From Methanoregula sp. (lineage in GTDB: Archaea; Halobacteriota; Methanomicrobia; Methanomicrobiales; Methanospirillaceae): a DNA stretch of 64,000 nucleotides. The stretch lies in the NCBI GenBank assembly GCA_026625165.1, contig CP112999.1, positions 310,001 through 374,000 on the forward strand, in the 5' to 3' direction. Below, piece after piece: positions 1-64,000 of the stretch. Position 1 is the stretch's first letter, and each line of letters starts with the position of its first letter. Both the position numbers and the translations under genes were made by a program. The notes below the pieces were generated by a model that was given only the letters and a program-made list of their open reading frames with translations, had not been told where the DNA came from and searched no databases.

Positions 1-158
1 TGGTGCTCGAACTCTTCCACGAGATCAACGAGGAGATGCAGCAGACCATCATCATGGTATCCCACGAGGACTGGCACAAGGACTATTTCCACCGGATCGT
101 CCGGCTCAAGGACGGAAAGATCACGAGCGACGGGACGAACGGGACAAAGGGCGGGTGA
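1..158 (+). CDS. ABC transporter ATP-binding protein, C-terminal end (partial)
   Basis: The reading frame is open from base 3 to the TGA at 156-158 and runs off the left edge. It encodes about 51 residues: an acidic helix, then IIMVSHEDWHKDYFHRIVRL and KDGKI. The VSHE part matches the switch (H-loop) of ABC ATPases, and the closing RxxxLKDGKI strand is typical of the LolD/MacB-like export ATPase subfamily. The Walker motifs and the partner permease lie outside the window, so the substrate cannot be told. The tail ends in a short Gly/Lys-rich stretch. Confidence 0.75.
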   Translation, partial: VLELFHEINEEMQQTIIMVSHEDWHKDYFHRIVRLKDGKITSDGTNGTKGG

Positions 159-200
159 CTCCGGGAGAGAGTGTCCAAAATGAAATATAAGATATTGTCA

Positions 201-262
201 AAAATATTTTTTTTAGTTAAGGACTCGCAGTCAACTGTGGATTATTTAAAAAAAAAAATTAT
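201..262. terminator. Bidirectional U-run terminator between convergent genes
   Basis: Between the stop of the ABC ATPase (+) and the stop of the thermosome (-) there is a run of eight T (207-214) for rightward transcripts and a run of eleven A (248-258) that reads as U for leftward transcripts. Archaeal termination often needs only an oligo-U tract. The placement between convergent genes supports this reading. Confidence 0.55.
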
Positions 263-286
263 GAAAAAAGGGAAACCGGGGATTTC

Positions 287-1903
287 CTAGTATCCGCCCA
301 TGCCTCCGGGCGGAGTCGGGGCCTCTTTTGCCTTTGAAGACGCGATGACATCGTCGATCCGCAGGATCATGACCGCTGCATCGGCGGCACTCGAGATCGC
401 CTGCGTCTTTACCCGGAGCGGTTCGACAACCCCGGCTTTGAGCATATCGGCCGGTTTACCCGCAGTGACGTCAAGGCCGTAGGTCGCGTGGCCTTTCTCG
501 TGGGCAGACCTTAGCGCGACGATCATGTCGATCGGGTCAAGCCCGGAGTTTTCCGCAAGCGTCCGGGGGATGACTTCAAAGGCTGACGCAAACCTTTCAA
601 TGGCGAGCTGCCTGCGGCCTCCCTGTGTTACGGCGTACTCCCTCAGCCGCATCGAGAGCTCGATCTCGGGCGCCCCGCCCCCGGCAACCATCCTGCCGTC
701 CTCGACAACGTCCTTGACTACCATGAGCCCGTCATGGACGGAACGCTCGAGCTCGTCGACAACGTGCTGCGTCCCGCCATGGATGATGATCGAGACTGCC
801 TTTGGGTTTTTGCACTCAGACACCGTGATCATCTCCTCGCCTGCCACCTTTTTTTCAAGGACAAGCCCCGCACTGCCGATATCCGCTGCTGCGGCCGCGT
901 CGATACTGTTCACAATGGATGCCCCGGTTGCCCGGGACAGGTTCTCCATGTCACTCTTTTTCAACCGGCGGACTGCAAGCACCTTTGCTTTTGCAAGGTA
1001 ATGCTGGGCAACATCATCGATCCCTTTCTGGCAGAACACGACATTGGCCCCGCTTGCGATAACCTTGTCAACCATCGACCGGACCATGTGGGCTTCCTCG
1101 TCAAGGAACGCCTGGGACTGTGACGGGTCCGCGATATTGATCTTCGCGTTCACCTCGGTCTTTTTGAACTCGATTGCAGCATTCAGCAGGAGGATCCGTG
1201 CATCCCGTACCTCTTTTGGCATCCCGGGGTGCATGCGCTCCTTGTCAATGACAATGCCGTCGATAATTGTCGAGTCCTCGATTGCACCCCCTACCTTTTT
1301 TACCACGCTGATATGGTCGATGTTGACCTTGCCGTCCGGGTCCTGAACAACCGTAACCGCCCTGACCATGAACCCGCAGAACTGGTCCTTGGCAGATTCC
1401 GCAAGCCGGCTCGTAAAGGCGGTCTCGGCAATGCTTTTTAACATCGCCTCGTCGTCCGGCCGGATCTCAAGTGCAAGAGCGGAAAGGATCTCCTGCGCCT
1501 TCCTTGCTCCCTGCAGGTATCCTTCCGCTATAACGGTCGGGTGGATCTTCTGTAAAAGGAGCTCTTCTGCATTCCGCAGGAGTTCTCCTGCAAGCACGAC
1601 GGCGGTCGTGGTACCGTCCCCGGTCTCGTCGTCCTGCGTCTTTGCAACCTCAACCATCATCTTTGCGACCGGGTGTTCGATATCCATCTCTTTTAGAATT
1701 GTCGCGCCGTCGTTGGTGATCACGATATCGCCGATCCCGTCAATCAGCATCTTGTCCATCCCGTTTGGCCCCAGTGTCGACCGGACCGCGTGGGCAACCG
1801 CCTTTGCTGCGGCAAAGTTTCCGGACTGCGCCTCCTGCCCCCGGGTCCGCCTTGCGCCTTCCCGGAGGATCAGGATGGGTTGTCCGCCAAGTTGTTGTGA
1901 CAT
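287..1903 (-). CDS. thsA: Thermosome subunit (group II chaperonin)
   Basis: A 538-residue subunit of the archaeal CCT/TCP-1-like chaperonin, the double-ring ATP-dependent folding machine of the cytoplasm. Visible hallmarks are [10 protein letters not shown] (44-53), NDGATIL (64-70), the ATP-binding GDGTTT (95-100), GGGAPEIEL in the second equatorial half, and a Gly/Met-rich tail ending GGMGGY. The length is normal for the family. The ATG start is supported by a GGAGG site 11 bases upstream (1915-1919). It is probably monocistronic: the next gene leftward is convergent and 255 bases separate it from the transporter gene upstream. Other subunit genes, if any, are outside this window. Confidence 0.97.
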
Positions 1904-1908
1904 GTTTC

Positions 1909-2008
1909 TCTCTTCCTCCTCTCAATCGCAGGGGCCGGCCGGCTCCTGCCATTTTTACTGATTAATAGCCGGTATGGTTGCATAACGGTATCGGACTTAA
2001 TAAATTTA
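1909..2008 (-). promoter_or_regulatory. Thermosome promoter and ribosome binding site
   Basis: Read on the minus strand, an AT-rich box TTTATTAA lies at 1997-2004. It predicts transcription start near 1975 and a leader of about 70 bases. The leader ends in GAGAGGAGGAAGAG, a strong purine-rich ribosome binding site. I found no CTAAC-N5-GTTAG type heat-shock palindrome here, so heat regulation is not visible. Confidence 0.5.
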
Positions 2009-2158
2009 CTTGCCGCCCGGAGCAGGAAGCAGGTATCGCCCCTCCTTCTTGCCCATGTCCTCTTTTCAGGAGTGAAAAGCAGGGACATGGAACAGTAACC
2101 GGATGTGCCAAGCTGCCCCTTGTAAAATCCGCCGTTAGAAACCAGCAGGTACGGTGGT

Positions 2159-3640
2159 TCAGAACGAGATCCCCATCGCCCACGGGATGAGCGTGATCGT
2201 GCTTAAAAGGATCAGGAACAACCCAATCAGGTTCAGGACAAGCCCGGACCTCACCATCTCCCGCACGGTCACGTGCCCGGTACCATAAGCGATCGCATTG
2301 GGGGGTGTTGCAACCGGCAGCATAAAACCCAGCGTTGCCACAAGCGAGGAGAGCAGCATAAGCATGAGGGGATTGATCCCGATGCCGGCCCCGAGCACCG
2401 CCATGAGCGGGACCATGATCGCAGCATTGGCGGTATTGGAGATCAGTTCGCCGAATAAAAGGAGACCGACCCCGATCAGGGCAACGACAACAACATGCGG
2501 GAACGCGGAAAGGAACGAGAGGCTTGATACCAGCATGTGAGCAAACCCGCTTTTAACAAATGCCGACGAGAGGCACAAACCCCCCCCAAAGATCAGCAGG
2601 ATCCCCCACGGGACTTTTACCGCCGTCTCCCAGTTCATCGTAAATATCCCCTTTTCCCGGTCCACCGGAAGCAAAAAGAGCAGGATTGCGCCCGCAATCG
2701 CGATCATGGAATCCGATATTCCGGGAACGATTATGTCGAGGCCGGGTATCGTTACGCCTCCGATTACCTTTGTATTCTCAAAGATCCAGGCAAGGGCGGT
2801 TGCAGCAAAGACAAGGAGAGTCCACCGTTCACCGCGGTTCAGTGCGCCAAGGCCCCCGATCTCCTGCCCGATGATCTGCTGTATCCCGGGAATAGTCTCC
2901 GGCATTCCCCGGAACGCGATCCCGGTTAACCAGAACCATGCGATGAGAAGGAAGATTGCGGCAAACGGGAACCCGAATTTCAGCCAGGTAAAAAAATCGA
3001 CCGGCAGTGAACCGGGAAAAAGCGTTTCAGCCTGCGCAACAAAGATGCCGTTTGCCGGTGTGCCGATAATCGTACCAATCCCACCGATCGTTGCGGCATA
3101 AGCAACCCCAAGCACGAGGCACACCCGGAATTTCCTGACCCCATCGGGCACTGGTTGTCCCCCTTCTTCCCCGGTCAGCGCGGCGAGAATGGCGACAGCC
3201 ATGGGGATCATCATCATTGCCGACGCGGTGTTGGAGATCCACATCGAGAGAAAGGCTGTCGCCGCCATGAACCCAAGCACGAGCCGCTTCGGGCTGGTGC
3301 CAGAGGTCCGGATAATCTTCAGTGCGATCCGGCGGTGAAGCCCCCAGCGCTGCATGGCGGCCGCGATGATGAACCCGCCAAGGAACAGGAAGATGATCTG
3401 GTCGCCGTAGGATGCTGCTGCATCCTTTATTGTCAGTATCCCGAACAGGGGGAACAGGACAAGGGGAAGCAGGGCGGTTGCGGCAAGCGGGACCGGCTCG
3501 GTAATCCACCAGAGCACCATGAGGGCAGCAATCGCGGTCGTGTATTTCACAGGTGACGGTATCCCGTACATTTCGACCGGCAGCAGCGTGATCGAACAAA
3601 AGAGGATGATGCCGGCGATGATGCATGGTACCTGCCGCAT
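2159..3640 (-). CDS. SLC13/DASS family anion:sodium symporter
   Basis: A 493-residue membrane protein with about 11-13 hydrophobic segments. It carries the two family-defining SNT motifs, in SNTASAMMMIPMA (from residue 136) and SNTANAAIMVPLMA (around 400). Each is paired with a substrate loop, GTPANGIFVAQ and TPPNAIAYGTG. This two-fold inverted repeat is characteristic of divalent anion:Na+ symporters that take up di- or tricarboxylates, sulfate or phosphate. The substrate cannot be read from sequence. It lies divergently from the MFS gene; the roughly 200-base spacer holds AT-rich promoter elements for both, for instance TATAAAAAAAG on the minus strand near 3680. Confidence 0.9.
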   Translation of the reverse strand: MRQVPCIIAGIILFCSITLLPVEMYGIPSPVKYTTAIAALMVLWWITEPVPLAATALLPLVLFPLFGILTIKDAAASYGDQIIFLFLGGFIIAAAMQRWGLHRRIALKIIRTSGTSPKRLVLGFMAATAFLSMWISNTASAMMMIPMAVAILAALTGEEGGQPVPDGVRKFRVCLVLGVAYAATIGGIGTIIGTPANGIFVAQAETLFPGSLPVDFFTWLKFGFPFAAIFLLIAWFWLTGIAFRGMPETIPGIQQIIGQEIGGLGALNRGERWTLLVFAATALAWIFENTKVIGGVTIPGLDIIVPGISDSMIAIAGAILLFLLPVDREKGIFTMNWETAVKVPWGILLIFGGGLCLSSAFVKSGFAHMLVSSLSFLSAFPHVVVVALIGVGLLLFGELISNTANAAIMVPLMAVLGAGIGINPLMLMLLSSLVATLGFMLPVATPPNAIAYGTGHVTVREMVRSGLVLNLIGLFLILLSTITLIPWAMGISF

Positions 3641-3842
3641 AGAGGATCATTCAGTTTAGGGGTTGCTGTTCATTATACTTTTTTTATAACGGGAGAATTG
3701 AACGATTACCGGAATACCACCCGGCACCGAAAATGAAATCTTTATTAAAAACTGCCGGTAAATAACAAACATTCCGGAAAAAATACGGCCTTTTTTTTGG
3801 GCCGGCATTCCCGTCCACATCACCGGCGTGCGTGTTTTAACC

Positions 3843-5348
3843 ATGATGGACCCAAAAGAGACCTTAAGCGACGACGATATAACAGAAGGGCTCTCGTATA
3901 TCATTAAAGACGGGCTCGCCACGCAGGCCATGGTCACGCTGACAAGCGGGATCTTCCTTGTCGCGTTCGGCCTCCAGCTTGGCGCGTCCAATACGGTGAT
4001 CGGGCTGCTTGCGGCAATCCCGCCGCTTGCCGAGCTGATCCAGATGCCCGCCATCCCGTTTGTGGAAAAGGTCCGCAACCGGCGGCTGGTCTGCGTCGGC
4101 GCCTCGATTGTCGCAAGGTTCTTCTGGCTCGTCATCGCCTTTATCCCGTTTCTCTTCGGGCCGGCTGCCGCCGTGCCCGTCCTGGTCGGGGCGCTCGTCC
4201 TGTACGGGAGCATCTCTGCCATCTCCCACTGCAGCTGGAACTCGTGGATGCGAGACCTTGTGCCCGAAGAGATACTGGGCAGTTTCTTCTCCCGCCGCAT
4301 GGCCCTGTCCCTTGCCCTTGGGATCGTCCTGTCATTAGCTGCCGGTGCCCTGATCGATTTCATCCAGAGGAACACGGCATTTCCCCCGGCCACTGCCTAC
4401 TCGGTCATCTTCCTTGGCGGTTTTGTCGCCGGGCTGTTTGGGATCTGGTATATGTCAAAGATCCCGGAACCGTTGATGAAGGAAACGCCCAAAGTCCCGC
4501 TTCTTGACCAGGTCCGGTCTGCTTTTTGCGATGACAACTTCACCCGGTTGATCTCTTTTCTGGGCGCATGGAACTTTGCGGTAAACCTTGCCGCACCGTT
4601 TTTTACCGTCTACCTGCTCGTCATGCTCGATTTTGATATCACGGTCGTCATCGCGCTTGCCATCATCAGCCAGGTCGCAAGCGTGCTCTCCTACCACATG
4701 TGGGGCAGGCTCTCCGACCGGTTCAGCAACAAGTCTGTCCTGCGGGTCTCGGGACCACTCTTTATGCTCTGCATCCTTGGCTGGACGTTTACGACCATGC
4801 CCGCAAGGCACCTGCTGACCGTCCCGCTCCTTGTCGCCCTGCATGTCCTGATGGGAGTCTCGACAGCGGGGGTCACGCTCGCATCGGCAAACATAGGGCT
4901 CAAGCTTGCACCCCATGGCGGCGCAACCGCGTACCTTGCCACGATCAACATCACAAACTCCCTTGCCGCCGGCATCGCACCGGTCATCGGCGGGATGTTT
5001 GTGGACTCGTTCAAGGCGACCGAACTCTCGCTCACCCTGAACTGGAAAAGCCCACAGACGGCCTTTGCCATCCAGACGCTGGACTTCCAGTACTGGGACT
5101 TTTTCTTTTTCTTTGCATTTTTAATCGGGATCTACTCGATCCACCGGCTTGCCTATGTCAGGGAGGCCGGTGAGGTGGAGGACCGGCTTGTCGTCCGCGA
5201 GCTGATAGCGCAGGTCAGCCGCGAGATGCGCAACCTCTCCACTGCCGGGGGGCTGCGGTACATGCTCAGGTTCCCGGTGCTCCGGAGCACCGGAACAGCA
5301 ACGAAGGAAAAAGAGGACGGGGATGACGGGCCCCCGGTGCAGGAATGA
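3843..5348 (+). CDS. Major facilitator superfamily transporter, substrate unknown
   Basis: A 501-residue protein with about 12 hydrophobic segments, two six-helix halves and a soluble C-terminal tail of about 60 polar residues. The loop GRLSDRFSNKSVLRVSG is the MFS signature loop between helices (GxLxDRxxxK/R). The first half begins with a cytoplasmic acidic segment (ETLSDDDITEG). I start at the ATG at 3843; a GTG at 3828 would add five residues, and the tandem ATG leaves a one-codon uncertainty. An AT-rich box (CTTTATTAAAA, about 3740) can serve as promoter. No neighbouring enzyme suggests a substrate. Confidence 0.85.
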   Translation: MMDPKETLSDDDITEGLSYIIKDGLATQAMVTLTSGIFLVAFGLQLGASNTVIGLLAAIPPLAELIQMPAIPFVEKVRNRRLVCVGASIVARFFWLVIAFIPFLFGPAAAVPVLVGALVLYGSISAISHCSWNSWMRDLVPEEILGSFFSRRMALSLALGIVLSLAAGALIDFIQRNTAFPPATAYSVIFLGGFVAGLFGIWYMSKIPEPLMKETPKVPLLDQVRSAFCDDNFTRLISFLGAWNFAVNLAAPFFTVYLLVMLDFDITVVIALAIISQVASVLSYHMWGRLSDRFSNKSVLRVSGPLFMLCILGWTFTTMPARHLLTVPLLVALHVLMGVSTAGVTLASANIGLKLAPHGGATAYLATINITNSLAAGIAPVIGGMFVDSFKATELSLTLNWKSPQTAFAIQTLDFQYWDFFFFFAFLIGIYSIHRLAYVREAGEVEDRLVVRELIAQVSREMRNLSTAGGLRYMLRFPVLRSTGTATKEKEDGDDGPPVQE

Positions 5349-5550
5349 CCCGGTCGCAAGGGACCAAAACGCACGCCCGCACAGCCCCCGGATTGCACCG
5401 GGAGGCACCGTATCACACGGGTTAGCGGATGGTTACGGCACAGGGGAATGGTACCGGCAGCCGGGCGGAAAAATGATGCTACAAAAGCCAACCTTTATCG
5501 GTACGGTGCAACATAGACACTTTTTACAAGAAAACCGGGATGCCTGACTC

Positions 5551-6123
5551 ATGACTGCACAAAACAGGAAGCCGTATGGCTGGCGCGGGACGATACATGA
5601 TCTCCTGTTAGTCCCAAGGCAGGAATGGCGCAACGCACTTGACCGGCATTATGCCGCACGCATGAACCATCCTGCCGATGACCGGGTGTCTGCACTGTGG
5701 GAGCAGGCGTTTGACGTATTTAAAAAAGAGCTCAAACAGCTTGTCCAGGTAAAACCGGAGCTTGAGCATTACACAATCATTTTTGAATATGAAGTGCCCC
5801 ATTCCAGCGCGAGGGGCCCCGACATCGTCATCCTCGGGAGCTCGGTTTTCATCCTCGAATTCGTGGACTGCGACGAGATTTTCCAGGCCCATGTCGACGC
5901 GACCTGCGCGTATGCGTCCGATGTCGGGCAGTACCACCGGAAGCCCCTCAAGGCCGAGATCATACCGGTCCTTGTCTGTGCACGGGCAAAGGGCGTGATC
6001 CGGCGCGTCGGGGACGTGGTCGTCCTGTCCCCTGACCATATCGGGGATTTTTTAAACGTGCAGGCCGAACTGGAAACTGACCTTCCGATAGATGCCGACG
6101 AGTGGCTTTCCGGCCGCACCTGA
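5551..6123 (+). CDS. Stand-alone DUF2075-type N-terminal nuclease-like domain
   Basis: A 190-residue protein. YGWRGTI near the N-terminus, IIFEYEVP, GPDIVIL, ILEF and QAHVDATCAYASDVGQYH resemble the N-terminal PD-(D/E)xK-like region of DUF2075 (COG3410) proteins, where it precedes a Schlafen-type helicase. Here the protein ends after the domain and no helicase follows. The expected catalytic Lys after LEF is Val (ILEFVDCD), so nuclease activity is doubtful, although the Asp of GPD and the Glu remain. The assignment rests on recalled motif pattern. It could be a nucleic-acid-binding derivative. Spacing of 202 bases from the MFS gene, with a weak AT-rich box, suggests separate transcription. 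Confidence 0.6.
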   Translation: MTAQNRKPYGWRGTIHDLLLVPRQEWRNALDRHYAARMNHPADDRVSALWEQAFDVFKKELKQLVQVKPELEHYTIIFEYEVPHSSARGPDIVILGSSVFILEFVDCDEIFQAHVDATCAYASDVGQYHRKPLKAEIIPVLVCARAKGVIRRVGDVVVLSPDHIGDFLNVQAELETDLPIDADEWLSGRT

Positions 6124-6396
6124 TCAGGCCCCCTTTTTTCACGCCGTCCTGCCTGCTGCCGGCTCTTGTCCCGGGGCAGGTTCTCCCTGCATACCCCCCG
6201 CAAAAAACCCATGACCAAAAAAGCCCGGCAATCCCCATATTGCGCCCCGGACTGAGGCAAAAAAAATTGCCGGACGGTTCCTTTTTTTGCGTACAAAGAA
6301 ATTCCCGTTGTGTGTACTTTGCATGGGTCAGCCCCGGCATCCCCTTCACCGGTGTTGAAGGTGACCGGTTTAAAAAAGATCACCAGTTGGCCACGC

Positions 6397-6480
6397 GAGA
6401 AAAAGTGTGAGAAAAAGTGTTGAGGAGAATGGAGCCGCCACCGTTGGTGGTCAATGGCGGCCCGAGAGTACATGTTTTTT
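6397..6480 (+). ncRNA. Candidate small RNA (promoter, tandem repeat, hairpin, U-run)
   Basis: GGTTTAAAAAAG at 6367-6378 looks like a BRE/TATA element and predicts a start near 6400. The following 80 bases contain two head-to-tail copies of GAGAAAAAGTGT (6397-6408, 6409-6420), then a hairpin with a perfect 7-bp outer stem GCCGCCA/TGGCGGC (6434-6440 and 6455-6461) or an alternative inner stem CCACC/GGTGG, then six T (6475-6480). This order is what a short independent transcript would show. No known RNA family is recognised, and transcription is inference only. Confidence 0.3.
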
Positions 6481-6633
6481 GGCCACAGTCTCTGTAGCAA
6501 AAGAAGTATTGTTCTTATGCTGATAAACATTTTTGTTCCCCCCCCTCCCATCCGGACAGCTGCAGTCCCCCACGGCACGACGGGAAATCCAAGGCATAAA
6601 CAAGGGCCCGCGGGTTAATGGATTTCTTTAAAC

Positions 6634-6675
6634 CTATAGATATATACTGATTGAAATACTAACCATGAGATGATC
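6634..6675 (+). promoter_or_regulatory. TATA box and Shine-Dalgarno of the zinc-ribbon microprotein gene
   Basis: CTATAGATATATA at 6634-6646, preceded by TTTAAAC, is among the clearest TATA elements in the window. GAGATGATC (6668-6676) differs in one base from the ideal anti-16S site GAGGTGATC and lies a few bases before the GTG at 6680. Together they decide the start of the small gene. Confidence 0.5.
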
Positions 6676-6679
6676 GACC

Positions 6680-6814
6680 GTGCCACCGGCAGACAAAAAA
6701 TCAAGGAAAAAAATCTGTACGCTCTGTTATGGCACCGGTTTTGTCAACCATCCCAAAGGAATGAAAGTGCCCTGCCCGCACGGCTGTTCCGGTTCCTATT
6801 CATCACACCGGTAA
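6680..6814 (+). CDS. Small zinc-ribbon protein (44 residues)
   Basis: The frame from GTG 6680 to TAA 6812-6814 encodes a basic N-terminus (PPADKKSRKK) followed by CTLCYGTGF, a short linker, and CPHGCSG. The CxxCxGxG-x(n)-CxxxCxG pattern is like one zinc knuckle of the DnaJ central domain or related treble-clef microproteins, so a structural zinc site with four Cys is likely. A near-ideal Shine-Dalgarno and a strong TATA box precede it. A 267-codon frame starting at 6670 overlaps it in another phase but only its last half is a real gene. Function is unknown; RNA or protein binding is a guess. Confidence 0.55.
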   Translation: MPPADKKSRKKICTLCYGTGFVNHPKGMKVPCPHGCSGSYSSHR

Positions 6815-7071
6815 AGCAGGCAGGGGACAAAAAACATAAGGGGAGTACATGGGCTCTTTTTTTATTTCCGGCGTTTCTTCCCATAACAAAAAAAGCACCC
6901 GGGACACCAGTGGGCACCGCGGAATTTCCACCGGTTAAAGTGCCGGGACGATCGATATTTTATCCCGGTTGTGCGATAAAATGCCGGGTGTACCTTGCGG
7001 ATCCCCGCCATATACAGGATCGCTCCACGCCCTTTTTTATCAGCTACAGAGCATGTACCATTAGTGATGGT

Positions 7072-7473
7072 ATGGACCAGAACAGGAAATTTTTCGAACA
7101 GGATGCATATGCTCGCCAGGCCGGCATAGAACTGGTGGAGGTATCCGTCGGCAGTGCAAAGGTAAAGATGGAGGTCTGCGACCGGCACAAAAACAGCCAC
7201 GGGACCGTCCACGGCGGAGCGATCTTCACGCTCGCAGACACGGCATTTGCACTCGCGTCCAATTCGCACGGGATACCTGCCGCCGCGATCAACGCCCACA
7301 TCTCGTATATGAAATCCGTAACCTCCGGTACGCTGTTTGCAGAGGCAGAGGAATTCAGCAAAAATGCAAAACTCGGGTCATATATTGTCAGGGTAACCGA
7401 TGGGAACGGGGAACGGGTTGCCGTTTTCCAGGGAATGGTGTACCGGAAAACCCCACGGGCGCAGGCAGCATAG
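7072..7473 (+). CDS. PaaI-type hotdog-fold thioesterase
   Basis: A 133-residue protein of the PaaI/YbgC hotdog superfamily, which hydrolyses acyl-CoA thioesters. The family signature HGGAIFTLADTAFALASNS is present, with the preceding His/Asn (KNSHGTVHGG) and the typical Asp in the central helix. I take the ATG at 7072 as start, because the upstream in-frame extension to 6670 overlaps the better supported zinc-ribbon gene and has no family similarity. CATATACAGG near 7010 may be the TATA element. Its natural substrate (perhaps phenylacetyl- or benzoyl-like CoA) is not visible. Confidence 0.85.
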   Translation: MDQNRKFFEQDAYARQAGIELVEVSVGSAKVKMEVCDRHKNSHGTVHGGAIFTLADTAFALASNSHGIPAAAINAHISYMKSVTSGTLFAEAEEFSKNAKLGSYIVRVTDGNGERVAVFQGMVYRKTPRAQAA

Positions 7474-7758
7474 GGTGCGGATGCCTACACCCGCAGCTGG
7501 CATTTGTCTTCAACAGATCCAAAGAAAAAACGGGCGTTCGGGTTATACATCATGCACTTCTCCCCAATACACTCCTTGGGCCCCGTAGGGTGGGAAAGAG
7601 AAAACGGACAGATTTTCATAATCATTATTTTTTACCTGATGGTTAATAGATAAGCAATACGCAATGAATCCGGGCCCGGGCACTCACAGCTGCTGATGCC
7701 CTTGTTGTAAGCGTCCTGAACGCGGGCCCGGACCCCGCAAACAAAAGAGAATCTGCCC

Positions 7759-7959
7759 ATGAACCGCGAAAGACGGGATTTTTCAATCTTCAAGCATGCC
7801 CTCGGGCTGGTCCTGTTACTCGGCGTCGGGATCGCAATCGTCATTGAGACCCTCTATGTCGTGTACTGGGGAACGGATTATATACCATACCTTTTTGTCT
7901 GCATCGCCGGGCTCATCCTTGTGACATTCTTCTACGGGTTTTACGACAGCGACATTTAA
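7759..7959 (+). CDS. Small membrane protein, unknown
   Basis: A 66-residue protein with a charged N-terminus (MNRERRDF) and two hydrophobic segments (about 14-36 and 43-60) separated by a short YWGTDY loop, ending in an acidic tail. No family is recognised. It stands alone, 285 bases after the thioesterase and 189 bases before the PEGA lipoprotein gene. The upstream region contains an AT-rich stretch (TCATAATCATTATTTTTT, 7617-7634), but it lies 125 bases before the ATG, so the promoter is unclear. Confidence 0.6.
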   Translation: MNRERRDFSIFKHALGLVLLLGVGIAIVIETLYVVYWGTDYIPYLFVCIAGLILVTFFYGFYDSDI

Positions 7960-8148
7960 AAACCCATAACCGGCGGCCGTGGACCGTAGATTGTGAATTA
8001 AAGTAACCTGCCCTAAAATATTTTTTTTGATCCGCCATGGCAATACGGGATATTTTGTCCCTTTCCTCCTCTTTCCTCTCAACGGCAATCTGGTGCAAAA
8101 TGTTATCAATGAACATCTGAAAAGGTCTTATAAACCGGGAGATTACGA

Positions 8149-9144
8149 ATGCACCGCGGGGTTATTGTATCGATATTAATCATATGTGTCATCGTTTCGG
8201 GATGCATATCAGACCTGTATATAAAAAAAGATACGGTCCGCGTTACATCAGTACCGTCCCGCGCCGAGGTGTACCTCGACGATGTATATCACGGGACCAC
8301 GCCCTGCACGATTGAAAATGTGGGGCCCGGGAACCACACGCTCGAATTGCGCTCCCCGGGATACAGGGACTGGTCAACGGGCATTTTGGTTCCTTCAGGA
8401 AGCAACCTGGTGAATGCAGAACTTGTCCTGCTGCCAAACGGGCAGCCACCGGCCCGGACCAGCGCCCCGTCACCTTCACCCACCACACCCCCGCCGGCCG
8501 TGCCGGCACTGACCACTGCGTTGCCGCCCCCGGATCTCCCAACCCTGATCCCGCAGGGCCCGGACCAGAAGACAGGCGTCACCATCAGGTCCGGGAAGGA
8601 CTCGATCATCATCGGGAACTCTGTATTGTTTTCCGGCAAATGCACGGCGTGCGATACGGTTGTCCTGACATTATTCGGGCCCGGAAAATATTCCGGGGGT
8701 GTTGTCCTGAGCCGTGAGCCGGTGCTGGATAACCACCAGTGGACATATAAATGGAATCCCGGATATTCCATCGCGCCCGGCTCCTATACGATGTACGTGT
8801 ATGATGCCCAGAGGACCGCATCCAACCGCACCGGAGTTATTGTCCGGGCGGGGGAACTCACGATTACAGCAAATCCTCAATCTTTCATTATCGGCAGCCC
8901 GGTTACTTTTGCAGGGACAAGCACCGGGAGTGAAATCGTAATCCTGACGGTGTACGGTCCCGGGCAATACGCAGGCGGACTTGATGTGGCGCACCCGGAT
9001 GTGTTGTCGGATAACACGTGGAGTTATACATGGAACCCCGGCAATTCCATTCAGCCGGGCACATACACCTTCAATGTCCAGGATGTCCAGAAAATAACTT
9101 TAAAGAGTGTAAAAATTATTGCAGACAATCAGGCAACGGGATAG
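8149..9144 (+). CDS. PEGA-domain surface lipoprotein with two repeated Ig-like domains
   Basis: A 331-residue exported protein. The N-terminus has a hydrophobic stretch ending in VIVSGC, a lipobox. A PEGA domain follows (about 30-98: VPSRAEVYLDD, YHGTTPCTIENVGPGNHTLE). Next comes a Pro/Thr/Ser-rich linker (about 100-140). The C-terminal half is a tandem duplication of about 90 residues sharing the pattern LTxxGPGxYxGG, a Trp-x-Tyr-x-WNPG core, and PGxYTxxVxD. The domains are probably beta-sandwiches facing the cell exterior. Pro-rich spacers of this kind are common in methanogen surface proteins. Role unknown, presumably cell-surface structure or adhesion. Confidence 0.75.
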   Translation: MHRGVIVSILIICVIVSGCISDLYIKKDTVRVTSVPSRAEVYLDDVYHGTTPCTIENVGPGNHTLELRSPGYRDWSTGILVPSGSNLVNAELVLLPNGQPPARTSAPSPSPTTPPPAVPALTTALPPPDLPTLIPQGPDQKTGVTIRSGKDSIIIGNSVLFSGKCTACDTVVLTLFGPGKYSGGVVLSREPVLDNHQWTYKWNPGYSIAPGSYTMYVYDAQRTASNRTGVIVRAGELTITANPQSFIIGSPVTFAGTSTGSEIVILTVYGPGQYAGGLDVAHPDVLSDNTWSYTWNPGNSIQPGTYTFNVQDVQKITLKSVKIIADNQATG

Positions 9145-9282
9145 GGCTCCATTACCGTTTTTTTACTTTTTACTCGCGAAGGGGACCGGCACAGGAAGTA
9201 TTTCCACCGGAATGTAAACCCCCGGGACGGCGTGCCGGCTACGGCCCTTATCAAGCAGGCCGGCTTCCGCTCCTGTCCTTTT

Positions 9283-11838
9283 TTATTGGAATGAAGCAGG
9301 TGCCGGCGGGATCCTCCGGATAATTGCCCCGACGACCAGCACCGAGGCAGCTGCAAGGGAGACCCGTCCCCAGTCGGCAAGGGAGAGCGGAACCGTGTCC
9401 ATGAACACCCCTCCGAACTGCACGAGGAGGATCTGCATTAACACAATGAGCCCCATTAAGACAAAGAAGACAGGGTTGCCTTTGAAAAACGGCGGCATGA
9501 CGCAGTTGACCGCCCGGCAGTTAATCCCGTTCCAGACCTGCGCGAATACGAACGCGGTAAAGAAGATGGTCGCCTGCTCAGCAGGGTTGCTGCCGCCAAG
9601 GAACCCGGTCTTCATGGCAGCGAGGCCCGCGACGATATAGAACCCGGCCGTGATCAGGATGGCCTGCCACATCGTGCGGGTTATGATCGGGGCACCGCGG
9701 GGAACAGGGGGCCGCCGCATGAGCGCGGCATGCGGGGCTTCCGAGCAGAGTGCAAGGGCGGCGACAGAATCCATGATGATGTTGATCCAGAGGATCTGGA
9801 TAATGGTAAATGGCGGCGGGAAGCCAAGCAGCGGGGCGGCAAAGGTCAGGATGCAGGCGGATATGTTGATGGTGAGCTGGAAGACGAGGAACCGCTGGAT
9901 GTTCTCAAACAGCGCCCGCCCCCACCATACCGCACTCACGATCGTCGGGAACGAGTCATCGAGCAGGATGATGTCGGACGCCTCGCGGGCAACTTCCGTC
10001 CCGGCGATCCCCATCGAAAGGCCGACATCGGCGTGCTTGAGCGCCGGGGCGTCATTGGTCCCGTCACCGGTCACGGCAACGACCTGCCCGTTCTTCTGGA
10101 GGGCTTTGACAAGCAGGAGCTTGTCGAGCGGCTCAGCCCGGGCCATCACTTCCAGCCCTGGAGCCACCCGCGCCTGCTCCATCTCGCTGAGCTCCCGGAA
10201 CTCCCTGCCGGTCAGGGCAAGGCCTGAACGGTGGATCCCCGCCTCCTCTGCAATCGCCCGCGCCGTATCAATGTTATCGCCGGTCACCATGCGGACTACG
10301 ATGCCGGCGTCGTGGCAGGACATGACCGCGGCAGGGACGTTCTCCCGGAGGGGGTCGCGGATGCCCACGTACCCGTCCCAGACAAGGCAGGACTCGTCAT
10401 CGGACCCGGTGACCTCCCTGTGGGCGAACGCAAGGGTCCGCATAGCACGGGATGCAAGTTCCCTGACCCCGGAAAGGTCGACGGTACCCTCGCACAGGCC
10501 TGCCACGATCTCCGGGGCGCCCTTGACAAGGAGGTACTGCCTGCCGCCGATAGCGACAACCGTTGACATCCGCTTACGGTTGCCGTCGAAGAGGACCTGC
10601 CTGCCTGCAGGATACCCGTCCCTCACCATGCGGTAATCGATGCCGTGCTGGCCGAGCCACGCGAGCAGGGCACCTTCGGTCGCACTACCGATGGGGACCG
10701 GTCTCCCGTCCCTGGTCCCGAGGTGCGCCGTGCTGTTGAGCGCGGCGTTGAATGCAATCCATTCCCCGGGTTTTTCGGGCGTCGTGCCCGCGGGGAGTAC
10801 CGGGTTGCCAGACGGGGCCTCTTCGACCGTCATCCGGTTGACGGTCAGCGTCCCTGTCTTGTCCGTGCAGATCGTTGTCGCCGACCCGATCGTCTCGCAG
10901 GCGATAAGGCGCCGGACAAGGCTGTTTGCCCGTGTCATCTTCTGCATCGCGATCGAGAGCGAGAGTGCAACGGACATCGGGAGCCCTTCAGGGACGGCAA
11001 CGACGATGATGACCACCGCCAGCATGAAATAGTCCAGCAGGATGCCGGCGGTGTTCAGGTCGGCACCGGTCAGTTCCCCCAGCAGGATCCCCCGTGTCAC
11101 AAGCGTTGCTACCACAAGGACGGCCATGAGGTACCCGAACCGGCTGATCATGGTGGCAAGGTCGTGAAGTTTTTGTTCCAGCGGGGTGAGGGTCTTTTCC
11201 TGTTCGCCCAGCGATGCCGCGATCTGCCCAATCTCCGTTGCGTCCCCGACTGCGCCGACCAGCATAAAAGCCCGCCCTGCGGTCACAAATGTGCCTTTTC
11301 TCGCCGCATCGCGGTCCTTCTTTTCCGCCGGTTCACTCTCCCCGGTAAATGCAGACTCGTCAGCCATCAGGCTGTCGGCCTTAAGGACGTACCCGTCCGC
11401 CGGGACCGCATCGCCGGCTTCAAGGATGACGAGGTCTCCGGTCACGACCTCCATTACCGGGACCTGGCAGACGCGCCCTGACCGGATCACCTTGGTCCCC
11501 GAAAGGCCACGCTGGGAGCTTAAGGCCTCGAACTCCCTGCTGCTGCGGTACTCGTTGTAAAACGATAGTGTCGTGGAAAGAAGAATGGCGATGACAATAC
11601 CCAGCGTGTCGACCAGCCCTCCCCCCTGGATTACCGCGACCACTGCCGACAGGATTACTGCGAGGATCAGGATCCGCGTTATCGGCTCGTTGTATTTTGC
11701 CAGGTACTGTCTCCACAACGGGTCCCGGCGGGGGGGCGTCAGCTCGTTTCTCCCGTAGGTCTCCCGCAACAACCCGGCCTGGTCATCACTGATACCGGCC
11801 GATCCGGCAAGCCGCTCCAGCTCTTCAAAGGGGATCAT
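9283..11838 (-). CDS. Calcium-type P-type ATPase (PMCA-like)
   Basis: An 851-residue ion pump. All P-type signatures are visible: FTGESEP (actuator dephosphorylation loop), VPEGLPMSVALS in M4, phosphorylation site CTDKTGTLT, and GDGTNDAPALKHADVG in the hinge. The sequence between PEGLP and DKTG (MQKM, LVRRLIACETIGSATTIC) resembles the P2B/PMCA branch more than SERCA, so calcium export is the best guess. The N-terminal cation-ATPase domain begins near residue 15. About ten transmembrane helices are expected. A TATA-like GGTATATTTACG lies about 50 bases upstream on the minus strand. The gene is convergent with the PEGA lipoprotein gene. Confidence 0.9.
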   Translation of the reverse strand: MIPFEELERLAGSAGISDDQAGLLRETYGRNELTPPRRDPLWRQYLAKYNEPITRILILAVILSAVVAVIQGGGLVDTLGIVIAILLSTTLSFYNEYRSSREFEALSSQRGLSGTKVIRSGRVCQVPVMEVVTGDLVILEAGDAVPADGYVLKADSLMADESAFTGESEPAEKKDRDAARKGTFVTAGRAFMLVGAVGDATEIGQIAASLGEQEKTLTPLEQKLHDLATMISRFGYLMAVLVVATLVTRGILLGELTGADLNTAGILLDYFMLAVVIIVVAVPEGLPMSVALSLSIAMQKMTRANSLVRRLIACETIGSATTICTDKTGTLTVNRMTVEEAPSGNPVLPAGTTPEKPGEWIAFNAALNSTAHLGTRDGRPVPIGSATEGALLAWLGQHGIDYRMVRDGYPAGRQVLFDGNRKRMSTVVAIGGRQYLLVKGAPEIVAGLCEGTVDLSGVRELASRAMRTLAFAHREVTGSDDESCLVWDGYVGIRDPLRENVPAAVMSCHDAGIVVRMVTGDNIDTARAIAEEAGIHRSGLALTGREFRELSEMEQARVAPGLEVMARAEPLDKLLLVKALQKNGQVVAVTGDGTNDAPALKHADVGLSMGIAGTEVAREASDIILLDDSFPTIVSAVWWGRALFENIQRFLVFQLTINISACILTFAAPLLGFPPPFTIIQILWINIIMDSVAALALCSEAPHAALMRRPPVPRGAPIITRTMWQAILITAGFYIVAGLAAMKTGFLGGSNPAEQATIFFTAFVFAQVWNGINCRAVNCVMPPFFKGNPVFFVLMGLIVLMQILLVQFGGVFMDTVPLSLADWGRVSLAAASVLVVGAIIRRIPPAPASFQ

Positions 11839-12142
11839 GGTCTGAACACAACGCGGTTATCAGTATCAGCAACCGGTCCCACGTAAATATACCGTTATTA
11901 TCCCGGCCGGTTTTTCCCCGTCCGTTTAATGATATGCTCTCGCCCGGCGATCACAAAGTCCTTTGTATGCCCGGCGTGCATGTTCCGGACAGGATATGAT
12001 GCAACATTGGGCCCGAAAGCATTCTGTGCAACGGACACCTGTGCGGCAGGGGGCCGGCACCGGGCTCGGGGAACCCGGTGAAGGGAATGCAGCAGGAATG
12101 ATCCGGGCCTGCTGCTGTCACGGAAGTGCCAATGAGAGCAAA
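11839..12142. other. Intergenic region upstream of the P-type ATPase
   Basis: These 304 bases hold no supported gene. On the minus strand GGTATATTTACG (about 11884-11895) is a plausible promoter of the ATPase gene. A short inverted repeat CCGGG/CCCGG at about 12060-12079 could help end transcription of the FecR gene. Nothing else was recognised. Confidence 0.4.
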
Positions 12143-13423
12143 TCACCGGCGCCGTACTATTATCGCCCCGAAAACCGCGGCACACGCGAGCACAGCAAAA
12201 GCCGCTTCAAAACCGGGCGTCTTTTTTGTTGCAGAGGGTGCTGCAGGTGATCCTGAACCGGCATCAGCCGGGATGGGCGGGCTTTTCTCCCACCACTTAT
12301 CGACTGCGTTCTGGTCGAATGGTTTCGGGTCTGATGGCACACCGCCTTTGCTGCAGGTGGAGTTCTGCCCTGCGCCGACCGTTACAGTCTTTGAATTGCC
12401 CATGTCGGAAAACGCGACCTGTCCTTCATAGACATAGATGCCGGAGGTACCGTCTGGGGCAACATCGATTTCAAATGTCGTCCCCTTCGGCGCCCCGCTG
12501 GAGTACGGGGTGTAGATGCGGAACTGCTGCCCCTGCTTCTCGGCACGGTACCAGATCCCGCCGATAATGAGGTCCAGCGAGTCCGGGTGATACATGAATT
12601 TCGAGCCGGGCTCGACCCGGAGAAGGGTCCTGTCCGTGTACATCAGGTACCCCCAGCCCGGCGAAAGCCAGCCGGTCGTCTCGATCATGTCACGGTCCCG
12701 TAAGACAACACCGCCCTCCCGGGGATCGACCACATTCCCGTTCAGCGTGACTTCTCCGCCGAGCACGACGAGCCGGGCCGTGATCTCCTGCGGGGCGGAG
12801 GAGCCACCCTCCTTCGCATCGGCAATGGCTTTTGCACAGGATTCAGCCGAATCCATCATGGACGCAAGCTCGCCATCTCCAAGGTCATACCCGATACCGG
12901 AGACAAAGATGTAGTAATTAGTCTTGTAGATAATCACCCGCTGGCCGTTATGCACGGTCGAGCCGCTGGATGTACTTGGATACGTATACATAAGCGAGAC
13001 AGAAGCAGGACCCGGAGGAATATACTCGATCAGGTGACGCGTCTTGTCATTTTTTACCCCCTCTAAAACCGGCAGGATGACCTTCTGCCTGTCCAAGTAC
13101 TCCCCTTTGGCAGCTTCGGCCGACTCCTTGTGGACATCGAACTGGACTCCTTTTCCTTTCCCCGCATAGGGAATATTTGCATATCCCCCGTACTGGCAGG
13201 TCAGGGCATAGTACCCGTTCTGCGGGGCGTCTGAAAGGAAGGCGTCAGTATACGACGGGAGGTTGTATCCTTGGCAGGTACAGTCTTTTTTGGTAAAGAC
13301 CTGTTCCCCGGCGGCTGCAGCCGGGCATGCAAGCAGGATGAGTGCGGCAACAAGAATACCTGCCATCGCTCCCCCGCTGGTTATAGGGCTTGTCATTCTT
13401 CTCTTCATGGTATCTTCTCGCAT
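12143..13423 (-). CDS. Surface protein with FecR domain and PGF-CTERM-like anchor
   Basis: A 426-residue secreted protein. A signal peptide (about 18-40, ending AAAAGE) is followed by a unique 190-residue domain with a CTCQGY start and DUF6599-like character (uncertain). A FecR-type beta domain follows (about 215-360: GEVTLNG, RDRDMIETT, GTTFEIDV, IYVYEGQVAF). A Pro/Ser/Ala linker leads to TPGFEAAFAVLACAAV and a terminal RRR. The PGF, hydrophobic helix and Arg tail match archaeosortase-processed PGF-CTERM proteins, so the mature protein is probably lipid-anchored on the cell surface. The first ATG (13423) is kept because a TATA-like GTTTATCA lies about 40 bases upstream; ATG 13408 is an alternative. 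Confidence 0.7.
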   Translation of the reverse strand: MREDTMKRRMTSPITSGGAMAGILVAALILLACPAAAAGEQVFTKKDCTCQGYNLPSYTDAFLSDAPQNGYYALTCQYGGYANIPYAGKGKGVQFDVHKESAEAAKGEYLDRQKVILPVLEGVKNDKTRHLIEYIPPGPASVSLMYTYPSTSSGSTVHNGQRVIIYKTNYYIFVSGIGYDLGDGELASMMDSAESCAKAIADAKEGGSSAPQEITARLVVLGGEVTLNGNVVDPREGGVVLRDRDMIETTGWLSPGWGYLMYTDRTLLRVEPGSKFMYHPDSLDLIIGGIWYRAEKQGQQFRIYTPYSSGAPKGTTFEIDVAPDGTSGIYVYEGQVAFSDMGNSKTVTVGAGQNSTCSKGGVPSDPKPFDQNAVDKWWEKSPPIPADAGSGSPAAPSATKKTPGFEAAFAVLACAAVFGAIIVRRR

Positions 13424-13579
13424 GAACCGATAGAATCCGATCTGTGCCGGCCATGATAAACGCTTCTTTTCTCTACCGATCGACCAAGCCTTCTGTCATA
13501 ATCTGCAGGCAGGCAACACAAAAAATTGCAGATTAAAAAAAAGAGGGTGTGGATTATCTGCAGGGAATAAAAAAAATCA

Positions 13580-13653
13580 TGGGCTCGTCGAGATTCGAAC
13601 TCGAGATCTTCGCCGTGTGAAGGCGACGTCATAGCCAGCTAGACCACGGGCCC
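13580..13653 (-). tRNA. tRNA-Val (anticodon CAC)
   Basis: The minus-strand cloverleaf is complete. The D arm is followed by an anticodon stem TCGCC/GGCGA with loop TTCACAC (anticodon CAC, reading GUG) and a T stem TCGAG/CTCGA with loop TTCGAAT; the discriminator is A, and no CCA is encoded. The acceptor stem GGGCCCG/CGAGCCC has a C-A mismatch at the fifth pair (positions 5 and 68). No intron is present. It lies four bases downstream of tRNA-Gly and is probably co-transcribed with it. Confidence 0.93.
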
Positions 13654-13657
13654 ACAA

Positions 13658-13728
13658 TGCATCGACCGGGAATCGAACCCGGGCTATAGGCTTGGAAGGC
13701 CTAAGTCATGCCTCTAGACCATCGATGC
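13658..13728 (-). tRNA. tRNA-Gly (anticodon TCC)
   Basis: The minus-strand cloverleaf has a perfect acceptor stem GCATCGA/TCGATGC, an anticodon stem TAGGC/GCCTA with loop CTTCCAA (anticodon TCC, reading GGA), and a T arm CCGGG TTCGATT CCCGG. The discriminator is A. No intron is visible. It is the first gene of a two-tRNA transcript. Confidence 0.95.
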
Positions 13729-13734
13729 AATGGT

Positions 13735-13766
13735 GCTTTAGAATTTTGGCGAGCGGGTGTATTAAT
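13735..13766 (-). promoter_or_regulatory. Promoter of the tRNA-Gly/tRNA-Val unit
   Basis: On the minus strand TTAATACA (13758-13765) is a TATA-like box about 30 bases before the 5' end of tRNA-Gly. This distance suits a transcript with a leader of a few bases that RNase P would remove. Confidence 0.45.
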
Positions 13767-13887
13767 GATTGCTCTCTGGTAGTTGAGAATCTCTCCCGCA
13801 CGACTTCCCCTTTCGCAGTAACCGGGGGGCCGCCGGATAACAGGAACTGCTGCAGGTGCAGGGAAATAAAAAAATGAACAGGGGATA

Positions 13888-14775
13888 TCAATATCCCCGG
13901 ATCTCAGCCTCGACCTGTTCAAGGCTGGCAATCCGCTTCTCAAGCGGCGGGTGCGTGGAGAAGAGCTCCATTAAGGTGCTTTTTCCCGACAATGCAGGTA
14001 TGATGAAGAAGGCGTTCGCACCTTCCACCTTTGCCTTTGCCTCGGCCGGGACAGAATCCATCCGCCCGCTGATCCTGCTGAGCGCCGATATGAGCGCCCG
14101 GGGGTTTTTGGTGATGTAGGCACTGCCGCGGTCTGCGGCGAACTCGCGGTAGCGCGAGAGCGCCATGATCAGCAGGTTTGCCACGAAGTACACGATCATC
14201 GCAACAATACCCGCGATGATCCACGCGCCGGCTCCCCCTGAGTCCCGCCTGCCAAACATCGCACCCCACAGGAAGTTCTGCATGATGATCGAAGCGACCA
14301 TCGCGATGAAGCTTGCGACCGTCATGGTAAGGATGTCGCGGTTCTTCACGTGGGCAAGCTCGTGGGCAAGTACAGCCTCGAGCTCGTCTTTATTGAGCAG
14401 CCGCATGATCGAGTCCGTGCAGGCCACAACCGCATGCTTCGGGCTCCTGCCTGTTGCAAACGCGTTTGGCACAGGGCTCTGCATGATCGCAACCTTCGGC
14501 TTGGGAATGTCGGCTTCCTTTGCGAGTTTTTCAACCATCCGGTGCAGGTCGGGGAACTCGTCCTCGGCGACCACCCGCGACCCCGTCGTCCAGAGTACCA
14601 GCTTGTCAGAGAAGAAATACTGGATGAACGCCATAACAACAGCGATCAGGATCAAAAACGATGTGCCGATCCCAAGCGCCCAGAGCACAGCAAGAAACAC
14701 AAGGTAGACAATAAAGAGTAAAAACATCGTCAGCCATACCCTGCCGGTCAGACCCCAGTCACGTTTCCAGATCAT
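13888..14775 (-). CDS. htpX: HtpX-like membrane zinc metalloprotease (M48)
   Basis: A 295-residue membrane protease of peptidase family M48B. Two hydrophobic segments near the N-terminus (about 14-50) precede the HExxH zinc site, HELAH at about 138-142. Further membrane segments lie near 155-175 and 185-205, followed by EFAADRGSAY, which supplies the third zinc ligand. THPPLEKRIASL near the C-terminus is typical. The family degrades misfolded or damaged membrane proteins under stress. The gene is divergent from the Bles03-like gene, with about 200 bases of shared upstream DNA, and lies downstream of no obvious partner. Confidence 0.92.
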   Translation of the reverse strand: MIWKRDWGLTGRVWLTMFLLFIVYLVFLAVLWALGIGTSFLILIAVVMAFIQYFFSDKLVLWTTGSRVVAEDEFPDLHRMVEKLAKEADIPKPKVAIMQSPVPNAFATGRSPKHAVVACTDSIMRLLNKDELEAVLAHELAHVKNRDILTMTVASFIAMVASIIMQNFLWGAMFGRRDSGGAGAWIIAGIVAMIVYFVANLLIMALSRYREFAADRGSAYITKNPRALISALSRISGRMDSVPAEAKAKVEGANAFFIIPALSGKSTLMELFSTHPPLEKRIASLEQVEAEIRGY

Positions 14776-14981
14776 AATTGGTACTTATTCGATGAGGGCG
14801 CTTTTAAAGAATTCGACGACACATCAGGCTGAATCCGGAAAAAAGCGGTTATTACCGCGTTTGAACAATAGCGGGCGGCCGGTTTATCCCCCATGATTTT
14901 TTTGGAAGGATGATCACAGATAAATCGAACGGCCGGACAACATCAGAAACTATTTTTTCGGGCAGCACCTGACGACTAAGT

Positions 14982-15632
14982 ATGGCAGAAGTCGATCCCG
15001 GGGCGCTCGCGGATGTCGGGTACGGTATTTTCGAGCACCTTTTGAACAAGGGGCTGCGGGTGCAGGAGAAGTACCTGTTTGCGCTTGTGGAGCAGGGGGT
15101 CGACTTCCGGCGGGAGTTCGATGAAATTTTCCGGCAGTTCACGGGCGAATACCCGCAGCTCGCAGAGGCGCTGATGACAAAGTTTGACGGGGCCGGTACA
15201 ATTTACGATATGATCCGGGCCGGTGAAGGGGTCATCCCGTCAAAGACCACCCAGATGTACTGGATCGTCCAGGACGCACCGGAAAGCCAGCCAGAGGCAA
15301 TCGAGGACGAGAATGCCGGCAAGTGGCTCATCTTTTTGGAGCCGGACCAGGTCGATGGGTTGTGGAAGAAGGTGCGGGACGCGACGGTTGAAGGGTCGCT
15401 TGGGATCTCGACCAAGGTCAGCACCGCAAAACCCAACCCCGAGTCCCGGGATAACCGCAAGGTTGTCTATGTCTATACAAAGGACTGGGCGGACGAACCG
15501 GATGTGATGCGGGTGCGCACAAAGCTCAAAGAGCTCGGTTTTGTCGACCGCATCGGGTACAAGCGGAACATTGAGACCTTCGCCGGTGAATACGCCAAGA
15601 AGGGAAAACGGGTCACGTATTATTCCGCGTGA
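14982..15632 (+). CDS. Bles03/DUF1917-like domain protein
   Basis: A 216-residue soluble protein. Residues 1-85 form an acidic helical region without a recognised family. Residues about 110-205 (KWLIFLEPDQVDGLWKKV, GISTKVSTAKPNP, VYVYTKDW, RVRTKLKELGF) resemble the Bles03/DUF1917 family. Proteins of that type in archaea are sometimes labelled putative phosphothreonine-lyase-like, a link I cannot confirm. No catalytic mechanism is evident. The gene is transcribed alone and convergent with the esterase gene that follows. The domain call rests on recalled motifs. Confidence 0.5.
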   Translation: MAEVDPGALADVGYGIFEHLLNKGLRVQEKYLFALVEQGVDFRREFDEIFRQFTGEYPQLAEALMTKFDGAGTIYDMIRAGEGVIPSKTTQMYWIVQDAPESQPEAIEDENAGKWLIFLEPDQVDGLWKKVRDATVEGSLGISTKVSTAKPNPESRDNRKVVYVYTKDWADEPDVMRVRTKLKELGFVDRIGYKRNIETFAGEYAKKGKRVTYYSA

Positions 15633-15665
15633 GAGCAAAGGTCGGGTTTCAACAGACTGGAACGA

Positions 15666-16688
15666 TTATTTTTTCGGGTGACTTTTAAAAAATTCCCACA
15701 TAAGGTCATTTGCGGAGATGTCTCTGCTGATGTTTCCTACGGCCTCTTTCCACCATCGCTCATCTTTGAGATATTCTCCGCCCGGCCACGTATGCCCGCC
15801 ATCTCCGATGGTGCAGAGCGTCACATCGGCTCCCCCGGGACAATGCCCGTATGTCCGGCATATCGCGCTCCCGTTCCTGAAGCTCTCAACTGATTCAGGC
15901 GAACAGGAATTGGATGTCACCCATCTCCCGATATATTCGGGGACTGAAACACAGTTCCATCCCGGGTCCCCCGGAAGCCTCCCGCCACAGTGGCCCCCTT
16001 TATACAGGGCTGCAGGATCTGTAGTCCCGTGAAAGTGGATAACGGGAACCGGGCGGGAAGGATGGCAGTTGTCAAACGCATCCTGCCCGGCAACAGGTGC
16101 GATTGCGGCAATCCTGCCGGACAGCTCGCATGCCAGCCGGTACGAGAACAGCGCACCGTTCGAGATGCCCGTGGCGTAGACCCGGTCCTTGTCTATGGAA
16201 AACCGTAATTCCATGTCATCCAGCAGCGCCGATATAAATCCGACATCATCGACATTGTTCGTTTCGGCTGAGCCGCAACACCTGCCGGCATTCCATGTCC
16301 CTGTGGTTTTGCCCCCGATGGTTTTTCCTATTCCCTGCGGAAAGACTGCGATGAACCCCTCACTGTCGGACGTGGCTGTGATTCCGGACTGTCTCATCAT
16401 CCCATAGATGTCATCGCCGCCACCGTGGAAGACAATGACAACCGGGACCGGTTCAGATCCGGTATACGACAAAGGGATATGGACGAGGAAGGATCGTTTC
16501 AGGCCATTATGCTGCAATGTAAATATACGATCCCCCGCAGCAGGAAGGGAAGTCGGACCTGAAACGACTGGACCTGCGGTATTTTCAGGCAGCGTGCCAT
16601 TCCGGCTTGTTTCAGGTATGTGCTTTACACAGCCTCCTGAGATCGCGAGGAGCAGGACAAGCAGCAGGACGCATACCGGCAGTCGCAT
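15666..16688 (-). CDS. Secreted LpqC/PHB-depolymerase-like esterase (lipoprotein)
   Basis: A 340-residue exported alpha/beta hydrolase. The N-terminal hydrophobic stretch ends in AISGGC, a lipobox. The body matches the LpqC / feruloyl esterase / polyhydroxybutyrate depolymerase family: VVIVFHGGGDD (oxyanion region), GTWNAGRCCG, NNVDDVGFI, the nucleophile elbow YATGISNGALFSY, and a C-terminal GDGGHTWPGG supplying the catalytic His. It probably cleaves ester bonds of polymers or aromatic esters outside the cell. Convergent with the preceding gene; divergent from the cysteine-containing membrane protein gene. Confidence 0.85.
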   Translation of the reverse strand: MRLPVCVLLLVLLLAISGGCVKHIPETSRNGTLPENTAGPVVSGPTSLPAAGDRIFTLQHNGLKRSFLVHIPLSYTGSEPVPVVIVFHGGGDDIYGMMRQSGITATSDSEGFIAVFPQGIGKTIGGKTTGTWNAGRCCGSAETNNVDDVGFISALLDDMELRFSIDKDRVYATGISNGALFSYRLACELSGRIAAIAPVAGQDAFDNCHPSRPVPVIHFHGTTDPAALYKGGHCGGRLPGDPGWNCVSVPEYIGRWVTSNSCSPESVESFRNGSAICRTYGHCPGGADVTLCTIGDGGHTWPGGEYLKDERWWKEAVGNISRDISANDLMWEFFKSHPKK

Positions 16689-16834
16689 GGATCAACTTGA
16701 GCTGTGAGTGTAAAATAATTGATACAAGACAAAAAGAAAAGGTAAACTTGTAACGTATTATTCCAAGTGATTTTCTTTCCTTAAAGAACCCAACAGGGGG
16801 ACAATTTTTTACTGCAGGAATCCCATGCAGCATT

Positions 16835-17344
16835 ATGGGGGAACTCCAAGGTTACGACCAGTATCCCGTATGGATGGTACTGGTATCCAATCTCCTCTCT
16901 ATATCGGTTTATGTTATTGGCGCTGTGATTATTTCCCAGATCGGCCTCATCTGGCTTGTCCTGTACGTGCTCTTCATCCTTATCCTCGAAGTCCGCCTGG
17001 TGAGGGGACATTGCGTAGACTGTTATTATTATGGCAAAACCTGTGCTTTTGCAAAAGGCCGGTTGAGCTGCATGTTTTTTCCCCGGGGAAAACCGGAACA
17101 ATTTTACAACCGGACGATCACATGGAAGGATATCGTCCCGGACTTTCTTGTCTTTATTATCCCCGTTCTTGTCGGAACCGGGCTCCTGATCCATGATTTC
17201 AGCTGGACCCTCCTCGTGCTGATCATCATTCTTTTCTTCCTTGGATTTGCGGGGAACGCGGTCGTGAGAGGTCAGATCGCCTGCAGGTATTGCAGGCAAA
17301 AAAGAATCGGGTGCCCGGCACAGCGGCTGTTTGAAAAAAAATAA
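16835..17344 (+). CDS. Membrane protein with two cysteine clusters, unknown
   Basis: A 169-residue protein with about four hydrophobic segments (roughly 13-33, 36-52, 103-120, 124-143). Between the helix pairs lies CVDCYYYGKTCAFAKGRLSC, and after the last helix CRYCRQKRIGC. The two clusters could fold together on the same membrane face to bind zinc or an iron-sulfur cluster. No family is recognised. It stands alone, with a divergent esterase gene upstream and the convergent L40e gene downstream. Confidence 0.6.
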   Translation: MGELQGYDQYPVWMVLVSNLLSISVYVIGAVIISQIGLIWLVLYVLFILILEVRLVRGHCVDCYYYGKTCAFAKGRLSCMFFPRGKPEQFYNRTITWKDIVPDFLVFIIPVLVGTGLLIHDFSWTLLVLIIILFFLGFAGNAVVRGQIACRYCRQKRIGCPAQRLFEKK

Positions 17345-17449
17345 GATGCACCCGGACTTTTATTTAAGAAAACCAGGTCGTCCTTAAATAATAATGGCGC
17401 CCGTTGAAGATGTTTCGGACAAATAGATAGTGAAAAAAGGGTATCGGGG

Positions 17450-17596
17450 TTACGCCTTTCTTTCCTTGTTCTTGGGGCGCAGATTCTTGTACCCGCATTT
17501 GCGGCACGTTGTCGCACGGATCGCATTGCGTGCGTTGCAGTGCATGCAGATCTTCACGTTGAGTAAGCGGGCTTCTGCCTCGGGAAATTTTGCCAT
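17450..17596 (-). CDS. rpl40e: Large-subunit ribosomal protein eL40 (L40e)
   Basis: A 48-residue ribosomal zinc protein. The minus-strand frame begins ATG at 17596 ([13 protein letters not shown]), contains CMHC and CRKC forming the Cys4 zinc ribbon, and ends in the basic RPKNKERKA. Length and sequence are normal for archaeal L40e. It is the last gene of the cluster that starts with aIF2-gamma, separated from rdgB by 69 bases, so it may have its own promoter. Small enough to be missed by length-filtered gene finding. Confidence 0.93.
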
Positions 17597-17665
17597 GGTA
17601 TAAACTCTCCTGCCCTATCATGAATGATGTAAAAGCTCTTAACCGTTTGCGTCAGGGCGGGCGCT

Positions 17666-18208
17666 TTACTTACGGATAAACCAGTCATGGAACGCGGCGA
17701 GCGCCTGTGCCCGGTGCGAGGTCCGGCTCTTTTCCGCAAGCGGGATCTCCGCGAGCGTCTTACCGTCACACTCAAAGATCGGGTCGTACCCGAACCCCCC
17801 CATCCCCCTCGGTGTTGTGGTGAGAGTGCCGTGGATTGTGCCGGTGAAGACCCGTATGCCTTCAGCATCGGCAAATGCAATTGCTGTGGTAAAACAGGCG
17901 CTCCGGTCCTTCACCCCTTCCATAAGCCTGAGAATACCGGCGTTTCCAATCGTGTCGAGCACGTATGCCGCAAACGGCCCGGGGAACCCGTTGAGCGCAT
18001 CGATCTCAAACGAGGTATCGTCGACGATTAAGGGCAAACCGATCTCCCCGTACGCGTACCGTGCCTTCCCGCGTGCGATCTCGCCCACGTCCTCGCTCCT
18101 GAGCTCAGGGCATTCAAGCGCAACATGCGTCACTTCGACGCTGCCGAAGAAGAACTCCGCCACTTCGTGCGCCTTGTGCGGGTTGCTTGTGACAACCACC
18201 AGCTTCAC
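17666..18208 (-). CDS. rdgB: XTP/dITP pyrophosphatase (RdgB/HAM1)
   Basis: A 180-residue house-cleaning nucleotide pyrophosphatase that removes ITP, XTP and their deoxy forms from the nucleotide pool. Family signatures are the N-terminal VTSNPHKAHEV, the substrate-binding LIVDDTSFEIDALNGFPG, GFGYDPIFE and SHRAQAL near the end. The length is typical. Its start codon overlaps the stop of kae1-bud32 by four bases (ATGA), so translation is probably coupled. Confidence 0.93.
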   Translation of the reverse strand: MKLVVVTSNPHKAHEVAEFFFGSVEVTHVALECPELRSEDVGEIARGKARYAYGEIGLPLIVDDTSFEIDALNGFPGPFAAYVLDTIGNAGILRLMEGVKDRSACFTTAIAFADAEGIRVFTGTIHGTLTTTPRGMGGFGYDPIFECDGKTLAEIPLAEKSRTSHRAQALAAFHDWFIRK

Positions 18209-19773
18209 CGGTACCGCCCCCTCAGTTCGATCTCGTGCTCGCGGGCGATGACATCCCCTGCGCCGGCAAATGTCTCCCGGTAACCCTCGCAGAAAGCCGC
18301 TTTGAGCGCTGCGGAACCGGCCGTCGTGCTCTCCAGCGTCTGGAACAGCACATGGATGTCCACGCCCCTCTGCTCGACCTCCGTTGTCACCTGTGCCAGC
18401 CCGAAATCGATCAGGACGCAGCGCCCGTCTCTCATGATCATGTTGGCCGAGGTCAGGTCTCCGTGCATGATACCCGCGGTGTGCAGTTTACCGACCATCC
18501 GCCCGGCCTCTTTTACATTGCGGACAGAAAGGTCATGGGACAGCAGCGTCCCGCACACATTCTCCATGACAATCGTGTCGGGTGTGATGTCACTGATGAT
18601 CGGGGTTGGCACACCTGCATGCCGGGCTGTTGAGATGAGCCGGGCCTCGGCACGGGTGCGTTCGGCGATGAGCCGGCGGTCGAGTGCCGGCACACGGTAC
18701 CGCTTGGAGAGACGGCGCTTCTCTGCGCTGGAACCGGAAAACCCGACGACGGCTTCAGCGCCACGGGCTGTGGCGGCAGGACCGGGCTGCCGGGCGCTCC
18801 TGCGCTCAGGTGCCTTCCACGTCACATCCACCTCATCGGAGCGGAACGACGGGTTGACCTGCGAAGATTCAAGGGGAAGAACCTGCCCGCTTTCAAGCAT
18901 CAGTTTTCCCGTGTACGCGATCATCGCGCCGTTGTCGCCGAGGTATCTCTGTTCCGGGACAAAGAACCCTGCCCCCCGGTCCTCGCACATCGTCAGCAGC
19001 ATCTCCTGGAGGCGCCGGTTTGCACCCACGCCGCCGACAAGGAGCACCTCGTCTTTTCCGGCAAGCGACATCGCCCGCTCGGTCACCTCGACGCACATCG
19101 CAAATGCCGTCTCCTGCAACGAGTGGCAGACGTCCTCTAGTGGCGCCGTGCTGTCCTTTGCTGCAGACACCAGCCCGGAAAAGGCAAGGTCCATGCCTTT
19201 TACCGTGTATGGAAGTTCGATATACCCCCCCCTGGCCGCGAGTTTTTCAATGAACGGGCCGCCAGGGTGCGGGAGATCCTTAGACCGGGCGAACTTGTCC
19301 AGTGCGTTGCCGATCCCGATGTCAAGCGTCTCTCCGAAAATACGGTACCTGCCGTTCAGGTACCCTATCACCTGTGTGTTTGCCCCGCTCGCGTACAGCA
19401 CAACCGGGTCGCTGCAGCCGGTGGCAAACCTCCCGATCTCCACGTGGGCAACGCAGTGGTTCACACCGGCAAGCGGCACACCCAGGGCAAGCGACAGCGA
19501 CCGTGCGGCAGTGGCAACCGTGCGCAGGCATGGCCCGAGCCCCGGCCCCTGCGAGAACGCGACCCCGGTGATCCTGCCAGGTTCATGAAGGACTGACGAA
19601 ATGACGGCGTTCATTGCCGATGCATGGTGCTGGGCTGCCTCGCGGGGGTGGATGCCCCCGTGAGGGGGGGAATACGCATCAGAATAGAGTGCGATACAGT
19701 CAGTATCAAAAACTGCGGCACTGAGGTTCCACGCAGTGCCTTCAATCCCAAGAACCTGCCCGAAAATAGGCAT
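18205..19773 (-). CDS. kae1-bud32: Kae1-Bud32 fusion, KEOPS subunits (tRNA t6A synthesis)
   Basis: A 522-residue fusion. Residues 1 to about 325 are Kae1/TsaD, the threonylcarbamoyl transferase: GIEGTAWN start, NHCVAHVEIGR with the two metal-binding His, LYASGANTQV, and GGVGANRRL. After a basic linker, residues from about 340 are the Bud32 kinase: MHGDLTSANMI catalytic loop, CVLIDFGLA metal loop, and a basic tail RGRYR. The two proteins make t6A37 in ANN-decoding tRNAs with Cgi121 and Pcc1, which are not in the window. The fused arrangement is known in several euryarchaea. It sits 10 bases after S27ae. Confidence 0.96.
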   Translation of the reverse strand: MPIFGQVLGIEGTAWNLSAAVFDTDCIALYSDAYSPPHGGIHPREAAQHHASAMNAVISSVLHEPGRITGVAFSQGPGLGPCLRTVATAARSLSLALGVPLAGVNHCVAHVEIGRFATGCSDPVVLYASGANTQVIGYLNGRYRIFGETLDIGIGNALDKFARSKDLPHPGGPFIEKLAARGGYIELPYTVKGMDLAFSGLVSAAKDSTAPLEDVCHSLQETAFAMCVEVTERAMSLAGKDEVLLVGGVGANRRLQEMLLTMCEDRGAGFFVPEQRYLGDNGAMIAYTGKLMLESGQVLPLESSQVNPSFRSDEVDVTWKAPERRSARQPGPAATARGAEAVVGFSGSSAEKRRLSKRYRVPALDRRLIAERTRAEARLISTARHAGVPTPIISDITPDTIVMENVCGTLLSHDLSVRNVKEAGRMVGKLHTAGIMHGDLTSANMIMRDGRCVLIDFGLAQVTTEVEQRGVDIHVLFQTLESTTAGSAALKAAFCEGYRETFAGAGDVIAREHEIELRGRYR

Positions 19774-19783
19774 TTAAAAAAAA

Positions 19784-19966
19784 TTATTTTTTGAATTCCG
19801 TATAACCGCATTTCCCGCAGGCAGTCCGGTCCTTATGGTCTGCCATCATGATACCGGGCCCGCAGCGTGGACAGTATTTCTTTGCGGTGGTGACCTTCGC
19901 ACCCTCGACCTTAAAGAACGTGCCCCGTCCTTTTGCTTTCGGGGCTTTTGCTTTCTTGTCTGCCAT
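19784..19966 (-). CDS. rps27ae: Small-subunit ribosomal protein eS31 (S27ae)
   Basis: A 60-residue ribosomal zinc protein: a Lys/Ala-rich N-terminus (ADKKAKAPKAK), then CPRCG, MMADHKDR and CGKCGYTEF. The four Cys form a zinc ribbon. It lies two bases after S24e, the invariant archaeal order. Confidence 0.96.
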   Translation of the reverse strand: MADKKAKAPKAKGRGTFFKVEGAKVTTAKKYCPRCGPGIMMADHKDRTACGKCGYTEFKK

Positions 19967-19968
19967 GC

Positions 19969-20268
19969 CTAAGCCGCCCCTTCCTCTTTTGGCTTGGGCA
20001 TGCCGCGTGCCATCAGGTGCGCGCGCTCCGTCTTCTTCCTGCCCTCTTCGCTGTCATAAATTCGCGCCTCTCCGGTAAGTTCCATCCTGCCGAAGCTGCC
20101 CCTCAACGAGTCCAGCACCACCTGCTGGTCTTTGACGTTGAGGAGTGCGCAGACCTTTCCGATGATCTGCATGCGCGAGGGAGTTGCACCCTCGTACCGG
20201 AGCGTGAACCGGACCTCCCGTCGTGATAAAAGTTCATTTCTTTTATCGCTGGTAATCTCAAAATCCAT
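19969..20268 (-). CDS. rps24e: Small-subunit ribosomal protein eS24 (S24e)
   Basis: A 99-residue ribosomal protein. MDFEITSDKRNELLSRREV starts the family domain, followed by HxG-less RYEGATPSRMQI and a basic tail. I choose ATG 20268 because the frame upstream (to 20346) has no similarity and contains the promoter. First gene of the S24e-S27ae-kae1-rdgB unit. Confidence 0.95.
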   Translation of the reverse strand: MDFEITSDKRNELLSRREVRFTLRYEGATPSRMQIIGKVCALLNVKDQQVVLDSLRGSFGRMELTGEARIYDSEEGRKKTERAHLMARGMPKPKEEGAA

Positions 20269-20275
20269 CGATATC

Positions 20276-20310
20276 CTGTAATTATTGGAAACCGTGTTAT
20301 ATATAATGTG
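20276..20310 (-). promoter_or_regulatory. Promoter of rps24e unit
   Basis: TTATATATAA (20297-20306) lies about 34 bases before the S24e ATG on the minus strand and predicts a leader of only a few bases. A T-run (TTTTTTT on the minus strand, near 20385) just upstream can end the dephospho-CoA kinase transcript. So the cluster is at least two transcription units. Confidence 0.5.
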
Positions 20311-20394
20311 CCCATCGCCGGAAGGAATTCTACGGCGGGCAAGCACAGGGTTTGAGAACAGGAATTTCTGCAGAGCTAAAAAAATACGCTGGTG

Positions 20395-20889
20395 TTATAC
20401 TGTATCACTGCGGATGAAGTGGGAGAGCAGTTCCCGTGCGGCCTCTTTTGCCTTCGCATCAACGGTGCGGACCACGACGCCGCGGTGGGGCTGCCCGTAG
20501 AGCACGACCACGCCTTCAGGTGCAGCAAGGACAAGCGGGACGACCGCGAGGTCCTCCTCCCCGCTGACATAGACCGTGGCAGGCGGGTGGGCGATTGCGT
20601 CGTCGATACCGGCGACCAGTTCATCGGTGATGGTGCCCGGGGGATTTTTCACCCGGATTATCCGGCCGTGACAAGGAGGGGCCTGTGTGCACGGTGAACG
20701 CATGGTGTGCCCGTCAATGACTGACACGTCCGGGGCAACCCCGTTTTTCTGGAGGTTATGTGTCACCACATCGCCGACTGCGTACACCGTCCTGCGGGCA
20801 AGCAGCGGGAGGGCAGGTGCGATACCCGGATACAATTCGCCAAATGGATCTTTGAAAAAATGGCGTCTTTCTTCAGGCAGTATCAGCAT
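20395..20889 (-). CDS. GTP-dependent dephospho-CoA kinase (DUF359)
   Basis: A 164-residue protein of family DUF359, shown in Thermococcus to phosphorylate dephospho-CoA with GTP, the last step of archaeal CoA synthesis. Recognisable parts are GDVVTHNL, the metal/nucleotide site DVSVIDGHTMR, RVKNPPGTIT, VSGEEDLAVVPLVLAAP and VVLYGQPHRGVVV. The ATG overlaps the last base of the spt4 gene, so it is translated from the same mRNA as the RNA polymerase-associated genes. Confidence 0.9.
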   Translation of the reverse strand: MLILPEERRHFFKDPFGELYPGIAPALPLLARRTVYAVGDVVTHNLQKNGVAPDVSVIDGHTMRSPCTQAPPCHGRIIRVKNPPGTITDELVAGIDDAIAHPPATVYVSGEEDLAVVPLVLAAPEGVVVLYGQPHRGVVVRTVDAKAKEAARELLSHFIRSDTV

Positions 20890-21095
20890 CAGCGAACCTT
20901 CAGCGCATACCGGCCCTGGAGTCTGATGTTCATCTTTTTTGCTATATCAGAGTGTTCGGGGTCGATGATGACAAGATACCCTGCCCAGTCATCGCTTAAG
21001 TTCGTGGTGCCGCAGACCACGCAGTTCTCCCCGTCTACAACGCGATGGCAGTCGCGGCATACCTTGCCCTGTTTCTTCTTCCCGGGAGGTGGCAT
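20889..21095 (-). CDS. spt4: Transcription elongation factor Spt4 (RpoE2)
   Basis: A 68-residue zinc protein, partner of Spt5 at the RNA polymerase clamp. CRDCHRVV and CVVCGTTNLSDDWAGYLVIIDP are the Spt4 signatures; the four Cys bind zinc. It sits four bases after rpoE1, the usual archaeal arrangement. Confidence 0.95.
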   Translation of the reverse strand: MPPPGKKKQGKVCRDCHRVVDGENCVVCGTTNLSDDWAGYLVIIDPEHSDIAKKMNIRLQGRYALKVR

Positions 21096-21099
21096 ACCC

Positions 21100-21726
21100 T
21101 TACTTCTCCCGCGGCCTGCGGGTAGGCCGCTCCTTCTTCTCCGCCGGCTGGCCGCCTTTTTCGAGTGCCTTCTCCTTCTCGAGGTTCATATCCTCCTCGA
21201 GCCAGAGTGCAGTGCCGAGGCCGGCCTGCCGCATCGTGAGCCCGATCTTGCTGTCACGGGGCTCGCGCTCGTTTAAGCTTAGCGTCACGACGCGGGCACG
21301 GATCGTGTCACCCACGCCTACGAACCGTTTCGATTCCTGGCAGATGAGCCGTGAATTCTTCTCATCAAAATTGATGTATTCATCGGAGATCTGGCTGACG
21401 TGCAGCATCGCATCGATCGGGCCAAGTGAAACAAATGCGCCAAAGCTCGTCGTCTCAACGACAACACCCTCGATCACTTCCTGCAGCGCAAGCCGCAGCA
21501 CCAGCGCCTCGAACTTCACATCGTAGTAGATGCCGCCATCACCGGGCACGATCTCCCCTTCGCCGACTTCCAGCACGCGTGTGACGCAGATAAAGATCCC
21601 GATCTCCTTGTCAATGCTCCCCTCCAGATGCTCCTGCAGGACATCCAGAATAACCTTCTCGAGATTTTCGCCGAGACGGTTAGGGGGCACCCGTACCTTA
21701 TCATCCAACCGGATTTTATTATACAT
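21100..21726 (-). CDS. rpoE1: RNA polymerase subunit Rpo7 (RpoE1)
   Basis: A 208-residue subunit forming the stalk with Rpo4. The N-terminal tip region (MYNKIRLDDKVRVPPNRLG) is followed by GIFICVTRVLEVGEGEIVPGDGGIYYDVKF and a C-terminal S1-type RNA-binding domain (VVVETTSFGAFVSLGPIDAMLHVSQI). The tail is Lys/Arg/Glu-rich (about 180-208). It stimulates open-complex formation and binds emerging RNA. Nine bases separate it from the PIN gene upstream. Confidence 0.96.
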   Translation of the reverse strand: MYNKIRLDDKVRVPPNRLGENLEKVILDVLQEHLEGSIDKEIGIFICVTRVLEVGEGEIVPGDGGIYYDVKFEALVLRLALQEVIEGVVVETTSFGAFVSLGPIDAMLHVSQISDEYINFDEKNSRLICQESKRFVGVGDTIRARVVTLSLNEREPRDSKIGLTMRQAGLGTALWLEEDMNLEKEKALEKGGQPAEKKERPTRRPREK

Positions 21727-21735
21727 AATAATCCC

Positions 21736-22119
21736 CTAGCTCTGTATCAGTTCCAGTCTTTTCTGTTTTCTCATAGATATAACACCAGTGCCCTGCGCGA
21801 GCAGCGCCTCCCGCAGGCGCCGGTCATTGGTCACGACGAAGCAGCGAGTCTCCCGCGCATACCTGATCACCTGTTCGTCAACGGGACCGTTTGAGGGCCC
21901 GGGCGCGTGGACCGTCGTGCACCTCTGTGCAACACCCAGGCCGTACCGCGCTGCCGCCGCATCCCGCCCCCTGCCAGAGGAGATGCCGGCAAGTTCACGC
22001 GTTACATTTTCAAGGACGAGCGGTTCGAATGCGCCCACGAGCTGGCGCAGTTCATCGAACAGGTCGATGGAAAACTGTGCCGGCATCATGAGCGCGTTGG
22101 CGTCGAGGAGGACCCTCAC
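21736..22119 (-). CDS. PIN-domain protein (Fcf1/VapC9-like)
   Basis: A 127-residue PIN-fold protein. The acidic active-site pattern is visible: LLDANALMMP (Asp6), Glu in VLENVTREL, GPVDEQVIRYA and VVTNDRRLREAL. This type, always next to aIF2-gamma in euryarchaea, resembles eukaryotic Fcf1/Utp24, which cuts pre-rRNA, so a role in rRNA processing is inferred. It has no antitoxin partner. The start is GTG 22119, overlapping the aIF2-gamma stop as GTGA; the frame upstream of it reads inside aIF2-gamma and is not coding. Confidence 0.88.
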   Translation of the reverse strand: MRVLLDANALMMPAQFSIDLFDELRQLVGAFEPLVLENVTRELAGISSGRGRDAAAARYGLGVAQRCTTVHAPGPSNGPVDEQVIRYARETRCFVVTNDRRLREALLAQGTGVISMRKQKRLELIQS

Positions 22120-23351
22120 TCGTTCAGAACGCCCATCCCGATCAGGCGCCAGCGTGCCCCCACCTGCCGGCTGATTGCGAACCGTGCACCCGTTTCCGCA
22201 CACACCGGCCGTTTTAAGGAGATCTCAACATTCTCTTTCTTTGTGCCGGTCACGACACCCACCGTGACCGCCGTACCTACCGAGAGCATCAGCGGCTCGT
22301 TGTGTTTTAACGGTTCGATGGCGAGTTCGCTTGTTGCGCCGACAACTCTCTCCATGAGGGTGACCTGGCACCTGACCTTGTCCCATACCGGCGGGAGCTT
22401 CCCGATATGGCCGGCGACCTGCCCTGCAAGTGCATCGCTTTTTGTAAGCGCAGGGTCAAGCCGGGTCCCGATGCCAAGCAGCCCGCCTGGTGTTGCCTCT
22501 GTCACACGGGTGGAACCGGCATGGATTGAGGTGATCCGGGTTGTGATTGGCTCCCACCTGATCCGGTTCTCGACCTGCAGCTGCCGCCCGGGCCGGATCT
22601 CGATCTCCTCGTCCTCATGGAGGATGCCGCGGATAAGCGAGCCCCCGATTACGCCGCCTTTTACCTCCTTCCAGTTGCAGCCCGGCTTGTTCACGTCAAA
22701 GGAACGTGCGACAAGTACCATCGGTTCTGCGTCCGGGTCCCGTGCGGGCTCCGGTATCGCCGCGTCAAGCGCCTGGACAAGAGCGCCCATGTTAATCCCC
22801 TTCTGGGCGGAGACAGGGATGACGGGCGCGTTTTCGGCGATGGTGCCTTTGATGAACGCCTTGATCTGCCTGTAATTCTCGATCGCCTCGTTCTGGCTGA
22901 CCACATCGATCTTGTTCTGGACGACCACGATCCTGTTGATGCCGACAAGTTCCAGCGCCATGAGGTGCTCCTTGGTCTGCGGCTGCGGGCATTTCTCCGA
23001 TGCAGAGATGACGAGCATCGCCCCGTCCATCAGTGCCGAGCCGGAGAGCATTGTTGCCATCAGGGTTTCGTGCCCCGGCGCGTCGACAAAGGAAATGGAC
23101 CTGAACGGGGTCCCCCTGCCCCCGCATACCGGGCATGTCTCCCGCGTAGAGTAGGCATCTGCATCCTGGCATGACCCGCACCGGTAGAATGTCGCGTCAG
23201 CATACCCCAGACGAATGGAGATGCCGCGTTTAACCTCTTCGCTGTGCCGGTCCGTCCATGTCCCGGTGATCGCGTTGACCAGGGTGGTCTTCCCGTGGTC
23301 AACATGGCCCACCACGCCGATATTGACGCTGGGTATTGTCACATCATGCAT
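22116..23351 (-). CDS. eif2g: Translation initiation factor aIF2 subunit gamma
   Basis: A 411-residue GTPase that carries initiator Met-tRNA to the small subunit with the alpha and beta subunits. The P-loop GHVDHGKT is at 15-22, the switch region contains KRGISIRLGYADA, the Cys4 zinc knuckle is C58-C61-C73-C76, DAPGH is G3, and QNKID is G4. EF-Tu-like domains 2 and 3 follow. First gene of the minus-strand information-processing cluster. An AAGGAGG ribosome binding site lies 13 bases before the ATG. Confidence 0.97.
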   Translation of the reverse strand: MHDVTIPSVNIGVVGHVDHGKTTLVNAITGTWTDRHSEEVKRGISIRLGYADATFYRCGSCQDADAYSTRETCPVCGGRGTPFRSISFVDAPGHETLMATMLSGSALMDGAMLVISASEKCPQPQTKEHLMALELVGINRIVVVQNKIDVVSQNEAIENYRQIKAFIKGTIAENAPVIPVSAQKGINMGALVQALDAAIPEPARDPDAEPMVLVARSFDVNKPGCNWKEVKGGVIGGSLIRGILHEDEEIEIRPGRQLQVENRIRWEPITTRITSIHAGSTRVTEATPGGLLGIGTRLDPALTKSDALAGQVAGHIGKLPPVWDKVRCQVTLMERVVGATSELAIEPLKHNEPLMLSVGTAVTVGVVTGTKKENVEISLKRPVCAETGARFAISRQVGARWRLIGMGVLNE

Positions 23352-23363
23352 CCTTGAAATCGA

Positions 23364-23403
23364 ACCTCCTTACTCTATATATAACGATCATACTTATACA
23401 TAA
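23364..23403 (-). promoter_or_regulatory. Promoter and RBS of aIF2-gamma cluster
   Basis: Read on the minus strand there are two TATA-like boxes, TGTATAAGTA (near 23393-23402) and TTATATATAG (near 23374-23384), followed by AAGGAGG (near 23365-23371). Because the ribosome binding site must be transcribed, the upstream box is the likelier one. Confidence 0.45.
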
Positions 23404-23409
23404 CCAGTG

Positions 23410-23540
23410 AAGGGGTATTTCGTCGGAATTCGCATGAAAACTGTTTTATTTTGCCCCATCCAGCCGGAATACGCGTAAAGATGTTCTTAAAAAAAATTCA
23501 TACCCCTTGCTACGAAATTTAAACCGAAATGTTAAAAATA
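23410..23540 (+). promoter_or_regulatory. nikR promoter with flanking 9-bp inverted repeat
   Basis: AAGGGGTAT at 23410-23418 is repeated inverted as ATACCCCTT at 23500-23508. Next to each copy stands ATTTCGT (23417-23423) or its complement ACGAAAT (23512-23518). GTTAAAAATAAC (23531-23542) is the probable TATA box, with start near 23561. The right-hand copy ends about 23 bases upstream of the TATA box, a place suited to autoregulation. No E. coli-type GTATGA-N16-TCATAC box was found. Confidence 0.35.
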
Positions 23541-23571
23541 ACACAAAGGAACATCAGAGTAAGGACTCCGT

Positions 23572-23994
23572 ATGACCATTGACAGTGAGCTCTCCCGCAT
23601 CGGCATTTCGTTGCCAAAACATCTCCTTGACCAGTTCGACCAGATTATCAACTACCGCGGCTACTCGTCGCGGTCCGAGGGGATACGGGACGCGATCCGC
23701 AGCTATATCCAGTATTACAAATGGATGGCGGACGTCAAGGGTGAGCGGCAGGGAGTCATCACGATGATCTATGACCATGACCAGCGGGGGCTCCTTGTCG
23801 TGCTCACCGATGTCCAGCACGAGTTCAAGGGCATCATCCAGGCATCGCTCCACTCCCACGTGACCGAGTCGCGCTGCCTCGAGGTGATCCTGCTCCGGGG
23901 TGACGGGACGCAGCTCAAGTCGCTTGCCGAGCGGCTGATGTCCCAGAAAGGGGTGGAATCGGTCAAACTTACAACGATCGGGCTTGAAGACTAA
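23572..23994 (+). CDS. nikR: Nickel-responsive transcriptional regulator NikR
   Basis: A 140-residue regulator. Residues 1-50 are a ribbon-helix-helix DNA-binding domain (RIGISLPKHLLDQFDQII, RSEGIRDAIRSYI). Residues 55-135 are the ACT-like nickel domain, with the metal ligands HSHVTESRC (His-x-His-x5-Cys) and an upstream His in VQHEF. It represses nickel uptake when nickel is sufficient; methanogens need nickel for F430, hydrogenases and CO dehydrogenase. No nickel transporter is adjacent. Its stop codon overlaps that of the convergent DUF2098 gene by four bases. Confidence 0.95.
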   Translation: MTIDSELSRIGISLPKHLLDQFDQIINYRGYSSRSEGIRDAIRSYIQYYKWMADVKGERQGVITMIYDHDQRGLLVVLTDVQHEFKGIIQASLHSHVTESRCLEVILLRGDGTQLKSLAERLMSQKGVESVKLTTIGLED

Positions 23995-24284
23995 CCCCCG
24001 CCCTCGCAGCTCTGGTCAATATTCCTGAGAGCGTCCTGCAGTCCGCTGCCAGAGGCAAATTCGCGTTCGCTCTCAATTGTCTTTTTTGCGTCCTCGACAA
24101 ACGTCTTCCTGACCTTCTCGGTGCCTGTTGCCGGTACCAGCTGGTCAATACGGTAGAGAAGGTGCGTGCTGTCCAGTTCGGCAAAAGTATCCCCCCGTAC
24201 GGTCTCGATGCGCTGGACAACGCCGGTGGTCCCCGTCCGCGGGTACCTCACCCGCATACCTGCCACGACTTCGCCTGCGTGCAT
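23991..24284 (-). CDS. DUF2098 family protein
   Basis: A 97-residue soluble protein. The first 50 residues (GMRVRYPRTGTTGVVQRIE, AELDSTHLLYRIDQL) form a small beta-barrel typical of DUF2098, a family found mainly in methanogens. The rest is an acidic helical tail. Function unknown. It is convergent and overlapping with nikR; both genes therefore share their 3' ends. Confidence 0.75.
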   Translation of the reverse strand: MHAGEVVAGMRVRYPRTGTTGVVQRIETVRGDTFAELDSTHLLYRIDQLVPATGTEKVRKTFVEDAKKTIESEREFASGSGLQDALRNIDQSCEGGG

Positions 24285-24342
24285 ACTTGAACGTACAGTC
24301 CGGGATTATTAAAATCCTTTGGCATGGGGGAAATGAAGGATA

Positions 24343-25323
24343 TCAGAAGATCAGTTTTTTGAGCGTGGACACGGTCTTCTGGGTGCTCTCGCGGGGCACA
24401 ACGTCCCCGGTCTCCTGAACCGGGATATCGGTTGAAAGCGCTGAGAATATCCGGCGGATCGCCTCCCCGTGGGAAGGCCCGTAACCCCCTTCAAGGACAA
24501 GGGCGATGGGCGTACTGACCGAAGACCTGAGCAGGGATGTCAGGACACCAAAATCCGGGGGCGCCAGCCGCATCCCGCTTTTCGGGTCATCGGCAAGGGG
24601 ATCCTGTCCAGCAGATACGATCAGGACGCCCGGCCTGTACTGCCGGATTGCAGGCAGGAATACCTGCTCAAATACATACCGGTAATCGGCAATGGTCCCG
24701 CCGGCACGGAGCGGGGCATTGATTGTACAGCCCCTCCCGGGCCCCTCGCCGATCTCGTCGACCCAGCCCGTGCGGGGAAATGTGTTGCCCTGGTGGACTG
24801 AACAGAACAGGACGCTGTCGCTTGTATAGAAAATCTTCTGGGTCCCGTTCCCGTGGTGGAGGTCCCAGTCAACGATTGCCACACGTCTGACCCGGTCCAG
24901 TGCTGCCGATGCTGCGACAGCGGCGTTATTAAAGAGGCAGAAACCCATTGCCCGGTCGGGTTCGGCATGGTGGCCCGGCGGGCGGACAAGCGCAAAACAG
25001 TGCTCGCCGCCAAGGGCGCAGTCCACCGCACCGATCGCGGCGCCGGCAGCATGGGATGCCACCTCAAACGAGCGGGTCGTGACATAGGTGTTATGGTCGA
25101 TGAAGTGCTGGCCCCCGTGCATGCAGAGCTCACGGATCATGCGAATGTGCGACGGAGAATGGACACGGAGAAGGTCATCAACGGACGCTGGGCGCGGCTC
25201 ACCGATAATAACCCCCCCGGGGACACCCAGCAGTGCCTCGCGGAGCCGGATGCCGGACTCGTCATGCGTCTCCAGGTCATGCTGGGAGAAGATTGTCCCC
25301 GATATCGCCCGGCAACCGGTCAT
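24343..25323 (-). CDS. Histone deacetylase / acetoin utilization (AcuC) family protein
   Basis: A 326-residue zinc deacylase of the arginase/deacetylase fold. Signatures are RPPGHHAEPDRAMGFCLFNN (the paired His of the charge relay), VDWDLHHGNGT (zinc ligands Asp and His), SAGQDPLADDP (third ligand Asp) and EGGYG (transition-state Tyr). Targets could be acetylated Lys of proteins such as Alba or small acetylated polyamines. I start at ATG 25323, where the family domain begins; the frame extends 26 residues further without similarity. Transcribed alone. Confidence 0.88.
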   Translation of the reverse strand: MTGCRAISGTIFSQHDLETHDESGIRLREALLGVPGGVIIGEPRPASVDDLLRVHSPSHIRMIRELCMHGGQHFIDHNTYVTTRSFEVASHAAGAAIGAVDCALGGEHCFALVRPPGHHAEPDRAMGFCLFNNAAVAASAALDRVRRVAIVDWDLHHGNGTQKIFYTSDSVLFCSVHQGNTFPRTGWVDEIGEGPGRGCTINAPLRAGGTIADYRYVFEQVFLPAIRQYRPGVLIVSAGQDPLADDPKSGMRLAPPDFGVLTSLLRSSVSTPIALVLEGGYGPSHGEAIRRIFSALSTDIPVQETGDVVPRESTQKTVSTLKKLIF

Positions 25324-25474
25324 AATATGCTGAATTTCTATTGGCCTGCCTGCTATCTTTAGCATTCGGTTGATGCAAAGAGAAAATCCAGTGAAAATCA
25401 ATCCAGCCTGAAATGCGGATTAGGGAGGTTGGACTGGGTTTTTTAAAACCGCAAAAAATTTTTAAAAAAAAGGA

Positions 25475-28078
25475 TTAGTTTATGGCAAGTCCCTGCATCA
25501 CGGCATTTTCAGGCACATCAAATTCCCGCGTCATCCCGGCGATCCGGTATTTGCCGGTTGCCTTGACGTCATAGGGGTTGCCGGTCGTGGAGTAGGGTAC
25601 GATGAATTCACCATTGATTGACTGCTGACGGTAGGTAAACCGGCGGCCGGTGTTGGAAACGAGGGGAACCTCGATGACACCTGTGCCTTTGATATGGGCT
25701 CCCTTTACATACTCAAAGACCTTCACGTATTTGACGTCCGGGATTTTTGTGCCATAAACGTTTGTCGGGGACTCATGGACGAGCCGGTAGTGGCGGAGTG
25801 CCGGCACCGTGTCCGTAGGGGTGACGATTACCGGATTCGCAACGGTTGCATGGTAGCCCGGCGTCGCCTTTGCATTATACAGGGCTGCTCTCATATGAGC
25901 TTCAGCTGCATCTATCTCGCTGGCGGCGATGATCACCGGGGCGGAAACCGAGGATACCGACGGGTCAACGTACTCGATATAGTAGACTGCCGTCGCATTG
26001 GTCAGCGAACCGTCAAAATTGTGGAGACGGGATATCATGGTCTCGTAATAGTGCTGGTTGATGAGGGGTGCGGACATATATTTGGTCGGATCGTTCTGGT
26101 TTGGGACTGCATACGTCGTTACGTAAGGTTCAACTCCGCGGGACGTGTTGTACCAAGTCGCCATTGCCCAGAACTTCCCCTGGATCGCTTCATCCATCTC
26201 AATATCGGTAATGATGTACCTGATCCCGATAGCATCCGCAATCCCGTTTGCGGTCTCTTCAGACTCAGCCATGAAATATGCGGCGGACCCGGTCGGACCA
26301 GCGACCCCCTGCTGGAACGGGTTTGCGTTGGGGATCCGTTTTGCAATGTAGGTGATCATATGCCCGTAGTCCCACCAGGACATGACCCCGTAAGACGAAT
26401 TCGGGTACTCAAACGTCTTCCTGTCATAGATGGTGAGATAATCCACACCGGTTTCTGGGGTATTGTCTTTCATCCATTCCAGTGATTCGCGCCAGTCCCC
26501 GTTCATTCGGATCGCATTGTTGGATGCATTGGCGTAACTATAGGAAGCCGACGTATAGGCAAAAAGTATGGCAAATCCCAGCGCAACGACCATCACACCG
26601 AGGTTCAGGTAACTGAATGAGTCAGGCCTCTCCACCTTTTTCTGTACTTTTTTATGCCGTTTCCCTTTTGGTGGCTCCGCTCCTCCTCTGTCTTGTTGGC
26701 GGCTGGTGCTTTGATCTGAAGAAATCCGGGCTGCCAGCCGGGCTACTTCGGGCCATCCGCGCTCCATGACAAAATGGATGCAGACGGCAGAGAGGAGCGC
26801 GATGTTGATGGCAAGGTAATACTCGTACCTGATATGCTGCCATGTGGAATAGAACATCACCACCGACCAGACCAAAGCAAACACCTGGTGGGGGTGCTCG
26901 TCCTTAAGATTATTATATGCCATTACAAGGGCACCGCCGGTAAATAGCAGGAGCCCGTAATTAAAGGCAAACCATGCAAGATCAGTACTCCATCCCCGGG
27001 CTTCCTGGACGGTAGTGGTCACAACTGCCTGTCCGAAAAAGGAAATAAAGTTGGACACGAGCAGGTTGTAGATATCAGGGAGGAACAGGAACAGTACTGC
27101 GCCAAATGCCACGGCAATGCCAGCGAGCGCCGCGGGATAAAAATATCTTGGTCTCCCTTTGAGGTACCAGATCAATCCATACAGCAGCCATGTCCCTCCA
27201 ATGAGGCTGAGATATGCATAGACATGACCTATCGTATACAGGCTCAGCCCGAGGCCCGGGTACTGGATCCCGTAGCCAAGGAGCCCGATGATTGCAACCG
27301 AGAAGATGATGGAATTGGCAACAGCCAGGTACCCGATCGACCGATCCTGGTAGACATTTATTAACGACTGGACAAGGGTAAAAATCCCGACAATCATCGC
27401 AAACAAAATCATTGTCGGCATCGTAAACAGGCCGAGCAGATAGGCAATTCCTGCAATACCAGAGAAAATGACCGTTTTTTTGAATGCCCCGATCTTTTTT
27501 AAGTCAATATCCTGCTCCCGCGCTGCAAGGATCGCATAGATGTAGAAAAGGCAGAAAAGGGTGGAAAAAAGCACCTCGGCGATATGGTGGTCCATATACC
27601 CGTAAAAGGAACGGTAAAAAATTTGTCCTGAAACAACTGCTGTAAACCCGGAAGCAAGCAAGCCGGTCTTGTAGTCCCCACAGGTCTTCCCGACAAAATA
27701 CATGATGGGGACAAGTGCAGTTGCCATCAGTGGCGGGACCAGCAGTCCCGTAGCGATAATCTCCGGCCGTGTGGCGGCACCGGTCAAAATGCAGAGAACT
27801 GCGATGATCGTCGGGAAGAGCGGGCCCCAGTATATTGTTGAACCCCATGGGTACAGGGTCATGACGTCAAACCAGTTGTATGCAGGAAAGTTGGCAAGGA
27901 TCTGTTCGACCTGTCTTAGGTTATAGAGCGGGTCGTCGCTGCCTACGACATATAAGATGTCCGTATTCCCGAGGTTGAACATGGGAATCAGGCGCAGCCA
28001 GAGTGCAAAAGCCGAAAAAAAGAAAATAATGGCAAAAATGAGATACGTCCGGTAATTTTTATTAACAGGCTCGGTCAT
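25475..28078 (-). CDS. aglB: Oligosaccharyltransferase AglB (STT3)
   Basis: An 867-residue membrane enzyme that transfers lipid-linked glycan to Asn of secreted proteins. About 13 transmembrane helices fill the first 500 residues; the first loop holds the acidic GSDDPLYNLRQVEQI and a later one the YGYMDHH motif. The catalytic WWDYG lies near residue 565 (VMSWWDYGHMITY). A soluble C-terminal domain follows. The glycosyltransferase and amino-sugar genes upstream on the same strand point to a shared N-glycosylation pathway. GGATGATC a few bases before the ATG is a good ribosome binding site. Confidence 0.95.
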   Translation of the reverse strand: MTEPVNKNYRTYLIFAIIFFFSAFALWLRLIPMFNLGNTDILYVVGSDDPLYNLRQVEQILANFPAYNWFDVMTLYPWGSTIYWGPLFPTIIAVLCILTGAATRPEIIATGLLVPPLMATALVPIMYFVGKTCGDYKTGLLASGFTAVVSGQIFYRSFYGYMDHHIAEVLFSTLFCLFYIYAILAAREQDIDLKKIGAFKKTVIFSGIAGIAYLLGLFTMPTMILFAMIVGIFTLVQSLINVYQDRSIGYLAVANSIIFSVAIIGLLGYGIQYPGLGLSLYTIGHVYAYLSLIGGTWLLYGLIWYLKGRPRYFYPAALAGIAVAFGAVLFLFLPDIYNLLVSNFISFFGQAVVTTTVQEARGWSTDLAWFAFNYGLLLFTGGALVMAYNNLKDEHPHQVFALVWSVVMFYSTWQHIRYEYYLAINIALLSAVCIHFVMERGWPEVARLAARISSDQSTSRQQDRGGAEPPKGKRHKKVQKKVERPDSFSYLNLGVMVVALGFAILFAYTSASYSYANASNNAIRMNGDWRESLEWMKDNTPETGVDYLTIYDRKTFEYPNSSYGVMSWWDYGHMITYIAKRIPNANPFQQGVAGPTGSAAYFMAESEETANGIADAIGIRYIITDIEMDEAIQGKFWAMATWYNTSRGVEPYVTTYAVPNQNDPTKYMSAPLINQHYYETMISRLHNFDGSLTNATAVYYIEYVDPSVSSVSAPVIIAASEIDAAEAHMRAALYNAKATPGYHATVANPVIVTPTDTVPALRHYRLVHESPTNVYGTKIPDVKYVKVFEYVKGAHIKGTGVIEVPLVSNTGRRFTYRQQSINGEFIVPYSTTGNPYDVKATGKYRIAGMTREFDVPENAVMQGLAIN

Positions 28079-28099
28079 CTGATCATCCTAATGAAGTAT

Positions 28100-28130
28100 C
28101 ATGTTGCTGCCGTGACCACAAATAAATTTG
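28100..28130 (-). promoter_or_regulatory. aglB promoter
   Basis: CAAATTTATTTG (28119-28130) lies 41-52 bases before the aglB ATG on the minus strand, in a 162-base gap after the glycosyltransferase gene. It suggests that aglB can be transcribed separately from the sugar cluster. Confidence 0.4.
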
Positions 28131-28240
28131 GATAACAACAAGGTAACGACCTGACAGACATATAACTCCGAACAAGACCCTAAAAAAATTTATCAGGTAA
28201 ATTAAGTATGTATAGGGAGCTGTTTTTTCATAAGAGTGCA

Positions 28241-29374
28241 TCACACAAGACGCTCAAATATCGTCTCAAACTCCCTGGCTTTACCTTTCCAGCTGTGGTG
28301 TTCAAGGTCTATGGCAAATGTGGGTTTTTTGTTCATGAGGAATTTGATCTGTTCGATAAATTCGCTTTGGGTCCGGTACAGGAAAATATTGGGGCCGCCG
28401 ATTTTAATTACATCGGGTATGGGACGCATGACAATGGGTTTTCCGCATGCGGAATATTCAAAAAATTTATTTGGGAGGGCGATGTCTGCCCACTGTGGAG
28501 GCGATAAGGGTATGGTGCAGGCGTCCATGCAGGCAATGTACCCGGCAAGCTCACGGTAGGGTTTAGTCCCGGTGAAGATCACGTGGTCCTGTACCTGAAG
28601 GTCTGCCGCAAGCTGCCTCAGTTCGGTCATATACGGCGTAAAGAGCGATCCACCGACAACGAGCAGCTTCGTATTCCTGCAATAGCGTATCAGTTCCGGG
28701 AGGCTCCTGATGACCTCATCAATTGCATACCAGCGCTCCACGCTCCCGGCAAATCCGATCACAAAATCGTCAGGACGAATACCGAGTCCTGCCCGGAGTC
28801 CAGGGTTCTCCCCAGGTATGAAGATGTCGGTATCGACCCCGTTTGTTACAAGATCTGCATCAAACCCGGATTTTTTGAGCTTTTCGACTAGGGAAGGGGA
28901 AACAGTCGTAATTACCGTACTATTGCCAAGGTTTCGTTTTGTGATCTCCCAGACGGTTCTGCGGACGACTGACTGCAGAAACCGTATCCTGACATATGCC
29001 GCCGCCGAGTCCGGGAACCAGTCCTTTAAGTCAAAAACAACAGGGACCCCGTATTTTTTTGCTGCATGAATGACCGCTGTACCGGCAAGTACCTGGGCCG
29101 CGACAACGAGTTCGATCCCCTCGTCCCTGATGATTTTTTTAAAAATATGGAAGTGGTACGGGGCGTTTAACGTGTAATGGAGGACGGGGTTTTCTACGGG
29201 AAACTGTGTTGCCTCATGCACGACCAGCCTTGTCTTGCGCTCATTGCCCCTGCTCACGTGAAAATGGGGGACATGCACTTCATGCCGTGTCGCCAGTTCC
29301 TCAAAAATATAATGGTGGCGGGAGGGTATCGGGTGATGGATATAATCCTGCGTTGAGACAAGGAGTATTTTCAT
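28241..29374 (-). CDS. Glycosyltransferase family 4 (GT-B)
   Basis: A 377-residue GT-B fold glycosyltransferase. MKILLVSTQDYIHHPIPSRH opens the N-terminal acceptor domain. The C-terminal nucleotide-sugar domain shows FAGSVERWYAIDE, LLVVGGSLF, VIFTGTKPYRELAGYIA, and the donor-binding CTIPLSPPQWADIALPNKFFEYSACGKPIV (Glu-x7-Glu region of GT4). It probably adds a sugar to the lipid-linked glycan used by AglB. I start at ATG 29374, since the 11 residues before it have no support. It follows the acetyltransferase gene by 63 bases. Confidence 0.85.
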   Translation of the reverse strand: MKILLVSTQDYIHHPIPSRHHYIFEELATRHEVHVPHFHVSRGNERKTRLVVHEATQFPVENPVLHYTLNAPYHFHIFKKIIRDEGIELVVAAQVLAGTAVIHAAKKYGVPVVFDLKDWFPDSAAAYVRIRFLQSVVRRTVWEITKRNLGNSTVITTVSPSLVEKLKKSGFDADLVTNGVDTDIFIPGENPGLRAGLGIRPDDFVIGFAGSVERWYAIDEVIRSLPELIRYCRNTKLLVVGGSLFTPYMTELRQLAADLQVQDHVIFTGTKPYRELAGYIACMDACTIPLSPPQWADIALPNKFFEYSACGKPIVMRPIPDVIKIGGPNIFLYRTQSEFIEQIKFLMNKKPTFAIDLEHHSWKGKAREFETIFERLV

Positions 29375-29437
29375 AATCAAGTAATCCCCGGCACCGGTAC
29401 GGTACAAGTAAGGCAGAATACCACGAATATTCCCCTG

Positions 29438-30034
29438 TTATTTTTGATCCATCGCTTTGGGCAGGTCCCGGATCCTTGCTGGCGAGCCTATGGCAAGTTT
29501 GCGATCGGGGACGTCTTTTGTCACGACCGCACCTGCTGCAACAAGCGCTCCTTCCCCTATACAGACACCGGGGAGGATGGTAACGTTTGCACCCACAACT
29601 GCCCCGTTGGAAAGCACCGGCCCCTGCAGCCCGCCAATGCGGGAGGGGGGATACCTGTCATTGGTAAGGACGGTGTTTGGCCCGATGAATACCTGGTTGC
29701 CGATCGTTGTATCCGTTGGCACATAGACAAGGCTCTGGAGGCTGACATCGTTGCCGATGGTAACCCTTCCTTCGATAACAGACGCAGTTCCGATACTGAC
29801 CCTGTCCCCAATCCGGGTCTTTTCGCGGATGAGCACGTTATGCCCGCAGGAAAAGTCATCACCGATGACGACGTCGCAGTAAATGATGGTGCCCGACCGG
29901 ATTGTCGCACGGTCCCCGATGGCAGAACCTATAAACCCTGTTCTGGTGATATTGTCGCGGGAGGGAAATCCCAGCGTCACCGGTTCAAAGATCTGCGCAC
30001 CGGCTCCAATACTATTAATCCCGTACTCAATCAT
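29438..30034 (-). CDS. Hexapeptide-repeat acetyltransferase (WlbB/WbpD-like)
   Basis: A 198-residue left-handed beta-helix protein with about ten hexapeptide repeats (for example [45 protein letters not shown]). The loop NDRYPPS and the C-terminal [21 protein letters not shown] with AIGSPARIR are typical of sugar N-acetyltransferases of the WlbB/WbpD type, which acetylate 3-amino sugars such as those leading to diacetamido-uronic acids of archaeal N-glycans. The exact substrate is inferred. Its start overlaps the glmS stop by four bases. Confidence 0.8.
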
Positions 30035-31770
30035 TCAACAGTCACGCTCTTTGCAAGGTTTCTTGGCTTGTCCACGTCACATCCCAGTGCCACCGCGGTA
30101 TGGTATGCGAGCAGCTGCAGGACGACCAGGCTGGTGAGGATCTGGACAAACCTGTGCGTTTTGGGGACCGGGATAAAGATATCCACGACATCGGCAAGTT
30201 CGCTGTCTCCTTCGATACCCAGCGCTATCACCGGTGCACCCCGTGCCTTCATCTCCTTGATATTGGAGACCATCACCCCGTATGTATCGTCGGGCATGCA
30301 GATGGCAATCACCGGCGTTTCAGGTGAGAGCAGCGCAAACGGCCCGTGCTTAAGTTCGCCTGCTGCATAGCCCTCGGCATGGATATAGGAGATCTCCTTC
30401 ATCTTCAATGCGCCTTCAAGGGCAACAGGATAGAATGGGCCGCGCCCGACATAGAAAATGCTGCGGGCCTGTTTGCAGGCAAGGACCGCACCCGAGATGT
30501 CCTGTAAGAGTACTTCTTCAATTGCCCGGTGAGCCTGGTGAAAAATTTTTGTGAACTTTTCCCCTGATAGGAGATTTACCATCTGCATCAACACGCCGAG
30601 CTGGGCAACAAACGATTTTGTTGCGGCGACGCTGATCTCAGGTCCTGCACGCATGAATATTGTTGCATCGGCGATCCGGCTCACCGAACTGCCCAGCACG
30701 TTCGTGATTGCGATTGTCTGGCAGGCATGCGATTTTGCTGTTTTGAGCGCGGTAAGGGTATCGGCGGTTTCCCCGGACTGCGTAATCCCTATCACGAGGC
30801 AACTGACGGGGGGTGGGAAATATTTGAATTCAGATGCAAATTCAAGGCGTGCCGGTATCCCGCATGTCTCCTCAAGGAGATACTTGAAAATGAGGCCGGC
30901 ATGGTAGGACGACCCGCACGCAACTACCGCGACCGATTCAGGTTTTTTCGCAATTCCGGGAAGGGTTTCCTGGTCTATTGCCTGGATGGAGTTGTAAAAT
31001 GCCTGGGGCTGTTCGTAAATCTCCTTGAGCATGTAATGGGCAAACCCGCCTTTTTTCGTGTCCTCAACCGACCAGTCGATGAGCTCGACGGGACGGCTGA
31101 CCAGCTCCTTCCCGTGGTATATCTCGAGTTGTTTTGGGGAGAGGCTCGCGATATCACCGTCCTCAAGGAAGATGGCACGCTCGGTATACTCAAGCACCGG
31201 GGTCATGTCCGATGCGGCAAAATATTCCCCGTCACCCATGCCAATGACAAGGGGGCTTGCATGCCGTGCTGCGATGATCCGCTGCTCTTCAGGCGAGATC
31301 ACCAGCAGGGCAAATGAGCCCTGCAGCACCGGGATCACCTGCCGTACCGCGGTGAGCAGGTTGTCAGTATAGTTCTCCTCGATAAGGTGGGCGATCACTT
31401 CGGTGTCGGTATCGGAAAGGAACCTGTGCCCCCGTGCCACAAGCTGCCGTTTCAAGTCTGCATAGTTCCCGATGATGCCGTTGTGGACGATCGCGATCCG
31501 GTTTTTGCAGTCAGTATGCGGGTGGGCGTTGACATCATTGGGGATGCCGTGTGTTGCCCAGCGCGTGTGCCCGATCCCAACCGTGCCGTTTAAGTGGAGT
31601 GCAGACCGGGCGTTTTCCGATATCCTGCCGGCATGTTTGCAAATCTCGATGCCACTCCCGATAGTGGCAATACCGAATGAATCGTAGCCCCGGTATTCGA
31701 GTTTTTTTAACCCTTTGACAATAATGGGTGCTGCGTTTTTAAAGCCGATATAGCCGACAATACCACACAC
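30031..31770 (-). CDS. glmS: Glucosamine-6-phosphate synthase (isomerizing)
   Basis: A 579-residue enzyme making glucosamine-6-phosphate from fructose-6-phosphate and glutamine. It begins MCGIVGYIG with the catalytic Cys2 of the glutamine amidotransferase domain, continues with GHTRWATHG and HNGIIGN, and has two SIS sugar-isomerase domains ([45 protein letters not shown]). It ends in the conserved [10 protein letters not shown]. First step of the UDP-GlcNAc pathway completed by the adjacent genes. One base separates it from the preceding nucleotidyltransferase gene. Confidence 0.97.
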
Positions 31771-31771
31771 T

Positions 31772-32926
31772 TCAGATCACCAGTGAATCATCGGGGACTG
31801 ACGAGGAGATGACCCGGTTGCCGTCCTCAACCGTGGTGTTGTTCCCGATGATGCAATTCTTAAACGTTGTAAAGGCGCCGGCCTGCACCCCGTCGCCGAG
31901 GATCGCCCCGAACTCCGGTTTTGTGATGGTCCCCTCGATCTCCATGAGCGAAGCGCTCGTGCAGGTGCTCGTGTGATCGGCAAGTATGCACCCTTCACCA
32001 AGCACGGCATCAAGTATACGGGAGTGCGACCCGACAGAGCAGTCATCCATGAGCAGCGCGTTGCCGATATAGCAGAACGGTTCTATCCTTGCCCTGGCAC
32101 CGATGCTGGTATTGGGCATGATGCAGCAGTTCGGCCCGATCTCACAATCGTTGCCGATCACGACCGGCCCGGAGATTACCGTGTTGGGGCCGATGGTTGT
32201 ACCTTTTCCGATATGGACAGCACCGGTGATGGTCGTGTTCCTGCTGGATACGCCTTCCCGCGAGGGGTCGATGTGCGACAGGAGGCGGGCATTCATCCGG
32301 AGCAGGTCCCACGGGTAAATGGCGTCCTGCCAGTCATCAGCAACAACACCATGGAGCTTCTGGTTGTCTTCAAGCATGCAGGAAATTGCATCGGTGATAT
32401 TATTCTCCAGGATGTACCGGAAAAATGATGGCGAAAGGGAATAGATTCCGGTGCTGACCATGAAACCAGGTGCCCTCTCCGGCTTTTCCACGATATGGGT
32501 GACATACCCGTCGGCCAGCTGCACGACGCCAAAGTTCGAGGGATTCGGGTGCTCGTGCACCAGCATTGCATTGTGGACATTCTTGATCTTTGCTACCGAA
32601 CCCGCATCGATATAGTTATCCCCGGGAAGGACAAGGAAGTCCCCGTTGATCTTCTGTTGTGCGCATGTGAGGGCATGGGCTGTCCCGAGTTGCTTGTCCT
32701 GGATAACAACTGTGACCGGCACGTTGAGCGAATTAAGATACCTGGTCACCTGCTCTTTACGGTACCCCACGACAACGATGATGTCCCGGATACCGTTTTT
32801 TGTCAGTGCATCAATAACATATTCAATAATCGGCCGGTTTGCGACCGGTATCAATGCCTTTGGCCTGCTGTGAGTGAGCGGGCGCACCCGCTTCCCCTCC
32901 CCTGCTGCAAGAATTACTGCCTGCAC
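31772..32926 (-). CDS. Bifunctional sugar-1-phosphate nucleotidylyltransferase/acetyltransferase, paralog 1
   Basis: A 384-residue GlmU-like protein. The N-terminal nucleotidyltransferase domain has LAAGEGKRVRPLTHSRPKALIPVANRP, GTAHAL and LVLPGDNYI. A left-handed beta-helix follows from about residue 235 (GKGTTIGPNTVI, IGNDCEIGPN, IGARARIEPFCYIG). Its end (EFGAILGDGVQAG, then IIGNNTTVEDGNRV) lacks the RKKFG signature of the second paralog, so it may use another sugar or only carry out nucleotide transfer. It lies seven bases after the paralog gene, same strand. Confidence 0.85.
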   Translation of the reverse strand: MQAVILAAGEGKRVRPLTHSRPKALIPVANRPIIEYVIDALTKNGIRDIIVVVGYRKEQVTRYLNSLNVPVTVVIQDKQLGTAHALTCAQQKINGDFLVLPGDNYIDAGSVAKIKNVHNAMLVHEHPNPSNFGVVQLADGYVTHIVEKPERAPGFMVSTGIYSLSPSFFRYILENNITDAISCMLEDNQKLHGVVADDWQDAIYPWDLLRMNARLLSHIDPSREGVSSRNTTITGAVHIGKGTTIGPNTVISGPVVIGNDCEIGPNCCIMPNTSIGARARIEPFCYIGNALLMDDCSVGSHSRILDAVLGEGCILADHTSTCTSASLMEIEGTITKPEFGAILGDGVQAGAFTTFKNCIIGNNTTVEDGNRVISSSVPDDSLVI

Positions 32927-32933
32927 ATTTCAC

Positions 32934-34133
32934 CTACCGTATCCATGAATTTTCCCCAATAAGCCCCTCGATGTAACTGCCGGGGGCAAATTTTGCACCG
33001 GTTCCAATCACTGCTCCCACGTTGACCGAGCAGTTGATCCCGAACTGCACGTCATCTCCGATGATGGCACCGAACTTTTTTCTTCTTGAGTCTTTTCCTG
33101 CCACCCGTATGGTCGCATGGTCGTGGCGCAGGTTTGCGATTTTGGTACCTGCACCAAAGTTGCATCCGCTGCCGATGATGCTGTCCCCGATATAGTTGAA
33201 ATGCGGGATTTTTGTGCCAGCCATGATGATCGAATTTTTCAGTTCCGTGCAATGCCCGATATGGCACCCGTCACCGACAGCGGTTGCGCCGCGGAGGTAA
33301 GCATGCGGCCCGATCCGGCAGTTGCATCCGATCACGCATGGCCCCTCAATAACGGTGCCGGATTTTACAACAGTGTCTTTTCCAATCACGACCGTCCCGG
33401 AGCAACTGACACCAGCCTCGATCTCCCCTTCGTTCCTTGACTCAGCCGATGCAATCAGCATTGCATTTGCATCCAGCATGTCCCAAGGGTGCCCGACATC
33501 CATCCATGATGGAAGGGGGTGCGATTTGAGTTTCTTATCCCTGATATAGCCCTCAAATGCATCGGGGAGTTCAAGTTCCCCCCGTGACGAGGGAATGACC
33601 TCGTCAATGCGATCAAAGATGTCCGGCTCAAGGATATATGCCCCGGCGTTGATGGTGGTACTCCGTGGGCGGGGTGATTTTTCTTCGAGACCTGTCACAA
33701 ACCCGCCTTCTGCCATAACGACACCATAGTCCCTGGGGTGATCGGTGGTGCTGGTGCCCATGGTGGGGGCATCGCATGTGCAAAGTGACCTGATGTCTTC
33801 TCCTTTTAAAATCATATCGCCGTTTAACAGCAGGAATTTCCCATCGATGGAGTCGCGTGCGGCATTGAGGGCGTCCGCGGTACCCTGCTGGCGCCGCTGG
33901 GGTGCATACTTAACCCTAATACCAAAACGGGAACCGTCGCCAAAATGTTTGCGTATCTCCCGTTCCCCGTACCCTACGACGAAAACAAAACCGGTGATGC
34001 CGGCATCGCGTGCGGCAAGGACAAGGTGCTCCATCATCGGGCGGTTTGCGAGCGCGAGCATCACTTTCGGACGCTTTGCCGTGAGCGGACGCATCCGCTT
34101 TCCCTCCCCCGCTGCGAGCACGACACATTCCAT
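32934..34133 (-). CDS. glmU: Bifunctional GlmU-like UDP-GlcNAc synthesis enzyme, paralog 2
   Basis: A 399-residue protein of the archaeal MJ1101/ST0452 type, which acetylates glucosamine-1-phosphate and couples it to UTP. The N-terminal half has LAAGEGKRMRPLTAKRPKVM, GTADALNAA and LLLNGDMIL; the C-terminal beta-helix has CRIGPHAYLRGAT, HFNYIGDSIIG, and the acetyltransferase signature SRRKKFGAIIGDDVQFGINC. ATG 34133 is chosen because the homologous domain starts there; the frame extends 51 codons upstream into the mutase gene without meaning. It follows the mutase gene by 23 bases. Confidence 0.9.
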   Translation of the reverse strand: MECVVLAAGEGKRMRPLTAKRPKVMLALANRPMMEHLVLAARDAGITGFVFVVGYGEREIRKHFGDGSRFGIRVKYAPQRRQQGTADALNAARDSIDGKFLLLNGDMILKGEDIRSLCTCDAPTMGTSTTDHPRDYGVVMAEGGFVTGLEEKSPRPRSTTINAGAYILEPDIFDRIDEVIPSSRGELELPDAFEGYIRDKKLKSHPLPSWMDVGHPWDMLDANAMLIASAESRNEGEIEAGVSCSGTVVIGKDTVVKSGTVIEGPCVIGCNCRIGPHAYLRGATAVGDGCHIGHCTELKNSIIMAGTKIPHFNYIGDSIIGSGCNFGAGTKIANLRHDHATIRVAGKDSRRKKFGAIIGDDVQFGINCSVNVGAVIGTGAKFAPGSYIEGLIGENSWIR

Positions 34134-34156
34134 AGCTACAGCTCTGCCTGCAACAT

Positions 34157-35407
34157 TTAAGCAGTTTTTCCCTGCTTTAAGAGAGCACGCCCGCGCAAAA
34201 GCATCGCTTTTGCCTCCTGTGGTGTTGTGCCCTCGGCAGTGATCCGGATTTTTGGTTCCGTCCCGCTTGCACGCACCATGCACCATCCATGTTCCCCCGC
34301 AATCCGGATCCCATCGGTGGGGCTTGCTGCACCAAGGGCTGTCATGACTTTTTTTGCGGTTTTGCAGGCAAAAGATACACGGAGAATCGGATACGATGGC
34401 ATCTTACCGATTTCTTCTTCCACATCCCATTCCGAAGCGATCTCGCAGAAGAGGGCTGCTGCAAACGGGCCGTCAGGGCAATAGGACATGCGGGGGAAAA
34501 TCCATGCACCGGAGGGCTCGCCGCCAAAATCTCCCCAGGACCGGAGTCTCTCTGAGACATATGCATCGCCGACCGGGGTGCGCCTTACATCTGCAACTTC
34601 CTCAATCATCATCGAGGCATCCGTCGTAGTGACCACCTGTTTTGCATCGAGGTATTGTGCAAATAGCATAAGCAGGTGATCTCCGGAGATATACCTCCCT
34701 TTTTTGTCCCATGCCATCATCCGGTCGGCATCCCCGTCATGTACAACAGCGCACCGCGATCCGGTCGAGCGCACCATCTCTCCAATAAAGGGAAGGTTTT
34801 TCTCCAGTGGTTCTGATGGGCGTGAAAAATGTCCCGACGGGTTGCAGTTGAGGGTGACGGTCCTGACACCGAGCAGGGGCAGGAGTTGTGGGGTGAGCAT
34901 GCACCCTGCCCCGTTCCCGCAGTCAAGGACAACAGGGATCTCCTCCCGGACACTCACCTGTTTTTGGATTGCCTGTATGTGCTGCGATACTGCATCTAAT
35001 GACTTCAGAGTGCCCTGGTTCTCCCAGTCAGTCCAGTGCTCACGGGCAAGCAGTGTTTCAAGGTCGTCCTGCTGCTGGCGGGTGAAGGATGATCCATCCG
35101 GGTTGAAGAGCTTGAGACCGTTGTATTCCTCGGGATTATGGGAGGCGGTGATCATGCATGCCGCGTCTGCGTCCCTTGCAGCATACGCGACCGAGGGCGT
35201 CGGGGCGATCCCGCAGTTGTATGCGGTTGCACCCGAACCCAGCAGCCCCGAGATCACGAGGTGGGAAAGGGGGGGGCTTGTCGTCCTTGTATCCATACCC
35301 ACGATGATTTCATGGGACCGGGCTGCCAGTGCCGATCCGGTTTTTAACGCGATATCAAGAAGTTCCCGGTCAAAGCGCCGCCGGATTCCCGAGGACCCGA
35401 AAAGCAT
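34157..35407 (-). CDS. glmM: Phosphoglucosamine mutase / phosphohexomutase
   Basis: A 416-residue alpha-D-phosphohexomutase. The phosphoserine loop is MITASHNPEEYNGLKLF (Ser89), the magnesium loop is VHDGDADRMMAWD (three Asp), the sugar loop is GGEPSGAW, and the phosphate-binding loop is VRASGTEPKIRI. With glmS and the GlmU genes beside it, isomerisation of glucosamine-6-phosphate to the 1-phosphate is the likely main reaction; glucose or mannose phosphates are possible too. It is slightly shorter than bacterial GlmM (about 445). First gene of the sugar block, 54 bases after the Cys-rich protein gene. Confidence 0.92.
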   Translation of the reverse strand: MLFGSSGIRRRFDRELLDIALKTGSALAARSHEIIVGMDTRTTSPPLSHLVISGLLGSGATAYNCGIAPTPSVAYAARDADAACMITASHNPEEYNGLKLFNPDGSSFTRQQQDDLETLLAREHWTDWENQGTLKSLDAVSQHIQAIQKQVSVREEIPVVLDCGNGAGCMLTPQLLPLLGVRTVTLNCNPSGHFSRPSEPLEKNLPFIGEMVRSTGSRCAVVHDGDADRMMAWDKKGRYISGDHLLMLFAQYLDAKQVVTTTDASMMIEEVADVRRTPVGDAYVSERLRSWGDFGGEPSGAWIFPRMSYCPDGPFAAALFCEIASEWDVEEEIGKMPSYPILRVSFACKTAKKVMTALGAASPTDGIRIAGEHGWCMVRASGTEPKIRITAEGTTPQEAKAMLLRGRALLKQGKTA

Positions 35408-35461
35408 ACAATATAATGGGAGAAATGGAAGATATCCTTATCCTTTGACCGGGCACTGTTT

Positions 35462-36067
35462 TCATGTGCCGTACGGGCAGAACCGCTCGATCTTTTCAAG
35501 GCTTGCGATCCCTGCAGTGGAAGGCCCCAGTAAAAGGACTGTTGCAGTCTCCCGGTATTTTGAAACGATATCTCCTGTTCCCGGCTCAATGGTGCCTTCA
35601 CCATTGACAAGGATGATGTCGGCGGACCCCGGGTCCTGGACGATGAACCGGCTCATCTCATGTTCGAGGGAGGGGATTGAACCTGACAAGAACACCTTCC
35701 CCGTTCCTGTCCTCATTTTTAAGTCCTGCATACATGCAGCATGACAGGAAGCGGGGCAGGAACGGACGGCACGGGACATGCAGAGAAATGCCGTCACAAC
35801 ATTCAGTATAGCGCATGCCGCCCCGCGTTGTGCCGGGGAATCCAGAGGGGCGCCGAACATGAACTCCACCTTCGTGGTCGCCCTCACAGGATTAAATGTC
35901 ACAAACTCCCCTGCCCTTCCTCCAAAGCATGCCTCCATGCATGCACCCTTTTCATACTGGCACGGCACGCCATCAGGATTGACCCGCAGGACGACAGGCC
36001 CATCTTCGCACCCGCTGTGAAGGAGGATATCCTGTAATTTTTTAACTGCATCAGGAACAATATCCAT
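35462..36067 (-). CDS. Cysteine-rich protein of unknown function
   Basis: A 201-residue soluble protein with about a dozen Cys. They cluster in PCQYEKGACMEACFGG (near 35-50) and SCPASCHAACMQ (near 103-114), with single ones elsewhere and FCPYG at the C-terminus. The pattern could hold an iron-sulfur cluster or other metal. The end (TVLLLGPSTAGIA) resembles a Rossmann-like strand-loop. No family is recognised with confidence. It is two bases from the cyclase gene and downstream of pcm and sufBC, so it is probably co-expressed with iron-sulfur assembly genes. Confidence 0.65.
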   Translation of the reverse strand: MDIVPDAVKKLQDILLHSGCEDGPVVLRVNPDGVPCQYEKGACMEACFGGRAGEFVTFNPVRATTKVEFMFGAPLDSPAQRGAACAILNVVTAFLCMSRAVRSCPASCHAACMQDLKMRTGTGKVFLSGSIPSLEHEMSRFIVQDPGSADIILVNGEGTIEPGTGDIVSKYRETATVLLLGPSTAGIASLEKIERFCPYGT

Positions 36068-36069
36068 AG

Positions 36070-36678
36070 TTACTCCTCCGGTGTTGACAGCACGACACGT
36101 GCCGGCGAACCGTCTAAGCCTTTTAAGCGCAGCGGCAGAGCAACCATGTTATAATCGCCTTCGGTTACCCGGGAAAGGTCCAGCAGTTCGATGACGATGC
36201 AGCCATGCCCGAGCAGTTCACGGTGCACAGCCCCGTCGCAATGAAATGATTCGATGGAAGGGGAATCGATCCCGACGCATCGTATCCTGCTGCGGGTGAC
36301 CAGTTGCGCTGCATCGACAGAAAGGCAGGGATAATCTTCGGTGAACCGGTTGGTGCCGGAGAATGATGTTTTGAGAAGGAGGCGCTCCACACCCCCGGCT
36401 CTCTCCCGGAGGTGCTCTGCGGTGATTGTGCTGCCTGCACCGCGTACATCCAGCACCCGGCACCTTCCGATCAGGTTGTCCAAAGGAATTGTATCGATCG
36501 TATCCCCGGATTTGAGATAGTGGGCAGGGGCGTCGATATGGGTGCCGGTATGCGTGCTCATGTGGAGATCGCTTACCAGGTAGTGTCCCATGTCCTGCTG
36601 TCTGAACGTGGGGGGCAGGTCACCGGGATATACCAGCATATCGTTTGCGAGCGGACGAGTTACATCAACAATTTTCAT
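36070..36678 (-). CDS. Cyclase family protein (kynurenine formamidase-like)
   Basis: A 202-residue metal-dependent hydrolase. MKIVDVTRPLANDMLVYPGD is followed by the metal-binding signature STHTGTHIDAPAH (His43, His47, Asp49, His53), as in kynurenine formamidase and SaI14/polyketide cyclase-like proteins. IGIDSPSIES-like text (CVGIDSPSIESF) and HRELLGHGCIVIELLDLS are also typical. The physiological substrate in methanogens is unknown. ATG 36678 is chosen because similarity begins there; the open frame upstream lies inside pcm. Confidence 0.85.
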   Translation of the reverse strand: MKIVDVTRPLANDMLVYPGDLPPTFRQQDMGHYLVSDLHMSTHTGTHIDAPAHYLKSGDTIDTIPLDNLIGRCRVLDVRGAGSTITAEHLRERAGGVERLLLKTSFSGTNRFTEDYPCLSVDAAQLVTRSRIRCVGIDSPSIESFHCDGAVHRELLGHGCIVIELLDLSRVTEGDYNMVALPLRLKGLDGSPARVVLSTPEE

Positions 36679-36685
36679 ACACTTA

Positions 36686-37336
36686 TCAGTTCTCCCAGCC
36701 ATGCTCACCGATGAGCGGGACAAACCGGACCCCGCCATGGAACGACTCTGATACCCTGCCCCTGTCTTTCTCCAGCACAACCAGCTCCTGGACACCCCGC
36801 CCCCCCACCGGCGCCACGAGCCGTCCGCCATCGGCCATCTGGACGATGAGCGGTGTGGGGACCTGCGGGGTTGCTGCGGTGATGATGATGCCGTCATAGG
36901 GAGCATTATCTGGATACCCGAGCGTCCCGTCACCAACAATGATCTCGGCATTGCCAACATTAAGGGCGGCCAGATTTTTCCGCGCGAGACCGGCGACGTC
37001 CGGGATCCGTTCGACCGTTGTCACCTTTCGTACCAGTGCGGCAAGTACCGCAGCCTGGTACCCGCTCCCTGCACCGATCTCGAGCACATTATCCTGTGCT
37101 GCCGGCCGGATCAGGGCTGTCATCAGCGCAACGATGTATGGCTGGGAGATGGTCTGCCCGTTGCCGATGGGGAGCGGGCAGTCGTCATATGCCGCACGGT
37201 CATACGGCGGGGGAATGAATATATGACGGGGGATCTCCCTCATTGCTGCAAGCACGCGGGGTTCGCGGATACCCCGGGCTTCGATCTGGTGTTCCACCAT
37301 CCGCCTGCGTTCATCATCCCGCCCGAATTGAGCCAT
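36686..37336 (-). CDS. pcm: Protein-L-isoaspartate O-methyltransferase
   Basis: A 216-residue SAM-dependent methyltransferase that repairs isoaspartyl residues in aged proteins. Visible are VEHQIEARGIREPRVLAAM, GNGQTISQPYIVALM (substrate motif), VLEIGAGSGYQAAVLA (SAM-binding motif I) and GIIITAATPQVPTPLI. Length is usual. It lies 11 bases downstream of the sufB gene and 7 bases upstream of the cyclase gene. Confidence 0.95.
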   Translation of the reverse strand: MAQFGRDDERRRMVEHQIEARGIREPRVLAAMREIPRHIFIPPPYDRAAYDDCPLPIGNGQTISQPYIVALMTALIRPAAQDNVLEIGAGSGYQAAVLAALVRKVTTVERIPDVAGLARKNLAALNVGNAEIIVGDGTLGYPDNAPYDGIIITAATPQVPTPLIVQMADGGRLVAPVGGRGVQELVVLEKDRGRVSESFHGGVRFVPLIGEHGWEN

Positions 37337-37347
37337 TCCAGCCTTTT

Positions 37348-38463
37348 TTAAAACCCGGATTTTTCTGCCACATCAATCGACGCGTCGATCTGTTTCTGGA
37401 GTGCGTCAGGAAGCCCGATGATCTTGACATCGAGGAAGCCACGGATAATGGTTGCGGTGGCTTCGTCTTCGTCAAGGCCCCGGGACATCAGGTACTCGAT
37501 CTCGTCCCGTGCAAGCTTGCCCACGGCAGCTTCATGGGAGAGCTCGGTTCCGACAACGTTACCCTCAATCTCCGGGACCGCATAGATCCTGCCGTCCTGC
37601 AGGATCAGCCCTTTGCATTCGAGATGCCCGCGGGTGCCTGCTGTCTTGCCAAGAATATGCCCGCGGGAGATGATAGTGCCGCCTTTTGTTATAGCACGCG
37701 TGATGAGTTCGGCACTTGCACCTTTTCCCTCAAGGATCGCACGGGAGCCGATGTCAAAGAACGATGTTTTGGACGCGATCACGATGCTTGAGAACCGTGC
37801 GACGGAGTTCTCTCCCACGAGATTTGCCGTGGGATACATCTGCACCTTCTTTACCGGTTGCATGGAAACATAGTTGGAGAGGAATACCCCGTTCTCTTCA
37901 ACAACGGAAGCGCTTCGCGGGAAGACTTCGATATCCTCTGACCAGTTGTGGATCATCGTGAAACTGATCTTGGCGTTCTTTTTTACATAGAATTCCGATA
38001 TGCCATAGTGCGCCCCGCCTTTACCCACATGTGCCCCGCTCGTGCAGCCGGAGATGATATGGAGCTCGGCATCCTCCTCTGCGATGATGATATTATGGAC
38101 ATGCTGGATCTGTTCGCGCCCGAGATACAGGCATGCCTGGATGGGCAGTATGTTGTTTGAGCCTTTATGCGCGATGATCACGTAACCTTTTGGATCTTTT
38201 TGTGCAGCAACATACTTCGTGATATCGTCTTTCTCCGGTGGCACGACCTTCCAGTTGTAGTCCTTCAACCAGTCGTACTTTTCCATCGCTTTTTTATATG
38301 AAAGGACTTCAATTCCCTCCTGTTCGCATTCAGCATGGACGATGTCCTGGTCCATCTGGAGGTAGCTCCCGCACCGGTTTTTCATGGCAAGGTCAATACC
38401 CGACTGTGCAAGCCGTTCCTGATCGACTTTGGAGAGAGGGGTTGGGATCAGTTCTGGCGGCAT
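37348..38463 (-). CDS. sufB: SufB/SufD-like Fe-S assembly scaffold
   Basis: A 371-residue SufBD-family protein forming the scaffold of the SUF iron-sulfur assembly complex with SufC. The beta-helix core includes GYVIIAHKGSNNILPIQACLY-like repeats, and the C-terminal helical part has GTELSHEAAVGKLARDEIEYLMSRGL, the SufC-contacting region. Archaea often have this single shorter SufB instead of separate SufB and SufD. No SufS or SufU cysteine desulfurase is nearby, in line with sulfide-using methanogens. Its start overlaps the sufC end by 16 bases. Confidence 0.93.
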   Translation of the reverse strand: MPPELIPTPLSKVDQERLAQSGIDLAMKNRCGSYLQMDQDIVHAECEQEGIEVLSYKKAMEKYDWLKDYNWKVVPPEKDDITKYVAAQKDPKGYVIIAHKGSNNILPIQACLYLGREQIQHVHNIIIAEEDAELHIISGCTSGAHVGKGGAHYGISEFYVKKNAKISFTMIHNWSEDIEVFPRSASVVEENGVFLSNYVSMQPVKKVQMYPTANLVGENSVARFSSIVIASKTSFFDIGSRAILEGKGASAELITRAITKGGTIISRGHILGKTAGTRGHLECKGLILQDGRIYAVPEIEGNVVGTELSHEAAVGKLARDEIEYLMSRGLDEDEATATIIRGFLDVKIIGLPDALQKQIDASIDVAEKSGF

Positions 38464-39179
38464 TCAAGGCACTCCTTGTATCCATGCTGCTTGATGTCTT
38501 TTAAGATTTCGCGGGGATTGCCCCGGCACTTGATCATGCCCTCACACATCACATGCCCCTTATCGGTTTCGAGATAGTCGAGGATATACCCGGTATGGGT
38601 GATCACGAGCCCGCTCTTCTGGCGTTTGATGACATGTTTCTCCTTCTCAAGGAGCGAGCCGATCGCAGACCCGATCAGCGAGATATTTTCAAGGTCGACC
38701 CCGCTCTCCGGCTCATCGAGCATAACAAAGTCCGGGTTCTGGATCATCAGCTGAAGTACTTCGCTGCGCTTGATCTCCCCCCCGGAAAACCCTTTGTTGA
38801 TGTCGCGTTCCAAAAATTTATCCATATGAACAGATGCCGCGAGCCCGGGAATATCTTCTTTTTTCGTCTTGGAAATTGCGGTGAGGAGCTTGCCAAGTCT
38901 GAGCCCGGAGATCGTGGGAGGGCGCTGGAAGAGCATGCCGATACCCCGTTGCGCCCGCTCGTGGGCCCGCATCTTTGTCACGTCCTCGCCTTTAAAAAGT
39001 ATCTTTCCTTTCGTTATCGTATAACTGGAAAATCCCATGAGGGTCATGAGCAGCGTGGTCTTTCCCGACCCGTTGGGGCCCAGCAGCACATGGGTCTCAC
39101 CCTCCCCGATATGCAGGTTTATGTCGTGCAGCACCTCTTTTTCGCCGATATTTACGTGAAGGTCTTCGATATACAGCAT
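38448..39179 (-). CDS. sufC: SufC, Fe-S assembly ATPase
   Basis: A 243-residue ABC-type ATPase. Walker A is GPNGSGKT (34-41), followed by the SufC-specific GFSSY. The signature GFSGGEIKRSEVLQL and Walker B FVMLDEPESGVD come near 140-170, and the H-loop is VITHTGY. The C-terminal tail contains CRGNPREILKDI. It drives the SufBC scaffold. First gene of the long minus-strand train; a TATA-like GCGTTTAATG lies about 40 bases before the ATG. Confidence 0.95.
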   Translation of the reverse strand: MLYIEDLHVNIGEKEVLHDINLHIGEGETHVLLGPNGSGKTTLLMTLMGFSSYTITKGKILFKGEDVTKMRAHERAQRGIGMLFQRPPTISGLRLGKLLTAISKTKKEDIPGLAASVHMDKFLERDINKGFSGGEIKRSEVLQLMIQNPDFVMLDEPESGVDLENISLIGSAIGSLLEKEKHVIKRQKSGLVITHTGYILDYLETDKGHVMCEGMIKCRGNPREILKDIKQHGYKECLECRQN

Positions 39180-39317
39180 ACAATAATCGTAGATTGTTTG
39201 TCGATTGCTGCATTAAACGCTTTTCACCCTGCCATCCCACTGGATCGCGGGGTATATCGTCACCATTTAACTAATCCTGTGCAATAGTACAGATAAAAAC
39301 GTAAAACTGGTGCGTCA

Positions 39318-40241
39318 GTGCGTCCGGAGAAAGTGCAGGATAAAACGGGCAAGGCAAGGGTCCGGAAGGGCTCACAGGGTGCCAAGCAGCAGGTGTTGTC
39401 CCATGAACCTGCAGAGCTCAAAAAATTTACAAACCGGATTATCTGCGGGAATGCACAGCAGGTGCTTGCCCGGCTCCCTGCCAGGAGTATCGATCTTATC
39501 ATCACATCCCCGCCCTACAATTTCGGGCATGCCTATGCACAGGACTCACGGAATGATACCTGTGCATGGAATGAATATTTTGCCCAGCTCCTTATGGTAT
39601 GGCAGGAGTGCGAACGGGTATTGAAACCCGGCGGGCGGATAGCCGTGAACGTCCAGCCGCTTTTTTCTGATTACATCCCCACGCACCACATCATCTCGTC
39701 CCAGCTCCAGGGCCTCGGATTGTTATGGAAGGCGGAATTTGTCTGGGAGAAGAACAACTACAATGCAAAATATACAGCGTGGGGGAGCTGGAAGTCGCCA
39801 TCGATGCCCTATATCAAGTACACATGGGAGTTTATCGAGGTCTTTGACAAGGAGACGCACAAGAAGGGCGGCAGGAGGGAGGATATCGATATCACCGCTG
39901 ACGAGTTCAAGGAATGGGTGATCGGGAAATGGTCATTCCCGCCGGAGATCAGGATGAAGGACTATGGTCACCCCGCGATGTTTCCCGAAGAACTGCCAAG
40001 GCGGCTGATGAAACTCTTCTCGTATAAAAACGACATCGTGCTTGACCCGTTCAACGGGGCAGGGACGACCACACTTGTCGCAGGGAAGCTCGGGCGCCGG
40101 TTCATCGGGATCGATATCTCCCGGCAGTACTGCAATACCGCACTTCAGCGCCTCGGAGTGGTATCAAAAGGACATGAGCCATCCGATGACTCTCCCCGGC
40201 CGGCGATCCTTGAGCTTGACGGCACGGGCAGTCGCAGCTGA
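39318..40241 (+). CDS. Orphan N4-cytosine/N6-adenine DNA methyltransferase
   Basis: A 307-residue DNA methyltransferase. The catalytic motif TSPPYN (63-68) precedes the SAM-binding motif DPFNGAGTTTLVAGKLGRRF (about 243), the beta-class order. SPPY rather than DPPY favours N4-methylcytosine. It resembles archaeal CTAG-type methylases in general layout, but the target cannot be read from sequence. No restriction endonuclease gene is adjacent: sufC lies divergently upstream and a transglutaminase-like gene convergently downstream. Some of the basic N-terminus (before residue 35) may be beyond the true start. Confidence 0.88.
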   Translation: MRPEKVQDKTGKARVRKGSQGAKQQVLSHEPAELKKFTNRIICGNAQQVLARLPARSIDLIITSPPYNFGHAYAQDSRNDTCAWNEYFAQLLMVWQECERVLKPGGRIAVNVQPLFSDYIPTHHIISSQLQGLGLLWKAEFVWEKNNYNAKYTAWGSWKSPSMPYIKYTWEFIEVFDKETHKKGGRREDIDITADEFKEWVIGKWSFPPEIRMKDYGHPAMFPEELPRRLMKLFSYKNDIVLDPFNGAGTTTLVAGKLGRRFIGIDISRQYCNTALQRLGVVSKGHEPSDDSPRPAILELDGTGSRS

Positions 40242-40256
40242 TCTGTCAGGCAGCTT

Positions 40257-41324
40257 TCAGAGCCCCACGGCATGACTCCTTACCCACGCATATGTCCCCA
40301 CCCGGTCGTACTGGTGTTCGACGATGTAATTATGCACCAGGGCATTCTGTTGTAACCTCCCTGCCAGGGCATTGTAGATCGGGACGCGGAGGTTGTAGGT
40401 TTTGATATTGCCGGTGGCTTTGAGGGATTGCAGCTCGTTTTTTAAAGATTCTGCCTGCCCGGAGAGCTCAACGAACCTTTTGTCCGTCAGGATGTAGGTA
40501 TCATGCAAAAACCGGGTCTGGTCGCAGGCCCCGTAGGCCTTTGACCCGTTGCCAAGCGGGATCACGAGGGGGTCGTCAGGCGTGAGCACGACCCCGCCTG
40601 CCAGTCCATCTGGCGGGACACCGACAAAGGAGAAATTGGTGGTTTCGATATAGGCATAACCCGTGCCTTTGTAGTCTGTACCTGTGCAGGCAATGCCGAC
40701 TGCCATATGGGACTGGTCAGGAAACGAGAGCAGGGCGACACGGTATCCTTCACGCGACAGGAGACCGGCGAGAAGGAGGCTCTTGTCATCGCAGTCACCG
40801 GATTTATCGGTGAAGGTCTCGATGGGAAACTTGACCGGGTTTTCGGCGAAAGTCTCATAGCGTATCGACTGGACAAAGACCGATAATAGTTCAACGTATT
40901 CATCATCAGTCAGTTCGCTCTGCTGCCGGATCCCCCGGAACCTGGCGAGCAGCTCCTGGTAAAACTCTTCCTGGTTGGGGTCACTTACCATGGACAGGTA
41001 CGTCCGGGACGACCACTCCTGTTTTGATACGTTCCCATAAACCGTCACTTCCTTGTCTGCCGCTTTTGCACCTGCATAGACCGAGCCGTTCACCGGCATC
41101 GTGAAGGTGATTGTGGAGCGTTCAAAGGGGTAGGTATAAACCGGGGCAGCGGGCGACGGTGCGTTTTGCACCGGGGTGATCCGGGGAACAATTACGTTTT
41201 CACGGTTTAGAAGGGGGTTAATACACCCGGCAGACACTACAAGGCAGAGCACCACCAGCACCACACAGGCAGCAGTCATGTACAGGCTGAAAAAATTCAG
41301 GCATCGGATTAATCTTCGGTTCAT
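40257..41324 (-). CDS. Membrane-anchored transglutaminase-like protein
   Basis: A 355-residue protein with an N-terminal hydrophobic segment (about 11-34, containing a Cys after VVSAG that could be a lipobox) and a Pro-rich stretch. A transglutaminase-like domain follows, with the catalytic Cys in KSGDCDDKSLLLAGLL, His in PDQSHMAVGI, and an acidic third residue around YIETTN. A C-terminal helix and WVRSHAVGL close it. Such archaeal surface proteins may act as proteases or crosslinkers; substrate unknown. Its start overlaps the HAD phosphatase stop by four bases. Confidence 0.78.
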   Translation of the reverse strand: MNRRLIRCLNFFSLYMTAACVVLVVLCLVVSAGCINPLLNRENVIVPRITPVQNAPSPAAPVYTYPFERSTITFTMPVNGSVYAGAKAADKEVTVYGNVSKQEWSSRTYLSMVSDPNQEEFYQELLARFRGIRQQSELTDDEYVELLSVFVQSIRYETFAENPVKFPIETFTDKSGDCDDKSLLLAGLLSREGYRVALLSFPDQSHMAVGIACTGTDYKGTGYAYIETTNFSFVGVPPDGLAGGVVLTPDDPLVIPLGNGSKAYGACDQTRFLHDTYILTDKRFVELSGQAESLKNELQSLKATGNIKTYNLRVPIYNALAGRLQQNALVHNYIVEHQYDRVGTYAWVRSHAVGL

Positions 41325-42100
41325 AAGAGATCCCTGATGTCTGCAATCGAGCCGATGACATAGTCCGGCCTGACCGGCGCATTAAGAAGCGCCCCCTCGT
41401 TAAATTTTCCTGTCCTTACAAGGACCGTTTTCATGCCAATTGCGCGTGCGCCCGCAATATCAGTCAGGATGTCATCGCCGATCATTGCTGCCTCGCAGGG
41501 ATCAAGACCGATGTCACGGAGCGCCATTTCAAAGAATACCGGTGATGGTTTGCCCATGACGGTTGCAGTTTTTCCGGTCGCATATTCGAGCGCAGCAACA
41601 AACGGGCCGGCGGAGAGCATCAGGCCATCGGGGGACATCCAGTACCGGTCTTTTTCAAGTGCAATGATCTCTGCCCCGGCATTTACTGCACGGAACGCCG
41701 CATTGAGGCGCTCATAGGAGATCGCATCTCCGGCGTCTCCGACTACAACGTAATCGATGGCGCCCTCCCCGTGTATGTCGCAGGAATTCTCAAAATCCTT
41801 ATGGACATCGCCTGTCGTGATGAGCATGCAGCGGTGCTTTCCAAGAGCATTCATCCGGGCAATCGCGGCAAACGGCGGCGTAAAAATTGAGGGCTCCGGG
41901 ATATCAAAACCAAGACGGGCGAGCCGGCCGGATATGGTCTTTTTACAGGATCGTGTTGTGTTGGAGACAAACCTGAACCGGTATTTCCTCTCCGCCAGCA
42001 GTCCGATTGCCATGCGTGCCCCGTCGATTACCTGCTCCCCCGTATAGAGGACCCCGTCGAGATCGATGAGAAATCCTTTGACATCCATGCCGGTGACCAT
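41321..42100 (-). CDS. HAD-IIA (NagD-like) phosphatase
   Basis: A 259-residue HAD hydrolase. Motif I is FLIDLDGVLYTG (nucleophile Asp), motif II VSNTTRS, and the class IIA cap carries VVVGDAGDAISYERLNAA. GKPSPVFFEMAL holds the motif III Lys, and MIGDDILTDIAGARAIGMKTVLV is motif IV. The family dephosphorylates sugar phosphates, nucleotides or phospholysine; the substrate is not evident. ATG 42100 or ATG 42088 is the start: neither has a strong ribosome binding site. First gene of a two-gene unit. Confidence 0.87.
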   Translation of the reverse strand: MVTGMDVKGFLIDLDGVLYTGEQVIDGARMAIGLLAERKYRFRFVSNTTRSCKKTISGRLARLGFDIPEPSIFTPPFAAIARMNALGKHRCMLITTGDVHKDFENSCDIHGEGAIDYVVVGDAGDAISYERLNAAFRAVNAGAEIIALEKDRYWMSPDGLMLSAGPFVAALEYATGKTATVMGKPSPVFFEMALRDIGLDPCEAAMIGDDILTDIAGARAIGMKTVLVRTGKFNEGALLNAPVRPDYVIGSIADIRDLL

Positions 42101-42214
42101 TTTATGATCAGGACCCCTTTTTTCCAATGTGAATGTTCGTTGTGTTGTTGTTTGCACCGGAGGCGTATTTAGCGTTGCTTCACTTTCACGCCACGCAGCG
42201 GGTGTTTAAACCGC

Positions 42215-43324
42215 ATGTCCCGAACCGGTATTCTGACAATGGCAGCTGTTCATGCCCAGTCCCGGATGGGAGCCCATTGGCAGCAGCGTATGGAGGCGCT
42301 GCGGGAGTACGAGGTCATCCGCGACGGGAATATATCAGGGACAAGTCTTTATGGCCGGTATCTCCTCTCTTCTGAATATAACCGGGCCCGGGAGCACCTT
42401 GCCCTTCTGTTGAAGACATTCGAGGGGGTCCCGCTATCAAAAGTTTTTGCCGGCAGGGAGCTGGAAAATGAGGAGGGAGTATGTTTCTTGCTTGAGAGCC
42501 TGCACCCACTCCCCCCCAAGTCAGTTGATATTGAAAGATTCAGGTCAGCGATCGTTGCGGATCTCACCCTTGTCCACGGGATCGGGGAAGCGAATCAGCG
42601 CCGGTTAAAAGCGCGGGGGTACCAGACCCTTTATGACCTTGCACAGACACCAAAGTTCCGGGTGCCGGCCCTGCAGGTGATCGACCATCTGGACGGCGGC
42701 AATTCTGAAGAATTGATCAGCCTTATCGGGAGAAGGCATGCGCGGTCCCACCCGCTCGTCCTCGGCGCGGCCTCGTACCATGAGCCGGAGGATTACGTGT
42801 TTCTTGATATCGAGACGCTCGGTCTCTTTTCCCGCCCGATCATCCTTTTTGGCATCGGGGTGCTGGAGAAAGGGCAGCTGGTTGTCCGCCAGTACCTGTT
42901 GCGCGGTATCGATGAGGAGCAGGCAGCCCTTGCGGCAGCATGCGATCACCTGTCTGGTGAACAGCCGGCCCTTGTAACATTCAACGGGAAATCCTTTGAT
43001 CTCCCCTACATGCAGGACCGGCTCGCATATTATGGAATGGGCAGCGCCTCCCGCCTCCCCCATTTCGATGTCCTTTTCTTTTCAAGGAGGAGGTGGCGCG
43101 ACCAGTTCTCCTCGTTACGCCTTAGTGTACTTGAAAAGGAGATATTAGGGATCCGGCGGGAGGAAGACATTCCCGGCCAGATGGTGCCTGAGTTCTACGA
43201 GAAATACCTGCAGACACAGAACTGCGGCCCGCTCGTCCCGATCGTTGAGCACAATAAACAGGACGTGGTATCGCTCGCAATGCTCTTCTTCCGGTTACTT
43301 GAGGACTATGACGGCTGTTGTTGA
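42215..43324 (+). CDS. MrfB/YprB-like DEDDh-type exonuclease with helix-hairpin-helix
   Basis: A 369-residue protein. Residues about 105-165 contain a helix-hairpin-helix (LVHGIGEANQRRLKARGYQTLYDLA). The RNase H-like exonuclease domain follows: VFLDIETLG (ExoI, about 195), LVTFNGKSFDLPYMQ (ExoII) and VEHNKQDVVSL (ExoIII, about 345), giving the acidic DEDD set. Bacillus YprB/MrfB has the same domain and sits beside the helicase YprA/MrfA, as here. The 3' end overlaps the helicase start by 17 bases. A role in repairing mitomycin-like lesions is inferred by analogy. Exact start uncertain; a later ATG at 42239 is possible. Confidence 0.85.
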   Translation: MSRTGILTMAAVHAQSRMGAHWQQRMEALREYEVIRDGNISGTSLYGRYLLSSEYNRAREHLALLLKTFEGVPLSKVFAGRELENEEGVCFLLESLHPLPPKSVDIERFRSAIVADLTLVHGIGEANQRRLKARGYQTLYDLAQTPKFRVPALQVIDHLDGGNSEELISLIGRRHARSHPLVLGAASYHEPEDYVFLDIETLGLFSRPIILFGIGVLEKGQLVVRQYLLRGIDEEQAALAAACDHLSGEQPALVTFNGKSFDLPYMQDRLAYYGMGSASRLPHFDVLFFSRRRWRDQFSSLRLSVLEKEILGIRREEDIPGQMVPEFYEKYLQTQNCGPLVPIVEHNKQDVVSLAMLFFRLLEDYDGCC

Positions 43325-45623
43325 TCTTGTCGGCTTTCTTTGCCAGAACCCGGTGTACCGGAACCGTGTCGTACACACGAGCGTCACCGGACCGGAACCC
43401 CCACAGTACGGAACGTTGTCCTCCCCGCTAAACGACGCGATGGCAGGATACCTTGACCAGAGAGGGATGCGGCTCTATACCCACCAGTGTGATGCCATCA
43501 ACAACATCCGCAACGGGAAAGACGTCATCATCACTACCCCGACGGCAAGTGGCAAGACGCTTGCGTTTAATATCCCGGTATTTGAACGTCTCGCGGTCGA
43601 TCCGGACGCGCGGGCGCTCTATCTTTATCCGACAAAAGCGCTTGCAAACGACCAGCTGGCCACTCTGGAACAGATTGCGCGGTTCACCGGGATTTCCGCA
43701 CGACCTGCGATCTATGACGGGGACACGCCGCAGTCAAAACGGCCGGCAATCCGGGAGCATGCCCGGGTGGTCATCTCCAACCCGCATGAAATTCACCAGC
43801 TGCTCCAGTGGCATTCCAGGTGGAGCGATTTTCTTTCGAACGTAGAGTTCATCGTGATCGATGAGGCGCACCGGTACCGGGGAGTATTCGGATCCCATAT
43901 CGCACTTATGATCCGCAGGCTCATCCGGCTCTGCGATCATTACCGGTCCAGCCCCCGGTTCATCCTTTCGACCGCAACGCTTGCAAACCCGCGTGAGTTT
44001 GCCGGGCGGCTGACCGGCCGGGCGTTTGAACTCGTGGACAGGGACGGTTCGCCCCATGGCAGGAAGCATTTTGTTCTCTATAATCCTTTTTATGACGGGA
44101 TTGGCGAGCGCTCAACCCACCAGGAGACAAAAGACCTGCTGGTCTCGTGTACAAAAGCCGGCCTCCAGACGCTTTGTTTTACCGGCTCCCGGAAAATGGC
44201 AGAGCTGATCACCGTCTGGGCACGCGAGGACGCCCGGCTTTTCTCCCCAAAACTTGCCGGCTCGATCGCTTCGTACCGGGCCGGGTACCTCCCGGAAGAA
44301 CGCAGGGCGCTCGAACGGCAGTTCAAGGAAGGCTCCCTGAAAGGGGTGGTCTCCACAAACGCACTCGAACTCGGAATTGATGTCGGTTCGCTGGACGCCG
44401 TTATCATCTCGGGATATCCGGGCACCATGATATCGACCCGGCAGCAGGCCGGGCGTGCCGGGAGAAACGGGGGCGCATCGCTTGCCATCCTTGTCGCGCA
44501 GGCAAACCCGCTTGACCAGTATTTCATGAACCATCCCGACAAGTTTTTTAAGCGTTTGCACGAGCATGCGGTTGTGGACACGGATAACCCCTACATTGTC
44601 TCGGGGCACATGCTCTGCGCTGCGGCCGAGATCCCGTTACGGGATGAGGCGGGCGGAGAATATTTCGGGAAGGGGTACCTCCGTTTGCGTACAGAACTTG
44701 CGGCAAAGAACCTCCTGAAGCAGACCTCGCGCGGCTGGGTATATGCAGGGCGGGGCAGGGCAGCAGGCGCCGTAACTCTCGATGGCATTCCAGCCGAGAC
44801 GTTCCGGATCATGTGCAACGGGAGGCTGCTTGAGACCAAGGACCGGGCGCAGGCATTCCGCGAAGCTCACAAGGGTGCGATCATGCTGCATCAGGGGCAG
44901 AGCTATATCGTGAAGGAAATGGACCTTGAAACGCATACGGTCCGCGTCGTGGAAACCGATGTTGATTATCACACGCAGCCATTAAAGGAGGTCACCCTTG
45001 CTATTATCGAAAAACTCGAAACCCGGACGATCAACGATGCCCGATGTGCATTTGGCGAGGTGGAGGTGACTGAGCAGTACACCGCGTACAAGATCAAGCG
45101 AGGGGATACAATCATCGGCGTGGAGCCGCTCTCCCTCCCCCCGCTCACGTTCAGGACGATGGCATTCTGGATCATTCCTCCTGCCGCTCTCGAACAGGAA
45201 GTTACCGTGGCAGGACTCGACCTTGCCGGGGGACTGCATGGCGCGGAGCATGCAATCATCGCGCTGATGCCCCTCCATGTCCTGTGCGACCGGTGGGACA
45301 TCGGCGGTTTGTCATCACCGGTGTATGGTGACAGCGGCGAGCCGGTGATCTTTGTCTACGATGCGTATGAAGGGGGGATCGGGCTTGCCGAAAAGGCATT
45401 TGAGATCCTCCCAGTCCTCTTCTCCACTTCGCACGAGCTTGTCCGGGACTGCCGGTGCGAGGAAGGGTGTCCGTCCTGCATCTACTCCCCCAAGTGCGGG
45501 AATGACAACCAGCCGCTGGATAAAGAGGCGACATTGCGGATTCTCAAAGGCCTGTGCGGGGTGCCGGATGATAGGGCAGGGTGTGCGGCACTGCCATGTG
45601 AACCCGGACATGCTGCCCGGTAG
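43308..45623 (+). CDS. MrfA/Hrq1-like DEAH helicase with C-terminal zinc domain (DUF1998)
   Basis: A 771-residue superfamily 2 helicase. Walker A is TPTASGKT, motif II IVIDEAHRYRG, motif III ILSTATLANP. The second RecA domain has CFTGSRKMAEL, VSTNALELGIDVGSLDAV and RQQAGRAGRNGG. The C-terminal domain ends in CRCEEGCPSCIYSPKCG, the four-Cys signature of DUF1998 helicases such as MrfA and Hrq1. The family translocates 3' to 5' on DNA and acts in crosslink or bulky-lesion repair. ATG 43308 is taken as start, inside the exonuclease gene, so translation is coupled. Confidence 0.93.
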   Translation: MTAVVDLVGFLCQNPVYRNRVVHTSVTGPEPPQYGTLSSPLNDAMAGYLDQRGMRLYTHQCDAINNIRNGKDVIITTPTASGKTLAFNIPVFERLAVDPDARALYLYPTKALANDQLATLEQIARFTGISARPAIYDGDTPQSKRPAIREHARVVISNPHEIHQLLQWHSRWSDFLSNVEFIVIDEAHRYRGVFGSHIALMIRRLIRLCDHYRSSPRFILSTATLANPREFAGRLTGRAFELVDRDGSPHGRKHFVLYNPFYDGIGERSTHQETKDLLVSCTKAGLQTLCFTGSRKMAELITVWAREDARLFSPKLAGSIASYRAGYLPEERRALERQFKEGSLKGVVSTNALELGIDVGSLDAVIISGYPGTMISTRQQAGRAGRNGGASLAILVAQANPLDQYFMNHPDKFFKRLHEHAVVDTDNPYIVSGHMLCAAAEIPLRDEAGGEYFGKGYLRLRTELAAKNLLKQTSRGWVYAGRGRAAGAVTLDGIPAETFRIMCNGRLLETKDRAQAFREAHKGAIMLHQGQSYIVKEMDLETHTVRVVETDVDYHTQPLKEVTLAIIEKLETRTINDARCAFGEVEVTEQYTAYKIKRGDTIIGVEPLSLPPLTFRTMAFWIIPPAALEQEVTVAGLDLAGGLHGAEHAIIALMPLHVLCDRWDIGGLSSPVYGDSGEPVIFVYDAYEGGIGLAEKAFEILPVLFSTSHELVRDCRCEEGCPSCIYSPKCGNDNQPLDKEATLRILKGLCGVPDDRAGCAALPCEPGHAAR

Positions 45624-45636
45624 CAGCACGGGGAAT

Positions 45637-45879
45637 TTAGTCCACGAGCACAACCCGTTCTTGAGGTGCCTCAGGTTCTGGCAGGCTGTTGTCAAAGAGG
45701 AAAAGGTCATCAATACGTGCGTGCAGGGCTACAGCGACATCGTGAGCGAGTTTGAGCGACGGGTTATATTTCCCCTGCTCCAGAAAAACGATTGTCTCTC
45801 GCCGGACACCAATTTTTTTTGCAAGGTCGTCCTGCGTCATGGAAAGCCGTGTCCGGTATGCCTTTATCCTTGTCTGCAC
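45637..45879 (-). CDS. XRE-family helix-turn-helix regulator
   Basis: An 80-residue DNA-binding protein. [50 protein letters not shown] is a classic Cro/XRE helix-turn-helix with the R/QxTQ-DLA pattern; [10 protein letters not shown] follows, as in the short archaeal YgzD-like regulators. It probably represses its own operon with the DUF2178 gene upstream (28-base gap), through the twin palindromes at 46310-46361. Confidence 0.92.
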
Positions 45880-45907
45880 TGCGGTTTCCTCGCTTCATTA
45901 TGAATTT

Positions 45908-46294
45908 TTAGTCTACATCCCCTTTCCGGAATAGATACATCTGGAAGATGCCTGCAGAGAGTGAAAGGATAAGTATAGACGCCAATAGCGCGTTCTGGGT
46001 GCTGAGTTTGAGCATGCCAAGGTAATCCAGCCAGAAAAGAGCGAACATGAAGAAAAGGCCGGTCAGCCATGCATAGGATAATCCATATGCCCCGATCTTC
46101 TTCGACCTTTCGTCTGATTCCGGACCATCCCCGTATCTCCGGTGACGGGAAGTTCCGGCAATCAGGAAGGTAAATCCTGCACAGATTAAAATTGTGCCGA
46201 TAATGGTATCTCCCGCATTCAGGAAGATGGATGCGATACCACTGATGACCATCAGCGCTCCGATAATAATCCGAAAAAGATTCCTTGGTTTCAT
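45908..46294 (-). CDS. DUF2178-like small membrane protein
   Basis: A 128-residue protein with four hydrophobic segments (roughly 8-22, 29-45, 70-90, 100-120). The central loop GDGPESDERSKKIGAYGLSYAW matches the DERxxKI pattern of DUF2178. These proteins commonly sit beside an XRE regulator, but their function is unknown. ATG 46294 is preferred to GTG 46303. The overlapping TATA box and operator predict a very short leader and tight repression. Confidence 0.75.
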   Translation of the reverse strand: MKPRNLFRIIIGALMVISGIASIFLNAGDTIIGTILICAGFTFLIAGTSRHRRYGDGPESDERSKKIGAYGLSYAWLTGLFFMFALFWLDYLGMLKLSTQNALLASILILSLSAGIFQMYLFRKGDVD

Positions 46295-46303
46295 CCGTGT
46301 CAC

Positions 46304-46361
46304 GCTTATATGTTATCTATTTCTAACATTCATAGGTATTAATGTTATCTATTTCTAACAT
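46304..46361. promoter_or_regulatory. Twin palindromic operators and promoter of DUF2178/XRE operon
   Basis: Two identical 20-base sequences lie at 46310-46329 and 46342-46361, with starts 32 bases apart, about three helical turns. Each is ATGTTA, an 8-base spacer (TCTATTTC), then TAACAT, an exact inverted repeat. Copy 1 overlaps the probable TATA box CATATAAG (minus strand, 46305-46312). The layout fits cooperative binding of a dimeric XRE repressor. Confidence 0.7.
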
Positions 46362-46411
46362 CAAATTAAGAATGGCACTTTACTACTTAAATTCGGTTAA
46401 AAAATGGAAAA

Positions 46412-48064
46412 TTATTCTTGGATCGTGGAGCGGACTGACAGGAAGACCGGCCCCCGCACATCGACTTTCTTCTTGTTATCGGTGACTGCACGCATCGCGT
46501 AATCTTCAATCTTTAAGTTGATATCGCTGGGCAGTTTTGCCATCTTTACCTGGACTGTTGCTGGTCTCCCGCACCGGGCCGCTTCTTCAATACGGGCAGC
46601 AGCGAGTGCTGCAACTGCGCTCAGGTAGCTGATGCCGGTTGACACACCCTCTGTCCGAACCTGTTTCCACTTTTCCGCGTCAGGTACGCCAAGGATTGAG
46701 CCGTCATGGACAAACACTTCATTGGCGCATGCCGGGCCGCAGAGCTTTGCGTTTGATTCGGTCTCCTCAACGACAACACGGACCTTCCGGTTGCCAAGTT
46801 CCCCGTCCCATACATCGAACGAGCATGGGCCCGGGGCAGTTGCATGTGCGGCGGCAACCCGGGCAATGGCAGCTGCAAGCAGTTTTCCCTCAATTGAGGA
46901 AGGCTCCTCGCGGAGGTGGACAGCATGGGAGATCTCATGATCGGTGACCGGTTTTGGGAAGAACTGCGGGAAGACGAGCTGCCTCACATCGTCTGCATTA
47001 TAAGCGATAATGGCAAGCCGCTCGACCCCGAGCCCGAGGTTCATGACCGGGACACCGATCCCATACTCCGCGAGTGCCGAGGGAGAGTACATGCCAAACG
47101 TCGCAACCTCAACCCAGCCGTGCACCGGGTGCCGGGCATACACTTCGGTCTGGGTGTCCGGCATATAGTACTTGGACCGTTTCTCATCGGGCTGGAAACG
47201 GAAATCGGTGTACCCGAACGCGGACAGGAGCGCTTCGCTGACCGCTTTTCCCTCGTCATTGGTGATGTCCTCTCCCGCAACAATGCATGACGCGGAGTGG
47301 TAGGTCATAAGACGGGTCGGGCTTTCGGCCTGCTCGCGCCGGAAACAGCGGTCAACCGAGAAGAGCCGGATGGGCAGCGGTGCCCGTTCCCAGATGGCGC
47401 CAAGGGTTAAAAACCAGCCGCTCGTCATGTGGCTGCGCAGGGTGCTGCGCGAGGATTCGGGGGCAAGGGCTTTGAACTCGGGGAAGACCGCATCGAGAAT
47501 ATGGACCACCAGTGCATCGTCGACACCGAGGACCTTTGCGAGCTCGATCGTGAGCTCGTCCCCGTCGATCTCGGACTTCTTGTACGCGTGGAGTGTTTCC
47601 CGCAGGTGTTCCTCGGTCTCGGTCGTCATGGGCCGGTACGGCTCACCTACCGGGTGCGCCTTGGCCGGGTCGGTGTCGCCGTGGGCAAGAGGGCTCTGGT
47701 GGCTTCTCAACAGGTCATTGATCTCGTCCAGTTGCTTGCGTGAAATCCCCACATTCGGGCGCGGGAGCCCGCCGAGATAAAAGACCCGGTCGAGTACCGC
47801 CATCGCTTCGGGCCCGAACTGCCGGTAGATATCCTTTTCCTCAACGATCACAGGGTTCTCCGCCTCATCAAAGCCGAGCGCGAGATAGGTCTCGCGCAAC
47901 CGGTTGATGGTTGCAAAGACCGGGTGAGCCTGCGCCCGCTTGTAGGCCAGGCACGGGTACCGTCCGGCATGGCCTGAGGGGGTGAGCACCGACGGCCCCT
48001 CGTGCCATGCCCCCTCAAAATTCTCATGCGCCTTTCTCTTCCAGTCGTCAGGATTGAACTTCAT
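46412..48064 (-). CDS. sepS: O-phosphoserine-tRNA(Cys) ligase (SepRS)
   Basis: A 550-residue class II synthetase that charges tRNA-Cys with O-phosphoserine; SepCysS then converts it to Cys-tRNA. The start [20 protein letters not shown], the motif 2 region [26 protein letters not shown] and motif 3 [16 protein letters not shown] are characteristic of the SepRS branch near PheRS. The C-terminal part has [11 protein letters not shown]. Nearly all organisms with it are methanogens or close relatives. Its start overlaps the taw1 stop by four bases; SepCysS is not in the window. Confidence 0.96.
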
Positions 48065-48960
48065 TGCACTCGCTCCAGGCAGACCACCCTGCTGAGCCGG
48101 TTCTCATCTTTTAATTTGTAATCGCATGCTGCTGAAATCTGCTCCGCAAATTTGCGGACACGTTCATGCTCCGGCATATTCTCCCTTTTTAATCGGTTTC
48201 TACTGTATCCCAGATACATGTATCCCTTCACCTCAACAAAGGATGCCCCCGAGTCCTGCAGCAGCCCCGCGTATTGTTCCGGGGCAATGTCATTCAAACC
48301 ACCGACAAGGGTTATCCGCACCGCAGACCGCCGTTTTCCCAGCAGGTGCAGGCTCTCCTGCACCCGTTCCCAGAAATCTCCTATTGGGCGGCACGTTTTC
48401 ATGTACGTCTCCCTGTCAGGAGCATCAAGCGAGACATACGTCTGGTATGGGTGGCACCTGGCGAGCATCTCCGGGTTCGTGCCATTGCTCACAAGGAATG
48501 TCGTGTAACCTTTCTGGTGGAAGAGGTCGATGAGCTCCGGGAGATGACTGTACAACGTGGGCTCTCCGGAAAGGGAGATTGCGACATGTTTTGGATCTAA
48601 GGCTTCCTGCCACCGCTCATCAGTCACCGTGTTATCGAGCACTGCGTTATACCCGGCGAGGGCTTTTTTCTGGAGCTTTTGGATGCCCGCAAGAATAACC
48701 TCAGGAGAGCACTCCTCTTCTTGAGTAACTTCGTGTTCGAACGAGCGCCAGCAGAAGAGGCAGCGCTGGTTGCAGCGCAGGGTGGGAGTCATCTGGACGC
48801 AGCGGTGGCTCGCGATCCCGTAGAACTGGTGCTTGTAGCACATCTCACCTCCGGCAAGCGCCCGCTTGCACCACATGCAGGGCTTGAGCGCTGCAGAAGA
48901 CTCCGGCGAAAAAAACTGGTAGCCCTGTTTTTTCAGGGCGTCACATGGTGCTGATGGCAT
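48061..48960 (-). CDS. taw1: tRNA 4-demethylwyosine synthase Taw1 (radical SAM)
   Basis: A 299-residue radical SAM enzyme that condenses pyruvate carbons onto m1G37 of tRNA-Phe, making the tricyclic base of wyosine. The SAM cluster motif is [12 protein letters not shown] (CxxxCxxC). N-terminal [21 protein letters not shown]-like Cys supply the second iron-sulfur cluster. [16 protein letters not shown] and [10 protein letters not shown] are family features. ATG 48960 is chosen where similarity begins; it lies inside argS by 20 bases, implying coupling. The partner Taw2 is not in the window. Confidence 0.94.
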
Positions 48961-50629
48961 CGATCCCAAGTGTCTCAAGGGACTCTTTGAGCGTGTTCTG
49001 CGCCGCTTTAACAAGCGTGAGCCGACGGTCCCTGACGGCCCCCTCGCTTTTTAAGACCGGTTCGAAGTGGTAGAACGAGTTGAAGGTGTCAGCGAGTTCG
49101 CGGGCATATGTCGCAAGAATGTGCGGACGGAGTTCAGCAACAACCTTTTCGATGACAATGGGGAATTTTGCGATCTGTTTGGCAAGCGCGATCTCCTGTT
49201 CTGTCTCAAGCTCGCAGCATTCGGTATATGTGTCCGCCTTCTCAAGAATGCTGCAGGCACGGGCATGGGCATACTGGATGTACGGGCCGCTCTGTCGCTC
49301 GAAGTTGAGCGCTTCGTTCCAGTCAAACACCGTGCTTTTTTCGGGTGAGACTTTAACGATATCGTACCGTATCGCCGCGAGCGCTACCGACTTCGCAATC
49401 GAATTTCTCATGCCCTCGTCAAGGTCCGGCCTTCGCACGGTCACTTCATCATATGCGCGTTTTGTGACCTCGGTGATCAGGTCGTCGGCAGAAACGAACT
49501 TTCCCGCCCGAGTGCTCATCGAGCCTTCGGGGAGCGAGACAAATTCGAAATGGACGATCTCAGGTGCTTTCTCTCCCAAAAGCCTGAGCGTGCACTGGAG
49601 TTGTGCCCCAATTAGCTTGTGATCAGCGCCCAGTACATCGATGACCCGGTCGAAGTTGGCTGCCTTCCACGCATGGTAGGCAAGGTCCCGGGCGGCATAC
49701 ACCGAAGTGCCGTCCGTGCGCCGGATCACGTACTTGTTCTCAAACCCGAATTCCGCAAGATCGAGTGCAAGCGTGCCCTCCTCCCGTGCCTGCGGAAGTT
49801 TTTTGATCCTGCCAACCATCCGTCTGGTGTCCCCGTTCCGGATGAAATCGCTCTCCCAGACAAACCTGTTATGGGCGACGTTGAGATTTTTTAGGGTAAC
49901 CGCAAACCCGTCAAGGCAGCGGGACACCTCTTTCCTGAATTTTTTAACCGTTGCAGGATCACCGTTTTCGACCAGTTGCATCAGGCAGTCGACCTGCCCG
50001 GTAATGGCGGGATCTTTTTCTATCTCCCGGTTTGCAGCGATGTAGATCCGGGCGATGTGGGCGTCCTCTTTTTCCCAGTCCGCCTGTGCACTGTCGAGGT
50101 GGTCAAACCCCCAGATTACAATCGCAATCTGGCGCCCCATGTCGTTCACATAATACTGCACCTCAAGCCGGTACCCTGCCTTCCGGAACGCCCGCGCGAG
50201 CGTGTCGCCGATGATTGAGTTCCTGATATGTCCGACGTGGAGCGGCCCGTTCGGGTTTGCGCTTGTGTGCTCAAGGACAACCCGGTCCGGCTTTTTTGCA
50301 TGCGACCCGTAGCCTTGTTGGGTTGCAGCCTTTAAGATGCCGGCAAGATACGAACCGTCAAAGTAAAAGTTCAGGTACGGCCCGGATGCCTTCACGGTCG
50401 AAGATGCAGTCTCCCTGATCTTTTCTGAATATTGGGCAACAAAGTCCTGCGCCCATTTCGCCGGGGGGATCTTCCTGATTTTTGCGACGATGAATGCCTG
50501 TGTTGATGAAAGGTCGGCATGCTCCCCGCCGTCCACGAGGCTGACATCCCGGATCCCGGAAGATTCCTGCAGTATTCTGGCAATCGCGTCATACCGCAGT
50601 TTAAAGTCGCTCTTCCCGTCTTCCATCAC
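48941..50629 (-). CDS. argS: Arginyl-tRNA synthetase
   Basis: A 562-residue class I synthetase. An N-terminal Add-1 domain (about 1-100) is followed by the HIGH-box region HTSANPNGPLHVGHIRN, then KADDL-like sequence, MSTRAGKFVSADDL (KMSK-like loop without a standard KMSK) and the anticodon-binding domain DALR at the end (ADTFNSFYHFEPVL, RLTLVKAAQNTL). All are typical of archaeal ArgRS. The start overlaps the aRF1 stop by four bases. Confidence 0.96.
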   Translation of the reverse strand: MMEDGKSDFKLRYDAIARILQESSGIRDVSLVDGGEHADLSSTQAFIVAKIRKIPPAKWAQDFVAQYSEKIRETASSTVKASGPYLNFYFDGSYLAGILKAATQQGYGSHAKKPDRVVLEHTSANPNGPLHVGHIRNSIIGDTLARAFRKAGYRLEVQYYVNDMGRQIAIVIWGFDHLDSAQADWEKEDAHIARIYIAANREIEKDPAITGQVDCLMQLVENGDPATVKKFRKEVSRCLDGFAVTLKNLNVAHNRFVWESDFIRNGDTRRMVGRIKKLPQAREEGTLALDLAEFGFENKYVIRRTDGTSVYAARDLAYHAWKAANFDRVIDVLGADHKLIGAQLQCTLRLLGEKAPEIVHFEFVSLPEGSMSTRAGKFVSADDLITEVTKRAYDEVTVRRPDLDEGMRNSIAKSVALAAIRYDIVKVSPEKSTVFDWNEALNFERQSGPYIQYAHARACSILEKADTYTECCELETEQEIALAKQIAKFPIVIEKVVAELRPHILATYARELADTFNSFYHFEPVLKSEGAVRDRRLTLVKAAQNTLKESLETLGIDAISTM

Positions 50630-51897
50630 AAACCCGTCCTGTACCTCAGGATCGCTGCAATGCCGCCGAATGCAGAGAAGAGGATCGAACCCTCTTCAAA
50701 ATCATCTGAAATTATCTCGACTTTCGCGCTGCTCTGGTCGGCAAGTTTTGTCAGTTCGTCAATAATGTCAATCTCTTCCTCAAGCGCAAGTGGCGCCGTG
50801 CACTTCGGGCAGGTGCCCGGTGCAATGTCCTTGACTGTTTTTCCCGGCTCCATACTGACGGTCCGTTCATCAGTATGCCCGCAGCTCTGGCATCTTACCT
50901 TCAGCCGTGACTTGCGCAGGTTTGCCGAAAGCAGCAGGGTATCGATCGCGCCGATCTCGAGGTTTTTACGGATGCTCTCCTCACCATATGCGGCAAGCCC
51001 TGCTTCCTTTACCAGCTCCTTGAGGAACTTGTCCATGAACGCCTTCTCCTTGATCACGGTCATGCCCTTGAGCGCGTCCTTTGCCGAGTCCACAAGCTCT
51101 GACAACCCGTCTTCGTTGGTGTACGCAACATCAAACAGACCGATGATCCGTTTCTGGATCTCGTGGTGGAGGAAGGATCCTGCCTCAAACTCTTCCTTGG
51201 TGGGACTGGGCCCGCCGATCAGGACGCCCTTGAACCGCTCAAAAAAGTCCTTTTCCGCCAAGAAGATCGCGCTTGAGCGCTCCCCGACTTTTGTGTAAAA
51301 TTCGTTAATCGCGATCTCACGGAGGCGCCCGAACCGGGCTGCTGACTGGCCGCCTTTGCGCTGTTTGCCGGGGACCGTTGAGGTCGCTCCCCCCATCGGC
51401 TCGATCCGGTTGCCGCGTAAAAATCCCCAGTAAGCTTCCCGCCGGTCGAGCACGAGGAGCCCGTACACGGCCTTTTCTTCAAGCATCTGCTTGAGCGGCT
51501 CGAGCTCGAACTTCGAGCTGCAGCGGTACATGTAGAGGTTGAGGGGTTCGGGGGGTTCGATGATGGTGCACTGGAGGTCCGTCCGGTCTCCATAGAGCTG
51601 GACAGTCCCGCAGAAGACCGCCATGCCGTGTTCCGGGGGCTTCTTGTAGTACTTGAGCCTGGACAGGATTGACGAGATCGCGCTTTGTACATTCGTACGG
51701 GTCTGCTTGCTTTTTATGTTGGCGCACTGCCCGAACTCGTCCTTTAACTGCCCGGTCACGTCGTAGATCTGCTTGTCGGGCGGGATATAGAGCGTGATCA
51801 GCTCAGTCCCGTCCCCCTGCTGGAGCTCAAGCTTCTCAAGCGTCTTTTTAAACTCGTAGCGCCGGCGCGCCTCATCCATCTCAACCACTTCTGCCAT
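50626..51897 (-). CDS. prf1: Peptide chain release factor aRF1
   Basis: A 423-residue release factor recognising all three stop codons. The N-terminal codon-reading motif NIKS is at 60-63, GGQ at about 182-184 (KGGQSAARFGRLR) triggers peptide release, and domain 3 ends in the zinc-binding CQSCGHTDE and CPKC, typical of archaeal aRF1. First gene of the aRF1-argS-taw1-sepS operon. Confidence 0.97.
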   Translation of the reverse strand: MAEVVEMDEARRRYEFKKTLEKLELQQGDGTELITLYIPPDKQIYDVTGQLKDEFGQCANIKSKQTRTNVQSAISSILSRLKYYKKPPEHGMAVFCGTVQLYGDRTDLQCTIIEPPEPLNLYMYRCSSKFELEPLKQMLEEKAVYGLLVLDRREAYWGFLRGNRIEPMGGATSTVPGKQRKGGQSAARFGRLREIAINEFYTKVGERSSAIFLAEKDFFERFKGVLIGGPSPTKEEFEAGSFLHHEIQKRIIGLFDVAYTNEDGLSELVDSAKDALKGMTVIKEKAFMDKFLKELVKEAGLAAYGEESIRKNLEIGAIDTLLLSANLRKSRLKVRCQSCGHTDERTVSMEPGKTVKDIAPGTCPKCTAPLALEEEIDIIDELTKLADQSSAKVEIISDDFEEGSILFSAFGGIAAILRYRTGL

Positions 51898-51899
51898 CC

Positions 51900-51931
51900 G
51901 GAAAAGTCCAACCTCTTGTAAAGCTATAACC
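51900..51931 (-). promoter_or_regulatory. Promoter of aRF1-argS-taw1-sepS operon
   Basis: On the minus strand TTATAGCTTTAC (51918-51929) is a TATA-like box about 28 bases before the aRF1 ATG. This predicts a nearly leaderless mRNA within the 37-base gap after the hydrolase gene. No ribosome binding site is seen, in agreement. Confidence 0.45.
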
Positions 51932-51934
51932 TAT

Positions 51935-52825
51935 TCACCCGCGGGTGCCATAAATTTGCGCCCATTGCTCTATAATCCGGTCGTCAACATCGCTGCCGAT
52001 GCCGTGCCCGCTGTTAAATTCCGTGAATGTTCTGGGGTCCTGCGCCAGTTCGTAGAGTCCTTGGCCATCCGAAAATGGTATGATGTTGTCTGTTTTTGAG
52101 TGGAATATCCAGACGGGTCTTGGGGAGATCCTGCCGATATAATTGTCCGGATCAATTGATAACAAAAACTTCCGAGCATCGCCGGAGTACTGGTCGCCTG
52201 CCATGCCAAACCCTGAAGTCGATACCCCGATATAACCGGCAAACTGAGGGTCGGTAACCGCAGCGACCGAGGCATACCGTCCCCCGTTGCTTGATCCCAA
52301 TGCGTAGACCGGAACACCAAACCTGTCGGCAAGCATCCCGCGTGCTGTTGAAATGTCACAGACAATGCTGTAGACCTGTGGCCACTGCCCTTTTTCAAAC
52401 GCCGCAAAGTCTTCCTGCGGGTTGAACGGGTAGCCCGGGGTCTCCGCGCCATTGCCCCGGACATCCACAAAGAGGAACGCGTACCCTGCGGAGGCGTACT
52501 GTACCATTCTCTGTTCGTGCCCGGCAATCTTCTCACCTGCTCCCGGCACATATACGATTGCGGCTTTCGGCTGCTTTGGGGCAGCAAGGTACGAGATCAC
52601 ATCACCGGACGGGGTGTGCATCACGATCCGCGTTTTTGTGCAAGTCCCGTTGGAAAAGAGCACTTCTTCGCTTGTGGTAACCGGTGCGCAGGTGACGGAT
52701 AGGACGCCGTTGTTGTCCACCGAATAGGATGCTTTATGGCCTGTACCGGTACATCCTGCGCAGATACAGAGTGCGATGATACACCCGACAACAAGAACCG
52801 GACGCAACGTTACCCCCTCGTGCAA
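51935..52825 (-). CDS. Secreted alpha/beta hydrolase, lipoprotein
   Basis: A 296-residue exported hydrolase. The signal peptide ends in ICAGC, a lipobox. The fold signatures are AIVYVPGAGEK, the DVRGNGAETPG region, the nucleophile elbow ALGSSNGGRYAS (GxSxG), a catalytic Asp near FHSKTDNIIPF and His in FNSGHGIG. It resembles dienelactone-hydrolase or acyl-peptidase-like esterases. Its ATG lies 16 bases inside the Nudix gene, so it is the last gene of the que operon, an unexpected place for an exported lipoprotein. Confidence 0.82.
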   Translation of the reverse strand: MHEGVTLRPVLVVGCIIALCICAGCTGTGHKASYSVDNNGVLSVTCAPVTTSEEVLFSNGTCTKTRIVMHTPSGDVISYLAAPKQPKAAIVYVPGAGEKIAGHEQRMVQYASAGYAFLFVDVRGNGAETPGYPFNPQEDFAAFEKGQWPQVYSIVCDISTARGMLADRFGVPVYALGSSNGGRYASVAAVTDPQFAGYIGVSTSGFGMAGDQYSGDARKFLLSIDPDNYIGRISPRPVWIFHSKTDNIIPFSDGQGLYELAQDPRTFTEFNSGHGIGSDVDDRIIEQWAQIYGTRG

Positions 52826-53307
52826 TGGTGGACCAGGCAGATCGTCTTCGCATCACAGATCGTCCCGTCCCGTATCATTGCCTCAAGGTCCGCAAGTGCC
52901 ACATCCACGACTTCGATCACTTCGTCCTCGTCCTTTTCGAACTCACGCGAGGGTGAAAGGTTGCGGGCTTCAAACAAAAAGATCTTCTCGTCGGTAAACC
53001 CCGGAGTCGTGTAGATGAACCCCTTTGGCACCACCGTTTCTGCCTTAAAACCGGTCTCCTCGATGAGTTCCCGGTGAGCCGTCTCCAGCGGATCTTCCCC
53101 GTCTTCAATCGTTCCGGCAGGTGCCTCGAAAATGTACTGCCCGACCGCGAACCGGTACTGCCGTAAGAGCTTGCAGCGGTCACGGTCGATCGGGAGGACC
53201 GCAACTGCATTTCCCGGGTGAATAATTATTTTCTCCCGGTCTGTGCCATTTGGCAGCCGGACCTTTGCCTTCTCTATCCACAGGCGCCTGCCCCTGAATA
53301 TCTCCAT
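52810..53307 (-). CDS. Nudix hydrolase (ADP-ribose pyrophosphatase-like)
   Basis: A 165-residue Nudix enzyme. The Nudix box GTIEDGEDPLETAHRELIEE (followed by TGF) is complete, with the preceding EAPAG of the ADP-ribose pyrophosphatase group and RQYRFAVGQYIFEAPAG. It hydrolyses nucleoside-diphosphate-linked compounds such as ADP-ribose. It begins directly after the queC stop without a gap. A function in deazaguanine metabolism would be inference. Confidence 0.9.
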   Translation of the reverse strand: MEIFRGRRLWIEKAKVRLPNGTDREKIIIHPGNAVAVLPIDRDRCKLLRQYRFAVGQYIFEAPAGTIEDGEDPLETAHRELIEETGFKAETVVPKGFIYTTPGFTDEKIFLFEARNLSPSREFEKDEDEVIEVVDVALADLEAMIRDGTICDAKTICLVHHCTRG

Positions 53308-53976
53308 CTACACCTCGTACTCAATGAGATCCGGCACACCGGCGTTGGCGAACGCCTCTTTGCGGAAGTGGCATGAACCGCAGGTCCCGCACGCTTTATC
53401 CTGGTTCCGGTAACATGACCATGTATAGTTGTAAGGGACACCCAGGGCAATCCCCAGCCTGAGGATCTCGGTCTTGGTCATTGTGATAAAGGGGGTATTA
53501 AGGGCGATGTGGGTCGATTCTTTTGTGCCAAGGTCAATAACCCTCTGGAACGCATCGATGAACTGCGGCCTGCAGTCAGGGTACCCGCTGTAATCGAGCG
53601 ACTGGACCCCGATAAAAATCGCATCCGCATTCTTTGACTCGGCATAGCTCGTTGCAATGGCGAGCAGGTTCGCGTTCCGGAACGGCACATACGTATTGGG
53701 GATGTGCGCCCGTGCCGGGTCAAATCCCTCGACGGCGATTGACGGGTCTGTCAGGCTGCTGGCCCCAAAGCGTGCAAAGTACCTGACATCCACTTCGACA
53801 AAGTCCTGTGCGCCGAGCAGTCCGGCGATCTTTTTTGCACACGCCCGCTCTTTCTCCTCCGTCCGCTGCCCGTAGTTTAAGTGCAGGGCGTAAATCTCAT
53901 ATCCTTCGCTCTTTGCGAGGTACGCGAGTGTGGACGAGTCCATCCCCCCCGAGAGCAGGCAGACCGCCTTCATCAT
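53308..53976 (-). CDS. queC: 7-cyano-7-deazaguanine synthase QueC
   Basis: A 222-residue ATP-dependent enzyme turning 7-carboxy-7-deazaguanine into preQ0. The PP-loop LLSGGMDSSTLAYLAK opens the protein, TYVPFRNANLLAIATSYAE is the substrate region, and the four zinc Cys are in CYRNQDKACGTCGSCHFRKEAF near the end. preQ0 is the precursor of archaeosine at G15 of archaeal tRNAs. The first of two adjacent ATG codons overlaps the queE stop (ATGATGA). Confidence 0.95.
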   Translation of the reverse strand: MMKAVCLLSGGMDSSTLAYLAKSEGYEIYALHLNYGQRTEEKERACAKKIAGLLGAQDFVEVDVRYFARFGASSLTDPSIAVEGFDPARAHIPNTYVPFRNANLLAIATSYAESKNADAIFIGVQSLDYSGYPDCRPQFIDAFQRVIDLGTKESTHIALNTPFITMTKTEILRLGIALGVPYNYTWSCYRNQDKACGTCGSCHFRKEAFANAGVPDLIEYEV

Positions 53977-54581
53977 TTCAACCCGATAACCTTGTGGAGC
54001 TGGAGCTGGAACCGGACCGGGAGATTGTTTGTAAGGATGAACCGTATGATGGGTGCGGTATCCGACCCGTAAACGGGCGAGAAAAAGATCTCGCCTGCGA
54101 TCCGGTGCGCATCCATGACATTCCATGCATACCGGCAGTCCGCTTCATCATGTACCACAAACTTCACGCTGTCTTCCGCACGGATCTTTTCAAGCAGTTC
54201 AAGCCGGCTCTTTTCGCCGGAAGAGGGGCACTTTACATCCATGCAGACCGACGCGTACGGCTGGAAATTTGTAAAATCCACCGTGCCGTTTGTCTCGATT
54301 TCGATCTTTGTGCCCCGTTTATGGAGCGAGGCAAGGAGCGGTTCAAGTTCACCTGCCTGGAGGAGGGGCTCGCCACCTGTGATGCAGACATACTGCGGGT
54401 TTGTCCGCCAGACCTGCTCGAGTATCACATCCAGGCTCATTACGGTGCCGCCTTCCTGTGCGTATTTTGTATCACACCAGCGGCAGTGGAGGTTGCAGCC
54501 TGCGAGCCGAATGAACAGGCAGGGTTTCCCCTGGTTCTTCCCCTCTCCCTGCAGGCTATAAAAAATTTCAGCGATCTTCAT
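53973..54581 (-). CDS. queE: 7-carboxy-7-deazaguanine synthase QueE
   Basis: A 202-residue radical SAM enzyme that contracts 6-carboxytetrahydropterin. MKIAEIFYSLQGEGKNQGKP is the family start, with CLFIRLAGCNLHCRWCDTKYA as the SAM cluster motif (CxxxCxxC), and ITGGEPLLQ the SAM-binding GGE motif. Its start overlaps the queD stop by four bases. Confidence 0.95.
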   Translation of the reverse strand: MKIAEIFYSLQGEGKNQGKPCLFIRLAGCNLHCRWCDTKYAQEGGTVMSLDVILEQVWRTNPQYVCITGGEPLLQAGELEPLLASLHKRGTKIEIETNGTVDFTNFQPYASVCMDVKCPSSGEKSRLELLEKIRAEDSVKFVVHDEADCRYAWNVMDAHRIAGEIFFSPVYGSDTAPIIRFILTNNLPVRFQLQLHKVIGLK

Positions 54582-54982
54582 TCTGCAATCTCAGCAAAAC
54601 AGGTCGGCGATTCCCAGACCCGGACCTTTGTCACTTTCGCCGTGACCTTGTGCGCGCGGCAGTACGTGTTGAGGTTGTCCCGGATGAGGGCTGCGAGGAG
54701 TTCGCTCGTCGGTTCACCAGGAGTGGTGATTACGCGCTGGAACTTTTTAATGCAGGCAATCATCGGGTCTTTTGCGTTCAGTATGATCTGGTGGTCGTAC
54801 TTTTCGATGATCTCTTTGATGGTATTATAATCGATCAGGATGCCGGTGGTCGCGTCAGGCTCACCTTCCATCCACACCTCCGCTTTCCAGCGGTGGCCGT
54901 GGAGGCTTGCGCACTTCCCCTCGTAGTGGAGCAGCCGGTGGCTCGCATCGAACTGAACCTCTTTGTAAATCGCGACGTTCAT
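54578..54982 (-). CDS. queD: 6-carboxytetrahydropterin synthase QueD
   Basis: A 134-residue T-fold enzyme of the PTPS family. The zinc ligands are in FDASHRLLHYEGKCASLHGHRWKAEV (three His), and the catalytic Cys is the one in GKCASLHGH. EPTSELLA and the C-terminal VRVWESPTCFAEI are usual. ATG 54982 is chosen because the family begins there. First gene of the queD-queE-queC-nudix-hydrolase operon, divergent from the rps12 unit. Confidence 0.93.
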   Translation of the reverse strand: MNVAIYKEVQFDASHRLLHYEGKCASLHGHRWKAEVWMEGEPDATTGILIDYNTIKEIIEKYDHQIILNAKDPMIACIKKFQRVITTPGEPTSELLAALIRDNLNTYCRAHKVTAKVTKVRVWESPTCFAEIAE

Positions 54983-55061
54983 CGTATCATATTGGCGGGG
55001 CGGCATATTATATTATTATGAGTGCGGGTGAATAGTATACGACAGGCAGGTGGGATGCCAC

Positions 55062-55120
55062 AATTTATAAATCGGTTCCCTGCGCTAGTATATATCTCAG
55101 CGTGGATTATCGATAACCAC
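55062..55120 (+). promoter_or_regulatory. rps12 operon promoter and leader palindrome
   Basis: AATTTATAAATC (55062-55073) is a strong TATA box; TAGTATATATC (55086-55096) is a second AT box. A palindrome follows at 55102-55120: TTATCGATAA flanked by GTGGA and CCAC, which can form a hairpin in the leader mRNA or bind a dimeric protein. A GAGG ribosome binding site precedes the ATG at 55147. Confidence 0.45.
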
Positions 55121-55146
55121 AAAAAAAACATTCATGAGGACATTTA

Positions 55147-55575
55147 ATGGGACAGGGTAAATTTGCAGCCAGGAAATTGGTTCGGGACTCAAATAAGTTC
55201 CGGTGGAGCGACAAAAACTACGCCCGCCGGGAACTCAATCTCGATGTGAAATCAGACCCGTGTGAGGGTGCTCCACAGGCGAGAGGAATCGTGCTGGAAA
55301 AGATCGGTGTTGAGGCAAAGCAACCGAACTCCGCGATCCGCAAGTGCGTGCGCGTCCAGTTAATCAAGAACGGAAGGCAGGTCACCGCATTTGCCGTTGG
55401 CGATGGCGCGATCAACTTCATCGATGAGCACGATGAGGTCGAGATCGAGGGCATTGGCGGTCGCCTCGGCCGGTCGATGGGGGATATCCCCGGAGTCAGG
55501 TACGTTGTCACCAAAGTGAACAACGTTTGTCTCCATGAAATGGTCATTGGCAGGAAGGAGAAACCGCGCAGGTGA
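55147..55575 (+). CDS. rps12: Small-subunit ribosomal protein uS12
   Basis: A 142-residue decoding-centre protein. [19 protein letters not shown] and the [12 protein letters not shown] loop are conserved, with GDIPGVRY, normal for archaeal S12 (about 140-147 residues). First gene of the str-type operon. Confidence 0.97.
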
Positions 55576-55580
55576 TTGGT

Positions 55581-56171
55581 ATGGCAGAAGCAGAAGCAAA
55601 GCAGGTAGCAAAGAAGCTGCTGTTCAACCTGTGGGATGCAAGCGAAGTCACCGTTAACGATCCTGGCCTTGTCAGGTATATCAATCTCACTCCCACTATC
55701 ATCCCCCAGTCCTGCGGCAAGAACTCCCAGCAGGATTTCAATAAGAGCAATATCATGATCGTCGAGCGGCTCATCAACAAGCTGATGCAGACTGAGAATA
55801 ACACCGGCAAAAAACAGCTGGCAACCCGCATTGTCCGCGAGGCATTCGATATCGTATATAAAAAGACAAAACAGAACCCGGTTCAGGTGCTTGTCGATGC
55901 AATTGCAAACACCGGTCCCCGTGAAGAGACAGTCCGTCTGAAATATGGGGGCATCAATGTCCCGAAATCGGTCGATACCGCTCCCCTCCGCAGGGTTGAT
56001 TCTGCAATTGGTTTTATCGCTGAAGCGACTCTCAAGGGCTCCAGCTCAAGCAAGAAGCGCGTGAGCGCCGTCCTCGCGGATGAGCTCATCGCCGCTGCAA
56101 AGGGCGACGGGAAATGCTATTCGGTGAACAAGAAGGAAGAACGCGAGCGCATTGCAAAGTCCGCCCGGTAA
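55581..56171 (+). CDS. rps7: Small-subunit ribosomal protein uS7
   Basis: A 196-residue protein initiating assembly of the 30S head. [36 protein letters not shown] and the C-terminal [13 protein letters not shown] are conserved. ATG 55581 is the start, because AGGTGATT just before it is a good ribosome binding site overlapping the rps12 stop; the GTG at 55572 would lie inside that site. Confidence 0.96.
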
Positions 56172-56198
56172 ATTTTTAATCTTTTTTGAGGTTGTTTC

Positions 56199-58394
56199 AT
56201 GTCACGCGGCAAAAAAACCGTAGAGCGCGTAGTCGAGCTCATGAAGGATCCGAAGCACATTCGGAACATCGGTATCGTGGCGCACATCGACCACGGCAAG
56301 ACCACACTGTCAGACAACCTGCTTGCAGGAGCAGGGATCATATCAGAAGAGCTGGCAGGCAAGCAGCTTTTCATGGACTCTGACGAAGAGGAACAGGCGA
56401 GAGGGATCACCATAGATGCATCGAACGTTTCGATGGTCCATGAATATGAGGGACATGAGTATCTCATCAACATGATCGACACGCCCGGTCACGTCGACTT
56501 TGGTGGCGACGTAACCCGGGCGATGCGCGCTGTCGACGGCGCTGTTGTGCTTGTCGATGCGGTTGAAGGGACGATGCCCCAGACCGAGACGGTGCTCCGG
56601 CAGGCGCTCAAGGAACAGGTGCGCCCGGTCCTGTTTATCAACAAGGTCGACCGGCTTATCAACGAGCTGAAAGTCGACGAGATGGAGATGCAGATCCGGC
56701 TCGGGAAAGTGATCGACAAGGTTAACAAGCTGATCAGGGGTATGAACGAGGACGCGTACAACAACGGCTGGAAGCTCGATGCCGCAAAGGGTACGGTCGC
56801 GTTCGGCTCAGCGCTGTACAACTGGGCAGTTTCCGCGCCGTTCATGAAGAAGAGCGGCGTCTCGTTCAAAGACGTATACGAGAAGTGCCGCGAGGGTGAC
56901 ATGAAGTACCTTGCAAAGAAGAGCCCGCTTTCCGAAGTCGTGCTCGACATGGTCGTCCATCACCTCCCCAACCCGCTCGAGGCCCAGCCCCGGCGTATCC
57001 GGGTCATCTGGCACGGGGACAAGGAGTCCAAGGAAGGCAAGGCGATGCTCTCCTGCGACCCGACAGGCCCTGTCGGTCTGATGGTCACCGACATCTCCTT
57101 TGACCCGCACGCGGGTGAAGTGGCGACCGGGCGTCTCTTCTCAGGGCGGCTTAAGCGCGGCGACGGGTTGTACGTGATGGGCACGGCAAAGAAGGAAAAC
57201 CGGCTCCAGCAGGTCGGCATCTTCATGGGACCAAAGCGCGTAGAGGTCGAGGAGATCGTTGCCGGCAACATCGCCGCGGTTACCGGCTTAAAAGATGCGA
57301 TGGTCGGCTCCACTGTGACAACGCTCCTTGATATGACACCGTTTGAGTCGCTCAAGCACTACAGCGAACCGGTGATGACTGTCGCCGTAGAGGCAAAGAA
57401 CATGAAAGACCTGCCCAAACTCGTCGAGGTGCTCCGGCAGGTGGCAAAGGAAGACCCGACGCTGGGTATTGCGATCAACGAGGAGACCGGTGAGCACCTC
57501 ATCTCCGGTATGGGCGAGCTCCACCTCGAGATCATCACCGGGCGCATCAAGCGAGACAAGGGCGTCGAGATCGTCACCTCTGAGCCCATTGTTGTGTACC
57601 GTGAGACGGTCACGTCAAAGGTGGAGTCTGTCGAGGGCAAATCGCCCAACCGGCACAACCGGTTCTACTTCGACCTCGAACAGCTGCCCGATGCAATCGT
57701 CAGCCTTATCAAGAGCGGGGAGGTCTCGATGAACCAGGCGATGCTCGAGCGCCGTGACGTGCTCATGAAGGCCGGCATGGAGAAGGATGAGGCAAAGAAC
57801 GTCAAGGACATCAAGGGTACCAACATGCTTATTGACATGACCAAAGGAGTCCAGTACCTTAACGAGACGATGGAGCTGATCATCGAAGGTATCCATGAAG
57901 CGCTCGCGGGCGGCCCGCTCGCCGATGAGCCGGTCCAGAACCTCAAGATGCGGCTCGTCGATGTCAAGCTTCACGAGGACGCGATCCACCGGGGCCCGGC
58001 ACAGGTGATCCCGGCAGTCCGCAGCGCCATCAAGGCGGGGCTGCTTATTGCCGGGGACTCACTTCTTGAACCGGTCCAGAAGATCCAGATCACGGTGCCC
58101 ATGGACCAGATGGGCGCGGCAACCTCCCAGATCCAGGGGCGGCGGGGGCAGGTCTTTGACATGCAGAGCGAGGGTGACACTATCACGGTCGTTGGCAAGG
58201 CACCTGTCGCAGAGCTTTTCGGGTTCTCCGGGGATATCCGTTCCGCGACTGAGGGGCGTGCGATGTGGAACACCGAATTCGCCGGTTTTGAGCTTGTACC
58301 CAATAACATGGTAAAAGAAGTCGTGCTCTCGATCCGCAAGCGAAAAGGGTTAAAAGAACAGATTCCTACCCCGGCCGATTACCTATCCGCCTGA
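56199..58394 (+). CDS. fusA: Translation elongation factor aEF-2
   Basis: A 731-residue translocase GTPase. G1 is AHIDHGKTT, switch II is [12 protein letters not shown], and G4 is NKVD. The C-terminal domain has [21 protein letters not shown], where the second His is the expected diphthamide residue. The length is normal. It ends the rps12-rps7-fusA unit: the following gap has a T-run (58412-58419) and a new promoter-like box. EF-1-alpha and S10, common neighbours in euryarchaea, do not follow. Confidence 0.97.
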
Positions 58395-58490
58395 TCCCCC
58401 CCGCCATGTTCTCTTTTTTATACGCTTTTAAGGCACATCCCGTTTGCCAACCGAAATTGTAAACATCCCCCGCATGCAATTTTTACCTCA

Positions 58491-59003
58491 ATGAACGGGG
58501 ACAAACTCAAAATTGTCGTATTCGGGCCGTTTGGGGCAGGAAAAACAACGCTTATTAAGACCCTTGACCCGATGTCAAAGCACGTTGAAGCAGACGGTCT
58601 TGGGGGAAGCACGACAATCGCACTTGATTTTGGCAAGGTGGAGGTTGGCGGCAGGCATGTTTACCTGTTCGGGACTCCGGGACAGGAACGGTTCGAGTTT
58701 GCCCGCGAAGTTATTTCACGTGGGATGGACGGGGCGATCCTGCTTACGGATGCGACATCGCCGGTCGATGATTTCACCCGGCACCTTTATGACTCGCTTG
58801 CGGGGGCAGGGATCCCGTTTGTGGTCTTGGTAAACAAATGCGAGGAGGTGGGGGCGCAACCCGACATTTTCAAAAAGCATTTTTGCGACGTGCCGGTGCA
58901 CAAAATCTCGGCACGGGACCGCCGCATATCGTTTGATGCGCTCTGCACGTTCGTCACGGTACTCCCTCCCGGACGCGGGCACGTGCATCACGACATCTCA
59001 TAA
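58491..59003 (+). CDS. Small Ras-like/MglA-type GTPase (COG2229-like)
   Basis: A 170-residue GTPase. G1 is GPFGAGKTT, G3 is LFGTPGQERF, G4 is VNKCE (Glu replacing the usual Asp) and G5 ISARD. It is similar in type to the single-domain archaeal GTPases of COG2229 related to MglA/SRP receptor beta. The role, perhaps in polarity or membrane traffic-like regulation, is unknown and no regulator is adjacent. TTTATACGCTTTTAAGG near 58415-58431 may be its promoter. Confidence 0.82.
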   Translation: MNGDKLKIVVFGPFGAGKTTLIKTLDPMSKHVEADGLGGSTTIALDFGKVEVGGRHVYLFGTPGQERFEFAREVISRGMDGAILLTDATSPVDDFTRHLYDSLAGAGIPFVVLVNKCEEVGAQPDIFKKHFCDVPVHKISARDRRISFDALCTFVTVLPPGRGHVHHDIS

Positions 59004-59196
59004 TTTTGATGTTTTCCGGAGGGTCCCTTTCTTTAAAATCTTGTTTTCCGCATTTTTTTAACCTTCTGGCGGCCTGTCGGATAACAGGAAAAAATACTGA
59101 GAAAAAATGATCCGGGACATAGAGCCGGTTGCACCAGAATTGCAGGAAGACGATTCATTATGCACAGTGAGAAGGCTGGTTCGTACGGTACAGGTT
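59004..59196. other. Intergenic region after the small GTPase
   Basis: This stretch has T-runs (for example 59054-59060) that can end the GTPase transcript. A short plus-strand frame of 43 codons starts at 59107, but it has no ribosome binding site or family and overlaps the minus-strand frame downstream. Nothing else was seen. Confidence 0.35.
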
Positions 59197-59445
59197 TTAC
59201 TCTACCTGCGGGATACTCCACTTTGCCAGATAAAATAGCCGGCAAGGATTATGAGTGCGCTCGAGCGTAGCAATGACATATGCGACGGTTTCTATGCCAG
59301 AGGTCTTTCTTTCAACGATTTCTGCAGCAACCTGTGCACATTGTGTCGGGTAATAGATTAACAGGAACCGGATAATGTAGCTGTTTGCAAAGATCCCGTC
59401 AATGACCGCGAATGAAGGGATCATCATGGGCTTTGGTTTCATCAT
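59197..59445 (-). CDS. Hypothetical small protein (82 residues), possibly leaderless
   Basis: The frame encodes a short hydrophobic stretch (IDGIFANSYIIRFLLIYY) then an amphipathic helix-rich part (VAAEIVERKTSGIETVAYVIATLE) and three scattered Cys. Codon use looks like the neighbours. GGGTATAAG on the minus strand (about 59467-59475) lies 22-30 bases before the ATG, the spacing of a leaderless archaeal gene. No homologous family is recognised; it could still be spurious. Confidence 0.4.
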   Translation of the reverse strand: MMKPKPMMIPSFAVIDGIFANSYIIRFLLIYYPTQCAQVAAEIVERKTSGIETVAYVIATLERTHNPCRLFYLAKWSIPQVE

Positions 59446-59531
59446 CTTGGGACCGGCGTGCCGGTGCTTATACCCACCATTCCGATTCTATCGATAAAAA
59501 TGAGCGGAAAAAGTCTGTAAAAGGGGAAAGC

Positions 59532-60125
59532 TCAGGCCATCACGGCGCGAATGATCGTAACGTTATTGACCGGGCGGTCACCGGGACCGGTCTGCACCTT
59601 GCCGATTTTATCGACAATATCCATCCCTTCAACGACCGTCCCGAAGACCGGGTGCTTGGGGTCTAGGAAGTTATTGTCAACGAGGTTGATGAAGAACTGG
59701 CTGCCCCCGGTATCGGGCCCGGCGTTGGCCATCGATATGGTGCCGCGGTTGTTCCGGTTGTTATTTGAAAATTCGTCCTTAATCACGTAGCCCGGGCCGC
59801 CCCGCCCGGTGCCGGTAGGGTCGCCCCCCTGGATCATGAAGCCGCTGATGACCCGGTGGAAGATGACGCCATTATAGTAGCCTTTCTGCACGAGTGATTC
59901 GAAGTTGCCTGCTGTGACCGGCATATCGGGAGCAAGGGCGATGGTTATGTTGCCCATGTTCGTCTCTAGCCGTACCAGTTTCTGGGGTTGTGCTGAAGTT
60001 GTCATTGTTGATGCTCCGGTCGGACTGGCGACAGTAGTCTGCTGGACAGGTTGGGTGCACCCAGCGGATAAAAGCATGGCGGTGACAAGGAGGGCGGATA
60101 TGATGAGTACAGGTCGCAGTGCCAT
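59532..60125 (-). CDS. Peptidyl-prolyl cis-trans isomerase, cyclophilin type, lipoprotein
   Basis: A 197-residue exported cyclophilin. The signal ends in LLSAGC, a lipobox, followed by a Thr/Ser-rich linker. The catalytic domain shows GYYNGVIFHRVISGFMIQGGDPTGTG (active-site Arg and Phe), ISMANAGPDTGGSQFFI and HPVFGTVVEGMDIV. It speeds Pro isomerisation in proteins folding outside the membrane. Single gene, divergent from the TPR gene. Confidence 0.93.
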   Translation of the reverse strand: MALRPVLIISALLVTAMLLSAGCTQPVQQTTVASPTGASTMTTSAQPQKLVRLETNMGNITIALAPDMPVTAGNFESLVQKGYYNGVIFHRVISGFMIQGGDPTGTGRGGPGYVIKDEFSNNNRNNRGTISMANAGPDTGGSQFFINLVDNNFLDPKHPVFGTVVEGMDIVDKIGKVQTGPGDRPVNNVTIIRAVMA

Positions 60126-60235
60126 GAATATGAAGTTGGCTTTTTTAGAACATAGAGGTTATGGGCAGGTGGGATGTAATGAGGTCCTGCCTGTATATAT
60201 CCTCCATGTTTTTTTATCTCACAATATCATGAAAT

Positions 60236-61000
60236 ATGGGGGCAGGTCTGGTGGATAGAAACACCCTAAAAAACTATCAGCGCGGGACAGCACTTGCCGG
60301 TGTGGGGCGGTATGCGGAAGCGATCGCTTGCTTTGAGAGTGTGCTTGCATCCGGCCCGGACGACCCGGCAACGCTCGTTGCGCTCGGGGCAGCTGTAGAC
60401 CGGCTGGGGCTGTTTTACGAAGCGGTTGCCTGCTGTGACCGTGCGCTCGCGCTCGATTCCGGCCTGACCGATGCATGGTTCATGAAAGGGCTCGCCCTGT
60501 TCCGGCTCGGGAAGTATGATGATGCAGTCCATAGCCTTGATGAAGCCACCTGCAGTGACCCCAGTCATGCCGAGGCATGGTTCATTAAAGGCAACTGCTA
60601 TTACCAGCAGGGTGAATACGAGAAAGCGGGCAGGTGTTTTTCCGAAACAATCAGGATATGTCCGCGGTATCCCAAGGCGATGTACAACAAAGGGGTTGCC
60701 CTCGCCGGTAGAGGCGAATACGCGGAGGCGATTGACTGGTATGACCAGTGCCTTGCCATCAGTCCTGGCGTTGCAACCGTGATGACAAACAAGGCAGTCG
60801 CACTTGCAATGACCGGAAGGTACAATGATGCGGAGACCCTGTTGCGTGATGCACTGGAGATTGATCCACTGGACATAACTGCATGGAGCAACCTTGGTCT
60901 CTGCCTGAACCGACTCGGGCGGGACCAGGAAGCGATGGGATGTTTTAAAAAGGTGCGGGAGCTTGCAGGCGAGAGGAACCAGAGGGAGATCGTCCGGTGA
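60236..61000 (+). CDS. Tetratricopeptide-repeat protein
   Basis: A 254-residue soluble protein made of about seven TPR units of 34 residues (for example AWFMKGLALFRLGKYDDAV, AWFIKGNCYYQQGEYEKAG, AMYNKGVALAGRGEYAEAI, AWSNLGLCLNRLGRDQEAM). It forms a helical scaffold for protein-protein contact; partner unknown. ATG 60236 is taken as start, though GTG 60251 is possible. Confidence 0.88.
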   Translation: MGAGLVDRNTLKNYQRGTALAGVGRYAEAIACFESVLASGPDDPATLVALGAAVDRLGLFYEAVACCDRALALDSGLTDAWFMKGLALFRLGKYDDAVHSLDEATCSDPSHAEAWFIKGNCYYQQGEYEKAGRCFSETIRICPRYPKAMYNKGVALAGRGEYAEAIDWYDQCLAISPGVATVMTNKAVALAMTGRYNDAETLLRDALEIDPLDITAWSNLGLCLNRLGRDQEAMGCFKKVRELAGERNQREIVR

Positions 61001-61159
61001 ACATCCAGGTTTTTAAGGGGACCTGCCTGTCGGAAGGATCAAGGATCCGGATCGTCTTCCCCCTTACCCGTAGGGCAGGTCGTTTCTTTTACAAACCGCG
61101 GCTTCCAGCACGATCACAACCTTCATTTTCCACAGGCACGACCTCATCTCTGATCCTGT

Positions 61160-61645
61160 ATGGACAAAAAAAATCCTGCAGCCTTTGGCCTGCTGATCAT
61201 CTGCATCGCAATCCCCCTGCTTGCCGGTGCAATCGGTTCAATCTTTACGATGGAGGCGATCCCGACATGGTATGCCGCGCTCCAGAAACCGTCCTTCACC
61301 CCACCCGCATGGATTTTTGGCCCGGTATGGACGTCGCTCTATCTCCTTATGGGAATTGCACTTTTTGTTGTTGTGCGGGACGGAACCTGCACGGTACCGG
61401 TACGGCATGCAGTTGCATTATTTGTGGCCCAGATCCTCGCAAACACGGCCTGGTCGTTTTTATTCTTCGGCCTGCGTTCGCCACTTCTCGGGCTCATCGA
61501 TATTTTCCTCCTCGTTGTCCTGGTCGCAGGAACGATGGTGGCGTTTTACCGGGTTTCACATACAGCTGGCTGGCTGCTTGTCCCGTACCTCTGCTGGGTC
61601 AGTTTCGCGACTGTGGTGAATGCTGCAGTGTGGGTGATGAACTGA
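61160..61645 (+). CDS. tspO: TspO/MBR family membrane protein
   Basis: A 161-residue protein with five transmembrane helices. The conserved WYAALQKPSFTPPAWIFGPVWTSLYLLMGIAL and WSFLFFGLRSPLLGLIDI are hallmark TspO features, including the Trp-rich and Pro-rich ligand loop. TspO proteins bind tetrapyrroles and take part in stress responses; in a methanogen, tetrapyrrole binding could relate to heme-like or F430 intermediates (inference). Confidence 0.95.
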   Translation: MDKKNPAAFGLLIICIAIPLLAGAIGSIFTMEAIPTWYAALQKPSFTPPAWIFGPVWTSLYLLMGIALFVVVRDGTCTVPVRHAVALFVAQILANTAWSFLFFGLRSPLLGLIDIFLLVVLVAGTMVAFYRVSHTAGWLLVPYLCWVSFATVVNAAVWVMN

Positions 61646-61676
61646 ATCTCTTTCATGATGTATGCAGGTGATGGAA

Positions 61677-62189
61677 ATGAACCTTGATATTTTTGACGGG
61701 ATGACTGATACAGAAAAACGGCAGTACCTTGAATTCCTTCTCTGGCATTACCGGGTGGTGGACGCGTTCTGGTACATAAATATCTCTGAAACGTATGGAA
61801 GTGCCGCCGCTGACAGTTTCAATGAGCGGGTGTGGGGGCGCGTTGCCGCAATGGCGGCAAAGGACATTGTCACCAGGTTTGAGATCACTGAAAAAGGGTT
61901 GAAAGGGTTTGTCCGGGCATTGCGCCATTACCCATGGACCCTGCTCGTGGACTACCGGATCAATGAGCGGGAGGACGAGGTGGTGATCACCGTGCCGTCA
62001 TGCCCGACGCAGGAAGCACGGCTCCGGCGGGGGGATGGGGAGTACAGCTGCAAGGAAATGCACCGGGCGGAATTTACAAGTTTTGCAAAGGTCATTGATG
62101 AGCAGATCAATGTTGAATGCATATTTGCCCCGCCGGATCCGCACCCAAGGGACATGTTTTGCACATGGCGGTTTACCCTTGCGCCATGA
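61677..62189 (+). CDS. DUF6125-like protein
   Basis: A 170-residue soluble protein. [23 protein letters not shown] at the start, [20 protein letters not shown], and conserved Cys in [24 protein letters not shown] resemble DUF6125, found in methanogens and some anaerobic bacteria. Cys and His could bind a metal. ATG 61677 is chosen because AGGTGAT (61665-61671) precedes it. Only 31 bases separate it from tspO, so co-transcription is likely. Confidence 0.55.
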
Positions 62190-62507
62190 CTTGCTGGAAC
62201 CGCAGGACACAGAGCAATGGAACCGTCCCATGGGATGATGACATTGTCTTATTTTGAATTTTTTCATTCCTGAATCCACGTGTAAACAGGTTGTAATGGT
62301 TATCTATGCCCGTGGCCGGCAGAAGGCAGGGATGTTTGGGGCATATGCCGGCATGTATGTATTCCGGCACAAGACCTGGAAATAAAAATTTTATCTTATC
62401 CCGTTCTTTATGCAGGTTCACGGTGTTATTATCCTCGTCACAGGTGCACAGCTCCTGCAATGAGCCCGTTTAAAAGAGGCGGGCGCATATGGAGCCGTAC
62501 CGCTCGG
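62190..62507. other. Intergenic region between convergent genes
   Basis: These 318 bases separate the DUF6125-like gene from a convergent small membrane protein gene. AAAAATTTTATC near 62385-62396 is AT-rich and promoter-like but leads to no gene. Neither strand holds a convincing protein frame, and no RNA fold was recognised. Confidence 0.4.
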
Positions 62508-62705
62508 TCACCGTATGTAGGCAATCCAGAGTATGATGATGGCTCCTAAAATAAAGGCCGGGGCAGACAGGAACAGATACGAGTCAAGGAACGCACGGAA
62601 TACGATATTGACCGCTGCGAGCAACAGCCCGAGTCCTCCCCCGACCATCACTGCAGTAATCTTTTGCCTCCGTGTGAGTTTTGGGGCAAATTCAAACTCT
62701 TTCAT
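62508..62705 (-). CDS. Small membrane protein, unknown
   Basis: A 65-residue protein: a charged N-terminus (EFAPKLTRRQK) then two hydrophobic segments (about 17-34 and 43-62). No family is recognised. Divergent from the dCMP deaminase gene. Confidence 0.55.
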   Translation of the reverse strand: MKEFEFAPKLTRRQKITAVMVGGGLGLLLAAVNIVFRAFLDSYLFLSAPAFILGAIIILWIAYIR

Positions 62706-62843
62706 CTCTTAGTTCTCACTTCGCGTCATTCGCCTTAATACCCGCTGTTGTTAACATACGGTAATGACAGGAACGGGCCCGGGGTGGACGGCAATGCCGG
62801 ACCATGCTTCTTTAATACACAAAGTCTGCAATAATTTTGTTGC

Positions 62844-63329
62844 ATGCGGACCAACAGGCACCACTATTTCCTTGACCTGGCACTGCGGTGTGCCCACCAG
62901 GGCACCTGCCTGCGGCGAAACTTCGGCGCGATCATCGTGGACGAGTACAACACGATTGTATCCACTGGGTATACCGGTGCCCCCCGCAAGCAGATGGACT
63001 GTACGGAACTTAAAAAATGCTGGAGGCAGGATCACAACATCCCTTCGGGGTCAAACTACGAGAGGTGCCGGAGCGTCCACGCCGAGATGAACGCGCTCAT
63101 CCAGGCAGGCAAACAGGCGCGGGGCTGCACGCTCTACCTTGCAGGTTTTGAAGTGGATACTGACGAGCTGACCCGGATCTGGCCGTGCTTCCTCTGCTCG
63201 AAGATGATCGTGAACTCGGGTTTGACCAACGTGATCATGCGGACAGCTAAGGATGCATACCGCGAGATGGACCCTATGGTGCTGTACCAGATGAGGAGCC
63301 GGGAAGCACTCGGGGATGATGTAAAATAA
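62844..63329 (+). CDS. Deoxycytidylate (dCMP) deaminase
   Basis: A 161-residue zinc cytidine-deaminase-fold protein. The active site is VHAEMNAL (His79, catalytic Glu81) and PCFLC (Cys115, Cys118). TGYTGAPRKQMDC and the Cys at 53, 59 and 75 recall the ComEB/dCMP deaminase group, where extra Cys/His bind a second zinc. It supplies dUMP for thymidylate synthesis. Appears monocistronic. Confidence 0.92.
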   Translation: MRTNRHHYFLDLALRCAHQGTCLRRNFGAIIVDEYNTIVSTGYTGAPRKQMDCTELKKCWRQDHNIPSGSNYERCRSVHAEMNALIQAGKQARGCTLYLAGFEVDTDELTRIWPCFLCSKMIVNSGLTNVIMRTAKDAYREMDPMVLYQMRSREALGDDVK

Positions 63330-63389
63330 AACGGTCTCCAATCCTGCAGATGGTGTGTTTCCTGCCATCCAAGCAGGTCTTTTTTGCCA

Positions 63390-63890
63390 TCAGTCCTTCC
63401 GGATCTCGTTATACAGCGAGACCAGCGAGAGGCTGATCAGGTTTGCCGTTGTTGCAGCGTACCACAGGAACATCTGAATCGGAGTAAGTTGGATGATCCA
63501 GCCTGACCAGAGCATAACACAGATGATCGTGAAGGTCAGCACGGTGTCAATTGCAAGGAAGACCATCGGCTGGTTCATGACCTTTCCCACCTGCGCAATC
63601 GTGCAATACTCATAAAGAGCCGGTCGGTGGATGAGGTCAAGGAGTGCCCGCCCGATATTCATAATGAGATCAGTACCTGCCCATACGATGATGAACCACC
63701 CGAAAAAACCAAGGGCGGGCGACGTAGCTGAGCCGATACGGACTGCGGTCACGCCAAAGAGCAGCTTGAAGATGCAGAACGGGATGCCGATGGAAAAGGA
63801 CAGGAAGAAAGGGCGGATGAAAAATTCCTGGATCCTGTCGGACTCCTGTTCGCATGTACTTCTTTTGGTTTCGCTGGGATTTTGGGCCAT
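63390..63890 (-). CDS. Membrane protein of unknown function
   Basis: A 166-residue protein with about four hydrophobic segments (roughly 30-50, 57-78, 108-128, 135-155), a polar N-terminus with CEQESDRIQEF, and a central loop DLIHRPALYEYCTIAQVGKVMNQP. No family is recognised. ATG 63890 is preferred to the frame opening at 63947, as MAQNPSETKRS looks like a normal start. Convergent with the dCMP deaminase gene. Confidence 0.6.
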   Translation of the reverse strand: MAQNPSETKRSTCEQESDRIQEFFIRPFFLSFSIGIPFCIFKLLFGVTAVRIGSATSPALGFFGWFIIVWAGTDLIMNIGRALLDLIHRPALYEYCTIAQVGKVMNQPMVFLAIDTVLTFTIICVMLWSGWIIQLTPIQMFLWYAATTANLISLSLVSLYNEIRKD

Positions 63891-64000
63891 GGTGTCTGGA
63901 TATGATGTGTGCTGTTGCTTTATAATATCAGGGAATTTGTATATCAACCGTCCGGGGGAGCCGGATTGTTTTATTTAAGGAAGAGCGTAACTCTGTTTAT

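Follow-up and report, generated by a model that had tools for sequence, protein, structure and literature searches.

Bacillus MrfB is a Mg-dependent 3′-5′ DNA exonuclease which, together with the MrfA helicase, forms one pathway that acts on mitomycin C damage beside UvrABC, according to the MrfB structure paper (PMC11194089). The same paper reports the mode of contact between MrfA and MrfB as unknown and presents an AlphaFold model in which the MrfB N-terminus is wrapped around the winged helix of MrfA. The association of YprA helicases with MrfB homologues has already been described (Bell et al. 2025, PMC12458937), and the MrfAB/YprAB clade of that study shares with the locus presented here a repair-branch YprA helicase and an MrfB homologue. 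Archaeal MrfAB, the helix-hairpin-helix (HhH) and the N-terminal segment described below are not named in the portion of its text that was available; its supplementary tables may list these genomes. The literature searched, which covered few subscription papers, yielded no account of the archaeal form or of its HhH, reversed gene order or N-terminal decay.

The window, the whole 64,000-nucleotide stretch of Methanoregula sp. DNA that was analysed, carries two genes which probably form an archaeal MrfAB (YprAB)-type DNA-repair pair with an N-terminally docked, HhH-equipped nuclease. The features of the locus are as follows.

42215..43324, + strand: gene for an MrfB-like DEDDh exonuclease (369 aa plus stop; ATG at 42215)
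42278..42451, + strand: putative helicase-associated N-terminal segment of the nuclease, W22 to G79, 59 aa (length comparison, alignments; two low-confidence predicted helices)
42551..42652, + strand: helix-hairpin-helix stretch, about residues 113-146 (weak profiles, conserved stretch; absent from the Bacilli MrfB compared)
42797..43288, + strand: RNase_H_2 / DEDDh 3′-5′ exonuclease core, residues 195-358 (profile, structure match, alignments)
43308..43324, + strand: overlap of both reading frames, 17 bases (read from the sequence)
43308..45623, + strand: gene for an MrfA/YprA-like SF2 helicase (771 aa plus stop; ATG at 43308)
43479..44471, + strand: helicase core, from DEAD (residues 58-229) to Helicase_C (residues 276-388) (profiles; motifs kept in 65 helicases)
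44574..44741, + strand: WHD_HRQ1 winged-helix match, residues 423-478 (profile)
45243..45482, + strand: MZB (MrfA Zn-binding, DUF1998) domain, residues 646-725 (profile; Cys4 at 715-724)

The open reading frames, the domains and the conserved active-site and cysteine residues are far above chance. The nuclease frame has an alternative in-frame ATG at 42239, and GAGG at 43301-43304 lies ahead of the helicase ATG. The 17-base overlap makes translational coupling of the two genes possible. A whole-genome search revealed one copy of each gene in the 2.17-Mb genome, the remaining helicase matches being distant (28-31% identity). The order of the genes around the pair is common to its relatives and consists of housekeeping genes, which by eye we take to include SufBC, SepRS, a TYW1-like gene and ArgRS.

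Analysis of the nuclease revealed a match to RNase_H_2 (PF13482; E 7.4e-36) across residues 195-358. The catalytic residues D198, E200, D262, H346 and D350 were kept in all 103 aligned nucleases of the paired type, and the wedge position is L204. His and Asp were likewise present at the H346 and D350 sites in 31/31 aligned Bacilli MrfB. The only strong match among solved relatives by sequence was Bacillus MrfB (8un9, E 2.3e-22). A Foldseek search with the AlphaFold2 model (pLDDT 64.9; about 85 in the exonuclease core) also placed 8un9 first (1.7e-9), and VIA-align gave a Z of 19.5 across 208 residues between 70 and 367, with the next entry at 15.3. The input of the AlphaFold2 models was the window protein aligned with Bacilli MrfB or MrfA, so the models lean to those folds. 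The sequence searches are free of this bias. The exonuclease-core tree of 57 proteins (26 archaeal paired-type, 12 Bacilli MrfB and 18 unpaired archaeal) grouped the archaeal paired-type proteins with Bacilli MrfB against the unpaired archaeal RNase_H_2 proteins with a support of 97/92. By analogy with the Bacillus protein, the archaeal nuclease would be a 3′-5′ DNA exonuclease, in activity and in polarity. A 1000-aa nuclease 'fusion' in genome G068 (locus L045) was rejected, because the additional stretch is an over-long reading frame of low complexity that runs against other genes.

Comparison with Bacillus subtilis MrfB (YprB, 8un9) showed that the two proteins share the DEDDh site, the F-D Exo II pair, the fold and the tree position. 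They also share an N-terminal beta element before the exonuclease (the alignment starts from model residue 70) and, in the alignment consensus, a conserved N-terminal helix followed by a variable linker. The archaeal nuclease differs in lacking the C-terminal TPR, which was found neither with Pfam nor by alignment to Bacilli MrfB; the protein ends about 19 residues past D350. It also has an HhH insertion, about 35 residues long, ahead of the exonuclease. The HhH is a common DNA-binding element. Profile matches to it in the window nuclease were weak (TIGR03491, E 0.0013; PF10391, E 0.05), and HHH_5 (PF14520) was matched in 2/10 family proteins tested (E 0.0015 and 0.0054), below its curated cut-off; the stretch itself is conserved across the family. 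It was found in none of the 80 Bacilli MrfB that were the best 80 matches of the contig scan. The HhH may stand in for a DNA-gripping part of the Bacillus TPR. The arrangement of an HhH before RNase_H_2 is shared by unpaired archaeal proteins of about 250-280 aa from other classes of the phylum, where the stretch was present in 27 of 37. These unpaired proteins differ from the paired nuclease in forming their own clade, in having no N-terminal segment and in being DEDDy, with Tyr in place of the MrfB His (H346 site) in 18/18; in the cases compared, their genes had no adjoining MZB helicase.

The best solved relative of the helicase by sequence was MrfA (6znp; E 1.1e-147, 496 bits), and the match to TIGR03817 scored 769 bits. 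Its AlphaFold2 model (pLDDT 70.6) also had 6znp as best fold (4.8e-64). The SF2 core, WHD_HRQ1 and MZB with Cys4 are shared with Bacillus subtilis MrfA (YprA) over a full-length alignment, and the MZB cysteines C715, C717, C721 and C724 were present in 65/65 archaeal helicases aligned. Identity to Bacilli MrfA was about 38%, and the helicase was about equally far (35-40% identity) from Bacilli MrfA, unpaired archaeal and actinobacterial YprA helicases. A careful tree grouped the helicases of the archaeal pair, lone archaeal helicases and Bacilli MrfA against the unpaired archaeal and actinobacterial ones (92/97). A grouping of the archaeal pair with Bacilli MrfA alone was not clearly rejected (p-AU 0.061). 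A quick tree gave 96 for another grouping, which is compatible with the careful tree; an apparent contradiction between helicase and nuclease trees, which came from the quick tree, was dropped as the careful tree sides the archaeal pair with Bacilli MrfA. On these sequence comparisons, orthology to MrfA is only tentatively favoured over orthology to other YprA repair helicases. Lone YprA-type helicases occur in genomes G001, G031, G052 and G104 and were placed in the trees.

The preliminary description of this DNA, made from its letters, had recognised a DEDD-type exonuclease with an HhH, overlapping by 17 bases a DUF1998 helicase with a C-terminal Cys4. The overlap is present at 43308-43324, the exonuclease assignment is borne out by the DEDDh residues and the RNase_H_2 match, and the DUF1998 helicase by the MZB match and its four invariant cysteines; the HhH gives weak profile matches here and holds as a stretch conserved across the family. 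The comparison of predicted structures with Bacillus MrfB and MrfA which it had proposed returned these two as the best folds. It had also named a better fit of the nuclease to another RNase H family as grounds against the pairing; since the tree groups the nuclease with MrfB and the His/Asp active site agrees, as does the match to 8un9, the nuclease belongs with MrfB.

Among 120 genomes of the order, the nuclease was present in 93 and a close helicase (E≤1e-60) in 80; the nuclease was absent at E≤0.001 in 27. The helicase lies directly downstream of the nuclease in 82 of 100 judged nuclease-bearing genomes of the order. With six genomes from outside the order (f14, f15 and f7), which were chosen for high MZB scores and are excluded from the 82/100, the figures are 88/106 with an adjacent helicase and 18/106 without. 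Sixteen of these 18 belong to genus g15, one to g29 and one to g25. Judgement was possible for 106/108 genomes, two being cut by contig ends; G032 and G061 were not included. The pair is therefore not limited to this genome; the preliminary description had named such a limit as grounds against its reading and had proposed to examine co-occurrence across Methanomicrobiales. In the wider phylum sample of 295 genomes, RNase_H_2 was found in 271 and MZB in 223; nuclease and helicase were not together in seven loci of other classes that had either gene. The nuclease gene came first in 27/27 archaeal loci with both genes, whereas the helicase came first in 78/78 Bacilli loci with both (among the best 80 matches of the contig scan). 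The archaeal nuclease gene is thus upstream of the helicase, not downstream as in the Bacillus mrfAB operon. As the bacterial scan consisted of the best 80 matches, all from Bacilli, and other bacterial phyla were hardly sampled, the gene-order and tree comparisons speak for Bacilli only. The earlier statement that this is the same pair as Bacillus yprB/yprA stands for the two families; it does not extend to the gene order, which is reversed, the HhH, which is present here, or the TPR, which is absent. The pair is genuine and conserved, and represents an archaeal variant of MrfAB; the analogy with Bacillus holds for the kind of system but misses some of its details.

The opposite gene orders are also what would be seen if the archaeal and Bacilli pairings had arisen separately from the same two families, by convergent operon assembly with no single ancestral MrfAB, and the HhH on the archaeal side (0/80 among the best 80 Bacilli matches) and the TPR in Bacilli only fit such a history as well. 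We consider it rather unlikely, as the best trees place each of the two proteins next to its Bacilli counterpart (97/92 for the nuclease; 92/97 for the helicase, together with the lone copies) and the bacterial pairs sampled were from Bacilli only. Both histories, a single ancestral MrfAB that was reordered later or two pairings formed independently, are possible.

An alignment of the nucleases revealed that the segment from W22 to G79 has a length of exactly 59 aa in 57 of the 58 genomes with a helicase from lineages f1, f3, f2g21, f2g30, f5g15, f5g31 and f6g16. Within genus g15, it is 59 aa in all nine genomes with the helicase and in 0/17 without an adjacent helicase, where it measures 25-50 aa (the 17 include G351, which is cut by a contig end; 16 were judged). 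Deletions in relatives without the helicase fall most often at about residues 15-36. The g15 deletions are in-frame, of several kinds and different between lineages, and the start region is conserved in the DNA. The segment-length table lacks three rows, and the motif-based length count lacks 3/27 family-f5 rows without the search motif. In g15 the constraint on the N-terminal segment was lost after loss of the helicase, a clean contrast drawn from few events.

When all 86 genomes with a helicase are considered, 57 show the 59-aa length; the others are 28 genomes of f14, f15, f7, g25, g27 and g23, plus one of f1. In g25 and g27 the tryptophan is present in 6/6 and the segment is nearly constant (53-55 aa), and in the f14, f15 and f7 pairs it is 55-64 aa long and without the tryptophan. 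In the 16 paired genomes of genus g23 it ranges from 31 to 62 aa despite pairing, so the pair exists there with an eroded segment. Genome G083 has lost the helicase and its segment is intact, perhaps because the loss is young; the DNA alignment shows a remaining scar made of about 33 codons from the start of the helicase gene and 18 from its end. A tree-based test of N-terminus against helicase gave four independent pairs, of which about three agree (sign test p 0.25, not significant). The segment is probably a helicase-dependent docking element, judging from these alignments, and g23 counts against this. The g23 helicases themselves cover less of residues 3-40 than those of any other group (mean 0.60 against at least 0.86, a post hoc comparison), which hints at most at erosion on both sides of the joint in this genus. 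Combining these elements, it is conceivable, and we put it forward tentatively, that residues ~1-60 of the nuclease hold the helicase and erode by separate in-frame deletions after its loss while the exonuclease persists helicase-free, that this N-terminus is the docking element proposed for Bacillus MrfB, which the evolutionary pattern would then back, and that the archaea use the pair in reversed gene order and with an HhH.

The nuclease tree, built without five rows that were broken or partial, needs four changes of paired state, with the helicase lost at least four times. Where it is missing in g15, the flanks are flush on both sides in the DNA alignment. In the orphan nucleases the active site is retained and the median dN/dS is 0.27 (91 pairs, 14 genomes), against 0.17 for paired nucleases (36 pairs, 9 genomes). 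The orphan nuclease is under purifying selection. As helicase-less lineages keep it, the nuclease does something alone, and as genus g15 often keeps it without the helicase, it does not need its partner everywhere.

This constraint on orphans and the repeated helicase losses could be taken to mean that the nuclease is a general 3′-5′ exonuclease of recombination or replication forks, for which the helicase is one of several optional partners and the gene overlap a matter of co-expression, with no joint lesion-excision machine. The distribution of UvrB, found at E≤0.001 in 119/120 genomes of the order, with 110/120, the window's genome included, above the curated cut-off, is in line with this. 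The adjacency in 82/100 judged genomes, the uniform position of the nuclease gene in 27/27 loci and the decay of the g15 N-terminal segment once the helicase is gone speak for a partnership, and a purely general exonuclease is unlikely. An anti-virus or anti-plasmid defence system, like the DISARM, Druantia, Dpd and ARMADA systems with YprA-family helicases, is very improbable. The YprA family does include defence branches, as stated in the available text of PMC12458937, and the helicase matches 66 families of PADLOC defence helicase models, the best being DruE1 with 148 bits; the matches to MrfA and TIGR03817 given above are far better, however, and the nuclease had no PADLOC match. The 771-aa helicase has none of the large insertions reported for defence-branch members, and neither PADLOC nor the neighbourhood revealed at the locus the companion defence genes and helicase insertions of these four systems. 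The locus lies among housekeeping genes in an order common to relatives, and in the tree the inheritance of the pair follows lineages, not islands. Viral contigs gave three short, distant matches only, and plasmids a single unpaired MrfB from Geobacillus with few further hits.

For the favoured reading, an MrfAB-type repair pair, we infer by analogy with Bacillus a physical docking of the two proteins, a damaged substrate and a role in repair, as the preliminary description had done in suggesting a lesion-excision module. The helicase, an SF2 enzyme from the repair branch of the YprA family with presumed 3′-5′ polarity, would open damaged DNA, and the DEDDh 3′-5′ exonuclease joined to it would trim the opened strand past the lesion, leaving a gap to be filled by DNA polymerase and ligase. 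The N-terminal segment of the nuclease, a helix around W22 with a linker to G79, would anchor it to the helicase, and the HhH, replacing the Bacillus TPR, may give the nuclease its own grip on DNA. As UvrB is present across the order, the pair would add to nucleotide excision repair and not substitute for it.

Independently of the Bacillus model, and in a form open to testing, the helicase losses in these archaea point to the end of MrfB which that model places on MrfA, and they identify genomes that have the segment and genomes that lack it. The pair is also a candidate archaeal excision route beside UvrABC.

Locus L053, from a genome without the helicase in which the N-terminal segment of the nuclease is intact (G083), carried a helicase deletion scar after the nuclease gene (7669–7820). 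At this scar the first ~33 codons of the helicase directly adjoined its last 18. Both the nuclease and the helicase gene were apparently broken in G109 (G109:C1:670319–673645, locus L076); the helicase frame was interrupted by one TGA and one TAG, and the nuclease was split over two frames.

Coverage of residues 3–40 of the window helicase was 0.60 in the helicases of f6 g23 and at least 0.86 in all other groups. This is the same genus as that with the eroded nuclease N-terminus. Second, unlinked YprA-type helicases were encoded by G052 (L054), G001 (L055), G031 (L056) and G104 (L057), and in trees these formed their own group near the paired helicases.

The Acetoanaerobium noterae record (L158) encoded two adjoining genes, the second identified by eye:

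4944–5894, + strand, DEDDh RNase_H_2 protein of 316 aa
3111–4919, divergent UvrD-like helicase ORF

No YprA helicase was found within this 10.5-kb locus.

Two further window ORFs were recognised by eye:

39318–40241, + strand, ORF whose product carries a DNA methyltransferase motif of the TSPPY type
45637–45879, − strand, small XRE-like helix-turn-helix ORF

The former, which lay between a SufC-like and a transglutaminase-like gene, had no counterpart at the equivalent position in the related loci compared. The latter was convergent with the end of the helicase gene and is possibly a regulator.
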